Positions 1 through 64,000 of a DNA stretch of 64,000 bases are shown here, one piece after another. The notes beneath the pieces were generated by a model. The model searched no databases, was not told the DNA's origin, and saw only the letters and a list, made by a program, of their open reading frames with translations. The translations under genes were made by a program, and so were the position numbers. The number at the start of each line of letters is the position of its first letter. The stretch's first letter is position 1. Location of the stretch: assembly GCA_021527695.1 (NCBI GenBank), contig JAKFAO010000001.1, positions 1,984,001 to 2,048,000 of the forward strand. Reading direction: 5' to 3'. The DNA is from Naematelia aurantialba (taxonomy: Eukaryota; Basidiomycota; Tremellomycetes; Tremellales; Naemateliaceae).

Positions 1-1098
1 AAGGCGCATGTCACGCTGGCTATGGCAGCGTCGGCGAATCCGCTCTTACAAGAAAGTGAGGCGCGTGATCCGCATCTCTTCACCACGGCGTACAAACGCC
101 AACGGTTTTACATCTTTGGAAAACCATCAGAGTGAGTCGATGCGGTACCATCGTGGCTACCACTCTACCCGGTATCATGATGGACTCGCTATTATGGCTG
201 GCTGGCTATCACGATTATCGCGCTATCACGCCATCAAGCATGATCAACGGTTTGCAGCACGGCTAACTTGTTCAGCGAGGGAAAAGGGGGAGATCGCGAT
301 GTCTTCAACGAGCGGCCTACACGAGAAGACCAGACCGTGCAGGTCATGCAGGAGGAAGCGCCAAAACAGCTTGCGTCGTCATGTACTATCCACACGTCCA
401 TGGGGGATATCGTGAGTAGTGTCTCTTCTAGGCCACTTTTCTCGTGGTTCCGCGCTGACGGGATTTAGCGTCTCAAGCTCTATCCGCAATACGCTCCGAA
501 AGCCGTCGAGAACTTCCAGGAGCTCTCAAAGCGGGGTAAGTGTCGCCTCTCGTGTCTTGTCCTTTGTGGAGTATCGTGTTGTCGTCTCGTAAGTTGGCTG
601 ACGCGAGACGGGAATAGGGTATTACAACAACCTCATCTTCCATCGCGTCATCAAGAAATTCATGATCCAGGGTGGCTGTCCATTCGGTGATGGGACAGGT
701 GGAGAATCGATATGGGGCGGTAATTTTGAAGACGAGTTTCATCCGAAAGCGCGACACGATCGGCCGTTTACATTGTCCATGGCGAATGCGGGGCCGGGGA
801 CGAACGGGAGTCAGTTTTTCATCACTACCGTGCCGACGCCATGGCTGGACAACAAGCATACGTGAGTGGCGCCCTCCAATTCCCTCCATTCCCTTCCACG
901 CAGCTAGCGCTGGCCATCCACGTCCGATAGACTGGCGTGCATGAACGTGTGTTGGGTGTAGATGCTGATGATGCCAGGGTGTTTGGCAGAGCAGTTGGCG
1001 GGCTGGAGATCATTTCAGACATTGAGAATGTCGCTGTGGATCCAAAGACGGACAAGCCGTGGGACGACGTGCGGATATCGTCCATCTCGATCGACTAG
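1..1098 (+). CDS. PPWD1-type peptidyl-prolyl isomerase (cyclophilin), 5' truncated by window edge
   Basis: This is the 3' part of a spliceosome-associated cyclophilin. I read exons 1-131, 276-411, 469-535, 618-861 and 978-1098; each junction keeps phase and removes in-frame stops. The first visible exon encodes the linker that follows the WD40 propeller in PPWD1 proteins ([12 protein letters not shown], then YKRQRFYIF), so the missing upstream part should be WD40 repeats. The rest is a complete cyclophilin domain starting at TIHTSMGDI. Catalytic and cyclosporin-site residues are present: [25 protein letters not shown], and the Trp in [11 protein letters not shown]. The family isomerises prolyl bonds and is found in spliceosomal C complexes. 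Gene identity is secure; the N-terminal WD40 part is inferred because it lies outside the window. It ends 359 bp before the FKBP12 gene on the same strand. Confidence 0.92.
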
Positions 1099-1457
1099 CT
1101 GGGGAGGTCGGTCGTTCTAGCTCCTTGATTTGGTGGTTCCTCGGGCCACATGCAGACACTCGTGTCAGCGGCGCTGTGGTAGTGCTCCGACTTGGCGTCG
1201 TGGGACTGTGCACAGTCTCCCAGATGCATACTCAATCTCCCCAGACCATGCATACTCAATTTCCCCAGATATGCATGCTCAATCTCCCCAGACGCATGCA
1301 CATTCTTCAATGCCACTGCCATGTCAAGGCAGAGCCAGGTATGCCACACTGCTGCGGGCGGAAACGCCGGCGCTCCACGTTTCTCCCTCCCTCCACCAGC
1401 ACGTACGAGTATAGCGCCCTCGATCCTGTCGCTTGCTCGTCCTTGCTTGAAGATCGA

Positions 1458-1544
1458 ATGTTGAGGACCTCTCTCCGTTCGATAGCCAAAACCACTGCTC
1501 CACTCGTACACAGCTACCGCAACTTTCACGCTACAGCCATCAAA
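1458..1544 (+). other. Candidate mitochondrial targeting extension of FKBP12
   Basis: These 29 in-frame codons between an upstream ATG and the canonical FKBP12 ATG encode [20 protein letters not shown] followed by RNFHATAIK. The segment is basic, hydroxylated, free of acidic residues and open to the start of FKBP12, as expected for a cleavable matrix-targeting signal. Use of this start is an inference. Confidence 0.55.
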
Positions 1545-2616
1545 ATGGGCGTTACCGTCGAGGTCAGCGTTCCCCTCCCATCTCCTCACGCCTTCTCAAT
1601 CCTCCCCCTTCAAGCCATCATGACTTCTCCCTCACGCCCCCTTCAACGTTTTCTCCCATTCACCCATTCACCCATTCACCCATTCACCCATTCACCCATT
1701 CACCCATTCACCCATTCTGCCGTTCTCTTTCTCTCCTTCTCTCCTTCTCTCCCTCTCTCCCTCTCTCCATCCTTCAACGTCCAGCCTTGACCCCAGGATA
1801 CCTTGACAAGTCGCGACCAGAACCACGCTGACGCGTACCTTGTTCTCCTCGTAGACTCTCTCTCCTGGAGATGGCAAGACCTTTCCCAAGTCCGGGGATA
1901 CGGTGCACATGCATTGTGAGCGCTGTTTCGTCTTTCTCGTCATTGTCTGCTCTGTCGACTTGCTCCTTCTCTCCTCTTTATCCCTCTTCTCTTCTCTTTC
2001 CAGTCTTTCAATCTCTATCATGGAACCCATCACATCATGGACCCATTACGCCCGTCATGCTATGGACCCATCACACCCATGGATCTATCCCACCATCGAA
2101 CCATCGCACACACCACGCCCGTCACGCCATGGACCCATCACACCACACCCTCGAGCATCGTACTGACACCCACAGACGTCGGCACCCTCCAGGACGGCTC
2201 CAAGTTCGACTCGTCCCGCGACCGCGGATCGCCGTTCGTCACTGCCATTGGCGTGGGGCGCGTCATCCGAGGCTGGGACGAGGGCGTCGTGCAGCTGTCC
2301 CTTGGGCAAAAGGCCAACCTGATCTGCACCCCTGACTACGCCTATGGTGAGCCCCCAGCCTAACTAGCTTCCAGCAACCCCGCTTCCACCCCTCCAGTCC
2401 CGATCAACCCAGCCTCCCTCTTCCCTCTGTGTATAACTAGACTTTGGTACCGCTTGTCCCCTCCATTAGCGCTGACACCTCTCAGGTCCCCGCGGCTTCC
2501 CCCCCGTGATCCCGCCGAACGCGACGCTCAAGTTCGAAGGTGCGTCATCTCTCGCTACTTGCCTGCCGGATTCAGCTGACCAGACACCTCTAGTCGAGTT
2601 GCTCAAGATCACGTAA
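1458..2616 (+). CDS. FPR1: FKBP12, FK506/rapamycin-binding prolyl isomerase, with possible mitochondrial long form
   Basis: The short form starts at 1545 (exons 1545-1562, 1855-1915, 2176-2346, 2486-2539, 2594-2616) and encodes 108 residues, the usual FKBP12 size. Drug-pocket residues are all visible: Tyr in HMHYVG, FDSS, the RVIRGWDEG core with its Trp, CTPDYAYG, and Phe in TLKFE. FKBP12 is a cytosolic prolyl isomerase; bound to FK506 it inhibits calcineurin, and bound to rapamycin it inhibits TOR. An in-frame ATG at 1458 adds 29 residues rich in Arg, Ser and Thr with no acidic residue, typical of a mitochondrial presequence. The upstream ATG has poor context (C at -3, T at +4) and the 1545 ATG has good context (A at -3, G at +4), so both forms could come from leaky scanning. 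Introns 1 and 2 are unusually long (292 and 260 nt) and repeat-filled. Confidence 0.95.
1664..1720 (+). repeat. Tandem 8-bp repeat in FKBP12 intron 1
   Basis: The 8-mer CCCATTCA is repeated about seven times, followed by CT-rich sequence to about 1775. It lies wholly within intron 1 of the FKBP12 gene and is non-coding. Confidence 0.9.
2025..2160 (+). repeat. Imperfect dispersed repeats in FKBP12 intron 2
   Basis: Several degenerate copies of ATGGACCCATCAC, mixed with ACGCCCGTCA-like segments, make up most of the 3' half of this 260-nt intron. No snoRNA boxes were found in it. Confidence 0.65.
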
Positions 2617-2793
2617 CTGCTGTCCCAATCCAATAGACAGACGTACAAGACAGGTGCCCAGTGCAGCAGTGGCAGTGTGACAGTGAATGGCCAGGTCAAG
2701 CACAATGTAAACACAACATGCATCCAATGAAGCATGGCATGACGGCCCTTGCCACTAATCAACGCTACGGGCGTCACGATTGTAACCGCGTCT

Positions 2794-5040
2794 CTACTCG
2801 GCCACCGGCATCAGCTCCTCCTCGTCCTCTGCGTCGAACGCGTCGTCCGGCACTTTGTACAGCCGCACAATGGGCTATGCGGAATCAGCACATGACAGAT
2901 TGGACCAGGCAAGAAACGCAAAATGCAGCGCCTTGACTGGAACAAGGGAATCGAGGCTCACGTTGTTGGGGTCTTTGACCAGGATGTACTTGCCCTCTGG
3001 CTGCTTGAGGACCAAATCGGCAATAGTGCGTACGATACCCCAACCGTTGTTGAGTGAGACGTTCATCTGGCGCGCAAAGTCGGCGGGCTTGTACGACTGC
3101 ACGCCGACGATGACGTGTCGCTGAGTGTCGCGGGGGTTGGCGCGAGAGATGTACCTGAGCAGTCAGCGCTGTATCGCCCCAGTCATCCCGGTATCATTGT
3201 CTAGGTGTCGCTGTGTCCAGGTATTACAGTAATCGGGCATTGCAGTATCCAGGTGTCACCGTGTCCCTGTGTGACAGTGTCCAGGTATCGTAGATGTACC
3301 CAGGATCGGGAGCCCAGAGGGGGTAGACGAAGGACGGGGTAGACGAATAACGGCACTCACCCCATCTTCATCTGGTCGACACCTGCGAGGATGCCCTGGA
3401 CGGCCCACCGGGCGAGTTTGGCGCTGTTGTTCTTCATCTCGCCAGCGACGATCGCGCCCCTCTGCGTGTCGAGGTACTTTCTCCACTCGAGCGCCTTGGC
3501 GGCACCGCCCTGAGCCTTGGGGTCAAACTCGTTCAACGCCTTTACAGTGACCAAGCTATCCTTCTTGCCCTGGTACGCGTCGACCTCGGTACGCAGGACG
3601 AGGTCGAGCTCCTCGTCCTCGGCGACTGACAGGTCAAACTTCCGGTATCGGTACAGGCAAGAAGCGGGGAGGTCGGTCTCGTCCTCTGCAGAGTAGAACG
3701 GGTTGGGGTTGGGCTCGTAAGCCTTTGAGGTGGCCAGGATGACCTGGGACGAAAAGTTCTGGTTGATGTATGTCGCTTCGAGGGACAAGGAGCCCGACGA
3801 ATTGAGGTTGGTCGGGTCGTCAGAGTCGGCAGGCGGGTCTTGGGCATTCTCGTTGACGGTGATGTAATCGAATGGGCCGCCCTCGCGCTTGTCGATGAAC
3901 AGCTGGTCGCCTCGGCGATCCAGCACCAAATCCCACGAGTTGACGGACCGTGGCGCACACATGAGCACGGACAGAATCGCATCCGTCGCAAAGATCTGCC
4001 CGGCCCTTTTCTCAGCCAGCTTGTTCTGTCAGCTTTGCCACTGTCTCGATATTGATGGAGGATCTTGAGAAAGCTGAGACAGTGGCAGGGAGAGGTGACA
4101 TACCTGATTGATAATGGGGTCGTCCGAAGTCGAGGGGTTGTACCGGACGCGGTCGAGAATTTCCAGAGGCTTCTCGTTGCGCGTGTTGATGCGGTCGTAC
4201 GCCTTGTCGTATGCCTGGATTTTACCGTGCGCCTCGCTGGTGAATATCAGTATCAGCTGCACGCGGTGCAGTTTGGCCGTAGAGCTCACAGGTCCTCGGG
4301 AGGCTCAACGCTGAGGTTGAGCTTGGACAGCCGGCTGAACTCGATCTCCTCTATGATCTGCCAGTCGGGGCTGATGGTGACTGAGGAATCCCTCGTCCGC
4401 TGTGGCTGCACGCTGTCAGCTCCGCGCTTCTTGCCTTACTCTTGGTCGTGGCTGGAGAATGCAACAGAATCTGCCCGACAAACCTTGTTCCAATCGTTGT
4501 ACCCATTCCTGCCTCCTCCCCGACCGCCTCTGCCTCCGAACGCTCCTCGTCCGAAACCTCCCCGACCGCCTCTGGGAGCACCACGTCCGCCCAGGACATT
4601 CCCGCGCCCTCTGCCGGCTGCGCCGCGCATCGGTGTCCTTCCCCTCACGCCCGCCCGCGCACCACTGTCCACCAGCGAGAAGCTCTTCTCGTCCTCTTCG
4701 TGCACGTAGCCAAAGGCGTTGATCTCGCTCGCGCCGTACGCCTCGCGGCCCTGGCGCCGGCTCGGTACACCCGCCGCCCGTCCGCCCCGCCCCGTGGTGG
4801 GCTCGAGCGCAGGGTCGTGCCAGTCGGCAATACGTGTGATCTTGTCAGACTTGGAGAACGGCGCATATGGGATACTAAGAGCACACCTCGTCAGCTCGGA
4901 TGTGATGAAGCGCAGGGTTCAAACGGGCACGGTGAGCGTTGGACTGACTCTTTGAACTGCGCGGGAAGCGTGCTCGTACTTGGCCCCCACGAGCCGTCGT
5001 CGTTGTCGTGGATGCTGGGAAGGGTAAAGTCGAGCGCCAT
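2794..5040 (-). CDS. Translation initiation factor eIF3 subunit d
   Basis: Seven exons read on the minus strand (5040-4949, 4874-4484, 4405-4290, 4236-4104, 4025-3361, 3154-2962, 2874-2794) encode 556 residues. The protein follows eIF3d from end to end: an N-terminal FTLP segment, DIPYAPFSK, an acidic FHEEDE-like stretch ([14 protein letters not shown]), an Arg/Gly-rich insert, then the conserved cap-binding fold with [40 protein letters not shown] and KDPNN, and an acidic tail. In animals eIF3d binds the mRNA cap for non-canonical initiation; that role here is inferred from family. The Arg/Gly-rich insert (about nt 4500-4640) carries many RGG and RG units, is absent from the human protein, and would favour RNA binding. 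The start codon gives the expected family N-terminus. The first donor is GTCAGT. Confidence 0.95.
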
Positions 5041-5228
5041 GTCTGTGACCTTGTTGACCGGGTGAGACTCGAGTGACTCGCTGCTCTAACGACGAGACTT
5101 TTGGGCGAAACTGCTCACAGACCAAAAATCCCCATCTTTATTCGAGCCCGTCAATATTTTTGCCAGCCAGTGCTCAGTTTGCAAAATCTTGCAGCTCTTG
5201 TCTCTTCAACCTTCTGACATCCATCGCG

Positions 5229-8200
5229 ATGGAGGAGGACACGTTACTTCCACAGCCCGTGGCTTCGGGATCCAAGCCAAGGCAGAGACATCGCAAGGTA
5301 TCGCAGGCTGCTGCTCCTGCCGCCCCGTCTGCGCAAGAGGCAGAGGAAATTGCAACCGCTGTCCCTGTTTCCGTCAACTCAAATGGCTATGGGTCAGATG
5401 CTGCACTGCCAACTCTGGGCGAGTCGTCCAAGTCTGCAAATGTGACTGCGACCAAGCCGAAACGGCGGTCGAAGCCTAGAACAGGCGTAGAAGGCGACCG
5501 ACAACCTCTGCAAGCCGGCTCTGCCCCACCGCCAGTGTCCGAGAAGAAGAAGAAACGAAAGGCCGCAAAACTGCTAGCATTACAAGAGGGTCTGGCGACC
5601 ACAGCGCCTGCGGACACGCCATCGAAAATCTCTGCCAGGCAGCATGTCAAACAGGGCAAGACCAAGGCGAAGAAGCGGAAACAGCCTGATCAGAGCGAGA
5701 AATGGCCTGCAATACCCATCTCGCGAAACGAGGTTTCTCGCATACCCCCATTATGGTCTCAGGACGGCAAGTGAGCGCCACACCTCCCTCATAGCGTGCT
5801 CTGAAGCTCATATCTCTATAGATTCTACTTTATCGTCTCTGGCACGTCGATCTTTGCGCATTCCTCCCATGCCCCTGACTTTCCACGGCTCTCGACACTC
5901 AACTCGACCCATCCCTCGGGCCACCAGAAACCCATCACCTCTATCGTTCTCTCCCCCACCAACCCTTCGCAGCTCATCACTTGCTCTCTCGATGGGCTCG
6001 TTAAATTCTGGGACTGGAAGGACGGCAGCCTCTCGCGTACCGTCAACCTAGGCCGTAGTGGAGAGGAAGCCGAGCTGTATCACCTCGCAACCGGCATGGT
6101 ATACGACAAGTCGTATGTCTTTGCGACCATGTCAAAACTCCGCGACGCCCGCAAAGAAGCGCGGAATTTGGCTGGTGACTCCGCTGTCGCCCGGCACTAC
6201 CGCGTCGTTGCTGTCCCTGTGCTGGCTCCTGACGCTGCCGAGCCTAATCGCTATATCCTTGTTGGTCGCCTCTCGAATCCTCCTTCAGCACTCTTCGTCT
6301 CCCCACGACAGACCTACGTCGTTGCATTGGCTGCCAACAAGGCGTACACCTTCCGTTTGCCTTCATCGCCCGCTCCTGTGGACTCTGACACTTCCACATG
6401 GCACACGACACTGGTCAAATTCGTCTCGGACCATCCCTTCACCTGTGGCGCATTCGCGCCCGACTCGTCAGTGTCCAGCAAGAGCCCACAACGAGAAGAA
6501 TGGTTCGCCACGGGTGATCGCCACGGCGTGATCAAGCTCTGGCACGGACTTGGCGCTGCATTCAGGCAGCTTCGAGGTCCAGAGCTCACCCCCGGACAAG
6601 CTAGGGAAGGTGAGACTCGAGGTATCGAGAAGCGACTTCCGACTACACAACTCCACTGGCATGCTCACAGCGTTGCCGGTATTGCCTTTACACCGTCTGG
6701 CGCCCAGCTTCTCTCGGTCGGCGAAGAGAGTGTGTTAGTCCAGTGGCATCTTGCCTCTGGGAAGCGGGAATATGTGCCGAGGCTGGGTGGAAGTCCAATC
6801 GTCAACCTCGCTGTCAAGGCAGGGATGAAAGGGACTGAGGAGGAGTGGTGGATGGGCTTTTCGGATGGCTCCACCGTGCGAGTTGGAGCCAATTCCGGAA
6901 CAGTTTCCAGTGTTGGCCAAGGTATACGAGTCGGTGAGTGCAACCCATCCAAGAGACGATTCATCAGCCTAACACCACGTAGCTCAGAATCGTGCCGCTG
7001 ATATGCCTTACCCACTTGTGCTTCACCCGCCGACCTCGTCTCTGGTCATCCCTTCATCCCACCCCTCAACCTTGCAGTTTGTTGATCCGCTGGCGTCTAT
7101 CGTCTTGTTCGACCTCGAGGTCGCCCCTTCGAATCGCGTCGCCAGACGAGACGAGGAAGAGCTTCAGCCCGTCGTTGTTGAGAAAGTTGTCTTTTCCGAA
7201 ACGGCCGACTCGAAGTCAAAGTGGATGGCTACGATGGAAGGAAGAAGAGGCGACGACTCCGAAGGTGGAAGGGTCAAGAACCTGAAGATCTGGGAATGGG
7301 ACGGTAGCAGGTACACCATCAACACTCAGCTGCCTCGTCCACATGGCGCCGAAGACGTCACAAGCCTGATATTCTCCATCCCCATCGCTTCAGCATCCGT
7401 TGCCGGCGGTGCAGCGATGCCATACCTGTTGACAACGGCTTCTGATGGGTCTGTCAAGATCTGGCATGTGCGAGCAGTCAAGAAGGCGGAAGAAGGTACG
7501 TAGTCGTCTGCTCTCTCCCAGCACCTCAACCGCTCTGTTGCCTTTCTATGATGACCAACCAACACATACCTTCGTTCTTCCGCAGCCTTTGGCAGTGGGG
7601 AGTCATGTTCTGCAATCCTGATTCTTTTCGCTTCCGCTCCGTATCTTCTTATCCACGGGTCCGTGCCGCCGCTGATGCGCGCGTCAGGCAAGCCATCGAA
7701 GAAGGGCCCGATGTACGAACGTGAGTCGAACTTTCACTTCTGTACTCGGATTACTTGCTGCGCGATGTTCAAAGATGAGCAAAACTTTATCAAGCTCAAC
7801 AGTCCGAACACTATGTGGCTGTGGACACCCATTCTTCAACCCTCTGAGAACATCGCGCATCTTGTGCCATATAACGCTGCCACTCTGAGGCTTGCGTGGT
7901 CCCGGATCTCAGCTGACGGGCTGCAGTATACTGGACAACTAGATCGAGCTTCACCTATCGCTCGATGGCGGTTTCTGATTCAGCCTTCTCTCCCGACGCG
8001 ACCATCGTAGCCCTGGGTCATGGATCCCTGATCTCACTGTGGGATGTTGAGAGCAACATCCTGCTCAAGACTTTGGATACTGGTCTCGTTGGCAGTGTCA
8101 AGAATCTCGGCTTTGTCGGACGTGAAGGACGATATCTAGTGGCAGCCGGCGACAAGGGATTGGCCACATGGGATTTGCTTGCCTGCGAAGGTGAGCCCGT

Positions 8201-9515
8201 TCTTTCATGAATGAGAAGCTTGAACTGACTCTTATAGTCATGTGGTCACAGACATGTCCGGTCAACCACCTTGTGACGTTCCGCAACTCTTCCGACTTTG
8301 CTGTTACCTCGTTTAACACCAGCGGTCAGCTCGGATCCCAGCTAGCCATTTATACTGCAACCTCTGCCGAGGCGATCCGACATATCGCTGTCGAGCAAAC
8401 CATCGCTCACATCTGCGCCGTTCCATCCACGGCGTCCACATCCACGAGCAGCCATAGCAAAAGCAGCCCCGCTGCCCCGTCTCGATCCCTGCAATTCATC
8501 ATCTCCACGCCATCGTACGAGCTCTTCCGTATCGGTGACTCTACGTTCCAATCGAAAGCAGCACCAGCAGCCAAAGACGTATCCAAGGCTGTTCTTCCTG
8601 CCCAGCCAGCTTCCATTTGGCAGGAAATGTTCGGCGCCGATGCGTTCCTGGATGGCTCGGCCTCTGCCCCACTCGACGACGAAACCAAGGAAGCGAGATC
8701 GGCATTGCAGGCCCGTGCCAGGGCGTCCGGGCGACCGAGCGGAGTGTTCGACGGGCCGAGTCATACCCTCCCCCCACCGAGTTTGCTGTTCGACGCGTTC
8801 TTGGAGGAGATGCTAGCGATGAAGAAGGACGAGACGCGTGTCGAGGTCGTGCGTGCGGATCTCGGCCACCAACACGGACTCGTATACGACCGGTTGATGG
8901 AGGATGACGCCATCGCGGACGTGGGCGCGGACGTGGGTGGCGGTTTGAGGTTGTCCAGTGGGCGAGTGGGAGATATTGGCACGAGTAGGACGGTGAAAGA
9001 TGACGAGATTGAAGAGCTCGAGATGTTTTTCAAAGAGCTGTTGGCCGGTATGTTTTGTCTCTTTTGTCTCTTGCGTCGGCCTCAGATGGACAGTAGCAGC
9101 GGCTGATCGGTCAGGTTCGGCGGCTGGCTCTGCCCCGGCAGCCGCACCAGCGACAGCCTCGACGTCAGCTATCAAATCACGACACCCAGGAGCAAATGGC
9201 ACGCCTGGCAAAATAAATGGCACGCTTCGCAAAGTAAATGGCATACCTGGCAAAGTAAATGGCTCGCCTGGCAAACTGAATTCCACGCCTGGCAAACTGA
9301 ATTCCACGCCTGGCAAGGTCAATGGAACACCCAAAGCTTTGGCCAATGGTGATGCAGGGGCCAGTGGAAATGGCCCCATCCATGGCGATGGGGACAGGGA
9401 CGAAGATGACGCCGAAGATAATCGGGAGGTTCAGCCTCCGTCTAGTGATCAAGGTGAACCTGGGAGCGGGAGCAAGAAGCGCGGCAAAAAGCGCCGGGCG
9501 CCGAAAGGCGAATGA
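5229..9515 (+). CDS. UTP17: U3 snoRNP / t-UTP WD40 protein Utp17 (Nan1, WDR75)
   Basis: Six exons (5229-5770, 5822-6933, 6983-7495, 7927-8190, 8238-9047, 9115-9515) give 1213 residues, all phases agreeing. The protein has a Lys/Arg-rich nucleolar-type N-terminus (KKKKRKAAK), then WD40 blades typical of the WDR75 family: ITCSLDGLVKFWDWKDG, GDRHGVIKLWHG, TTASDGSVKIWHV, SFTYRSMAVSDSAFSPDA and HGSLISLWDVES. The family acts in the t-UTP subcomplex, coupling RNA polymerase I transcription to early 18S pre-rRNA processing in the nucleolus. The C-terminal domain ends in a low-complexity segment of about eight NGTPGKV-like heptads and a basic tail. The 431-nt intron 7496-7926 holds a C/D box snoRNA, fitting for a ribosome-biogenesis host gene. 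Identity is firm; internal splice choices are hand-made. Confidence 0.9.
7760..7858 (+). ncRNA. Intronic C/D box snoRNA with predicted 25S rRNA guide
   Basis: Within intron 7496-7926 of UTP17, the 11-mer GCGCGATGTTC (7760-7770) is exactly complementary to GAACATCGCGC (7848-7858), a perfect terminal stem. Directly inside the stem are a C-box-like AAGATGA (7772-7778, one mismatch to RUGAUGA) and a perfect D box CTGA (7844-7847). The spacing is that of a C/D snoRNA of about 99 nt. An internal stretch, 7790-7802 (TCAAGCTCAACAG), is complementary over 13 nt to the conserved large-subunit rRNA sequence CUGUUGAGCUUGA (rRNA sequence recalled, not searched). It sits just upstream of a D'-like CCGA (7804-7807). 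By the D+5 rule the predicted 2'-O-methyl target is the first U of the UU pair. No target was recognised for the guide upstream of box D. Confidence 0.75.
9190..9340 (+). repeat. Coding heptad repeats in the Utp17 tail
   Basis: About eight in-frame 21-bp units encode variants of NGTPGKV (NGTPGKI, NGTLRKV, NGIPGKV, NGSPGKL, NSTPGKL and so on). Each unit carries one Lys, giving a regular basic, flexible tail in the last exon of UTP17. Confidence 0.9.
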
Positions 9516-10084
9516 ACGTCAAGCCGCATCGCATGTCATCGAGCCATCGACTCGAGGCTACATTTGTAATCTCTACTATTTATCACCTGGCAGCTTGGCA
9601 GGACGCGTCGCAGCGGCCGCTACAGCTACGGGCGAGCAAATGATCATGTATCGGCATTGGCATTGGCATTGGCATTGGCATTGGCATTGGATTTGCATTG
9701 GCATTGGCATTGACATGGGCATTGCCACTAGCATTTAGCTGATGCTTATGGGTTGGTGTCTCCATGGATGCAGAGGGAGATGTGATGTATGATACAAGTG
9801 GAGCGTATGATGCGGCTCTATCGATCTATGGGACCCTCACTCCGCCTTCACGGATCACCCCGCCGCTACGGCTTCCTCCCTTCCGCGGCTATGGCTTCCT
9901 CATCCTGTCTACTGGGGGACGTCCGACCCGAGGCATACCTGACGTTGCCATGTCTCCAAAACAGCCATGGACCCGGCGCGCGACTCGACAGCCCGGCACC
10001 CAAGTCAAGCTTGATGTCTCTCTCCTATCAGGCACTGTGTTCGTGGTGAACACTTCAGGCCGACCGCCAAGGTGTAGTCTGGTG
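9516..10084. other. Intergenic region between convergent UTP17 and HIS6
   Basis: This 569-bp stretch lies between two 3' ends. It holds a hexanucleotide microsatellite (listed separately) and otherwise short unconvincing reading frames; no RNA gene was recognised. Confidence 0.6.
9653..9726 (+). repeat. Hexanucleotide microsatellite (GGCATT)n
   Basis: About a dozen near-perfect GGCATT units, with a few substitutions at the 3' side, lie in the intergenic DNA just after UTP17. The open frames across it (His-Trp or Asn-Ala repeats) are by-products of the repeat. Confidence 0.93.
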
Positions 10085-11565
10085 TCAAGCGGTCCGACCC
10101 GAAGCGATCTTTGCTTGGCGATCCGCTTCTACCAGCTCGTCAAAGCGCACACCGGTGCCTCCGAAGATATCCAGCGACCTAGGTCGTCAGTGAGTGATGG
10201 ACGATGGGCAGGATAAGAGCTGGCGTGGCGCAGCGTCTAGAGAAGGCGCAAAGCGGAAAGCGCTCGGGGACTTACGAGCCAAACGTCAGATCGACCTTGC
10301 CGCCGCTCAGCCAATCGACCAGTGCGAGATCTGACAAGTCCTTGGCGCCTCCCGCATAGGTACACGGCAGGATCACCCATTCGCCAAGACCTGTACAGGG
10401 ATTTAACACAGACTGGAAACGCACACACGGCTAGAGGCGGGAGTGGGACATGCGTCCGGAATGGCTGTTCATGAAGACTGGAAGGGGCGATATAGAGCAG
10501 ACGTACGTTCTACGAGTTCCTCGTCTATACCTTGACAGAGGCCTTCGACGTCGGCGGCATGGATCAGGAGTTCGGAGCAATACTGCTCAATCTGTTTTAT
10601 GGACGCTGTAAGGGGTCAGTGATGTGCGCCAGTTATGAAGAGCTTTCCCAGAGAATGCCGCGAGGAAGCTCACCCTCGGACACTGTCATATCCGTCAACG
10701 TCTTCCACCCATTCATAGCGACGACCCAACCATCCAATCGCTTGCGGCAGCTGTTACCGTCAGTGGGCTGTAGATAGGTGTACTTGGTGTACTCGCCTAA
10801 TATCGACCACCAATTTGTCTCGCCCTATCGTTTCAGCCAAAAGTTTTAACCGTTCCAAGTCGAATCGGGCATCAGGGAACAACCAGCTCGTGACGATCAC
10901 CTGGGGGAGTATGAGTCCATGTTCAATACAAATGCCACACGGCATCTGGATACGCGACTCACCTTCTCTGCCCCTGCATCTAACCACGACTGTGCATTCT
11001 CCAAAGAAACTCCCCCTCCAAGTTGCAGACCGCCAGGCCAAGCAGCAAGTGCCTCCCGGGCCGCCTGGTCATTTTTTGGACCCAGCTTGATCACATGGCC
11101 GCCGCGTAGGGTATTGCGCCTGTATAGCTCTGCGTAGTATGCTGGCGATTGCCTGGACTGGTATCAGCTTGCGAGAGAAGTTGAGAGTCGAGGTTGTGCT
11201 TTGTGAGACGAGAGAAGAGAATTTGGAGAAAGGGATGAGTGAGGTGAGGACACCCGCTGATGGTCGTGATGGGAAGTGGTGTGGCATGGACAGTGCTGGC
11301 AAGCGTTTCCGCATTTGAGAGGATGCGTAGAAAGTATGGAGTAGTGAAGAACCACGCACGTAGCAACAAAATTCTCCTGCGGCCCCTGCCCATCGACCGT
11401 GACGAGGTCAAGCGTGCCCCCCACAATCTGCTTGACCACCCCGCCATGTAAATCGATACACGGTCTGAACTGGCTGCGCCGCCTAGGGAGCGACGAGTTG
11501 GCGTCGAGATTGGCGTCACAGCTTCGCGAGGCTTCAGAGGGCAGGGTAGGCAGCGCCGTGCGCAT
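10085..11565 (-). CDS. HIS6: Phosphoribosylformimino-AICAR ribotide isomerase (histidine biosynthesis, HisA type)
   Basis: Seven exons on the minus strand (11565-11360, 11152-10963, 10900-10797, 10750-10674, 10605-10507, 10390-10276, 10178-10085) give 294 residues. The (beta-alpha)8 barrel enzyme catalyses the ring-opening Amadori isomerisation of ProFAR, the fourth step of histidine synthesis. Visible hallmarks are [20 protein letters not shown] with the N-terminal catalytic Asp, the phosphate-binding [21 protein letters not shown], and the second half [17 protein letters not shown] with its catalytic Asp. The start at 11565 puts about 33 extra residues before RPCIDLH; an upstream in-frame ATG also exists, so the N-terminus is uncertain. 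Intron 3 is a GC-AG intron. Intron 1 is 207 nt and shows no snoRNA boxes. Confidence 0.93.
10751..10796 (-). other. GC-AG intron in HIS6
   Basis: The frame [13 protein letters not shown] is only restored if the donor is AG|GCGAGT and the acceptor is AACAG|CTGCC, a 46-nt intron. The nearest GT donor (CGA|GTACAC) would shift the frame out of the conserved SCRK..DGW segment. Confidence 0.8.
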
Positions 11566-12358
11566 CCACTTAGGCGGTAAGCGCTGGCATTGGGCTTGGG
11601 TGTGAGTGCTCGTCGAGCAGGACGAGGTGGAGGCTGTCGATGGGAGGGAGGAGCGCGTGGGGTCGACTGAGCTCGGGTCGCCCATGTCCAGTGGCGTCAT
11701 CGAGGAGTCGAGAGAGGCGTGCTTCGTTGTGATGTGTTAAGAGATGCGAGGTCGAGTCCCGATATACGAGTATAGTGCACGATGCTGCAGAAGTTGGGAT
11801 AGAGGTCGACAATAAGGAGAGGAAGGGGTGAGGAGGTAGATGAGTGAGAGAGAGAAGGGCGAGGAGGCGCTGGGAGGAGCTAGGAGGCGCGAGAAGATGC
11901 GAGGGAGGACGGAAGGAGAGGAAGAAGGAAGACGACCAGAATCCCGACTCTATGTACTGTTGCTCTTGCCTCCACCCTCCTCCCTCCCTCTTTCCTCCCT
12001 TCCGGTTTCCTCCTTTGAAACTCCTTTGCTCCTTCCTCTTTCTCCTCCTCCGTTTCCTGCGTTCTTCCTAGCCCCTTGCTCCTTCCTTCTTTGCCTTTGA
12101 CATAACCATAAAGATCTTCCTTCCAATGCCACTTGGTCTTGGACGCATCATCGCGCTATGTACTTGACGAGAATGATTCAACATGATGGCTCCTGATACA
12201 TTTCGCGCCTAGATCATGCCAAAATACAACGCACTGCAACCTCGCGTGCTAAATCGACTCTTATGCTTTGACGCATCTCTGATCTGCTCTGGCTCTCTCG
12301 GGACCACAAGAGAATCGACCGACATCCGAGCAGACTAGCATCCAACCGCCTTACGCGC
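11566..12358. other. Intergenic region upstream of HIS6 and downstream of DHX35
   Basis: This 793-bp stretch lies on the 5' side of HIS6 and the 3' side of DHX35. It contains a purine-rich run (about 11840-11935, GAG/GGA-rich) followed by a pyrimidine-rich run (about 11960-12100), both low complexity. Open frames here are strand-biased composition effects. No RNA gene was recognised. Confidence 0.6.
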
Positions 12359-15425
<3,067 letters not shown>

Positions 15426-15648
15426 GCCAGGTGAAGATGAAATGGACTGCAGAGCCCCCTCAATGGGGAACCAGAAAAGACAAGCCGGCGGCGAGGATAT
15501 TTTGATCCCGTTGTGGAGCCCCAGATGTCGGCGCTCGTTCCTAGAAACAGCTACTCACCACTGGGGCGACTTTGACGGCATTCAACAGTCGCTCACAAGT
15601 CTTCTCTGTAAGCTAGGGAGGAGGTGTAGAGGGTCTTGTAGTAGAGCC

Positions 15649-17587
15649 ATGTACCTCGGAAAACTGGCAGAGCTGCGCCAACGGCGGCTCACCCTGCTGG
15701 GCCGCGCGGCAGTGCTTGTTTCGGGGGAGTTACTGGCCAATGCAGTGGTTTGGGCATTTGCAGGGATCTTTCTCTCCCAAGCAGACGGCTTGATGGGCTT
15801 AGCTCTCTTAGCCTGGGTACGCCTGTCCCTCTTCGAACTCGAAAGGAATGAGCTGACCAGAAGGGACAGACGATAGGTCTTCGGCATGGTGGGTTTCTCC
15901 GGCCTGGAATTTATACGGTTCAATCTGAGTCGAGATGTAGGACTGGACGCGGACCATATATCCGCTATTGATAACGCTACGCGGCAGTTGGTCAGCCTAG
16001 GACAGCTGCCTATCACCTGCGGTTCGTCGTTACCCAATATCCCGAGAATTCAATCCACCTCCAAGCGGGGCTGAAGGATGCAGGTCTCTTCTTCTCGCTC
16101 GGCCATTCGACCATTGTAATTGCAGTCAATATTGCTCTGGCCATCAGGTAGGCAGCTCGAGTTTCCTTCGATTAACATTAGCATCGACATTTACGACAAT
16201 CTTGACCGTGAGTGTCCTGCCCCTCAACATTCAGCGAGGAACTGTCTGTTGATGGTCTCTTTAGGGGTCGGCTCAGTTGGAGGGATTGTCGGCACCTCGG
16301 TGTCATCGGCTTTTCTCTTCCTCATCGCAATGATCAACATTTATTTCCTAATCACTACTATACGAGAGCGGCGTCGGATAGACCGGCTGCGCGCAAGGGG
16401 TCTACCTATTGAAGTGGAGCAACAGGGCAAGATCTATGGCGGAGGGTGTCTAGTTAGGATCATCGCGCCGGTGTTGAGGGCTGTCAACAGGCCTTGGAAG
16501 ATGTACCCCGTCGGCGTCTTGTTTGGTTTCGGTGCGTCCCGGAAGGCCCCTTACTTTTATCCCTGTGGTTGGAAGTCCAGAAGCTGGCAGCTGAAGGTGA
16601 TTTCACAGGATTCGATACTGCATCGTCAATTGCTCTGCTGGGCATCTCGGCTGTTGCTGCCCGGGGCCCTAACGGCGAGACAATCAATCATGGCAGGATT
16701 GTCGTACTTCCTGTGCGTCTGTTTCCACAGACATATCCAATGCCGCTGACCATATATAGTTCCTCGTGAGCTCCCCCATATACTTGGACGTCAAGGCGCT
16801 GAGAAGTGATGTAGTTCACAGCTGGCATGACGCTGGTTGACTCACTAGATTCGGTGCTCATGCTATACGCATATGCGGCACCGGCTATAGGGAACGGACA
16901 ACGCAGCTTGGCCTTCTTCGAAGATCACAAGCCTCCGGTACCGTTTGTGGTACCAGAAGCCGGAGAACCAGTCACCGCTGTTACGTTGCCTCTTGCGACG
17001 GGGGCAATCATGGAGGATCTCGATCTTCTCAAGCCATCAGACGACATTATAAAATCCAATGATATCGATGTCGAGCTGCAAGCCGACACGCAGATAGCTG
17101 CTGTGGAACAAACCGAGACGCAGTTAACTGTTGTTGCACCCACTGGCGATACGCCGAGTCGCGCCGCAGTCCTCAGTGGCAAAGCAAATACCATGTCCAC
17201 ATTATCCATCATCCTCACCCTTCTCTCGATCCTCGTGGCTCTGAGGTAAGTACAATGATCTCTCGCTGGGGTTATTACTGTTTTAGATGCTGATCAAACA
17301 GTATCTCGTTGATCCAGATCATGGGGCTCATAGGCGATAACTGTACGTCTTGTACTGAGGCGGCAAATGATCCAGACGGCGGCGGACTCGCTGGGAGCTG
17401 GTGGCGCGCTTGGGAGAGAGCGAATGATGAGAGTGGGTATATTGGCGCTGCTATAGTTGGCGCCTTTTTGGCGATTGTGGTTGGGTATTATGGAGGACGA
17501 TGGGGGTGGGGAAGGTGGCGAATGCGGAGGGATCGGAAAGGTCGGGAGAGGGACGCCGTTCCGCCTGTCATTCCACAAGAAGCGTAG
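15649..17587 (+). CDS. NIC1: Nickel/cobalt permease, NiCoT family (Nic1)
   Basis: Ten exons (15649-15816, 15870-15888, 15941-16021, 16084-16147, 16182-16207, 16265-16531, 16609-16712, 16760-16765, 16815-17245, 17302-17587) total 1452 nt and encode 483 residues. The NiCoT signature is intact: LRHGLDADHISAIDN in TM2 with its metal-binding His/Asp residues, LFFSLGHSTIVIA, and VDSLDSVLMLYAY. About eight hydrophobic segments are visible, with a long hydrophilic loop between about residues 150 and 210. The protein imports Ni2+ (or Co2+) across the plasma membrane; in related yeasts this feeds urease. The gene is notable for a 19-nt exon carrying the signature His and a 6-nt exon in a transmembrane segment. 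The start gives a short cytoplasmic N-terminus; initiation further upstream cannot be excluded. Confidence 0.92.
15870..15888 (+). other. 19-nt microexon of NIC1 encoding TIGLRH
   Basis: It is flanked by introns of 53 nt (GTACGC, branch-like GCTGACC, ACAG) and 52 nt (GTGGGT, TAG). It supplies the residues just before GLDADH, including the signature His; without it the NiCoT motif is lost and the frame shifts. Confidence 0.88.
16760..16765 (+). other. 6-nt microexon (TTCCTC) of NIC1
   Basis: It lies between introns of 47 nt (GTGCGT..GCTGACC..TATAG) and 49 nt (GTGAGC..GCTGAGA..GTAG). It adds Phe-Leu to give VLPFLFTAGM, matching the family pattern P-hydrophobic-LF-x-AGM. Skipping would stay in frame but shorten the membrane helix by two residues. 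Confidence 0.75.
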
Positions 17588-17836
17588 ATTTAGCATGCAT
17601 GGTATGTTTCCGAGACCTAACACTTGAATTGTTTGTTAAAGATTGAGTCAGGTCCTGATAGCTGAGGACAACGATGCTACGAGTGTGATCATCGCCAGAC
17701 ACTGCGCCGGATTGCCCGGCGGCGACCGCCGCGCCCTCCCCGCCGCACTGACACGGAATCTGGTTGAGAGAGACAGCACCGTCAGAGCTGCATATCGACA
17801 CGCCGAGTCTGAAGAGCGGGAGGAGGCAGCAGCAGC

Positions 17837-19682
17837 ATGTCAGGTCAGCACAACCATACTCGGCCTACGTTGACTGACGATGGTCGCTAGGGTTCCAAAA
17901 TGCAGGCGTCACGAAAGGTCCGTCCCACCCCTTCCAATACGGCATGGTCCACCGTCTGCGTCTGGCAGGCGTAAACAGCTCGCCCGGCGGCTGTATCCGG
18001 AGCTTCTCGAGCCTTTCGAGGCCTGGAACAGCACTTCAAACAAGTGCAAGCAGAGCTGATGGTTCTGGGATAGGCATGATGATGGTCCTCGCCGTGAACA
18101 CGATTGCTGTTGCGCTGCTGGACATCAAGCCGTATATCCATTTGCAGGTCGTGCCGCACATGACAAAGTACCACCAAGTGAGTATCTCGCGGGTCTAGAA
18201 ACGTTGTCTACTGCCTGATTCTTTGTCTGCTTGAGTCCTCTCGCTGGTGAATAATCACATCGTGCATGCTTGATAGTTCTCGCCGGCGGATAACATAGTC
18301 TTCCAGGAGCTTGTTGGGAGCAACCCGCTGATATTCCCAGTTCTGGAGACTTTTGGTGCACCCTTTCGCATTTGCAAATTCGACCGAGCTGTTGATGGGC
18401 GAGCTGCTGCTGTACAACGTCGGCACAGGTATAGAGAGGTAAGCGTCTGTGTTCGAAGCTGGGCACTCGCAGGGATGCGGGCAACGGCTGATCGGTGTGA
18501 TAGGTCGTTTGGGCCGAGGAAGTACTCGGTACGCCCGGTGGATCACGCCATTGAATCAGCACTGACAGCGCACAGTCTTTCGTCCTCCTCTCGTCGCTCG
18601 TCTCTTCCTTGATCTCCTTTATCGGCATCATAGCGCTGCATAAGTTTGGGGTGATCGCAATCCCTGCCGGTCCCTACGGCATCATCTTCAGCCTGTACGT
18701 CCCTCCCTTCCAACGCCTCGGTGTTGCATGGCCTGGTCCGGTCTTATCTTGCCTTTCTTAGCCTTTCTTTGTCTTGCCCACTCTGATGTGTGTCTAGGCT
18801 ATGGCAACAATATCGGACCGTGCCGTCATTGTATTCCTTTCGCCTGTTCGGTGTAGAGTTCTCAAACAAGATGTTTTCTTGGCTCTTCGCCTTACAAGTA
18901 CGTCCCCTTCCCTCCACCCGCTCCCCCTTCTTCCACTTGCGGGGTCAAGTCTTTTGCCTCGGGCGCTTGCTCACGATCGTAGCTGTTCCTGTCCTATCCT
19001 CCCCGCTCCATCCTCGCTTCACTGGCAGGAGTGTTCGCCGGCTGGATCTACCGCTCAGACAACCTAGTGATCGTTCCCACCCTGTCTCGGCGGCGGGTCC
19101 TTCGACCACTGAAGACCTACCGTATACCACTTTCGATTCACACCCTCCTCGCGAGGCTCTTTGAGCCCCTAGCCGGGTCGTCCTTGGCGCCACGGCGATC
19201 GTTGCGCGTCTTACCGGGCCAAACACGCGAGTCGGCTTCCCGCACGACCGCTAGCACGGCTGAACAATCGACTCTTCGCAGTCTACTGGCATCACGGATA
19301 GGGGCCGGAGGTGGCGGAGGCGGCGGGGCCGCTGCTCCTCGGCGACAAGGGGACTCTGGTGGTTCTGGGATCGGTACTGGCGCAGAAGGGGTGGGTGGGA
19401 CCGCAGCGGTTTCGCTGCCCTCAGCAACGGGAAGTGCGAGAGCAGCGATGGGCGAGTGGGTGAGCGAGATGACTGGCCGTGGACAGGCTGGGGCAAGAGC
19501 ACCCACAGAGGACGAGATCGGGATTCTGTCGGGCATGTTCCCGAATTCCAGCAGGGACGCCGTGGTGCGGGCGTTGCAGCGCAGGTAAGGAGCCGATCTC
19601 GAGTTAGACTTTACTGACGCGGGGTTGTAGCGATCATAATACTGCTCAAGCGGTTGAGAGGCTGTTGGATGAGAGCTCGTAG
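17837..19682 (+). CDS. DSC2: Rhomboid pseudoprotease with UBA domain (Dsc2 / UBAC2 family)
   Basis: Eight exons (17837-17843, 17891-18177, 18341-18438, 18514-18538, 18576-18694, 18798-18897, 18983-19584, 19631-19682) give 429 residues. The first coding exon has only 7 nt, and the MSGFQNAGVTKG N-terminus matches the family. A six-helix rhomboid-like fold follows (DIKPYIHLQ, FWRLLVHPFAFAN, TGIERSFGPRKY, KFGVIAIPAGPYGIIFSLL). The rhomboid GxSG serine motif is replaced by GPYG, so it should be catalytically inactive. After a Gly/Ser-rich linker comes a C-terminal UBA/CUE-like domain (GMFPNSSRDAVVRALQRS, then AVERLL). Dsc2 is a subunit of the Golgi/ER Dsc E3 ubiquitin ligase; UBAC2 serves ER-associated degradation. 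Which role applies here cannot be read from sequence. Confidence 0.88.
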
Positions 19683-19912
19683 GGTCTTGCTGTACTGTGA
19701 CATATGCATTGGGTCCATGTGAATTGCGATGCTTGGTATGATAGCCTCCTGCCAGTAGAGCCGTCCCCGCGAGCCTTTCTCCTGAGCGTCCTCACTGTCG
19801 CGCATCCTCCGCACGAGTGTTCTCCCTCTCCTTCGTAGACCGATACTGACTCTGCGACATCGTTTGCACAGCATGCCAACAAGCTCGTCCCTCGTCCCTC
19901 CGGGCGATCCAT

Positions 19913-20470
19913 CTACACGCCCGCACTTCCATTGGCCTTTGACACCCCGCTTTCCTCGTCATCCTGGCGCAGGACGACAGTCTCCTCCTGCACGACAACA
20001 GCTCCGAGCTCCCCCTCGATCTCACCGCCAAACTCCTGCAGCCGCTCCAACAGTCCATTGAGTCGACCTTCCAGCGCATCCGCCACTTCGCCAGCCGCGT
20101 CCATGGCCTTGAGAATCTCTGCTACGTCCTCGTCGGGTGCATCTCCATCTGCGTCGATATCTGCGAGCCGTAGCGCATCGATCAGAGGTTGCACTGCTAC
20201 GAGCTCCTCGGGCGTGAGCTTGGACAGGTCGATACCGATGTCCGCTGGTAGGCTGGTGATTATATCGCTGGTGTCCGCTGGAAGGCTGGTGCTTATATCG
20301 CTGGCGGTAGTGGGATTGGTGCTGCTGGTGAGACCACTGCTATTGCTGCTATCGGCGTTGTCACTGGTGCCGTTGGGAGATGGAATAGCTGCGGAGATAG
20401 GATGTAGGTGGCGCGGTTCGCTCGACGCCATGGCCTGCGCCACGAGGTCGAGGTCAGACAAATCGCTCAT
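19913..20470 (-). CDS. Hypothetical acidic helical protein, 185 residues
   Basis: An intronless frame starting MSDLSDLDLVAQAMA at 20470 and ending at 19913. The N-terminal half is Ser/Thr/Asn-rich. It includes two near-identical nonamers around SDIITSLPAD and SDISTSLPAD, then LTPEELVAVQPLIDALR, and a predicted helical or coiled-coil C-terminus (EVADALEGRLNGLLERLQEFGGEIEGEL). I do not recognise the family. It is divergent from the coronin fusion gene, with 188 bp between the starts. An in-frame ATG further upstream (20503) exists but looks less natural. Confidence 0.7.
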   Translation of the reverse strand: MSDLSDLDLVAQAMASSEPRHLHPISAAIPSPNGTSDNADSSNSSGLTSSTNPTTASDISTSLPADTSDIITSLPADIGIDLSKLTPEELVAVQPLIDALRLADIDADGDAPDEDVAEILKAMDAAGEVADALEGRLNGLLERLQEFGGEIEGELGAVVVQEETVVLRQDDEESGVSKANGSAGV

Positions 20471-20658
20471 GCTGTACGCCTTGGTCTCGAGCCGCAGAAA
20501 CAATGACAGAAGTCGAGATCTGATTCAAGTTACGAAGAAAGTAAATGGTAAACCGTGTCAGTTACCGGCGGGTCGGCTGTAGCTTCGGTCTGTCTATTCT
20601 TCCAGCCCTTGAACTCACCTGGTCTTGCAGTCACCACGCTTGACTCCCAGCTCTGAGC

Positions 20659-23600
20659 ATGGCGCCAGCACGGTTCGGGGCGTCCAAGTTCCGGAATGCC
20701 ATTCCCCACGTCCCAGGCAAGGAAGAATGGTATCGCGGCGACCTGCCGTCGAGCACTTCGACCTCGACGTCGTCGTCCCTGTCCACGTTTTCGTCAGAGC
20801 TCAAGACAAATCGCGAATGGATAGTCACACTGACTCCGGCGGGCGAGCTGTCGTACCGCCGCTATCTGGTTGGCTCGGAAGGTGGAGACCGGCACGCAGG
20901 GACAGCCAAGGTCGGTGCTGGGGGCGGAGTTGGAGATTGGGATCTGAGTCGGTTGGAGGACGGGACGCTTGCTGTTGGTGGTCTGGACGGTTCGGTGAGT
21001 CTCAGTTCTTTACTTTACCTCTTCAGGCATCGATGCTAGCGCTTATAGGAGCATCTAGATCTCGTCCTTTATCCTTGACGGAACGTTGCAGCCGAGCTAC
21101 TCAGTCGCCGCCTCGGGCTCAGCCATCACATCCATCTCGTTACATCCTACAACGCCGCAGATCCTCGCCGCATCGTCAATAGCAGCCCCGCTAGCGGTGT
21201 ATGACCTCTCTTCATCGCCTGCGTCCCCGGCAATTACGCTCGAGGTGAAAGAACCGAAGGGTTTATGGACACTGGCGTGGTCGACCGACGGCAAGCGCTT
21301 GGCCGCTGTAGGCAAGAGCGGCACCGCCTATGTCTTTGAGCCGCGGGCCAGTGTCACGCCAATAGTGTCGAAAAGCCTTGCTCTGCAACCTCTCAAGCCC
21401 GTCAGGATAGCCTGGGTAGGCGACGACATCTTTGTTACTTCTTTCTCCAAGACCCGGAACCGCGAGTACTCCCTTCTAAATACGGCGACACTCTCCCCCT
21501 CGTTCTCACAGTCGATCGACACCAGCACTGCCCCGCTCATCCCGCTTGTCGACGAGGACCGGCGGATCGTCTATGTCGCCGGACGCGGGGATATGACTCT
21601 CCGTCAAGTAGAGTTGTCCGGCGTCATGGGCTTTCAGGAGACGGTGCATGCTCTCCCGTATCCCATTTCCTGGGCAGGCATGGCGCTGGCAAGTCCCACG
21701 ACTTTACCCGTCATGCAGGCGCAGATCGCGACGGTCCTGGTTCCGGTCGTAGACAAGGACGGGGACGCTCTCCTCCCGTTAGCGATCAAGGTCCCACGCC
21801 GGCAGTTGATCGACTATCACCAGGACTTGTATCCTGACGTTCTTGGGACCGGTGAGTGCCTTCAGCTGCTGGGCTGATGTGTAGTCCCCGAGCAGACTGC
21901 TGGGGAGTGGCTGAAAGGGGAGGATAGAGCGCCTTTACGTATCTCGCTTGACCCGTCTCGGCGAGATGCATGGGAGCATGAGCTGGCAAGTCGACCCAGG
22001 CAGGCACCGCCTGCTGCCACACATCCCGTCACCATCGAACAGCAGTCGTCGTTAAACCTGCAGGAGAAGGATAAGAAGGACAACCTCTCCCCTGTGACAT
22101 CGCAAGCGCCACCTGCGACGACACCGGCCGCAAGTTCCACCCCACCGAAAGCGCCAATCACAGCTCCACCGAAGGAAGGTCTACCCCCGCTGGAGGCCGG
22201 TGAAGACTACTCCTCGACAACGTACAAAGCCCGCATCATCGCCCATCACCTTGCTGACCAGCTCGAGGTACATCGTAACCAGGGCAAAGAGGGGCCGTTG
22301 ATGGTCGCTTTGCAAGGACCGCAGGGCTGTGGTGAGTTGGAGAGTGAACAGTACGGTCCTGCCACTGACGAGTGCAGGCAAGACAACCTTATGTGATGCT
22401 TTAATGGGATACGTGAGCGAGTCACCAAGGAATTTGAAAGTTGCAGTCTTGTCTCTCGATGGTGAGCCTGACTCTTCTGCGTAGCGACCAACGGCGGGCT
22501 AACAGAATCACCAAAGACCTCTATCTCCCCTATGTAGGTCTGCAAACGGTGGCGAAAAACAATCCAGACAACAAGCTTCTCGCAGGTCGCGGTCCCCCAG
22601 GAACACATGATATCAGTCTCGCAGTACAAGTACTGAATGCTGTCCAGTCGATCAACGGTACCCCGGCCTCGTCTGTAGAATTGCCCATCTTCGACAAGAG
22701 TCTGAATGGCGGACAAGGAGACCGTAGTTCGCGGACGATACAGGTCACCGGCCCACTCGATATCTTTATCCTCGAAGGCTGGTCAATGGGCTTTGGCGCA
22801 CTGCCGCCTTCGCAGCTCAAGGAACGATACGACGCCGCAAAGTCCTCCTCTCCTTCTTCCCCACCAAAAGTATACTTCACAGACCACTCCTTGGCTTCCC
22901 TGGAGACGCTTAACCAGTCGCTGGCGGATTTCGCTTTGGCCCTGTACACACCGTTCGAGACGGTGATACAGATCGAGCCTAGTTCGTATGAGAACGTCTT
23001 CAAGTGGCGGCTGCAACAGGAACATATGATGAAGGCCCAGAACGGCGGAAATGGCATGACGGACGAACAGGTGCACAGCTTTGTTGAACGATATATGCCA
23101 GGGTACGAGTTGTGGAAGGAGGGGATCTGGGATACCAATGCGCCATGGAGTGGAAAGGGGCTGCGGATATACTTTGGGGAAGACAGGGAGGTGCTGAAAG
23201 TCGTGCGGCCTAAATTACCAGAGAAAAAAGTGGATGGCACGGTATCTGAGAGGCAAACTTTGTCAACGCCTGCTCCTGCTCCCACCAACAACGAGCGCGC
23301 AGAAACCGCAACACACGGGGTGTCACAAGCAAGTCCTGCCGCGCAGCCCGTGAACACTGCAAGTTCCAGAGTGTCTGCGAAACCTGATACCGGCACCGAC
23401 TCGGGATCTGCCGCGCCAGAGATCGGCGCTTCGACCAAATCGATTGCGAAGCCGGCTGTAGCCTCCAGCAGCAAAGCACCGTTCAACCCGAAATGGTCGC
23501 GCAAGTTTCTCGGCGGGAAATCGCCGCTCATTCCGACATATGACCAGATACCGCCTCTCGCCACCTTGCATCAAGATTCCCTTGTCCTCAAGTGCACCGA

Positions 23601-25004
23601 GAACTTTGTCTTCTTCCCCATCCAAGGTCCTGGAGGGCGTCTGGCAATTCATCCGCTCAAGAAGAAGGGTCGGATGCTTGTTGGTGGAGAGGGGTTCCTA
23701 AGCGGCGGATCGGAGCTGGTAGACTTTGATGCTGAGCTTGGTGGGAAGCGGGTGGCCTTGGCTGGTGAGGACGGAGCCATACGGGTATGGACGATCGAGG
23801 GGGAAGGTGTGCATGGACCTGGACCGGAAGCAGAAACAGTATTGAAAGGTACGTTGTGGAAGCAGTGTGCTTGCTGAGTTGCCAGGTAAAGGGATTGATA
23901 AAATTGCGCAAATCGCGTTCCACCCCACCGCTAGACATCTGTTGACGGCCTTGACGAATGATCATGGCAAAGCGTCTCTCCGTTTCTGGGACGTTCAACG
24001 TGGAGAGGAGGGCAAGCATGTTGACCTGGGAACCGCGGGCGTGTTCAACATGTCGTGGTCTCCGCTTGGAAGCAAAGTGGCCGTCTCAACGAAAGACGGG
24101 CGTATCGTTGTTCTGGATCCCCGGAATCCGCACACGACGGTGTCGGGCAAAGCACACGACAGTGCTCGGTCGTTCCAGCTCGCATGGATAGACGCCACGC
24201 ACCTTGTCTCTGTGGGCTTCTCCCGTGGCTCTATGCGCAAGATCAACCTCTACACCATCGGCTCGTCCATCGAGACGATATCATCCTTGACGATGGACGT
24301 ATCGCCGTCCGTGCTTTTCCCACACTATGATCCCGATACCTCGATACTCTACGCATGGGGCAAAGGCGAACGTGTCATCCAGGCTTTCGAAGTCCACCCC
24401 GACAACGCTTTGGAACCAATCGCCAGGTTAGCGAGCTTCACGTCGGGTGACGCTCAGCTAGGAGTGGCGTGGCTGCCTAAACGCCTGGTAGACGTGCACA
24501 AAGTCGAGGTGATGAAGGCATTGCGACTAACTGCAAAGTCGATCGAGGAGGTGTCGTTCACGATCCCGCGGAACAAGCCGGATTTCTTCCAGGATGACAT
24601 ATACTTGCCTACGCTGGATGTGGAGAGTTATCCCAGCACGGCAAAAGAGTGGCTGAGCGGAGAGGACAAGGCGCCAAGACGTCTGGACCTCAAGCCCGGC
24701 AATATGACACTCCGTACGTGCAGTCACTACGATCATTGCAGGCACAGAAGAGAGCGTAGGGTTATGGTCGCGGAGTGTAGATACAGAGTAGGAAGCGCTT
24801 GCTGATGATGCGTCTGTAGTCTCGGAAGCTCCGCAGACGACCACGCCTGCGAAGAAGCGATTCGTTCCCGCTGCTGATATCATGACGGAAGAGGAGAAGA
24901 AGAGACAAGAGATGGACGAGTTGTTTGCGAAAGCCAAGCTGGACGAGAGCAGTGATGAGGAAGAGGTCAGGACGGGGATTGATCCCCCTGACGACGATTG
25001 GTAG
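20659..25004 (+). CDS. Coronin-7-like protein with an embedded glycerate-kinase (Tda10-like) domain
   Basis: Seven exons (20659-20994, 21059-21851, 21885-22331, 22378-22461, 22517-23848, 23886-24713, 24820-25004) total 4005 nt, 1334 residues. Residues about 1-440 form a first coronin propeller: SKFRN then KEEWYRGDLP at the N-terminus, WTLAWSTDGKRLAAVG, and the DUF1900-type segment with VYVAGRGDM. Residues about 480-785 are a complete P-loop kinase of the D-glycerate 3-kinase/Tda10 family: GPQGCGKTT (Walker A), LSLDDLYLPY, GRGPPGTHD, PIFDKS, FILEGW, WRLQQEH and GMTDEQVHSFVERYMPGY. Residues about 870-1270 are a second coronin propeller (SRKFLGGKSPLIP, FNMSWSPLGSKVAVS, the DUF1900-type ILYAWGKGERVIQAFEVHP, and FFQDDIYLP). 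The tail is helical-acidic and ends DPPDDDW, like Arp2/3-binding acidic motifs. Kinase and second propeller share one uninterrupted 1332-nt exon, so the fusion does not depend on intron prediction there. Confidence 0.9.
21852..21884 (+). other. 33-nt intron in the coronin fusion gene
   Basis: GTGAGT..GGGCTGATG..TAG. Retention would keep frame but brings an in-frame TGA, and splicing joins DVLGT to VPEQTAGEWLKGE, the expected coronin sequence. A branch-like GCTGAT lies about 11 nt before the acceptor. Confidence 0.85.
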
Positions 25005-25314
25005 AGCAGGGTTGGCGCGTGTCGACCATATCCAGGTGATTCTGCAACTATCGGCGTCTCAGACTGTTGCAGAAGGACTGCTGTAGCTGTTGCATGCAGG
25101 ACGTCAAGTGGCAAATATCAAACGTTTAACAAGGCTGCTTTCTTCCTTCCTTCCCTCCTTCCCTCGTTCCTTCTCTCCCTCGTTCCTTCCTGTCTTCATC
25201 TCCTTCTTGACCCTTCTGGCTCCTCCTACTGTGTACGGAACATCTTGTGTCACCACCACTTCCGGCTCAAGAGATCGGCCGTCCCGCCAGACTCCTCTGC
25301 TGGTAGCTGTCGCC
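25005..25314. other. Intergenic region, pyrimidine-rich promoter-like tract
   Basis: This 310-bp stretch separates the coronin fusion stop from the next start. A CT-rich tract (about 25138-25200, CCTTCCCT-type units) precedes the downstream start codon, as in many fungal promoters. Nothing else was recognised. Confidence 0.5.
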
Positions 25315-26284
25315 ATGCCAAAGAACAACCTCAAAGACCGCCTTCACCGCTCCAAAGAGGCGATCAAGGACGCACCGACCACTGCGTCGCTGGGCTTCAG
25401 GCGGAAAGTGAATGCTCTAGTGGATAAGCAGGTGTTTCAGATCTCGCCGGTGATGCGAAGTTCGCCCGAGCATGTGAGTGTTGCACCCTTCTTCTGGTCG
25501 CCTCTCCTCTCTTCTGCACTTTCCTAGCCCTATTCAGTGTCTACCTATGGAGGTTTCTTCCCATCCTCACATCTGCTTGGATCTATCACCCTACCTCCAC
25601 TCTCCCAAGAGTCCGAATGTCACGAGTATGCTAGCCTTGACACCCGACAGTGGATCTGCTTCGACTTTGAGTCGACCGAGATGGTGATGCCCGAGCCGTT
25701 CCTCCGGATAATCGCTTTTGAGATCCTCAAACACCTGTACCCGGAAGACGGTAGGTTACGCCCCCCGCTCACTCTTGCAATTCAGTATTCACACCCACTG
25801 CCTCACCTTCTGGCCCTTCGTTGTGTGCTTCGACCCTCGGGCTACGCTGACATACCTACCTCCAGACGGTGCCGTCCAGCCCATCACAGTCAAATGTATC
25901 GTGGCGACCAACACTGCTGGAAGCGTACCTCTTGGTAAAATGGCGATTGGCAAATCGCGCCTTTGGAAGAAACACGAACACCAATATGTCAGCGACCATG
26001 TCATGCCCAGCCACACACAGTGGCTTCGCCCCCATGGAGTGAGTGTGCGGACCTCTTACTCAGCTAGACGAGCGGCGGCGGAGAGGATGCCTGACCGTGT
26101 GCAGCCCGAAGACTTTAACCATAATACCGACGGTATCTTCGTCTTCACGGCAGACTACACGATGGCGTCGTTGGAGATTGCCAACCCGACGAATTCAGAG
26201 TCGTCAGAGGGATTCGTGGTGACTCTGCCCCGGCCGGCACATACAAATCGTCCGCGCAACCAACTTTCATTTATCGATTTCTGA
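25315..26284 (+). CDS. Conserved-looking hypothetical protein, 266 residues
   Basis: Three exons (25315-25473, 25528-25750, 25866-26284) total 801 nt with matching phases. The N-terminus is basic and helical (MPKNNLKDRLHRSKEAIKDA). The middle is a mixed alpha/beta domain with ESTEMVMPEPFLRIIAFEIL and ITVKCIVATNTAGSVPLGKM, and the C-terminus is RPAHTNRPRNQLSFIDF. No signal peptide or membrane segment was seen. I do not recognise the family. A possible 25-nt intron at GTGAGTGTGCGG (about 26040) was ignored because reading through is open. Confidence 0.72.
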
Positions 26285-26999
26285 GTTGATGCGTCCAAGG
26301 GGGAGGAGTCCGTCCATCCGACACGCAACGCTCGCTGGACACTTGGTGATGAAGCAAAGGTAGGTGCGTAGGTGTTCTTGCACGAACGTTCGTGGCTGAT
26401 TTTATCCTCACCGTTAGAAGGCAGTCCGTCCGTCTAAGAGACCCTCAATCCATACGTGAGTACGTGCTAAAAGTTACAGCTGATCACAGAAGGGGAGGCG
26501 TCGTCGATGACCAGCGAGGGTATGGAGTGATCGAGAGCCATGTTGTCACAAACTAACCGGCACCTCACATAGACTGTGTTAAACAAACGATGTAGCCTGT
26601 TTAGTCCTTTGGCTTGGAGAGCACAAAGAGAGCAACCCCCCAAGGACACTCCCCTCTCCTACGATACGTCCTTGTCGTGTTCAGCTCTGATGGTAACCGA
26701 TCCACACGTCAGTCTCGTTGATGGTGGTGCTCGCCGGATTGCCGGTGTTTCGTTGCCCCCGCGACCACCCCATTTCCTCAACCACCTTTGACCACCTTGA
26801 CAACGCTCCACTGACACGCCTCCTTTCTTCGACGTCATTTCATAGCCAAGCAAACTGCTCCTTTGATCGCTGCCCCAACGAATCATGTAGGATAAAGAGA
26901 AGCAGCCCGGTCGTTGGATTTGAGTTGCCTCGCCACTGATATCGCACGAGAGTTGTTACGTAGAAGCACGCACTACCAACAGAAACAGCGATCCACACG
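26285..26999. other. Intergenic region without recognised genes
   Basis: This 715-bp stretch lies between two plus-strand genes. Only short frames under 80 codons are present; no tRNA, snoRNA box set or repeat stands out. It should include the promoter of the next gene. Confidence 0.5.
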
Positions 27000-27635
27000 A
27001 TGACCACCCAGGTGAGTTGGTGCCACATTGTTATGGGAATCTAGACGAATGTGCTGATAGCCCCCAGAGCTTTTGCCTCTTCCTCTTTGACGGAACCAAG
27101 GAGACCGACTTCAAAGTGGCTTTCATCCAGGCTTGGGGTGAGTGTTGGCCCGCTCGTTCATTTGCACTTCACAAGACGTCACTCTGTCACAAGACGTCAC
27201 TCTTGGGCTGTCTGTCGCATTCGGCCCTTCCTCCCCGTCAGCACACCATCAAATGGAACTACAACCCAAAGTTACCGCCAGTTTGCCTGGCAGAATCTCC
27301 ACTGACAATCCACAGGTCATGACCCGGAAGCTCGCCTTATCTTCACCTCGGTGCCTGCCGATTCGGCCGACAGGCTGGGCGCCGGCGGCGAGAAGGACAG
27401 GTACCTCGTCGTTGACTTTGAAAAAGACCGCCTCACGCCGGGGCAGATCACCAAGCTCAAGCAGGCGGTGCAGACTGCTGCCAGAGCGGTCGGTTGCACC
27501 AGTGAGTCGTTGTGTTCTCACCGTCGCTCCAATGTGCTTTGGTGGGGATTGAGCGGGTGCTGACAGTGTGTAGTGGTGCCGGATGGAGAGGCGATCGCGC
27601 ATGATGGCAAGAAGAAGCACTTTTGGCAGAAGTGA
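27000..27635 (+). CDS. Small hypothetical protein, 109 residues
   Basis: Four exons (27000-27011, 27068-27137, 27316-27501, 27574-27635) total 330 nt with consistent phases. The first exon encodes only MTTQ. The product starts SFCLFLFDGTKETDFKVAFI, then DPEARLIFTSVPADSADRLG, RYLVVDFEKDRLTPGQITKL and a basic C-terminus DGKKKHFWQK. It looks like a compact alpha/beta fold, but no family is recognised. The 178-nt second intron contains a short direct repeat (CACAAGACGTCACTC twice) and no snoRNA boxes. Confidence 0.7.
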
Positions 27636-28864
27636 GATGGCGGTCAAGTCGAGGGAGAAGCATGTACTAGCAGAGAACCGTCGTGATGCGATTCGAGGAT
27701 GAATGGAAGAGTGTGGTTGCGCTGACGCAGTCGTGCTGACTCGGTGCCCTTGTTCTGTCGTTCAAAGTGTGCCACGGTAAGCATGTAAGGACGTTTTCTG
27801 ACAGTCACACGCTGACCCATTGAAGGCGTGATGATGTACGGACGCTCGAACCATGTCCGTCACAGCATCTCGAGGGCCATACTTGACAGACCTTGGTCAG
27901 GCAAGTGGCGAATGTGCGCGGGGCAAACAGCTGCAGCTTCCTACTTGAACGTCACAGCCATCTCGGCTTGACCTCTTTGAGTCCCATCTGAACTGTACAC
28001 AAAATTTTCCTCTTCTCACCTGTGGTCCCCGTTCCCACCTGCATTTCCCTTCCCGACTCAAAGGGCCGGAGAACCGACGTCGGTCCGACAACCCGCCGTC
28101 ACCAAGAGTTTAGATGAAGCCGACGTCGACGAGATCATGACCCCGTGTACATAAAGCCCCGCTCCACCAAACATGCCCGTTCTGTGGAGATCTCAGAAAG
28201 AAAATCCATAACATCATCATATTCCCTCAGAGTCATGGACACACACCATCTAGCCACCGCAGATGATCGAGTTCTAACAAGCTCCGAATTCTACAATTCA
28301 GACAACGGGCAGCTCCATAATGCTAGTTGTGTGGCCGTTCGGGTTTTCATCAGACATGCAAATCGCGCCTTCTGGTGGTCAGAGTCAATGTCAATGAAAT
28401 CCCACATGCTTTGCTCATCGATGGTGGCGCAGCACAACGGTGGATGCAATGCACGGACTCCCGGTCAATAGGCGTGTCGGCCAAACCATGTCTTCTTGGA
28501 CTGCAGCACAGCAATACAGCCTCGAGGAGAACCCCTGCCTGTTTCCCGAATCTTATCTAAGGAATGGCTCCGGCTGTGCAATGCGACTGGCCAAACAAAC
28601 CGCCAGGATAATTAGGAAGGCCACCGCTGCTGCCAAACGAACGCAAGGAGGCGTTTGGAAGGCGCATTCCGACTCGTCCACAGCGTCCTGAATCGGCTTC
28701 GAGGAATCTCGACATGTCAGCACTGCTTCTGCTGGATCGTGAGTGGTGAGGGGCGATGCATGCAGCGCTTGTAGTTCAGCTCTTCATTCTGGTTGATCGA
28801 TTGAAGGAACCGAATTGCCACTCTCCTGCTTTCTCTTCGCATTCGAATCTCATCAGCCGCGGCG
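27636..28864. other. Intergenic region with only weak short frames
   Basis: This 1.2-kb stretch precedes the first orphan gene. Plus-strand frames at 28145-28471 and 28440-28691 are open but have no recognisable motif or start context, and I do not call them. A perfect C-box-like GTGATGA near 27828 has no matching D box or terminal stem. Confidence 0.45.
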
Positions 28865-29863
28865 ATGTCGGGAATCAACCAAAGACTATTCAAGGACAAG
28901 ACAATACCAAGATATAAATTTCCTCCGACGCCTGCCCGCCGACGACAAGCGCCTCAAGGGACAACACCCCCTGATCTACCGTCAACAACAACATCACAAA
29001 CGCAGCCTGAAGCCCGCCCCGACTCTGGAAGGAGAGGTTCGTCTCGTGGCGTTTCGTGGGCTTCAGAGGCTGCAAACATGCAAAACACGAGTGGGACCTC
29101 GAGGACGCCGTATCCCGACAGGTCTGGCACATCCACGGAGCACCGTGTGAGATTTTCATTGCCGCGCACGCGACTGTCCACGTCGTCTAACGACGTGTCT
29201 CTTGCTGAGTCAGTCATCGCTGCCTCCTCTACTGCCACATCAGAGGGAGACCCTATTCTGGAGAACACCATAGATGAGAAGCAGACTGATAAGTGGTGGG
29301 ATCAACTCCTGACGGCAGTCAATGTGCAAATGAAAGTCGGGCAAACGGGCGACAGCGCCAGTTGGATAGCTGGTCCGCATATGATGAGATCTGTAGAGAG
29401 CCTCATTGATTTCGTCTCCTTCCAAAGGTCGAGCACATCCCCGGAGGATGAGACGACGGAGCACGACATGATGTTCCGGTCCAAGAGTCAGACACTCATG
29501 AACAACCTCAAAGCGCTAGATGTGTGCCTCCGAGCTCCCCAGAGGTTCGTTAAGACGGACCGTGATGGGGTCCCTGTGATGTTGAGGCTGTATTGGGACT
29601 GTTTCTTGGAGTTTCAAACGTGGAAGAGGCTGACGGATACTGCCGTTGGAGGTGAAACAGAAACAACTGACCATTATCAGGGAGAGCTTGACCCAGAGAT
29701 CCCGTCTGCCCTCACTCTTGAGGACGCAGAAGCCGACGACTCACGTGCGGAGCAGAAAACGGAGGAGAGCACTGATATCGCGACCGAGAACCCAGAAACG
29801 CAGACGGTCGGGGACTCGGAAGCACAAATCGAGTTACATATGGAATCTACGAATGGAGGGTAA
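28865..29863 (+). CDS. Orphan intronless protein, 332 residues
   Basis: One continuous frame from MSGINQRLFKDK to HMESTNGG. The first about 110 residues are Pro/Arg/Ser/Thr-rich and disordered. A helical middle follows (DKWWDQLLTAVNVQMK, then MMRSVESLIDFVSFQRS, LMNNLKALDVCLRA, LRLYWDCFLEFQTWKRL), and the last 75 residues are very acidic. No family is recognised. Lack of introns is unusual here, where nearly every recognisable gene has several. The next orphan follows on the same strand 188 bp downstream. Confidence 0.65.
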   Translation: MSGINQRLFKDKTIPRYKFPPTPARRRQAPQGTTPPDLPSTTTSQTQPEARPDSGRRGSSRGVSWASEAANMQNTSGTSRTPYPDRSGTSTEHRVRFSLPRTRLSTSSNDVSLAESVIAASSTATSEGDPILENTIDEKQTDKWWDQLLTAVNVQMKVGQTGDSASWIAGPHMMRSVESLIDFVSFQRSSTSPEDETTEHDMMFRSKSQTLMNNLKALDVCLRAPQRFVKTDRDGVPVMLRLYWDCFLEFQTWKRLTDTAVGGETETTDHYQGELDPEIPSALTLEDAEADDSRAEQKTEESTDIATENPETQTVGDSEAQIELHMESTNGG

Positions 29864-30051
29864 CTGTGACGGGCTGCGGTAACGGGATACGACGGGTATG
29901 GTTACCTGGCGTGGATGGACGGCTTCTAGCTAAAATGATGTATAGTTGAGATGTGATACATTCGATGAGGATATCGAGACAGAGTTGTTCTGTTATATAT
30001 GAGGGACTACATATTCGTTCTCTGTGACGACAAACAAATGAAATAAAGGAC

Positions 30052-31251
30052 GTGAGGCTACGGGACATGCGTTCCCAGAGCCTTCCATGGCCTTCGAGTC
30101 GAGAAGAGCGTCGTGGGTGGCGAGCGCTCGAGCTATACTTTGCCATGAACCACATCCATTCCTTTTCGACACTTTCAGCACCAACTCGAATCTGCGCCAT
30201 TCTTGCAGCCATGAGCAGCCTTGATCACTCGCAGTTGGCCGAGTCTGAGGATTCTTTCTCGGACATGCCGGGTGTAGCAGTGGCGAGTTTCCCCTCGATC
30301 TTCTTGTGGACTATGATATCCGACACTCTGGAAAGAGACCAGCACTTTCTCACCATTCAGAGAAATCTCACAAGGCAGCTGAGGCTGTGGGAGGAGTATT
30401 GGAAAGGGTTAGACGGACACCGCTCGACGCAAGCCGAGAAGATCCCCAGTGTTACCGAGACATTGTGTTTTGTTCTCGACGTGTCACTCGCAGATGCCAA
30501 TGCAGAACTGAGGTCTCTGCAGGACAACCAGAAAGCGTGCAGAGAGCTGCAGCGAAGGATGGAAATACTTATTCCACCTGTAAGCCTGCTGGGGTCACGA
30601 GCAAAAGGCCGCTTCGACAACCTGATGTGCATTGTGAACAAACCGCAGAACAGCCCGGACCGAAAGCTCTTTGTCAACGACTTGAGAACTTTCTTCTTAC
30701 AGGAGGAAGATCAAGCCAGTTCCATGGCGGCGTCGAGGAGGTATGCAGCCAGTCGGAGCGACGTATCTCGGCTGGCCGGCTCCCCACGTCGGTATTCAAC
30801 GTCGGCTCCCGAGACCGATCGCCCCAGCCCCTGGGCAACATCAACCATCCGCCAAGATTCGCCGGCCGACCCCGCAACTCAGGTGCCGGTGGGCCCTTCC
30901 ACACATGATAACAGCACGTCCGGGTCATACGACGACATCATCTCGGGAACGTCCTGGCACCGCGCCGGCATAATGCTTCCCGATAGTCCCCCGGCAGCTG
31001 GTGAGCAGCGCGTCGAGCAGCGCGTCATCGTCCTCACGGAGTACAGGCGCCCTACAGCTTTACGCAACAACACTCCAAGACACTCTGAAACCACCATCCC
31101 CACATCGTCCGACCACAACACCCCCGCAACCTCTGACAACAGCGGCTCCACGATTGCAGACTCAGCCTCCCCAGTCACTGCCGAAGTGCCGATGACGAGG
31201 TCCAATGAACCGTCTCGACGCTCGGCTTCTACACGGCCGAGAGAGCCTTGA
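30052..31251 (+). CDS. Orphan intronless protein, up to 399 residues
   Basis: The frame is open from 30052, but the true start may be an internal ATG (30145, or 30211 giving MSSLDHSQLAESEDSF). The centre is helical (IFLWTMISDTLERDQHFL, then RQLRLWEEYWKGLDG, ELRSLQDNQKACRELQRRME). The last 170 residues are Ser/Thr/Pro-rich and disordered. No family is recognised. Like its upstream neighbour it has a disordered end plus a helical core and no intron, but no convincing sequence similarity between the two could be seen by eye. Confidence 0.6.
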   Translation: MRLRDMRSQSLPWPSSREERRGWRALELYFAMNHIHSFSTLSAPTRICAILAAMSSLDHSQLAESEDSFSDMPGVAVASFPSIFLWTMISDTLERDQHFLTIQRNLTRQLRLWEEYWKGLDGHRSTQAEKIPSVTETLCFVLDVSLADANAELRSLQDNQKACRELQRRMEILIPPVSLLGSRAKGRFDNLMCIVNKPQNSPDRKLFVNDLRTFFLQEEDQASSMAASRRYAASRSDVSRLAGSPRRYSTSAPETDRPSPWATSTIRQDSPADPATQVPVGPSTHDNSTSGSYDDIISGTSWHRAGIMLPDSPPAAGEQRVEQRVIVLTEYRRPTALRNNTPRHSETTIPTSSDHNTPATSDNSGSTIADSASPVTAEVPMTRSNEPSRRSASTRPREP

Positions 31252-31558
31252 GTTCCCCTTGGGAAGGAGCTCAGTACGTCTGCTTCATCTGATTCCTAGG
31301 TGTCGCGTTCGGAGGAGGATCTGTCGTCGGTTCCGCTTCACAAGTGGTGTTCCTAACGCTAGAGTGGAATAGATTCCTCTTTATTTAGGCCTTGTACGCT
31401 ACTCATACTTGATTGGTTTCCATTTCCTTCGTTTCTGATATCTCCTTTGCACAGACTTTATGAACGAGTTTCAAGAGGAAGACACCTCTTGGATTACCCC
31501 GCCTTGTGAGGGATCGTGACCCGCGTTCACTTTACGTGATAGACAGAGACTGATTACT
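31252..31558. other. Intergenic region, nothing recognised
   Basis: A 307-bp AT-richer stretch between two orphan frames that point toward each other. No repeat, RNA gene or coding segment is visible. Confidence 0.5.
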
Positions 31559-31879
31559 CTACTTGACACTGCGTAAGCATTGTGCCAGAAGAAGCTGAGG
31601 CGGAACATCGTCCGAAACGACGGTCATGACCCTCCCTTCGTCATTCTCCTTGGCTTCCGAGAGAGTGAAATGCAGTGTTTGCGTTCTGACCGAGGATGGG
31701 AAATTCAAACAAAGACGTTTATCGGAGGGTGAGAGAGTCGATTGGGCATCAGGTGATGCAACGTTCTCGTACTGGAAAGTATAAGAGTTTTTGGCCGATT
31801 TGCCACTTCGTGTGCCACGACATCGCCTACATCGCTCTCTCCTCACCGCGGCATTGACAAGCTCGTCGACTGATGTCAC
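31559..31879 (-). CDS. Possible small orphan protein, 106 residues
   Basis: A single open frame starting MTSVDELVNAAVRRERCRRC. It has a CRRCRGTRSGK basic segment with two Cys residues, a beta-rich middle (LNFPSSVRTQTLHFTLSEAK) and PPQLLLAQCLRSVK at the end. No family is recognised and there is no supporting context, so it could be spurious. Confidence 0.35.
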   Translation of the reverse strand: MTSVDELVNAAVRRERCRRCRGTRSGKSAKNSYTFQYENVASPDAQSTLSPSDKRLCLNFPSSVRTQTLHFTLSEAKENDEGRVMTVVSDDVPPQLLLAQCLRSVK

Positions 31880-32268
31880 CCTCGCCTAGCAATCACAAGC
31901 AGCTTCAACAGTCCCTGCCTCCTCCCATTCCCACTCGCACATTTTCCTGAACTGTCGAAATCGTATATCAACCAAACATGCAGTCTATACGTCAGTTCAG
32001 CAACAGCAAGCCATCCCACGTATGCCCAGTGTGGTACGTCTTTGCCTCCGAGGCTGAATATACGGGTGCACCCGTACACGCGCACCGCCGACGGCCAATG
32101 TATGCAATCGTTAGCTGGAGCCTCGTCGATCTTCTGCGGTGGATAGACGCCACGGCGCTCGTTTCTCCAGAATCGCCAGTCACATGCTTGGACGCATGCG
32201 CTCAATGCGTAAACTATGCATATCTAGCGACCTTGATCTAACCTCACGACATCAACGTTCGAGGACTT
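31880..32268. other. Region between small orphan and ceramide synthase
   Basis: This stretch of about 390 bp is downstream of the ceramide synthase stop. Overlapping frames on both strands (for example minus 32205-31876) lack motifs and are not called. Confidence 0.45.
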
Positions 32269-33636
32269 TTACTTTCGTTTGCGCAGATCCCCGTCACCTC
32301 CTAATGGAGTCGCAGCACGAGTAGGGGTGATGTGGTCCCCACTCGTAGTTGTCGTCGGCACGTCTTCGAATGGGCTCGCATCCCCGTCCTCGCCCTCATC
32401 TTCTGCATCCGATCGCGAGTCATCCGCGCCGAGACCACGCACAACGCGCACGGCGACCACACAAGCGGTGTAGAACCATATTGTCGCAAGGCAGTATAGG
32501 ATGGCAATCATGCCGATGAAGATTGTGTATGAGGTTCGGGTGAGGTACTTGCCCGCGGCAGGATTCCACTCGAAGGGGATATATCGGGGTGCATCGAGAT
32601 ATGATGTGCGAATGACGAGGAAGAGGCCGATTTGACGAGAGACAAGCCATGAAATGAGGAAGAGGATAAAAGTCGCGTCGCATAGCGTGATCAGTGAGAG
32701 GTATCGCAGCATTTTGGCGAGCTGCCCTTGGCGTCAGCAGGTTTGTCCGTCAGGACTACGCATGTTGGAGCTGGGGAAGGCAAGAGGTATAACAACGGGT
32801 ATGCAAATGCACGATTTCACGGCATGAACAGAAGGAAAGAAACAGAGTGATAGGAAAGAACGAAACGCGGGAAAGATGCGACCTACAGGTAGGAGGATAT
32901 CGCAAAAGTCCATCAAGACGTGAATGAGGGTGCCGACTCTGGTGAAGTGGGCGCCATAGCTCGAACATATCAATGTGATGCTGAGAATGTGGTGGCTAAG
33001 CATCTGCCAGTGGTCCTTGCGTTTTTTCTCGGAGTGAATCACGTATATTTGGTGGAACCACCATCCCAACTGGGCGAGGTAGTAGAACTTTGTCAGTGCT
33101 GGGAGATATAACATCGGATAAGTGCCCCATAGCTGCTCGGGAGTTGTGAAGCCTGGAACACGCCGCACGATAGTCTGCAGAGTTGCCTCGTCAGTCAAGA
33201 GCTAGGAGGGAGGGAGAAAAAGTTCCGGATGGGATGAACTAACCAGGCCTATTGACCAGAAGGCACTGCAATACATGAATGACCAACTCTGCTCCGCGAA
33301 CCGAGTCACAACGTGGTCCAATTTCCGCCTGTCCTTCTTTGAAGTGTACTCCTTGACCATCCATAGCCGCGCGAAGGGTGTCAAGATCCCGCGGATGACC
33401 AGTTCACGAAGCAGGGTGAATGCCACGGCACAGAAGAAGACAAAGTAGACGTCTCGCAGCCCCTTGCCATACAGTGTGGGCGACGGTGAGGAGTGTGTGG
33501 ATGAGAAAAGGGAGCCGAGGCGGCTTGATGTGGGTGGTGGTACGGGATACTGCAGGGTTATGAAGGGGATGAGCGAAGTGGGAAGGCGGGATTGCAGATG
33601 GGTAAAGGTGGGAAGTTGAGTCATGTTGCGGCTCAT
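32269..33636 (-). CDS. LAG1: Ceramide synthase, Lag1/Lac1 (TLC domain)
   Basis: Exons 33636-33244, 33174-32887 and 32721-32269 give 1134 nt, 377 residues. This ER membrane enzyme N-acylates sphingoid bases with fatty acyl-CoA. After an N-terminal region the TLC domain begins at RDVYFVFF, with VTRFAEQSWSFMYCSAFW in the first conserved block. The catalytic Lag1p motif is intact: DHWQMLSHHILSITLICSS with both His residues, then GTLIHVLMDFCDILLP. Several hydrophobic helices follow. The C-terminus is long, acidic and Ser/Thr-rich (DSRSDAEDEGEDGDASPFED) and ends in DLRKRK, so it is likely cytosolic and a possible phosphorylation region. An alternative start at 33624 lies four codons downstream. Confidence 0.92.
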
Positions 33637-34175
33637 GAGGGGCGGTCCTGTCGAGTAGCGCGGGCGGATACTGTCATCCAAGATCAGCAAGCTCCCTCTT
33701 GTACCACAGGACCCACTGGCAGGCGGCGAGCTTGTAGGTGAGTAAATCGTGATCACCGATCAATCGAGATACAAAGGTCGCCTCGAAGGGGTATCGTTGT
33801 TGAACAGATGAAGCTAACGCAACGGACCTAGTTTCGCCAGACGGAGTGGAAAAACCGCTGTCACCAAGTGTCCAGTATGCGTCGAGTCTGCCTATGGCCC
33901 GACCCGAGTGGGTATCCAAAAGGTCTGTTGTCGCCCAGGAGGGTTTCGAAGGGAGACGAAGATACGGTGAGAGAGAGAAAGTATGAGACACGTCCCAAAA
34001 ATCACTGGTACGGCGCCTACCGCGCGCGCTGAAAATGGCGTGGGTACGTGCCTGAGCCGGGATGATCTCTTATTTGATCCTCCCCGATAAGGAATGTCAA
34101 AAGATGCTTCCTACCACTCGCTACTTGCTATCCATGTCCAACATTGACATCGTCTTGACGGTCTAGGGAGGGAAA
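33637..34175. other. Divergent intergenic region between LAG1 and the U1A-like gene
   Basis: This 539-bp stretch should hold both promoters. A minus frame at 33991-33674 (105 codons) overlaps the LAG1 5' side but has no splice route into it and no motif; it is probably leader sequence. Confidence 0.45.
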
Positions 34176-35591
34176 ATGTCACTCACCACCCCCTCGCCGA
34201 CGCTCTACGTGTCCAACCTCGAGACCAAGACGAAAAAGCCCGGTACGTCCTTGACTGTCTATGTCCTGCTGCGACCATACAGAGCTATGTGGTCGGCTGA
34301 CAACAGGTAGAACTTCGGACGCAGCTGTACTCGCTCTTCAACCCTTATGGACGAATGTGAGTGCCCGTCATGAGTCTAGGCGGAGGAAGCCGCTGAATTT
34401 GCCAGAATCGACATCATCGCTAAGAAGCATGGCGGCGGGCGCGGACAGGCATTTGTCGTCTTTGCAGAACAGGCAGCAGCGACGTCGGCGATGCGGCACC
34501 TCTCTGGCGAGATGTTCTACAACAAAGCTCTGGTAAGCCGGCAGATTGCCTCACCCCTTGCCGCACCACATCGCATCTGTCGCCTCCCCATGACCACTAC
34601 TCACCACAACTCCATCCGTCTCTGACGTGTCTCCCTGGATGTCTCCCTGGATTGTTTGCCTTCCGAGCGGTCCACTTATGGCACCTTGTGTCCATTGTGT
34701 CGTGGAATGCTGACCGTGTACCCAGCAAATAACATACTCCAAGACGCCCTCGCACGCGACTCTTACACTCACCAACCCCCAGGCGTCTCGCGACGCCCAA
34801 GCAGTGAAAGCAGCGCGGTTGGTGGTCTCACGCGCTCAGGGCGAGTACGAGCAGCTCGAGAAGGAGCGGGAGAAGGAAGAGGCGCTGCAGGGCGGCGATG
34901 GTACTGCCAAGCGCGAGCTGGAAGACGGCGACGGCGGGGGAGGGAAGCGCGTCAAGGTGGAGCATGCGGCAGCGGACGGGGACGGGGCCGAGGATGAGGA
35001 GATGGAGATTGAGATGGATGTCGAGGATGACGATGAGCAAGGTACGTCCGTCCTCGTCGTTCATCTGCATTGCGTCCCTGGGCAACGGGTGTACAGTCGC
35101 TGACGACGGCGTAGGACCAAGTAGCAGTGCGGCAGGTTCCACGTTGGTCTGCACAAATCTGCCGCCAGAGTGTACACCCGAGATCATGGAGGCTCTGTTC
35201 TCACAGTACGTCTCTCTCCCATTTGCACCCGCAGAATCCACACACGCACAGCCCACATACACACAATCCGTCTTCCCCCCACCCCCAGCCCATCCGCGCC
35301 ACCACATCAACCTATCAACATACCCCATGGCGTCGACTGTCTGGGTCATACAGTCATGAATCGAAGTGTTGAGACACAACTCATTCTCCCAGATATGCCG
35401 GTTTCTCAAAAGTCACACCCCTCCCTCCTTCTACCTCTCTCCCTGCAGGACACGGCGAACCTAACCCAGGCGCCAAATCGTTCTCAGTGAGCTTCGCCTC
35501 GCCCGAGCAGGCCCAGGCCGCTGTGGGGCCGACAAAAGGGTTCCTGATGCAACCTGGATGGGAGATGGGTGTCAGCGTGAAGACCGGATAG
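34176..35591 (+). CDS. U1A/U2B''-like snRNP protein with two RRMs
   Basis: Six exons (34176-34242, 34311-34356, 34406-34532, 34726-35041, 35097-35205, 35393-35591) total 864 nt, 287 residues. RRM1 has RNP2 LYVSNL and RNP1 RGQAFVVF, followed by the family motif QITYSK. A linker rich in Lys and acidic residues includes a probable nuclear signal (GGKRVKVEH) and the acidic run EDEEMEIEMD. RRM2 has RNP2 LVCTNLP and KSFSVSF. Two-RRM members bind stem-loops of U1 or U2 snRNA; which snRNA is bound cannot be decided here. The gene is convergent with the next minus-strand gene (122 bp between stops). Confidence 0.88.
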
Positions 35592-35713
35592 CAGACAGTT
35601 CGGGCTAGTCGGCATGCATGATCATCTACAGCGTTTTTCAACATTGTGCTTTCAACTGAAATTTCCTGTCCTGCATATGGCCGCTCTCATTCGTTGATTC
35701 CTCTTCAGTGACG

Positions 35714-37501
35714 CTAGTTTCTCGCGCCCATGATCTCGTCCAGCTGGGAATCTAGGCCGAAGCTACCGAGCACTCCTGCGACCCGTTGCATTTGCTGCGA
35801 AAAGTGCACAATAACCTCACGTGCTTTCTCTGCACCTGATTCAGTCGATCCTCGGCCAACGAGTTCACCGCAGACACACCTTGCTTGATCTCTTCAGCCT
35901 TTATCGCTTCGACCCCTTGCGTCAGACTCGCTTGGTGAGTTTTGTTCAGCTTGTGGAACAGAGCGGCGCTGAGGAACAGAATGTCGTAGCTGCAGGCTGT
36001 TCAGCCGGATCACATGACACATCTCCTACGCACGTATTGCCCAGCAGTTCCTCCGCATAAGCTGAGAACGTTAGTCTCGTCAATTCAAGCTTCCAAGAAA
36101 CAGCAGACTGGTGAGGAAAGCGGGAAGCTGTTGCTGCATTCGGTCCCACGGCTCGGTCAAATTCGCCTTCACATCGAAGAGGGGAATCTGCATTGTCAAT
36201 GTCCAGTTCTGTCACAAGAGTGCGCTTACCTCGGCCATCGGATCGAACGGAAGCGCTTCCTCATAAACATCCTCCACTGGGGCGTAGTGACTTTGATCGT
36301 ATCTCTCATTGCAGTCATACATGAAACTGCTGTCTTCGACCCCCTTCGCATGGTTTTGCTCTGCATTCGATTGTGCAGCATAGTATTGCTCAGGCCGACC
36401 ATATGATGGATCAAACCCGTCTTCATATCCGTAGTTGTCAAAGTCTCCCTCAACGTCCATGAAGGGCATGGAGACAGCGGCCGCTTCAAAGCTTGCGTGT
36501 CCTTCGGGAAAGGTCGCTCGGACAGCTTTGGCCTTGAAGGTCGAAGGCGGGCCGGCGCTGGCTGCAGGCTGGAATAGACGCGAGTCGAGCGCTCGAGAAC
36601 GATCATGGCCAATCCCCTGGTTGGATTGGCTCGACGTCCAGCGGCCTTGGGCTGGAGCGGACTGGTACGGCTGTCGCGCATCTTGCGAAGAGACATGCGC
36701 TTCGCCTGACGGCTGGTTCCAGTACCTCGGAAACGGTTGCGGACGCTGGTTACGAGGCTGGTGATCTTGCGTCGACAGGGTAGAAGACTGTGGTTGTGCG
36801 GATTGACGCTGTGGCTGAACAGTAGACACCTGCGGTCGCGGCTGCGACACTTGATTATCCTTGCCAATCTGACCGACATCTTCACCCCTCGGTTTCTTGT
36901 TGTTCTTGGCTCCCTCGTTTTGCACATCGTCAAAGATCTCAGCACTATCCTTAGCCGTTCGCTTGACGAGTCTCGTTCTTCCCCCCTGAGGGTCAATGGA
37001 TACTCCGCCGCTCCCTTGCTTCTCCAGCTCCTTTCTCGCCACCGCGTTCAGTTCGACACTTTTGATATCGTCCTTAGGTCCACCAGGAATCTCCTCCATG
37101 GACGGAGCTCTGGACGTAGCGAAGCGATTGACAGGCGCCTTACTCGGCGTCGGCGGCTTGAACGGAGCTGCCGCCGCTTGAGTGGCATTGGTATTGTACG
37201 GGCTCTTTTGGGGAGTCATGAGCTGCATCTGCGCTTGCGCTTGCGGTGTATCGTTGGAGTTGTTCTTCCCTCCTTCAGCAGGCTTGTGAGGCGTCACTGG
37301 CTGTTGAGCTGGAGCAGAGGTTATCGTTGACACGGGAGGATCCGCTGGAGGGGGCATTGCTTGAGAGGCGGGATCGGACGAAGGGGGCCTTGATGCACTC
37401 TCCTTGGTATTGGGGTCCGAAGACATGTTAGTAGACGCGCCTGAGTCAGCAGTGGGCTCCGTACGCCAAAAGGGCTTGGACGAGGACGAGGACGAGGACA
37501 T
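35714..37501 (-). CDS. Hypothetical Q/P-rich protein with a helical C-terminal domain
   Basis: A large first exon (37501 to about 36231) encodes a disordered Ser/Pro/Gln-rich protein with a conserved-looking APSMEEIPGGPKDDIKSVEL segment, a basic stretch (RTRLVKRTAK) and Gln-rich runs. Smaller exons then add IPLFDVKANLTEPWDRMQQQ, TYAEELLGN, YDILFLSAALFHKLNKTHQA, then AIKAEEIKQG, AEKAREVIVHFSQQMQ and a final helix ending LDEIMGARN. The first exon is certain as an open frame; the downstream joins are inferred from phase. The family is not recognised. The C-terminal domain of about 130 residues is probably all-helical and could mediate protein contacts. Confidence 0.65.
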
Positions 37502-37542
37502 GAAAGACGTAAGAGGACTAGTCTGGAGGACAAGCAGAACAC

Positions 37543-37615
37543 GGGAAAGAAGGAAACAGAAGGAAAGAAGGAAAGAAGCAAAGAAGGAAAGAAGGAAAGA
37601 AGGAGAGAAAGAAGG
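37543..37615 (+). repeat. Purine-rich tract (GGAAAGAA units)
   Basis: Low-complexity GGAAAGAA/GAAGGAAA repeats lie just upstream (5') of the Q-rich hypothetical gene. On that gene's strand this is a CTTTCC-rich tract, as in many fungal promoters. Confidence 0.85.
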
Positions 37616-37734
37616 CTGCGTGGCGAGAGTGGCGAAATATTCAAGTTCTTAGCTGCCAGGCGGACCATACACGGGGTTCCAGCACAATATGGAGGTAGGA
37701 TTTCTCAACCCAACATGCATACACCTTCAACATG

Positions 37735-38778
37735 CTAGTCGATGAGGTATTTTCTCTTGAAGAATGACCGGAGATGAATGAGCTGGATAGGGTATCAGTA
37801 GCCTGAAATGAACCGACCGTCCGCGAAACTGACCTGCCATGCACCAAGTCCAATAATGCCAATCGTGATCATGATGGCGAAGTTTCGTACCCGCTCGTTC
37901 GTGCTTTCTGCAAGCGAAAATCAGGAAACAAGGTACACTTTTACAGATTCAAACGAAGGAGTGAAATCTTACCATTTGTATCCCGCATCCGCATTTCACG
38001 CCGTTGCAAGTACCCCATCTCGTCTACAATCTCTCTTGTAACCGCCTCGAGCTTGCGCATCTCTACTTCAAGTATCGAAAGCGACTCCTGATTTGCGATA
38101 GCACTACTTCATGCGTCAGCCCCAGGCTGGGCCAGTCGAGCATCAAAGGCGGAGTGGTCGGGATGTAACACGAGTCGCTCACTTGTAGTCAACGGCGTCT
38201 GCCCCGATGTCGACGTCCAAGTCGACGCTCCGGGATATCTTTTCATGACCAGCTGCTTGTGTAAGCTTGCTTCACGAGATGATGGTGGCAGCTGACACTC
38301 TATTGTGTTTTTCAAGCACACCCCAACATCTGCAGACTCGTGTGTTGTGATAGCTAGCCGAGTTTCTCCGCCGATATCCTGGCGAGTCAGCTTACCTGCA
38401 TCCGAGAGAGAGAGAGACGGCTCACCCGCTTGGAAAGGTAAACGTTGCCCCGTTCTGAGCCGTCAAGGATCTCAATATCCACCCGTTGACCGTCTGAAGG
38501 TGGGACGTTGGCGGTGACGATCACAAGGGAGTGAGCTGATGCGAAGTTCCACACGCTGGGCAATGGTCAGCTAAGGGTGTCCGTGTGTAGCCTCCGAGGA
38601 AACCGACCATTCTATCGCATGGTCAGCTCTGATCTGGAAGGAGGAGACGCATCGACTAACTTGGTTTTGGAAAACGCTCAGCAGGCAGGTCAAACTTGAT
38701 GGCAAGGACGGCCACTGGTCGGAGGAGAAGTAAAACGAGAGCAAAGACACCAACAAGCGTGGAGGGCCGTGGTATCAT
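37735..38778 (-). CDS. ERV25: p24-family cargo receptor Erv25 (p24 delta, TMED10-like)
   Basis: The start at 38778 gives a signal peptide (MIPRPSTLVGVFALVLLLLR) and then AIKFDLPAE, as in Erv25 proteins. Exon 1 is 38778-38661; a 4-nt exon 38611-38608 and exon 3 starting at 38555 produce KCVWNF, restoring the first conserved GOLD-domain Cys. The second is in DVGVCLKN. Next come SRSVDLDVDIGADAVDYN, a coiled coil (ESLSILEVEMRKLEAVTREI), the luminal YLQRREMRMRDTNESTNERV, one transmembrane helix (FAIMITIGIIGLGAWQLIHL) and a tail FFKRKYLID with the FF COPII-type signal and Lys/Arg residues for COPI. Erv25 cycles between ER and Golgi in p24 complexes. It ends at 37735. Confidence 0.92.
38608..38611 (-). 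other. 4-nt microexon of ERV25 (AATG)
   Basis: Upstream intron 38660-38612 is 49 nt (GTTAGT..GCTGACC..ATAG); downstream intron 38607-38556 is 52 nt (GTCGGT..GCTGACC..CCAG). The four bases complete one Lys codon and start a Cys codon. Without them the frame is lost and the conserved KC-x-WN motif of p24 proteins is missing. Confidence 0.82.
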
Positions 38779-39033
38779 GCTTGTGACCCCCTGCCAGTGA
38801 CTAGACTCGCCGAATATGGGTATGCGAAGGAGAGCACGAGAGCATTAACGTTCCTCCGAGGATTGACATTGCCTCCACGTCCAGCTGGCGCGACGGATTA
38901 GGCTCGCGTACATGTTTGGCCTTTTGCAGGCCTACCAGCGTGTAGCACGGACATGACTTTTGTCGAGTCACGTCGATATAGTTTCACCCTTCTTGACCTC
39001 TCGCTCTGTTGCCATTTCGTTTCTTCGGACTGC

Positions 39034-39174
39034 ATGCTCTTGCTGAGAGCCGCAGCGCATAGACACTCATTTGCTTCGACAATCAGCCACCGGGCGTTTG
39101 TTACTCTTCTTGCCTCTCAAGCTAGGTCTATACCTCAAATCCCGGCACCACCGTTTGCTAGAGGGCTCTTCACT
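39034..39174 (+). other. Candidate mitochondrial presequence of cysteinyl-tRNA synthetase
   Basis: These 47 in-frame codons begin [20 protein letters not shown] and end FARGLFT just before the cytosolic ATG. The segment has five Arg, three His and no acidic residue. The ATG at 39034 has a T at -3 (weak) and the ATG at 39175 has an A at -3. A further in-frame ATG at 38953 would add acidic residues and is less likely. Confidence 0.6.
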
Positions 39175-42100
39175 ATGTCGATTTTGACAGAAGCCCCGAA
39201 GGCGTCCACCTCCTTTCAGCAACCGGCATGGCTACCGCCAAAGCCAGATACGGACACACCTGTCCTGAAGGTCTACAACTCGCTCACGCGGGCGAAGGTA
39301 AGTCTTCCCTGGAACAACCGAGAGAATGTCTCACGGTGTCATGTTCAGGACGTCTTCGTCTGCAGGAAGCGCAGACATGTGTACTGGTACAACTGTGGGC
39401 CTACGGTGTATGATGCTTCACACATGGGCCACGCTCGGTGCGCTTACTCGATACGCTCACTTCCAGCCAAGCTGACGATCCCAGCAACTATCTCACTCAG
39501 GATATCATTCGTCGCATCTTAAGAGACCACTTCAACTACAACGTGACTTTCGTAATGAATGTCACCGATATCGATGACAAGGTAGATCTTCCCTCGCCCC
39601 ACCCAGCTCATTTCTCAGGCTAACAGTCAGATCATTCTCCGTGCTCGCGAATCCCACCTGATAGACCGATACATCTCACAAAACTCCAGGCTCTCCAGCT
39701 CCATCCTTGAAGAAATAAACACAGCCTTCTCCGCCTTCGCCAACTCAAAACTTTCCAAATTCCTGCCTGTTTCCGTCTCCGCCTCGTCCTCCGGTTCGGG
39801 AAGTGCGTTGTATGCTCAGATTCTTGAACTGGACCGGAATCCAGAATGGGCAAGAGCGGCGAGAGAAAAGGACGAGAAATTCGAACTCTACTTGACTAGT
39901 ATGGAGAAAGCGACCCGGGCCGTAAAACAGGCGGAGGAACGATTGAGCAATCAAGATACGGGAGAAAATCACGTCCAAGAATTAGTAAATGGGACGAACG
40001 ATATTCTAGGTCCATACCTCGGCGAGACGGTGAGTAGTTTAGTCGTCCGTGATCCGAGTGAACTCATAGTCGTATAGCGTGCAAACGAGATCACAAATCC
40101 TATAGAAGTCTCTCGGCAGCTCGCCGCATACTGGGAAGGCAAGTTCTTCGAAGACATGGGGCGGCTGCGTATTCTCCCGCCCGACATCGTCACCCGAGTA
40201 TCCGAATATATTCCTGAAATTGTTTCCTTCGTGGACCGCATCATTGCGAATGGCTTTGCGTATGTGGGAGGCGGAAGTGTATGGTTTGACGTGACAAAAT
40301 TCGACGGGGCTGAAGGGGACGGCTTCCGGCATGAATATGCCAAGCTGCAGCCTGGCAGTAAGGGGAACAAGAAGCTGCTGGATGAAGGAGAGGGTGAGCT
40401 GCGAGACATGCGCCACCTTGCCACCTTCAGCTGACCTTTGACAGGCGCCTTGACCGCTTCTAGCGGCAAGCGTCAACCTGCCGACTTTGCGCTTTGGAAA
40501 GGCGCAAAACCTGGTGAACCAGCATGGGAGTCTCCCTGGGGTCCGGGGCGGCCCGGGTGGCATATAGAGTGCTCTGTGATGGCTAGCGAGGTCCTTGGCG
40601 ATGGGATGGATATACACTCGGGAGGGGTTGACCTTATGTTCCCTCATCACGATAACGAGCTTGCCCAAGCAGAGGTCAGTCAGCCCACTGTACAGGTGAA
40701 CCAAGCTGACGAACTTTACAGGCATATCATGGCTGCCGTCAATGGGTCAACTATTTCCTGCACACTGGCCATCTGCATATTGAGGGTTTAAAAATGAGCA
40801 AGTCTCTGAAGAACTTTATTACCATCGAGGTAAGAGATATGGCCGCGCTGTTCGGCAAATCTGACTGTGTTTCAGGAGGCTTTACAGACATATTCTGCGA
40901 GACAACTTCGCCTGGCTTTCATGCTGCAGACCTGGAATGCCAAAATGGACTTCAAGGCGGATCTCATCTCTGATGTCAAGACAAAAGAGGAGACTATCGA
41001 TGTGAGGACCGTTCAAACGGAATGAACCCAGATCTGACTTGGAAAAGAACTTTTTCGCAAACGTTAAAGCCCGGTTAGCTCAAGCTAGCGTCGGGACATC
41101 GACAATAGATGGACAGCATCACTACAACAACCCGGAACGGACATTGGAGACAAGGTCAGCGACAATCTCTCTTGTTCGAGCATTATTGACGCAGTCTGCA
41201 GATTGAACGCATCGCAAGACGACTTCCACGCAGCGCTTTGCGACTCCTTCAACACCCCAGTAGCAATCAACGTCATCCTCGATCTGATCAGAGATACCAA
41301 CATATACCTCTCCGCGAACAAGCAACCCAAACTCGAACTGCTGAAACAGATTGAAGAGTGGATCACGCGCATGTTGAAGATGTTCGGCCTAGGAGAGGGA
41401 CTCGCAGTGGAAGAAGCTGGCTCGGTGGGATGGGGTAAGGCAGGAGAGACATTGACAGCGTCAGGAGATGTGAGTTTACTCAATCCAATAACCTGTCCTC
41501 TTGGCTAAAAGTTTCAGTCTGCAAAGAAACTGTACGGCGCCTTGCAAGTCATGTCGGAATTCCGGGATAAAGCGCGGGCACTTGCCAAGAGGGCTGCGCA
41601 GCAAGAGGAGTATTTGGCTCTATGCGATGGGTTCTCAGAGGCGGAGCTCGGCAACACACGCGACGTGAGTTTTGTCAATGGTTCCCGATTGGATGAGCTG
41701 AGACTTGCTAGTCCGATCGTCAGTTGGAAGAGTTATGCCGAGTGACGCTGAAGTTCCGGGACGAGGTCCGCAAGCGAGCAGCTAGCGATGCGTCGCCAAC
41801 CGACATCCTACTGCTCTGTGACTCGTTCCGCGACGAAGACCTGGTCAACCTCGGCGTACAACTGGAAGACGGGCAAGGCGCTAACGGAAGCACGCTGTAC
41901 AAAATCGTCGACCCAGCGGTCCTCATTCGGCAGCGAGATCAAAAGGCTGCAGAGGCTGCAGAGAAGGCCGCGAAGAAGGAAGCAAACGCTAGAGCGGAGG
42001 AAGAGAGGCGGAGAGCGAAGCTTGAGAAAGGAAGGGTGCCGCCTGCCGAGATGTTTAAGCCTCCGAACGTGCCTGATGGGACTTGGAGCAAGTGGGACGA

Positions 42101-42221
42101 ACAGGGGTTGCCCACGCATGACGGCGAGGGCAAAGATATTTCCAAAGGCGCGAGCAAAAAGGTGTTGAAGGAGTGGAAAGCGCAGGAGAAACTGCATGAG
42201 GAGTATCTGAAGAGTCTATGA
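39034..42221 (+). CDS. CRS1: Cysteinyl-tRNA synthetase, probably dual cytosolic and mitochondrial
   Basis: A class I synthetase charging tRNA-Cys. The cytosolic start is 39175 ([11 protein letters not shown]); an in-frame upstream ATG at 39034 adds 47 residues resembling a mitochondrial presequence. Hallmarks in order: [18 protein letters not shown] (zinc Cys and HIGH), NVTDIDDK, the eukaryote-type insertion rich in charged residues, [33 protein letters not shown] (zinc ligands), [11 protein letters not shown], and a basic C-terminal extension typical of cytosolic enzymes ([17 protein letters not shown], then [11 protein letters not shown]). Junctions include RAK|DVFV after GTAAGT at 39298, HAR|NYLT, and AE|AYHGC. 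A 147-nt exon (41518-41664) duplicates part of the downstream exon. The last exon runs 41724-42221. Confidence 0.93.
41518..41664 (+). other. Duplicated, frame-neutral exon in CRS1
   Basis: A 147-nt exon flanked by phase-0 introns encodes a segment ([15 protein letters not shown], then [14 protein letters not shown]) that resembles the start of the next exon ([13 protein letters not shown], then [14 protein letters not shown]). Cysteinyl-tRNA synthetases known to me carry this module once. Skipping keeps the reading frame, so it is a candidate alternative exon or an internal duplication. Confidence 0.6.
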
Positions 42222-42464
42222 GCTAGGTTCACGCGTGGAAAGGGGTCTGACTGTGGATGGACACGAGCATCTCCGCAACACATGTATTTGGCTTATGCCA
42301 AGCCGACACATGCATTTTATCTTAAGCAGTGGGACTCGGGCCGTCGCGTCTGGGGTTCTAGAGATGCGCTCTGACGTTGCTTTAATTGGCGTACGCCAGA
42401 CATGTCACTCCCTTGTTGCAACTCCGGACGCCTCCACGCTCCTCAGCATACAATAGACCCGCCG

Positions 42465-43115
42465 CTAGTCATTCCCGGAACGGGCACGACTGTGCATGAA
42501 AAGGTGATTCGGACTGTGGTGGCGGCGAGCCGTGCTGGATGACGTGACACGAGGCGTTGCCGAGTCACCCGTGAGCTGCACATTTGTTCCAGTCGACGAT
42601 GCGGTCTCTGAAGCCGTGTCAGGCGGTGCATTCGCTTGGGACGGAGTGTGCTCTGTTGCATCGGGACGCAGGACGGGTACATCTTGGAAAGTGATCGTCA
42701 GGCCCCCTTCCCTGCTCCGGACCGTAACGCGGCGATGTTGCAGAATGGCTTGGACAGTCTGATCAACGGTGAGCTGCTCCCAAGGAAGGCTTGTTACCAC
42801 TAATGTGAAGTGGCCGCTGGGGCCAATAGGCTGCTCAACTTCGGGCGTTACTGAAGTGCCGGTGGACGCGCTTGCGGATGCTTCGTCACGAGAGTACGCA
42901 GCAGTCGGACTTCTCGATGATGGTCTGGCGCTTGATGGACCGTGGGGGGATCGTGTTACTGAGCGCACCGAGGCGTCGTTCCTCGACGCGCGTCTTGACG
43001 AGGCTATGGTAGGAAGGGAAACAGAACTCATTGTAGCCTGTGTGTTGTTGTCCGACCTTGCTGCAGAAGAAGAAGAGTGTCTTGAGTACGACGTATACGC
43101 AGCGCGTTCAGCCAT
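42465..43115 (-). CDS. Ser-rich hypothetical protein, 216 residues (intact member of tandem pair)
   Basis: An intronless frame starting MAERAAYTSYSRHSSSSAAR. The N-terminal 95 residues are Ser/Arg/Thr-rich and disordered. A short beta-rich core follows: IGPSGHFTLVVTSLPWEQLT, then VQAILQHRRVTVRSREGGL and TITFQDVPVLRPDA. The tail is Ser/Thr-rich and ends NHLFMHSRARSGND. No family is recognised. The same layout appears in the broken frame 43527-44240 just upstream on the same strand, pointing to a tandem duplication. It is convergent with CRS1 (243 bp between stops). Confidence 0.65.
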   Translation of the reverse strand: MAERAAYTSYSRHSSSSAARSDNNTQATMSSVSLPTIASSRRASRNDASVRSVTRSPHGPSSARPSSRSPTAAYSRDEASASASTGTSVTPEVEQPIGPSGHFTLVVTSLPWEQLTVDQTVQAILQHRRVTVRSREGGLTITFQDVPVLRPDATEHTPSQANAPPDTASETASSTGTNVQLTGDSATPRVTSSSTARRHHSPNHLFMHSRARSGND

Positions 43116-43526
43116 TGTGGGTCTTGTATTCGATCTTGGCTTGAGAAATGGGAGGGGGACTTGGAGTCTGAGGGTGTTGAAGTGGCGAGAAAGCGTGTCA
43201 ACACCACACGGTCGAGGTCTGTCGAAGACAAGTGGTTTGGCTCCGGAGCGTGAATCAAACTGCTTGGCTCCGGAGCGTGAATAAAACTGCTCGACTTCGG
43301 AGCGTGAATAAGACTGTGTGATTTCGGAGTGTCAACCACACGAACAAGAAGGGAGCGCTCGGTACAGCCTTCTTACTGACTCTTACTGACTAGTGCAGTG
43401 GACTGGGTCTTCGACAACGAAGATTGTCTGACAGCTCCTTCCGAAGACATTCCAGAATTGTTGCTTTGTGACTGTGCTTCATAGCGCCAACACTCGACGC
43501 AACCAAGTCGTTCTGCCTCTGCCGCG
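43116..43526. other. Spacer between tandem paralogues with a minisatellite
   Basis: This 411-bp spacer holds a short minisatellite (listed separately) immediately upstream of the intact paralogue; the rest shows no coding or RNA features. Confidence 0.55.
43234..43336 (+). repeat. Minisatellite of about 27 bp, four degenerate copies
   Basis: Units of the form GGCTCCGGAGCGTGAATAAA plus CTGCT are repeated three times, with a fourth diverged copy. They lie in the probable promoter of the minus-strand gene at 43115. Confidence 0.85.
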
Positions 43527-44240
43527 TCAACCCCGCAAACTTCTCCGTAGTCGCCTGCATATGCTGACTACATGGTTCGGCCGCTGCTGAGCGCCTGTAG
43601 GGGAATCAGTCGGCGTCGTAACTGTATTTCCAGCCGGAGAAGCCGGCCGGGATGTAGTGGCACGTGAAGCGACACGAGACACCGCCGTCTGGCCAACGAG
43701 TGTCGGTCGCCAAGCATCGCTCGACGAGGATGGAGCGGATGCCGAAACCGAGGATAACCCGTCCCTCACGGAATCGACGTCTGACCGCGACTCGTCGGGC
43801 CTCACGGCGCTGTGGACCGGGATGGTTTGGATCCTCACATCTAGTGTATCTGGGACTCCGCTGGGCAGGATGCTGACACGTTAATGCAAGGTGTAAGTAT
43901 CGTCCGTTCCTGTCTCCATAGGTAGCAGAGACATCAGCAAACCAAACTCGCCCCTGGGAAGCACAGTGTCCCCAGGCTCAGAAAGTGTAGAGCCTGCCGT
44001 CGTTCTAGCAAAACTCGATCCATAATCAGACGGGAGACTCGAATCCGTCGGGAATCGGGATGAGTGTTGTCTGAACGCAGCGCTGGAAGCAGCGCTGGAC
44101 GATCGTCTCGACGAAAAAGTAGTCGTAGAAGAAGGCGAGCCGATAGCCCGCCGTGAGGTTTGGGAAGAAGCAACAGAGGGTGGGAGGGAACCAGCACCTG
44201 CATCTTCGGAGAGCCATGAACCTGCAGAGACTTCGGCCAT
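43527..44240 (-). pseudogene. Broken tandem paralogue of the 42465-43115 gene
   Basis: The frame starts MAEVSAGSWLSEDAGAGSLP at 44240 and runs through a Ser/Arg-rich region to a core GEFGLLMSLLPMETGTDDTY, then meets an in-frame TAA at 43883-43881. The same frame continues directly with RVSILPSGVPDTLDVRIQTI, then PVHSAVRPDE and a Ser/Thr-rich tail ending near RPNHVVS. Both halves align in order with the intact neighbour (GHFTLVVTSLPWE; HRRVTVRS; TFQDVPVLRPD; SPNHLFM). No GT..AG pair near the stop would remove it while keeping frame. Either the gene is a pseudogene or a truncated 119-residue protein is made. Confidence 0.55.
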
Positions 44241-44717
44241 TCCAAGTGCTCTCAACTCTCCAGAAACCCGAATGGAGGAGTTCTTGCCTGGGCGTGCAGT
44301 TGAATATGTGGCGAGGATGCGAATCGAGAGTGTTGTGCGTCATATACGTATATTGAAAGAGAGTTTGCCTTCCAAGAGTCGAACGCATGGCCACAAAGAG
44401 AAGCCTCATGAAAGGATCCTACTAACGAGACGAGCTGATTCCTTGTCCTACCGGCGTTTTGGCTTCTTGAGGCAGAAGACCGAGCAACGCAGTTGCTTGA
44501 CCCTAAAATGCGCCCTTCGTGGACTCGGAGCATGGAGAGGCATCATAGCGAACATCGCATCCTACGAAACGTTGGGAGTGACGGTGGATCCCGGAGAATC
44601 GAGCTGATGAATAAGGACATATGCATACTCCCAGGGTGACAGGAAGATGAGAAAGCGCCGTAGTGATGCGACTAACCAGGAAGTGGCAACATGCATGATT
44701 TGGTCCGAGATATCTTT
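44241..44717. other. Intergenic region between broken paralogue and coactosin
   Basis: This 477-bp stretch is upstream of the minus-strand broken paralogue and downstream of coactosin. Short frames on both strands lack motifs; nothing else is visible. Confidence 0.45.
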
Positions 44718-44999
44718 TCAGTCGAATTTTGAGCGATCGTAGTTGGCTCCCCCGGCCTTGCGCATTCGCTGTACGATGTCGTCCTTGGGACCATTAGCCG
44801 TCTATTTGATCAATCGTAGGCAGAGACGGGCGCACCTCCTTCAGATCCGCCACGTTCGATGCGGACACCTCGATGGAGTAGGCTCGAAGGACATTCTTCA
44901 CGTCCGCAGCGTGTATTGAGACCTGTCCGCGTAATGTAAGCATGTGAGTAATGCAACTGCTAGGAAATAAAAGACATAGAGAGAAAAAGAGAGAAAGAG

Positions 45000-45032
<33 letters not shown>

Positions 45033-45813
45033 TAGAGAGAAAGAGAGAAAGAGAGAGAAAGAGAGAAAGAGAGAAAGAGAGAAGAGAAACGACAAGAAAA
45101 AACAAGGCAGAAGCACACCGAGTGACAGGGTACTGACCCTCGCCCTACGCATAACCTTTACCTCCTCGCCAATCCAGATGACGAGGCAGAACTTCTCGCG
45201 GAAGCTGTGCTCGTCGTTGGCATACTTGACGCGCACGTAGCCGAATGACGCTCGTCCAGGCTGGAGCGCCGCCGTAAATTCGGAAAGACCGCCCGATCCC
45301 GTCGCCGTCAGGTGTAGAGTATTTGACTTGTCGGACTGGTCGTTTAGAAGGTTCGCGGAGAAGTGCAGGGTAATCAGGTCGTCGAGGGAAATGCGACGTG
45401 AACGTGGGAGGGATGAGCGTGTAGTTGATGCGGGTTATTGATTAGGGAAGACGGCTACTGTTAGCTACAAGCAAGCGTAGATAGACAAGGTGTATATGGT
45501 GCATATCGAATCCTTTCTTGCTCTGTGGCATTCGCGTGGAAGCCCTGCAGACAACGCGACAGAGAAACACCCCGTGGTCTTTGGGGTCCAAGAGCGAGGA
45601 AGGAGAGAGGTAACTGGCATGGCGATGGCAGGCTCTGCACTCACCTCGTAATCAAGCAAGAGCCAGTTCGTATCATTATTGTCCTTTCTCACAAGCTCGT
45701 ACGCTGCACTGAAGGTCAGAATGCTCAGTGAGATCTTGCAGCTTCGACTACGGACGCGTGAGAGGAGGCGGTCACGCACCTTCAGCGATCTTCGGGTCCT
45801 TTACATCCGCCAT
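44718..45813 (-). CDS. Coactosin-like ADF-H domain F-actin binding protein
   Basis: The start at 45813 encodes MADVKDPKIAE, joined by splicing to AYELVRKDNNDTNWLLLDYE. Later exons give LHLTATGSGGLSEFTAAL, FGYVRVKYANDEHSFREKF, LVIWIGEEVKVMRRARV, SIHAADVKNVLRAYSIEV, and the C-terminus MRKAGGANYDRSKFD ending at 44718. This follows coactosin throughout, including the invariant KAGGANYD end. Coactosin binds actin filaments and, in animals, competes with capping protein. The intron between the RRARV and SIHAAD exons contains a GAGAAA microsatellite. It is divergent from SRP102 with 271 bp between starts. Confidence 0.88.
44984..45086 (+). repeat. GA-rich microsatellite in a coactosin intron
   Basis: A run of GAGAAA/GAGAGAAA units of about 100 bp. 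On the gene's own strand it is a CTTTCT tract inside an intron. Open frames through it are composition artefacts. Confidence 0.92.
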
Positions 45814-46084
45814 ACCGGGAGAGTCGATGAAGGGGTCCTGCAACAAGGGGAGAGGAGGGGGAGGAAGAGGGGAGAGAGGGTTGAAGGAGTGTGGGTGGGC
45901 CCAGCCTGTATCCGCAAACAGCAGACGGTGCGAGCTGCGAGCGATATTGGCTTCGATGAGAGTGCGGAAGTAAATGTAAGGCGCGTGCCACGTGGTTTGG
46001 CGAAGGTGAAAATCCGGAGAGTCATTGGTGCATTGCGCACGCTGATTTCTGGGCTCTCACCAGTCTGAACGACGTGTAGTGGCC

Positions 46085-47292
46085 ATGTCCGCTCCCGAGG
46101 TGACTCCCGAAGTCGAGCCAATAACGTCCCTCCTCGCGCATCCGCTGCTGCAAGACCCCAAATTCCTCGCGGCCGCTGGAGGGCTGGTTATCCTTCTCAT
46201 TTTCCTGACATGTGAGTCTTGCCCAGTTCTTCGGATAGTAGCTGAGATACTGACCGGGTAGTCTTCCGTTCCAATGGTCCTAGCTCATCAAGAAGGACAG
46301 GAATACCGACTGTGCTCCTCGTGGGTCCTTCAGACGCAGGCAAAACATCTCTCTTCGCAAAGGTCTGTCTTTCGTGTTCTTGTGGTTCTGGAAGAGATCA
46401 CTGATGCAGCAACTCCACTTAGATTGTATACGGCGCATATCCTCAGACACACACGTCCCTGAAAACGAGTATCACCACTCTCACCCTCTCCCCGCCCGAT
46501 GAGTCTGAAATTTCAGCTCGGCAGATCAAGCTTATTGATGTGCCGGGGCATCCGAGACTGAAAGACGAGTTTGCGAAACATGTGGGTGAAGCTTGGGGTG
46601 CAGTGTTTGTGGTGGATGTCGTCGGACTTGTGAGGAATGCTGGTGCTGTTGCTGAGTGAGCTGCTCGAACAATCTCCCCCGCCCTAGAATCCACGATACG
46701 AGAAGTGCGCGGAAGCGGCATCTTAGGGCTCGTGGGGTCATGCTGATATGATATGTTTAGACAACTTCCTCCCATTCTGACTGCATTGTCACACGTCTCT
46801 ATCCGTACTGGACAACCGGTCAAGCTCTTGATTCTGGCAAACAAGACCGACCTCCTCATTAGGCCCACACCACCAGCATCTCCGTGTCCCCCAAACATTC
46901 CCGCCATGACCCTCTCAACAGCGCACGAGCGGCTCAGGTCCATCCTTACCCGCGAGATGGACCGTCTCAAAGCTGCTAGTGGCGCAGGCGGCATCGGTGG
47001 GCGTATAGAGGGAATGGGCAAGATTGCCGGCGCAGGTTCAGGTGGATTGTGGGCACGCCTGCTGGGCGGTACGAGCTCTACGGGTGCGGCGGCAGAAGCG
47101 GACACCGAGGGGGACGACGAGGGGCTGATATGGGGTGGTAAGGGAGCTTGGAGGTGGGAGGATGTGGAAGGCGTAGGGGTCGAGTGGGGTGCCAGTGGAC
47201 TCGGCATGGTCAGTGTTGGTAAGGAGAAGGTGGACGAGGGCGAAGAGGGAGACGGGCTCGATGAGCTCAAGAGGTTTCTGTTTACTGTATGA
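46085..47292 (+). CDS. SRP102: Signal recognition particle receptor subunit beta (GTPase)
   Basis: The protein starts MSAPEVTPEVEPITSLLAHP and has one N-terminal transmembrane helix (FLAAAGGLVILLIFLTFF) that anchors it in the ER membrane. The GTPase follows, with the P-loop GPSDAGKTS, switch II DVPGHPRLKDEF and the guanine-specificity motif NKTD. The stop is at 47290-47292. SR-beta anchors SR-alpha at the ER for co-translational targeting. A Gly-rich insertion (GAGGIGGRIEGMGKIAGAGS) and an acidic stretch lie between NKTD and the C-terminal LDELKRFLF; they are longer than usual. Introns separate the membrane, P-loop and switch segments. Confidence 0.9.
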
Positions 47293-47714
47293 AATGTGTG
47301 GCCTCGGATCCTTACGATGTTGGTGAGAGCGTGGTGAGCGCGCTCTCCTGTGAGTCTCGTCACAATCGCCGAGATTGAAGAAGGGCCATAGATTGGCAAG
47401 CACAACTGGGGTTCGTTTTGTCGACACCGTGTTCGCTGCTCTTCAACTTTGCATGTATGCGCTGTTACACTGTCGCTCTGATGTGGAGCCCTTTGATACT
47501 TGCTATCTAGTCTCAACAATGGTATTGCCTCAGCATCATCGCATCGGTTGTCAGAATATTTTCTGCCAGTAAGAACGCGATGACGTCACCAGCAGCCCCG
47601 CCGCCCGAGGTCGCCGGACGTCCGTTTCGAGTTCTGCTCCTTTTTTTCCCTCCATTCAACCTCTCTGTTTTAATCCATCCGTTCAATACCCACGCAAGTT
47701 ATAACCTATTCAAT
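47293..47714. other. Intergenic region, nothing recognised
   Basis: A 422-bp stretch between two plus-strand genes. It ends with a T/C-rich segment (about 47637-47680) before the PMP3 start, presumably promoter and 5' leader. Confidence 0.5.
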
Positions 47715-48356
47715 ATGGTCAAGGGCTCAGATATCCTCCTCATCGTCGTCGGTCAGTATATTCTTGTTTCCACCTGATGTCTGACGCTGACAAACCTGGC
47801 AGCGATCATCTTCCCACCTGCGGCGGCTGCCATCGTGGCCGGCTGCTCGTGCGATCTCCTGATCAACGTTGTACGTAGCATGTGCCCTTCTGCCTCCTCA
47901 AGCTTCCTGTCTCTGCCTCCTCTAAAGGCCCGCCTATGCCAGGGTCCTTGCTGATATTGGGTGCATAGTTGTTGACTCTGCTGGTACGTGATCTGAGCAC
48001 AATGGAAGCCCAAACGGCGCACTAATCGGATTTAGGGATACCTGCCGGGCCATGTCCACGCCTTCTGGCTCATATAGTGCGTCGATTTACCGTCGAAATG
48101 ACCGTGGAATGAAGTTGACAATGAACAGCAAGCGAATGAAGGCTGAAGAGACATACGGTGCCCAAGGCTATACTTACCTCGGCAACGGCAACTTTGTCGG
48201 CACCTCCAGTGCACCTCGTACGTATCCTTCGTTCTAATCATTTCATTCTCACCATCTATCATCCATCCAACAGTGACTGGTTGAGGGAAAGGGGGTCCGT
48301 GCAGTGGCTGATGACATGTAGCCCCGCCCCAGCAGCCGTACTACGGTTCGACGTAA
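47715..48356 (+). CDS. PMP3: Plasma membrane proteolipid 3 (Pmp3/Sna family)
   Basis: Small, two-helix hydrophobic protein. Exons join MVKGSDILLIVV, AIIFPPAAAAIVAGCSCDLL, INV, LLTLL, GYLPGHVHAFWLIY and KRMKAEETYGAQGYTYLGNG, and the last exon ends PPPQQPYYGST at 48356. The CSCDLLINVLLTLLGYLPG-type core with FPP is the family signature. Pmp3 proteins influence plasma-membrane potential and salt tolerance. The C-terminal extension with the ...YGxxGYxYLGNG motif is typical of the longer fungal Sna members. Splice boundaries agree in phase. Confidence 0.9.
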
Positions 48357-48689
48357 TCGGATCAGCACAGATTCTTCAACGGACGTGCGGCGGTCTAGGC
48401 ATGACGGAGGTTCGGAGAAGAGTAGTTTAGATGAATGTATGGCTTGTCAAGCTCTCCACCATTGTTCTACATGTGCTCTGCCGGGCCAGTATCGCATCAC
48501 CGCCTCTGTTGCCGCCCAGGTCCTATGTTCCACGACAGCGGCAAAAAAGCTCCCGCACCTAGTGGGGACCCCAACATGGTCCTCGTTCACAACCAAGCCT
48601 TCCAAGTCGCCTGTGCAATTCGACACACCCCTCTCGTCTACTCTCCGCTGCTAGGAACACTGAAGCCTTAACGGGGCGGCTGGGTCAAG
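48357..48689. other. Intergenic region, nothing recognised
   Basis: 333 bp between PMP3 and VPS45. Overlapping short frames have no motif. The VPS45 promoter should lie here. Confidence 0.5.
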
Positions 48690-51656
48690 ATGGACGTACT
48701 AAAGGCGGTGCAGACGTACATCTCCAAGATGATCACTGAAGTATCGGGCATGAAAGTACTACTCCTCGACGCCCATACCGTAAGTTCCTCATAGCCCGCG
48801 CAAGACCATCGCGACACTAACTGGATCAGACACCCATCGTTTCCCTTGTCACTACACAGTCGGAGCTCCTGTCGCATGAGATATACCTAACCGACAGGAT
48901 AGACAAGTGCGTATCCATCTCTCGCCCCACGCCTATATGCGACCGGGCACGAACTTCGCCCGGTTGGGGTGTGCTCGTCAGGCGCCCCTAAGTTGAAGAA
49001 GAAGGCTAACATGGACAGCACGTCGCGCGAACCACTGAATCACCTCTCATGTATCGCCTTTCTCTCGCCCTCGCCTCAATCTGTGGAATGGGTCAAGCAG
49101 GAGTTGCAGAAACCACGCTACGGAGGATACTGGCTCTGTCAGTTCCACCTGGGAGGAGACGAGGGATATGCTGACCCGGACAGACTTCTCAAACACCCTG
49201 AGCAAGTCGCAGATCGAAGAGATGGCTTCCGTGGATGAGCTGGAAGTCGTGAAAGACGTCCAAGCGAGTCATCCACCTCGGCCCCCCCCCCTCCCCACAC
49301 ACACGCGCTCTCTCATGTGTCTGTTCGGTCTCCACCGCCGCCGCTTACATCGTGGTCTCTTGGTGATAGTGGCTGTGGTGCTGACAAATGGATATAGGAG
49401 TTCTTTGCAGATTACCTCGTCCAATACCCCTCACACTTCACCTTGACGCAGGCGGCACTCGCGGATGGCGGCGATGGACCACCTAATGTGAGAGCCCCAT
49501 TTCTACCTCTCCACGATCATTTGTGCACTTACCATCTCACTGGCGAGACCGTACTGATCTTCACAGCCACCGATGTACCTCCCTCCACCTACTCATCTCG
49601 CGCATCCAGTCCTCTCGCACCACCTGCACGCCATTTTGGCTGTCCTGCTGAGTCTGAAAAAACGCCCTGTCATACGGTGGGAACGCATGTCCGCTCCCGG
49701 GCACAAACTGGCAGTCGAAGTCCAGGTGGGGGTCGGCTTGTTTCTTCATTTCTAAATCTCTATCTCCTCTCTTTCCTGCAATTTACGTGGCTCTGTGTTA
49801 CATCCTCTCGGCCGCTCCTTACTTCCTCCGTTTCCTCGCCTCCTCCACTCAATCCCCGTCCCAACGTCCGTGCTGGCTTCTTTCCTTCTCTTCCGTTCGA
49901 TCTTTCATCATTTCTTATTGTTCACCTCCCTCGCCTTGAGTGTGAGACAACGGGCGAAGACTGATGATGTATACCAGGCGGCAATGCAGAATCCGCCATA
50001 TCGCGAACTCTTTGACTTCCGACCTACTGCAGGACCAGCACCATTACTGCTCCTCCTGGACCGTCGGAACGACCCCGTGACACCATTACTGTCTCAGTGG
50101 ACATATCAGGCCATGGTGCATGAGCTTTTGGGGATTGACAACGGAAGAGTTCGCATAGATGGCGAGGAGAAGCTCGAGCTCAGAGTGAGTTCAGACTTCA
50201 ACTCTCTCGTCCTTCCTATCTTGCCTTTATTTGACCCATGGCCCGTACGTTCTTGCTGAACAAGTACTTGTAGGATCTAGTGCTTTCCACCACCTCTGAC
50301 CCATTCTTCGCCACCAACCTTTTCGCCAATTTCGGTGATCTCGGCGCGGCCATAGCAGCCTATGTGACGGAATACCAAGCCCGTGACTCGACCATCGGCC
50401 CAGCCCGAAACCGCATTGAGACCGTCGCAGACATGAAGCGATTCGTCGAGGAGTATCCCGAATTTCGTCGGTTGGGAGGGAATGTGACAAAGCATGTGAC
50501 CCTGGTTGGAGAATTGAGCAGAAGAGTGGAACGGGATGAGTTGTTGGCTGTTTCCGAGGTTGAGCAGAGTTTGGCAAGTCAGGAGAGTCACCAAGCGGAT
50601 CTTCGGGTGAGTCAGATTCTTATGGGGGGCATGTAACCAGGGACTGTCGACGTGTCACTTGAGGGGCCATATTCACTGACGATGTTTAGAGCGTCATGTC
50701 TCTTGTGTCTTCCCCCAGAATACCTTCATCCAACAAACTCCGTCTCGCCATCCTATACGCCTTGAGGTACCAAAAGCTCGTAGGAAATCAGATCACCCAA
50801 GTCGTCGATGCCTTATTGCAGAATGGTCTATCGGCGGACCGCGCACGACTTGTATATGTTATGCTCAATTTCGCTGGGGCGGATGTGCGGCAAGATGATT
50901 TGTTCATGAATGAAAACTTCTTCTCCCGAGGTAAAAGTGCTCTGAAGGGCATCAAGGTGAGTGAGAGGTCAGAATCTTGATTGACAGGCAGGGTGTGGAG
51001 AATGTGTATACGCAACACACGCCTCATCTATCTCAAACCCTGGATCTTTTATTGAAAGGCCGATTGAAAGAGACTAGTTACCCCTTTCTCGGAGGAGATG
51101 AGAATGCTCGTACACAACGGTTGGTCGCATGTTTGGGTCACGCTAAGGGGACAGACCACAGGATATCATCGTGTTCATGCTGGGCGGTACAACATACGAA
51201 GAGGGCCGGGCCGTCGCACTACTGAACCAGAAACTCGCCAACGAGCCCGCTGGCGGTATTCGTATCCTGCTCGGTGGGAGTACGATCCACAACTCAGCCT
51301 CCTTCCTGAACATGGTCGAGTCGTCGGCCGAGCACTACCCACCATCGATATATGGACCGATGCCAGATGCGACTCCTGCCGCTTCTGCTTCCGCATTGTC
51401 CTCAGCCACATCAACGCCTGCGCCAACCAGCGGGATCAACCTTCGTGCGGGCGGATATGAACTTTCAGTAGGCGGCGCAGGCGGTTCTGGACTCTATCGG
51501 ACGAATCCAGGAGAGGTGGGAGCGAGCTTTCAACTTCCCCAAGCACAGGTCGTTGCTGAGGGCATCCGCGATGGAGCTGGGCGATTATGGGGAAACGTTA
51601 GACAACGCGTGGAAGAGAGGGTCAGCCGAAGCGGGACCCCTTCGTCAACAAGATAG
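48690..51656 (+). CDS. VPS45: Sec1/Munc18 protein Vps45
   Basis: The start at 48690 gives [20 protein letters not shown], then [30 protein letters not shown], the Vps45 N-terminus. Later segments include [20 protein letters not shown], a [15 protein letters not shown] region, the core [33 protein letters not shown], and near the end [20 protein letters not shown] and [20 protein letters not shown]. Vps45 chaperones the syntaxin Tlg2 for fusion at the trans-Golgi network and endosomes. Here the protein continues about 110 residues past the usual end with a Ser/Ala/Gly-rich low-complexity extension, in the same exon as the core, finishing [10 protein letters not shown] at 51656. At least seven introns are needed. 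Confidence 0.9.
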
Positions 51657-52195
51657 ATCTTGGTTGTATCTCTGTGCTTGGTCGATGAGAATTACGGAGC
51701 GCAACTTGTCTCATAATCTGACGAGCGGCTACATACAATTAATCACAGCATTCTTGCAGGAACGTTGTTATCTAGTTCGTTTTCTTCTGACGAAATGTGT
51801 TCCCAGCACCTGCTGTGTGACCAGCGGAGCGGGCCTCTCCCTTGACCCGCGCCGAGTAGTCACCGTATGGCGTCTGCCGCAAGCCCCACTGCTTCTTGCG
51901 ATACAATACAACCTAGGCCTTGTGTCGCTTGCAGCGCTAGGTCGTACTGCCACGTCTGTAGGATAGTGGTGGAAAGCACTGCCAGGACAGGAGCTCGAGG
52001 CATAGAGAGCGCCTGTTGAGCAAGGACTTTGGGTGTTGGGGTGGGGTGTGCTGTTGTCGTTTTGGGAGTGGGAACGGGTGGGCAATAACTGTCTTGCACC
52101 TATACCAACTGCTTCAACCCTGCCCCTATAGCTCTGTAACACGGGTAGCAGTGTCAACAAATACATCCAGAATCGCCAGCTAACAATGAGAGCTC
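51657..52195. other. Intergenic region between VPS45 and an orphan gene
   Basis: 539 bp between convergent ends. Frames on both strands lack start context and motifs. No repeats or RNA genes were seen. Confidence 0.45.
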
Positions 52196-52963
52196 CTACT
52201 CTTGTGGGGATCCCTGGTTCTTTGCTTGCAAGATGAATTGCTTCTCTGATTCTTGGAACGTTGCAAAGTCTGGCGCACTTCCGAAACGCTCGCTTGTGCT
52301 CTTCGCGTACATTCGAGTTTCTTCGTCTGCTAACTGAGTGTAAGTTTCCCATTCACATGCCGCCAGGAAATGCTTCATCTCTGTCATGAGTCGGCGTTCC
52401 TGCCTTTGCGTGTCATCTTGAGACATCGCAGACAGACCCCGCTCCGTCGTTGAAATCGTCGGGGGCTCGCCAGTCATTTCGGTTTCAGGAATGGTTTGGG
52501 GCTGTTCCGATGAGCTTGATGGAAGAGGTGAAGTTGGCCGTCCGAACCTATTTGTTTTACTCGAGGACGGGGCATCTATGCTCGACAGAGGGAAAGTCTC
52601 GCGGCTGGGAGAGTCGGAGTGCGGTGACCTAGGGGAGGGGGAGCGGGAGAGGATAATCTTCCTCACGGAAGGTCGATAGAAGAACGCTGGTGTTTCCGCA
52701 AAACTCTCGTCGTCCTCCTTCAGCTTCGGCCTCCCAAACCGATTTGTTTGCTTCGTGAACGGCCGGCCCCGTCGCCGAGACGAGCCTGTCCTGGTCCAAG
52801 CTCTTCGTTCGAATCGGTCGTCCGACGACTGTGCGTTTGGTGGTCGTCCATGGTCGTAGGCTGACAAGCGTGTGCTTGGTCGGTTCTCGTCTGCGGAGGA
52901 TACACTATCACTGGCGTTCTCGTCACTTGGCACGTAAGAATCGTCTGAATTATTTGGTCGCAT
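52196..52963 (-). CDS. Orphan intronless protein, 255 residues
   Basis: One open frame starting MRPNNSDDSYVPSDENASDS. It is largely disordered, with two copies of TNRFGRP (around residues 91 and 146), an Arg-rich stretch (TRTGSSRRRGRPF) and many SP motifs (SRSPSPRSPHSDSPS). The C-terminal 70 residues look helical (RRLMTEMKHFLAACEWETYT). No family is recognised. No intron. Confidence 0.55.
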   Translation of the reverse strand: MRPNNSDDSYVPSDENASDSVSSADENRPSTRLSAYDHGRPPNAQSSDDRFERRAWTRTGSSRRRGRPFTKQTNRFGRPKLKEDDESFAETPAFFYRPSVRKIILSRSPSPRSPHSDSPSRETFPLSSIDAPSSSKTNRFGRPTSPLPSSSSEQPQTIPETEMTGEPPTISTTERGLSAMSQDDTQRQERRLMTEMKHFLAACEWETYTQLADEETRMYAKSTSERFGSAPDFATFQESEKQFILQAKNQGSPQE

Positions 52964-53562
52964 TGGATATACGGGGCAAAGGTTCAGGCAAGGCGCGAGG
53001 CAGCGAAGTCTTCTGAAGATTAATGGAGGGGCTATCGCACGAAATCCGTGTTTGTGATGTGTGATTGGTCTGGATGTTCCTGTCTCTGTATGTGTGTTGG
53101 TGTGGGTGAGCGTGGTGTGGGTGCGCGCGCGTGCGGTAGGCTGTTGTTGATAGGATTGATGAAACGATGGGAGAACAAGCTCTTAATGTTTTTAAACTGT
53201 GACAACATGGACGTAGTGTCAAGTCCGACTAGCCCTTCTCTGTTGTACAAACGGGCTGCTCCTTTCTTTTGGAGCGAACCTACCTGAAAGACCAACCTCA
53301 CGACATGTTACCTTTCAACTCTGTCGTTCATTGGCGCGCGGCGGGGCACTGCAAACATTACTTGAGGGAAGAATCTTCCAAGTGGCAAATTCATCTCAGC
53401 GTACACGTTTAATATCTGTATCCATGGACGTCAATGACACCACAGCCCACATGCTTCAAGTCCGCCTGCCGAGTGCCTCCAAGTCAGTATGCATACATGA
53501 ACCTCAACGACTTGGCCAGCAGAGCTTTACAGAACCTTGTGGTCCATGCCTCTCTGGGAGTC
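52964..53562. other. Intergenic region between two orphan genes
   Basis: 599 bp, the probable promoter of the 52963 gene and the 3' flank of the next one (both minus strand). A GT/GTG-rich run (about 53085-53150) is present. No coding segment is convincing. Confidence 0.45.
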
Positions 53563-54618
53563 TCAGACTGTTGACTGAGGCTCCGACCCTTCCACGGGAG
53601 GCACGACTCCTGCTAATTTCCGGAGGGTGCTGTCCAGGAGATTCACTAATTCTCCGTCTATTTCTAACTTACCAGGCGAGGTTGCTCTCTCCGGCAACGG
53701 GGACCAGTGGGTCAGGCCTGAGAATTCTGAACGCCAGGACGAGTGCGACGGCGGCGAGCTTGGTAGAGGCGAGCGCTCAGACTGCGACCCAAGTTGTAGC
53801 CTCCAGTCCTTCCCTTGGTCCCACTCATCATTCCGCAGATAACGGGCGTGTGAGCTTGGGTATATAGGCTTACCGGAATAGCTGACCGGTGCGTACTCGC
53901 GTGGTGGCGTTGAGTCGTCGGGGGGCTGTGTGGGCATGAATTGCTTTGGCAATTCCTTTCGCCACCTCAGGAGCAGATCGTTCTGGGTCTCGAACTTCTT
54001 TCCGAGCAATTTTGAGCTCACGTATTCGAGGTCCTCCCAATTCGTGGGATATTCTTCCGTGAACTCCCTTAGAGCGGCCAGGAGAGTATCGAGCTGTCGG
54101 CTTCTTATCGGATCAATCCCAGTCTTTGCTGCCTGTTCGGTCGTCTTCAGCACATGGTCGAATATGTCCGGGTCAAACAGAGGCCACTTGTTCTTCCCCC
54201 AGTTACAGAAACTCCTGTTGAGATTCCGTGACCATATGCTCAGGAAGACAGATTCTTCGAATTCAGCTGCCTCATCGGAGCTTTCACCACGCTCGAAAAC
54301 TTCGTAACCTGGCAGATCATTCTGCCTTCCCAACCTGTATACGGCTTCCTTTGCAGTTTCTGTCCTCCCCATCGTCAAAAGCTGTTGGATTTCAAGGGCG
54401 TCTGGATGTACTCTTTCGTTTTCATCAGGAGGACAGGTGTCTGCACCCCAGCTGGATTCAGAAGCTTTGTAGCAGTCCTTACAATAACAGCCCCTCGGTG
54501 TTTGGGAAATCTCGGAGGCCATACTTTGGCTGGTGGTGTCCCCGCTGGGAGCCATCAGTGAACTGACCGTCTCCGGTATAAAGTCGTCTAGATTGGACTC
54601 AGGGCCACCAGTTGTCAA
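53563..54618 (-). CDS. Orphan intronless protein with a Cys-rich segment, 351 residues
   Basis: One frame starting MTTGGPESNLDDFIPETVSS. Near residue 43 there is a Cys cluster (CYCKDCYKASESSWGADTC) that might bind metal. A helical domain follows (EEFEESVFLSIWSRNLNRS-like region, HVLKTTEQAAKTG, LDTLLAALREFTEEYPTNWE, LLLRWRKELPKQF). The C-terminus is Pro/Ser-rich and ends with a helix near LVNLLDSTLRKLAGVVPP. No family is recognised. The Trp/Leu-patterned helical core is vaguely reminiscent of the orphans at 28.9-31.2 kb, but similarity is not demonstrable by eye. Confidence 0.6.
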   Translation of the reverse strand: MTTGGPESNLDDFIPETVSSLMAPSGDTTSQSMASEISQTPRGCYCKDCYKASESSWGADTCPPDENERVHPDALEIQQLLTMGRTETAKEAVYRLGRQNDLPGYEVFERGESSDEAAEFEESVFLSIWSRNLNRSFCNWGKNKWPLFDPDIFDHVLKTTEQAAKTGIDPIRSRQLDTLLAALREFTEEYPTNWEDLEYVSSKLLGKKFETQNDLLLRWRKELPKQFMPTQPPDDSTPPREYAPVSYSGKPIYPSSHARYLRNDEWDQGKDWRLQLGSQSERSPLPSSPPSHSSWRSEFSGLTHWSPLPERATSPGKLEIDGELVNLLDSTLRKLAGVVPPVEGSEPQSTV

Positions 54619-55332
54619 ACTGTTGGCAGGACATACTTATGCCCATCCGGTTCTTATGTCAAACGAGGGGGGAAGGCGGCCTGTAAGTGAGGGCAAGCCC
54701 GAGCCGACCTCGGCGGAAATCGAAGACACCCTAGGCGACACCCTTGTTGAGAAGACAGAATTCTCCCTGTCTCGGCCAAAGTGCCATCTCATTCGGCGGC
54801 GTCTGAGCTATGCTCCACCATTCAAGCTTTGCAAGTCAGAGCATCAAAGCGATCCTTTGCAGCACTGCTTGATCGTTTACCGAGAACAATGAGGCGGCGT
54901 CTCCATCGACTGTGTCCTCGAAGGTCTCCCCAGCTCTCCGCGACTGCAGGGGTGGGGGAAGGGCTGGAAACGGATAACATCTATATGACATCGAGTGTGA
55001 CGGGCTGGTCTTCCGATGTAGTCCACTAGCCTCAGATTTGCGTTTCTGTCGGAGTCAATCCAGGTTGAGAAGGTCCACGCCGAGAACCGAAGTGATCCCG
55101 CAAGGCCGGCGAAGTCCACCATCAATAGAAACAGGCCAGCTAATCCTTTCAACAAGCTCCACCACCATAGAGAAGCCTTGTACGTGAATGATGAAACGAT
55201 CTTCTGCGAGGAATGTACTTCCTCTCAAGCGAAATTCGCTCCCCTTTTGTAACTTGAGGCTTTTGGAACTTGAGGTGCAGGAACTATGATACATACATAC
55301 ACGATTGTGACCCGACTTCCCAACTCTAAGCT
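54619..55332. other. Intergenic region, no confident gene
   Basis: 714 bp upstream of the minus-strand orphan and downstream of RPC19. A plus frame (54533-54892) overlaps the orphan start and lacks motifs; a minus frame (55155-54877) is hydrophobic at its start but unsupported. Confidence 0.45.
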
Positions 55333-56095
55333 CTAAGCCGCCATATTGACATCGCCGTCCTGGTCTGCACCGAATCCACGATCCCTCAGAGTCGCCTCGA
55401 CCGTTGCACGCACATCCACGTCGTCCTCCCGTATAAACTGTCCAGACCTGGCGAACTCATCAGCCACGCTCCAATCTATGTAGAATTCGGAAGAACGCAC
55501 CTGAGGCTGGAGTTGTACTGATCTGAAACGCCAGAGAGCAGGTCTCGGAGGTTCGCTAGTGCTTTCCGAAGACAGTCTACGGCCGAGAGGTTGTCTGGTT
55601 CGCCATCAGCCATGTTCTCTCTGCTCGCGGCTGGAGGTAGTAGGGGTCACCTCAACTCACCGTACATCTGGACACGGAGATGGATTTTGGGCTCGGAGGG
55701 ATGAGGAGCTGAGTATCCACAGAACTCGACGTCGGGGCTGAGATCATTGGTAAGTTGTCAAGAGGTACTGGACCCAGACAGCACGTACTCTTTCATCAGG
55801 ATCCAGCGCAGGGCGTTGCCGAGGGTGTGGTCCTCCTTCCAGAGGCAAAAGGTACATGCAGAGTAGTCGGGCTCATGGCCTGGAAGCTAGTGTCTGTCAA
55901 CAGGATTGTCTAGCGGCCAGCACTTGAGAACACCACAGACACTGTCTTTGAGAGGGGTGATCATTCGAAGCCACTCACAATAGTGATCTTCTCCTGCTCC
56001 AAGCCGCTTGTGACCGACTGCTGCAGTACACCCGCATTATCCAGCCGAGCGCTGACGTCCTCGCTTGCGTTATCTGCTTTGCCCGCCTGCGACAT
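55333..56095 (-). CDS. RPC19: RNA polymerase I/III shared subunit AC19
   Basis: The start at 56095 gives [15 protein letters not shown]. Exons 56095-55979, 55886-55789 and 55737-55661 plus two more join in phase to give [60 protein letters not shown], then [18 protein letters not shown]. The alpha-like core motif ([11 protein letters not shown]) and [14 protein letters not shown] identify AC19, which pairs with AC40 in the assembly platform of RNA polymerases I and III. The C-terminal tail after the core ([20 protein letters not shown]) is acidic and ends DGDVNMAA at 55333. Confidence 0.93.
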
Positions 56096-57038
56096 GCCGA
56101 GTCTCTTGGATGTAATTCCAAGTCGACCACAACAGCACCAAAAATCCTACAAGCCTCCACCGGGACCGCAAAGTGTAATCCTTATTTTGGTATCCCCTCT
56201 GCGGGAGCCGGCGGGTTGTCCATCCTATTGTTTGTCGTCTTCTTATTGTTCATCTGCTGTCCGTCTTCTAAATCTCTTGTCATCCTGCTTGCTTCTGGCG
56301 CCCGCGACATTCACGCCCTGAATGTAGCCCGCTCCACTATCAATTGGGAGGTGTGGCGTCGATCCCCCGCCTGCTCTCTTTGTCTCGAAGATTCACAATG
56401 TGCCCGACTAACTTTGCGATGCTCGTTTGTCACATAAAACAGCACTTCTCTTTCACACCAACCCCGCCTCCGTCTAGCCCTCAACGAGGGGACGCGAAGT
56501 CGGGCGACCGCCGGACCTTGTCTCTGCCGCATCCACATGCGCCGTCTCCGTTTCAATGCTCAGAGTTTGCGCTATTCTTCCCGCACCGACTCCCCATTGT
56601 CTACATCCACTTCATTGTGTCTCTCTGAACCTAACAACCCTGGTTTGTGGCTCATCTGACGCGACAAACCTGACGGGCTATTGTGCCTGATGCCCGATTT
56701 GACACGGAAACATGCGAACAATGGCGGGGCGAGTGAACGGATCGACCGAAAGGAGAAGAAGAAAGGACCGGGGACGTATCTGAAGAGCAGATGAAGTGGA
56801 GGCCACGGACGACCGAGGCAGACTGCTATTGTTATCAGGCGGTGATCTGAGCAGCCTGCGAAGGCGAGCTGCTATAAGAGCAAGACATCTGCATGGTCGC
56901 TGCCGGTATTACCTTCACGGGCATTGTGATTCGTTCTCGAGTTGTGCACCCCACGGCCGTCGAGTCCTTGTTAGGCTTTCACGACATTCACGACAATTCT
57001 TCAAGTGGATAACAAGATTGACGAAATAAAAATTGAGA
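56096..57038. other. Divergent intergenic region between RPC19 and a hypothetical gene
   Basis: 943 bp upstream of two divergent genes. It contains only short frames. Several CT-rich stretches and an A-rich leader before the 57039 start are visible. No tRNA or snoRNA was recognised. Confidence 0.45.
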
Positions 57039-57797
57039 ATGGCATCTCGCAAATTTGCACCGTATCCCAGCCCGACATCGCCAGCTGCGTCGAGTTCGGG
57101 CTCGCGCCTCGAGCTGGACATCAAGCCGGACATAGACGACGACCTTACCTCGATCAAGCAGGAACCGTCTAGCGGCGTCTCCCCGATATTCCATCAGCTC
57201 TCTCTCACCAGAGTACGTCGATGACTTACCCGCAGTACCTGTCCCCCGGCCCGCCGGTCTCGTTTCACAGCGCTTGGAACTTGCTGATGCGCTCCCAGTC
57301 CGCTAGCCCTACACCGCAGCGAGGCTCGACGCACCCACCACCTCCCTCCTTGTGAGTCTTGAGTTTCCACCATACCATCGCCGTTGCACGTATGCTGACA
57401 TGGACACAGTAGCCGGACAAGACTAGCCCATCGTCGCACCAAATCTCTGCACACCCATTCCCGCCAGCTGGGCTTCATGCTCCTCCCTCATCCCGCGCGG
57501 TCAAATCGACCGTCCCCAACTCAGAGCCCTTCCTCAATGTCGCAAAACTCCTTATCACCCGCGTCGTCACGGCCCACGCAGTCCAAATTCGATCACACCG
57601 AGAGGCTGATGATGGTCAATCCGCAGATTGCTGCCCATTTGCGGCAGGGCGGAACAGTCAGGGTGCGCAGCCTGGACGGCGGAAGGTGGTGGCGCATCAG
57701 CTTGCCGAACCATGACCGCACAGATCGGTCGTACCAGCTCGATCCTCTGAACTCGATATCTGTCTCTCTTCTCTCTTCAAAACGAGTCGGTGGGTGA
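57039..57797 (+). CDS. Hypothetical Pro/Ser-rich protein
   Basis: The start is MASRKFAPYPSPTSPAASSS. The first exon encodes an acidic segment (ELDIKPDIDDDLTSIKQEPS) containing two VKxE/IKQE-type sumoylation-like sites, and ends at LSLTR before GTACGT. The next exons give YLSPGPPVSFHSAWNLL and, after a second intron, a basic segment (RTRLAHRRTKSLHTHSR) and Ser/Pro-rich sequence. The C-terminal module HTERLMMVNPQIAAHLRQGG, then TVRVRSLDGGRWWRISLP looks folded. No family is recognised. The gene is convergent with RPA49 (216 bp between stops). Confidence 0.6.
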
Positions 57798-58013
57798 TGA
57801 GGGAGCTGCGTCTCCATGCTATCTATCTGTAATATATCTGTACACAAGAGATCATCTGTACATTCACTCGCTAGATATGTATCATCAATATGAAACCCCA
57901 TTGTCGGTCTCAGAGCTCTTGCTGTCCTGGTCATGAACAAACGCCGCACGGTCGCGCAACGGCAAAAGTGCGCGAGACAAAAGAGATGATGTGCAAGACG
58001 TGACATGGCTAGG

Positions 58014-60193
58014 CTAACGTCTGATAGGTCCCCTGAGCTTCTGCTTCGGGAACACCACTGGCGCCTTTAACACTGCCCGCTTGTTCTTCTGCGCGTCAAC
58101 GAGGCTTATGCCCTGCCTCTCCCGCTCTTCAGGGGACGCAACGACAACGTGGCATCCGAGTGACTTGAACATGTCGCCGACTCTGCCCTCGTCAGCACAA
58201 TCCAGTCTCGCTCTATGCGGTGCCCCATCATGCAGTGCTGTTTCTACAAGGAGAGACAGACCCTTGGTGCAGGCCACCTTTCTCCTGATCTAGGATATTA
58301 TCCCCCTCGATCTGACATGCCAGGCTCCAACGGCATGAAGATGGCAGGCTTCAACGGCACGCAGATGCCTGGCTTCAACGGCGTGAAGATGACAAGCTCC
58401 GATAGTGATGAAGATGCTAAGCCAGAGGAGAAACTCACTTGCTCGGCGTGAGTTTGAGATCCGCCGCGACTTTTGCAATCTCCACGCTCCATCCATCGAG
58501 ATACAAATACGTGCAGCAGATAAACATGAGGAGCTTGGTCCGTGTCGTCTCTGTCACCTGGTGCTTCTTGCCTGCGGTCTCTGAGAACCGCGAGACAAGA
58601 CCATTGATCAATTGTGGTGGCACGCCCGAGAGCTTTGATGGTAGTTCGGAGGATGATATTTTGGAGAGACGAGGGGAGAGGTCGAGGAAGGCTAGGAGGG
58701 AGGAGAGGTAGTAGCACATCCGCCTGGAAACGTCAGCTACCGCTCCGTTCAAGCGAGTTGAGATTATTGGCAGGCATAAAGAAAGACACTCAGGATTGTG
58801 AGTCGTTTGAGAGTTACAGTGTCGATGAGGGCCAAGAGATAGAGAAATGAAACGGGAAGGAAGGGAAGGAAGGGAAGGAAGGGAAGGAAGGGAAGGAAGG
58901 GAAGGAAGGGAAGGAAGGGAAGGAAGGGAAGGAAGGGAAGGAAGGGAAGGAAGGGAAGGAAGGGAAGGAAGGGAAGGAAGGGAAGGAAGGGAAGGAAGGG
59001 AAGGAAGGGAAGGAAGGGAGGTAGGGGAAGGCAGGGAGGTAAGGAAAGGAAAGGATGGGAAATGGAAGCAGGATACCACAGCTCACAAATTCGCGCGCTT
59101 TGTCGAGTTTGGAGACGCAGAATTGACGATAGAGCGCATTCTGTCCTCGACGAAACGACTGCGCCGCCACGGGAGCGCACCTGTACGACCTTTGTCGTCC
59201 GTAGCCCTCACTAGTGGCGCGACGTCTATAGCTGCATATTCTGCTGCTGGCAGCAGCGACTCGCGAGGGTACACCTTAGCCACTTCGTTTGTCTCCATGT
59301 CGGGGATGGGAATCAACTCGCTAGGTTTCACCGGGCCTATTAAACCATCAGCTTAACCGCGACCCGGTTCCCGCAGTCAGCTGCAGTGCATTGACATACC
59401 CTCAGGGACAACCGGCTTCTCGCCGATGAGCTCCATCAAATGCCCTTTCACGCCGTGCATTGCTCCGACGTCCACCTTGTTCCGTTCGTCTGCCTTGATC
59501 TGCACCTTTGCTTTACGAGTCCCGAACGCCTCGCCGAGGTCGTTTCGCCGTGCTCGCCATTCTGCGCGGGGGTCGGGCGGGATGGCAGAATAAAGAGCAG
59601 CGGCTTTGAGCCGCTTTACGCGGTGGGTCATGAGGTACAATGGCGCAGAGGGGTGGACAGAGAGCGTGTGGGTCGAGGGGTCGTATATTGCTGGTACATA
59701 TCTGTGCAGGTAGTCAGTATCTACACCTCTAGCAGCTCCAGTGTCACAAGTTCAACGGATACGGTTAAGGATGGGCACATTCGAGAAGAATATGCAGAGC
59801 AGGCTCTCAGGAGGGATAAACGCACTGGCAGTCCAGACCATCAGAAGGCAGTTCCTTGTCCCTGTTATGCGAGTAGTACTCGACATCTTCCGTCTCACCA
59901 GCCAGCATCGTCTGCTGCCCGGACAGGTCGGCATTGCCAGACGCATTGCGAGTATATATGGTGAACGGTGTCGACTTGCCTGGCCGTACGGACGGAAAGT
60001 TGGCTATGCAGAGCATCAGCTGGAGCCTATACGCCGCATGCTATGATATAGGGTGCGGGAGGGGCACCTGACCGAAGACTGGTCCAGCTCCGGTCGAGCT
60101 CTCTCCAACGACTACTCTCACGTCGCTTCCGGTTGCAAGGGTGTCGTTCCCCTTGGACTTTCTCTTCTTCTTGTTGATGTCCTGCGACGACAT
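58014..60193 (-). CDS. RPA49: RNA polymerase I subunit A49
   Basis: The start at 60193 gives MSSQDINKKKRKSKGNDTLA. The N-terminal dimerisation barrel follows (FPSVRPGKSTPFTIYTR, then YDPSTHTLSVHPSAPLYLM and THRVKRLKAAAL). The linker includes EAFGTRKAKVQIKADERNKV. The tandem winged-helix part holds IPIPDMETNEVAKVYPRESL, RRMCYYLSSLLAF, LINGLVSRFSETAG, LMFICCTYLYLDGW and VGDMFKSLGCHV; the stop is at 58016-58014. A49 with A34.5 stimulates Pol I initiation, elongation and RNA cleavage. A 373-nt intron (59096-58724) is dominated by a nine-base tandem repeat. Its neighbour RPC19 encodes another Pol I subunit. Confidence 0.92.
58850..59025 (+). repeat. Nine-bp minisatellite in an RPA49 intron
   Basis: About 18 nearly perfect GGAAGGGAA units. 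On the RPA49 strand this is a TTCCCTTCC tract of about 170 nt within the 373-nt intron, between donor and branch region. Long frames on both strands (Arg-Glu-Gly or Leu-Pro-Ser-Phe repeats) are artefacts of a unit length divisible by three. Confidence 0.95.
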
Positions 60194-60505
60194 TTTGTGC
60201 CCTTCAGACACAACGTGAGCAAATGTGCTGCTGTTCCGCTGTGTTTGTGCGGCGGTATGCCGAGTGCAAGGCAGCTACAGCTCGTCTCAGCAACTTTGAG
60301 GACCAGAAAAGTTGGTTGGGTCACGTGATCTGACCACGTGTATGGTGTTTCACGTCTCGACGTAGTCCGCACAACAAAACACCGTCTTTCCTTCTGCATC
60401 GTCCATCTCTGTGAGGTCTTCCTTGTTGCGTTTTGACGGACTTTCTTGCCTTCTTGAACAGAAGTGATGACTTTTACGATGCAAATTTAGCGACACACGT
60501 TAGAC
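60194..60505. other. Divergent promoter region between RPA49 and the resolvase gene
   Basis: 312 bp between two start codons on opposite strands. It contains a CACGTGA palindrome-like pair (GTCACGTGATCTGACCACGTG near 60320-60340) that could bind bHLH factors; this is an inference from the motif only. Confidence 0.4.
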
Positions 60506-63500
60506 ATGGGAGTTCCGGGCTTGTGGGAGGTGAGTCGGCGGAACGCGTCGCTTCCAGCTAGAAAACTGACCACGGCTCAGTTGCTGCGGCCAGCAGCGGC
60601 CCGCACGTCTCTTTCCATCTTGGCGAGAGACGCACTGCTCGTAAACAGACATGGCCTGCGAGCGCTCACGATCGGCATTGACGCGTCGTATGTCTGGAAT
60701 GGACTGGTCGACCGATCGAGCTTACAACCCTCTTTGCAGGATATGGATATTTCACGCTCAAGTTCCAGTAAGGGGGGAGAACCCCTTCTTGCGGACTATA
60801 TTCTACAAAGTCGCGGCTCTATTACAACAGCCCGTGCTCCCGGTCTTCGTCTTTGGTTAGTTCTCGTGAGACCTTGATGTACAAGAGCTAACATCGTGCA
60901 GACGGTCCGAGAAAGCCATCGCAGAAGAGGAATCGGCAGGTAGTGGGCCATTTCGGCACAGCAGACCAAGACTCTAGACAATTCAAAGCGCTGTTAAACG
61001 AATGTGGCCTTGAATGGTGGAATGTACGTGCTTGTCTTTGTGTCCCGACTCGGGTCCCGACTCTGGCTCCTTACACGAACATGGCTGAATAGAGCAGGCA
61101 CCAGGGGAGGCGGAAGCCGAGCTAGCCGTGATGAACCGGCAAGGCAAGATTGACGCCGTCCTGTCCGACGACGTAGATGCGCTGTTATTTGGAGCGACGT
61201 GCCTTTTGCGCAAGTGGGTTGCTTCACTTTATCATGACTGTCTTGACGTCCCGCGCTAAATAATCTCAGTAATTCCTCGACGTTATCTCAAGCACAAGGT
61301 ACGATACTGCCCAAAGGCGAATACGAGGTGTTTCAATCTTCAGCAATCCGGAAGCACTGGTCAGAGACGGAGGGGACCAAGCTCGTCACGGAAGAAGACT
61401 GCCGTATGGCAATGATCCTGATCGCCATGCTTGCTGGTGGAGATTATGCACCACAGGGACTCGAAGGTTTTGGTAAGTCCAGTTAGGTTCGACGGTTGGA
61501 TTGTCGGCTCACATATGCCAGGTCCGACGATCGCCTTCGCCCTTGCCCATGCTGGCTTTGCAGACTTCTTGAAGCTCCACATCTCCGACCCGGCAGCCTT
61601 CCAGGTTGAGCTCTCCTTCGTGCACGGGAAGATGGTGGACGAGCTCAGGAGCAACTCGACAGGGCACATCGGTCGTAAATTGAACGTCCTTGCTGATCGA
61701 CTAGCCGCTTTCGACCTAACGAGCGTATTCACACCTACCTCACTCGACGCGTACCTTCGTCCAGCAGCAAGTCCCGTCCATGACGTCGAGCAGGGGTGGC
61801 CCGGCTTTGGCAAGGGTCATACCACCGATAGACGCGGCAAAGCGAGGCACGAAGGGCGGGGCGATCTGGAGGGCTTCGCAACGGCCTGTGAAACGTACTT
61901 TGAATGGGGAACCAGGGAGCGAGTCACTGCAAAATTCATGGGCGAGCAGGTTGGTCTTTTCGGAAGCGATATCATGCATACGGCCAGGGAAAGCCTGCAA
62001 CGGCGCGATCGGGAAGTTTCCTCGAGATCGAAACGGTCACCTTCGCGCTCTCGGGCGGTGCGCGCCTCGAATACTGGACCGTCCCCGCCTTCGGACGCTG
62101 TGAACCGGATCACATCGTTCTTCGGCGCCGCCCTTCCCCGTACCTCCACTTCAAAATCCGCATCCGCTTCAGATTCTGCCCCCAATTCCGCTTCTGTATC
62201 TTCCACGCCACGGTATGTCGTCGACATCCAGCGAGACCGGACCAACCCCTCGACTCCAAGTTTGGTAGAGTACCGGATTGGATACAAGACGCAACCATTT
62301 GTCGATCGAGTACATGCTGCCATGCAAGGTACCCGCCCAGACCCCCGCGATCTACCTTCCGATGAACGGGAACGTCTAGGTCTGGTAGGGAAGCCCGAGG
62401 CAGCCGCGGCATCCCAAAGCGAAGGCGGACACTTGCAGGAGACAGCGCGTGTATGGGTTCCCGAATACCTCGTCCGTGAGGCTTGGCCAAATTTGCTCCA
62501 CGAATACGAGGAGAGAATAAGATCAAGGGCCGTGGCGGAAACGCGCAAGGCTGAGAAACGCAACGGGACGGGAATGGCAACTAAACGGACTCCAAAGATC
62601 ACCACAATCGCGATGGACTCGACAGCCTTCAAGGGATTCTTCGTCCCTTCCCAACCTGCGAAGAAGCAGAACGCGGTGTCTCGGACGGTCGACTCGAGCG
62701 AAGAAGAGATTGAGGAAATCGAAGTGATTGAGGATATGCCTCGCCGGCGCAGAAACAAGGAACCCTTGCTAGCAAAGTACGATACCGGATTGGACCACCT
62801 GTCTAGCTCGTCCTTGTCGAGTCTGCCCTCAAGTCCAGCCTCTACACCACGCATCGCTGCATCTGCTGCAGGCTCGCCTTCGAAACGGGGTCGGCCCAAT
62901 TCAACTTCAGCATCCAGTGAGACGCAGTCTTCGCGTGCAAGTCCGGAGCCTGTTGTTGCTTCGCACCAGGTGCAGGTACGACAGAAAGCTGTGCGTTCAG
63001 CGACAAGTCGACGATCATCTAGTGTCTTCGACGCCTCTGGGTTGGAAGCCAGTCTGCAGCCATCCAATCGTCCATCTGAACAAGTCACAACAACAGGAGC
63101 CCGGACTCGCCGTCCAAGCAAACGTGTCACAGTCGGCGTTTCGTCTTCCGACAATGCTCAACCGTCACCACTCATCAGTGCGACAAAATCATCGAGCCGA
63201 TCGGTCGCCTCGGCGCGTTCGAAGAGCGTCTCCAAGTCACCTTCAGCGACACCTCCGGCGTCTGCTATACCGCCGACTGTACGGCATCGACGAATTGCAG
63301 TCCTCATCTCTCCATCAAAGACACCGCGCACGAGAGCAGCGCGCCCGTCGCCTGCCAAACGTCCGTCACCGAGAAGACAGATGTCGACTGCATCCCCGGC
63401 AGGTTCGGGCGAAGGAGGGAAGGACGCCCCGATTGACCTGTGTTCATCGAATGAAGACACGCCCAAGGCATCACGCGTCGCGCGCACGAGCGAGAAGAAG

Positions 63501-63797
63501 ACGTCGAGCAAGGCCAAGCACAAGGATGGCGGCGGGGCCGAGCAGACGATCCTGGACTTTGCAGTGACGGCGCATATGGGCGTGTCGTCGCGCGTCAGTG
63601 GTAAATCTGATCCGCCGCGTCGCAATGGTAAATCTGCTTCAGCGGGGTCAGTGGGGGCAACGGGGTCCGTCGGGCCCGTAGCGGCGACTGTCCCGTTGTG
63701 GGAGGAGGAGCGGTGGGCAAAGGCGATGAATCGCGGTTTCGTGGTTGTGGAAGATACGGAAGAGGGAGAGTGGATCGACTGTACTCGGTCGCGCTGA
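60506..63797 (+). CDS. XPG-family Holliday junction resolvase, GEN1/Yen1-like
   Basis: The start gives MGVPGLWE, spliced to LLRPAAARTSLSILA. The XPG-N domain has LRALTIGIDAS|IWIFHAQ and GENPFLRTIFYKVAALLQQP, then DGPRKPSQKRNRQ. The XPG-I domain carries the acidic catalytic set in APGEAEAELAVMN and IDAVLSDDVDALLFG. The helix-two-turn-helix has MLAGGDYAPQGLEGFG|PTIA, so all nuclease motifs are intact. A long C-terminal region is disordered, basic and Ser-rich. It has three candidate SUMO-interaction motifs (EEIEVIEDMP, PIDLCSSNED, FVVVEDTEEGEW) and TILDF preceded by Gln. The last exon is about 2.3 kb. Yen1/GEN1 resolves four-way junctions late in the cell cycle. The stop is at 63797. Confidence 0.88.
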
Positions 63798-64000
63798 GGA
63801 CTCGGGTGGAAGATAAGCGTGGGGTGGAACGTCCGGGGACACCGGTGTATCACGACTTTTGTTGCATCATCTTGATTCTTGATTGTGTTATACGTACTGG
63901 ATGCGACACTTTACGCTTTTGAAGATGTGGGACTCGTGGCGATTTCTTGGCGATTTCTTGGCGTCAACGTCAGCCCGCAGGATTTCAGTGCAATGACATT

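What the first reader, a model, noticed from the sequence alone, without database searches (positions are those of the whole stretch)
20659..25004. Coronin-7-like double propeller with a whole glycerate-kinase domain between the propellers
The gene encodes two coronin propellers, each with its own N-terminal signature and DUF1900-type segment, and an acidic DDDW tail. A complete Tda10/D-glycerate 3-kinase domain lies between them, with Walker A GPQGCGKTT, SLDD, GRGPPGTHD, ILEGW, WRLQQEH and MTDEQVHSFVERYMP. Kinase and second propeller share one uninterrupted 1332-nt exon, and the P-loop exon continues from the end of the first propeller, so this is not a gene-merging artefact. The kinase motifs look intact. 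I know of no described coronin carrying a small-molecule kinase. The arrangement suggests coupling of actin/Golgi traffic to glycerate or another small phosphorylation substrate, or a kinase fold repurposed as a nucleotide switch.
Basis: partly seen in the sequence, partly recalled or inferred. Interest (0 to 1): 0.87.

Follow-up and report, generated by a model that had tools for sequence, protein, structure and literature searches.

The report
Coronin with built-in glycerate kinase
This jelly-fungus gene really does join an actin-regulating protein to a complete small-molecule kinase, but the same fusion was described in related yeasts in 2011; what is added here is that it is found more widely in this group of fungi and may be the only glycerate kinase in this genome.

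Summary
Window 20659-25004 (+) encodes one 1334-residue, 7-exon protein: coronin propeller, D-glycerate 3-kinase domain, coronin propeller, CA-type tail. Orthologues with the same order occur in Tremellales and Trichosporonales, so it is not a merging artefact. [quoted passage not shown] The genome matches Naematelia aurantialba NX-20 by longest-contig length.

Added here: (1) the fusion is not restricted to Filobasidiella; the propeller tree fits one gain and at least two losses. (2) The kinase is under constraint: 50 of 51 columns conserved in stand-alone enzymes are kept. (3) Unlike C. neoformans and N. encephala, this genome shows no stand-alone D-glycerate 3-kinase in six searches and no class I or II glycerate kinase over cut-off. 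The kinase sits in the disordered linker between the propellers. Most likely it is an active metabolic enzyme carried by a working class-3 coronin; whether the activities are coupled is unknown.

The parts
20659..25004 (+). Whole gene: 7 exons, 1334-aa class-3 (tandem) coronin with internal D-glycerate 3-kinase domain
   Evidence: Exons 20659-20994, 21059-21851, 21885-22331, 22378-22461, 22517-23848, 23886-24713, 24820-25004; open frame 4005 nt with stop; orthologue P0001 72% identity, 100% of query covered
20659..21955 (+). Propeller 1 (aa 1-400; introns 20995-21058 and 21852-21884 inside)
   Evidence: Matches propeller 2 exon of the same gene at 2.9e-14; 0.73 identical to N. encephala here; weaker second stretches of WD40_4 and DUF1899
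21956..22195 (+). Linker 1 (aa 401-480), low-complexity, poorly conserved
   Evidence: Identity to 8 orthologues 0.17-0.38; composition; matching region mostly pLDDT 23-34 in the model of orthologue P0030
22196..23226 (+). D-glycerate 3-kinase (Tda10/GLYK) domain (aa 481-790), interrupted by introns 22332-22377 and 22462-22516
   Evidence: 6ckg 1.1e-65, 1odf (YGR205w) 7.9e-36, 7xpc GLYK 2.1e-34; 50 of 51 conserved columns kept
22316..22385 (+). Walker A GPQGCGKT, split by the 46-nt intron 22332-22377
   Evidence: Translation of joined exons
22517..23848 (+). 1332-nt exon that carries the kinase from the second D of SLDD on, linker 2 and the start of propeller 2 in one frame
23227..23496 (+). 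Linker 2 (aa 791-880), low-complexity
   Evidence: Identity to 8 orthologues 0.09-0.26; matching region pLDDT 24-32 in the P0030 model
23497..24839 (+). Propeller 2 (aa 881-1280; introns 23849-23885 and 24714-24819 inside)
   Evidence: Coronin-1C 7sty 3.2e-48 over aa 904-1271; WD40_4 1217-1261 and DUF1899 895-939
24840..25004 (+). C-terminal CA-type tail (aa 1281-1334) ending DPPDDDW, and stop
   Evidence: Sequence; class-3 coronins end in a CA domain (PMC3203266); in human Coro7 the acidic motif with W924 binds Arp3 (PMC12592476 passages)

Best explanation
This is the Naematelia orthologue of a class-3 (coronin-7/POD-1 type) coronin that, in or before the common ancestor of Tremellales and Trichosporonales, took a D-glycerate 3-kinase domain into the long flexible linker between its two propellers. 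The kinase is an active class III glycerate kinase (D-glycerate + ATP to 3-phosphoglycerate + ADP) and in this species probably the only glycerate kinase. The propellers and CA tail do the usual class-3 coronin work of binding F-actin and Arp2/3 and taking apart branch junctions. Shown: gene structure, domain order, orthology, conservation, and no other class III glycerate kinase found in six searches. Inferred: catalytic activity, action on actin and Arp2/3, and that the two activities are tethered rather than mechanically coupled.
For: Domain assignments. A kinase domain in 37 of 62 tandem-coronin rows examined; all 34 rows with a complete kinase keep the Walker A motif, the other 3 are truncated. 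50 of 51 columns conserved in at least 90% of 28 stand-alone kinases are kept in the window protein, 44 of 51 in all 30 fused kinases compared. Kinase identity between orthologues tracks the propellers (0.80 against 0.73/0.81 to N. encephala; 0.60 against 0.60/0.64 to C. neoformans) while linkers drift (0.09-0.38). Fused kinases form one clade, 96/91. Only the fused copy in this genome by 4 protein queries and 2 motif patterns; no class I match over cut-off, no class II match. The S. cerevisiae YGR205w product is reported to have activity like the Arabidopsis enzyme (passage of PMC3087521). Human Coro7 has a 71-aa propeller linker that permits several placements of propeller 1 (passages of PMC12592476). 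The model of orthologue P0030 shows ordered propellers and kinase joined by low-confidence linkers.
Against: No activity, RNA or protein evidence for this gene, and no measured activity of any fused kinase in the papers I opened. In several Cryptococcus species and N. encephala a stand-alone enzyme is present as well, so there the fused copy could do something else. Vanrija albida and Cutaneotrichosporon sp. HIS471 coronins lack the kinase, so it is dispensable. The window kinase has V for a conserved L, and 5 of 30 fused kinases have R for the conserved H723. With five long rows left out, support for the fused clade falls to SH-aLRT 61. The genome searches could miss a stand-alone gene split into very short exons or lying in an assembly gap; the 84-nt P-loop exon of the fused gene itself was reported only with its own sequence.
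Confidence: 0.62

Rival explanations
1. The kinase domain is a nucleotide- or metabolite-gated switch: ATP/glycerate binding changes the reach between the two propellers and so regulates debranching; catalysis is secondary.
For: The kinase lies exactly in the linker that sets the reach between propellers (PMC12592476 passages). In C. neoformans it coexists with a stand-alone enzyme, so selection there may be for something beyond bulk metabolism.
Against: About 80-90 low-complexity residues flank it on each side, a poor transmission path. Glycerate-kinase-family positions are kept. The model's pTM is 0.42 and gives no sign of fixed domain packing, though the tool shows no interface scores. Absent in some relatives.
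Confidence: 0.13
2. Neutral passenger: an accidental fusion in a tolerant linker, kept because the kinase (or its expression) is useful but with no functional link to actin. This overlaps with the best explanation, which does not require coupling.
For: Insertion site is a long, unconserved linker (human linker of 71 aa); kinase-less coronins in Vanrija albida and Cutaneotrichosporon sp. HIS471 keep both propellers. A second unrelated enzyme, dUTPase, is fused to the other coronin of the same fungi (PMC3203266).
Against: Retention in two orders with one gain and few losses suggests some benefit. Enzyme fusions to both coronins of one group are a coincidence that neutrality leaves unexplained.
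Confidence: 0.2
3. Annotation artefact: neighbouring genes merged.
For: No RNA reads available here; the 2011 paper notes that only the termini had EST/cDNA support in Filobasidiella.
Against: Continuous exons bridge both junctions; the same order in 26 named species or strains.
Confidence: 0.02
4. The kinase domain acts on another small substrate or is a degenerate pseudokinase.
For: Substrate cannot be read from sequence; relatives with a pantothenate-kinase-like fold act on other substrates (recalled; the title of the YGR205w structure paper seen names that resemblance).
Against: Family motifs kept (GRGPPGTHD, FDKS, GQGDR, EGW, WRLQQEH, RYMPGYE); P0030 model against C. neoformans D-glycerate 3-kinase 6ckg: 38% identity, 1.6-1.7 A rmsd.
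Confidence: 0.1

Closest known systems
Filobasidiella (Cryptococcus) class-3 coronins with D-glycerate 3-kinase domain (2011 coronin survey, PMC3203266)
   Same: Same domain order, same bridging by long exons; C. neoformans protein P0009 aligns over 100% at 57% identity.
   Different: The paper calls it species-specific to Filobasidiella and absent from class-3 coronins of other basidiomycetes, with an additional stand-alone GLYK; here it is in Naematelia and no stand-alone enzyme was found.
Human Coro7 / POD-1 (class-3 coronins)
   Same: Two propellers plus C-terminal CA region with a conserved tryptophan (PMC12592476 passages).
   Different: Human propeller linker is 71 residues, without a kinase.
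D-glycerate 3-kinase, class III (plant GLYK, S. cerevisiae YGR205w 1odf, C. neoformans 6ckg)
   Same: Whole catalytic domain, 1.1e-65 to 6ckg, motifs intact.
   Different: Stand-alone enzymes of roughly 300 aa; the fused kinases are apart from the Cryptococcus/Kwoniella stand-alone clade in both trees.
Tremellomycete short coronin-dUTPase fusion (PMC3203266)
   Same: The other coronin of the same fungi is also fused to a small-molecule enzyme; this genome has the two side by side in a spliceable frame.
   Different: Different coronin class, enzyme and position (C-terminal).

Membership tests
Class-3 (tandem) coronin | Two coronin domains in tandem in one polypeptide | tested here: met
   Propeller 2: WD40_4, DUF1899, coronin structures. 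Propeller 1: matches propeller 2 at 2.9e-14, orthology to named coronin-7/class-3 proteins; its DUF1899 alone did not reach the limit
Class-3 (tandem) coronin | C-terminal CA region with acidic end and conserved W | tested here: met
   Tail ...EEEKKRQEMDELFAKAKLDESSDEEEVRTGIDPPDDDW read directly against the definition in PMC3203266; judged by eye, no profile
Class-3 (tandem) coronin | No coiled coil | not tested
   No coiled-coil prediction was run
Class-3 (tandem) coronin | Binds F-actin and Arp2/3, debranching | not testable with these tools
   Needs purified protein
D-glycerate 3-kinase (class III, Tda10/GLYK) | Sequence and fold of the family | tested here: met
   Sequence; fold tested on orthologue P0030, not on the window protein
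D-glycerate 3-kinase (class III, Tda10/GLYK) | Family-conserved positions incl. Walker A, DD, GTHD, DKS, EGW, RYMP | tested here: met
   50 of 51 columns
D-glycerate 3-kinase (class III, Tda10/GLYK) | ATP-dependent phosphorylation of D-glycerate | not testable with these tools
   Needs enzyme assay
Coronin-glycerate kinase fusion of PMC3203266 | Kinase between the two coronin domains | tested here: met
Coronin-glycerate kinase fusion of PMC3203266 | Additional stand-alone D-glycerate 3-kinase in the same genome (a described accompaniment, not the definition of the fusion) | tested here: not met
   Only the fused copy found by 4 protein queries and 2 patterns

The most novel reading that the evidence does not exclude
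In N. aurantialba (and perhaps several Kwoniella and Trichosporonales) the fused copy has replaced the stand-alone enzyme, so all glycerate phosphorylation is carried on an actin/Arp2/3-branch protein, and the kinase's occupancy feeds back on branch disassembly or places 3-phosphoglycerate production at actin-rich or ER-Golgi sites.
Probability: 0.15. Interest if true: 0.7.

Novelty: new member of a known kind. Interest (0 to 1): 0.36.

Why it matters
The 2011 report left open why an actin-binding protein should carry a glycerate kinase. A species in which the fused domain may be the only glycerate kinase, together with relatives that lack the domain or keep both versions, makes a natural test set that separates 'metabolic enzyme carried along' from 'regulator of actin'. 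It also corrects the idea that the fusion is limited to Filobasidiella.

Tried and rejected
Gene-merging artefact: rejected. Pseudokinase: disfavoured. The first acceptor considered by eye for intron 4 (intron ending at 22505) broke the frame; an intron ending at 22516 gives SLDDLY as in orthologues. The origin of the fused kinase is unresolved: one search places the N. encephala (P0102) and Vanrija pseudolonga (P0103) stand-alone enzymes as sister to the fused clade (97/88) but warns of long branches; leaving out P0103 and four other long rows in a quick tree changes that arrangement and support for the fused clade falls to SH-aLRT 61, so I claim no sister group. The Cryptococcus/Kwoniella stand-alone enzymes stay apart in both trees. 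Reading losses of the stand-alone enzyme is only suggestive: 9 of the 26 named fused species or strains appear by name among its clusters, one of them (C. wingfieldii) as a 166-aa record, but 120 of 195 clusters were listed and names are cut short. The profile search of this genome with a stand-alone alignment (A1) was not possible. Rfam found nothing in the window.

Literature: (coronin with D-glycerate 3-kinase) gave PMC3203266 alone; (coronin with glycerate kinase) gave PMC8325962 alone, where the words mean a phosphoglycerate kinase promoter (passages); two searches gave no other relevant title. Searches were looser; only 20 of 113 and only 20 of 27 papers were listed, and most listed papers were not opened. 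The library holds open-licence papers only. Papers opened: PMC3203266 (passages and section 8), PMC10970406, PMC3087521, PMC8777972, PMC12592476, PMC8325962 (passages).

Dropped rows: weak bacterial-type WD40 hits P0037, P0038 and P0184-P0193 were not put in the kinase scan. Some scanned rows are fragments (for example P0032, P0035, P0159, P0161, P0162, P0178-P0180). The propeller-2 tree used 37 of the 62 rows. The kinase tree used the window, 29 of the 36 other proteins with a kinase, and 28 of the 120 listed clusters; P0116 (166 aa) was left out. The structure alignment A2 had 28 rows. Family and gene names such as Tda10, DUF1900 and POD-1 as class 3 are in part recalled.
Full report
1. What is there. 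The + strand of 20659-25004 holds one gene of seven exons and six GT..AG introns; the joined frame is 4005 nt with stop, 1334 aa. Exon 21885-22331 runs from the end of propeller 1 to the first part of the P-loop; exon 22517-23848 (1332 nt) runs from SLDD through the kinase and linker 2 into propeller 2. At all six junctions the sequence reads on in register with orthologues P0001, P0009, P0010, P0021 and P0160, except that P0001 carries about 15 extra residues after junction 1, probably an unspliced intron in that prediction.

2. Domains. Pfam: WD40_4 (6.7e-30) and DUF1899 (2.5e-7), best stretch of each in propeller 2; the second stretch of each was counted at the lax limit of E 10; for the kinase only weak generic P-loop models. 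In the six-frame genome search DUF1899 rings at propeller 2 (24.5 bits, over cut-off) and at the short coronin on C4 (62.8 bits), not at propeller 1. Propeller 1 used as a query matches the propeller 2 exon (2.9e-14, 25% identity), so both are coronin propellers. Solved chains: 6ckg D-glycerate 3-kinase 1.1e-65 over 501-780; 1odf 7.9e-36; 7xpc GLYK 2.1e-34; coronins 7sty 3.2e-48 and others over propeller 2. The tail ends EEEKKRQEMDELFAKAKLDESSDEEEVRTGIDPPDDDW, the CA type of class-3 coronins (PMC3203266 section 8), whose tryptophan contacts Arp3 in human Coro7 (PMC12592476 passages).

3. Whose genome. The window lies on contig C1 of 2,546,384 bases in a 20,997,016-base, 15-contig assembly. PMC8777972 (passages) gives 15 contigs and a longest contig of 2,546,384 bp for Naematelia aurantialba NX-20, total 20,998,359 bp. 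The name is inferred; the totals differ by 1,343 bases.

4. Distribution. Among 62 rows scanned (window, P0001-P0036, P0159-P0183) a kinase domain was found in 37 and not in 25; 34 of the 37 contain GPQG[CS]GKT, the other three are truncated before it. Named carriers: 26 species or strains of Naematelia, Cryptococcus, Kwoniella, Kockovaella, Cutaneotrichosporon and Cryptotrichosporon and one Tremellales isolate, that is, both Tremellales and Trichosporonales. Without kinase: Vanrija albida P0031, Cutaneotrichosporon sp. HIS471 P0033, the environmental P0032, P0035 and P0036, and all of P0164-P0183 (Phaffia, Pucciniomycotina, Ceraceosorus, Tilletia, Pilobolus, animals, an oomycete and unnamed rows; some are fragments). 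Phaffia is in Cystofilobasidiales, same class. On the propeller-2 tree (37 rows) kinase presence needs 4 changes, at least 3 forced by starred branches; the simplest reading is one gain after the split from Phaffia (forks of modest support, 81/81 and 87/74) and losses in Vanrija (with env35), in HIS471 (sister to C. spelunceum, which has the kinase) and perhaps in env32. HIS471 keeps GLPPLKGDEDDTSTS, which matches the start of the kinase region in C. spelunceum, as expected of a deletion, though a gene-model error is not excluded.

5. Constraint. Across 28 stand-alone and 30 fused kinases, 51 columns are at least 90% conserved in the stand-alone set; the window keeps 50 (V for L at 538), all fused keep 44, at least 90% of fused keep 50; the exception is H723 (R in 5 of 30). 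Regional identities to eight orthologues show the kinase moving with the propellers and the linkers at 0.09-0.38. An AlphaFold2 model of orthologue P0030 (28-row alignment, mean pLDDT 74.7, pTM 0.42) has ordered propellers and kinase, with linkers mostly at pLDDT 23-34 and a low-confidence tail; P0030 lacks part of propeller 1, and the window protein itself was not modelled. The best Foldseek matches include Coronin-1B/1C and 6ckg, titled C. neoformans H99 D-glycerate 3-kinase.

6. Stand-alone enzyme. C. neoformans has both (P0009 fused; P0039 stand-alone, 100% identical to the 6ckg segment), as PMC3203266 states for Filobasidiella. N. encephala also has both (P0001, P0102). In this genome four protein queries found only the fused locus (one search also lists a 12.4-bit match on C4 at E 0.66). 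The pattern for GRGxxGTHD has two matches, the fused locus and one on C15 reading GSGAEGTHD, not followed up; the pattern for RYMPxYE has one, the fused locus. Class I glycerate kinase gives one match of 17.1 bits, below its 23.3 cut-off and with stops; class II (MOFRL) gives none. The stand-alone queries find the fused exon at 45-48% identity, which serves as a positive control for a long exon; the 84-nt P-loop exon was reported only with its own sequence, so a gene of very short exons could be missed.

7. Origin of the domain. Fused kinases form one clade (96/91) in the careful 58-row tree. With five long rows removed and a quick search, the label still needs one change but with SH-aLRT 61. 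The Cryptococcus/Kwoniella stand-alone enzymes are a separate clade in both. The sister of the fused clade is not settled.

8. Prior knowledge. PMC3203266 (section 8 read; [quoted passage not shown] Searches for coronin with glycerate kinase terms gave no other account.

9. How it probably works. [quoted passage not shown] Here the kinase is placed in just that linker with about 80 and 90 low-complexity residues on its two sides, which would leave both activities free. I commit to an active glycerate kinase tethered in a functional class-3 coronin (0.62); coupling is open. Enzyme activity of the yeast homologue is taken from a passage of PMC3087521 that cites earlier work.

10. Score. A real, conserved and odd fusion, but in print since 2011; additions are the wider range, the one-gain, few-losses pattern and the likely loss of the stand-alone enzyme here. 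Interest 0.36.

Noticed in passing
L017 (G000:C4:89600-93400), coronin DUF1899 at about 644, dUTPase 2724-3194: The short coronin of this genome is followed in an open, spliceable frame by a dUTPase domain (profile positions 2-114 of 129), as PMC3203266 describes for Tremellomycetes; a second dUTPase lies at C1:1865838-1866462. Both coronins of this fungus thus seem to carry a small-molecule enzyme. The exact splice was not settled.
   Followed up: partly
P0033 against P0027: Cutaneotrichosporon sp. HIS471 class-3 coronin lacks the kinase but keeps a stub of its N-terminal edge, while the closely related C. spelunceum has the whole domain: looks like a recent deletion.
   Followed up: partly
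P0102: Naematelia encephala has a stand-alone D-glycerate 3-kinase, 44% identical to the Cryptococcus one, which was not found in the window's genome although both share the fused gene at 72%.
   Followed up: partly
window 21852-21884 and 23849-23885: Two introns of only 33 and 37 nt, both fitting orthologous protein sequence.
   Followed up: no
window 18983-19585 (+) and 19916-20524 (-): Neighbouring open frames of about 200 aa each with no Pfam match at E 0.01; not shown to be genes.
   Followed up: no
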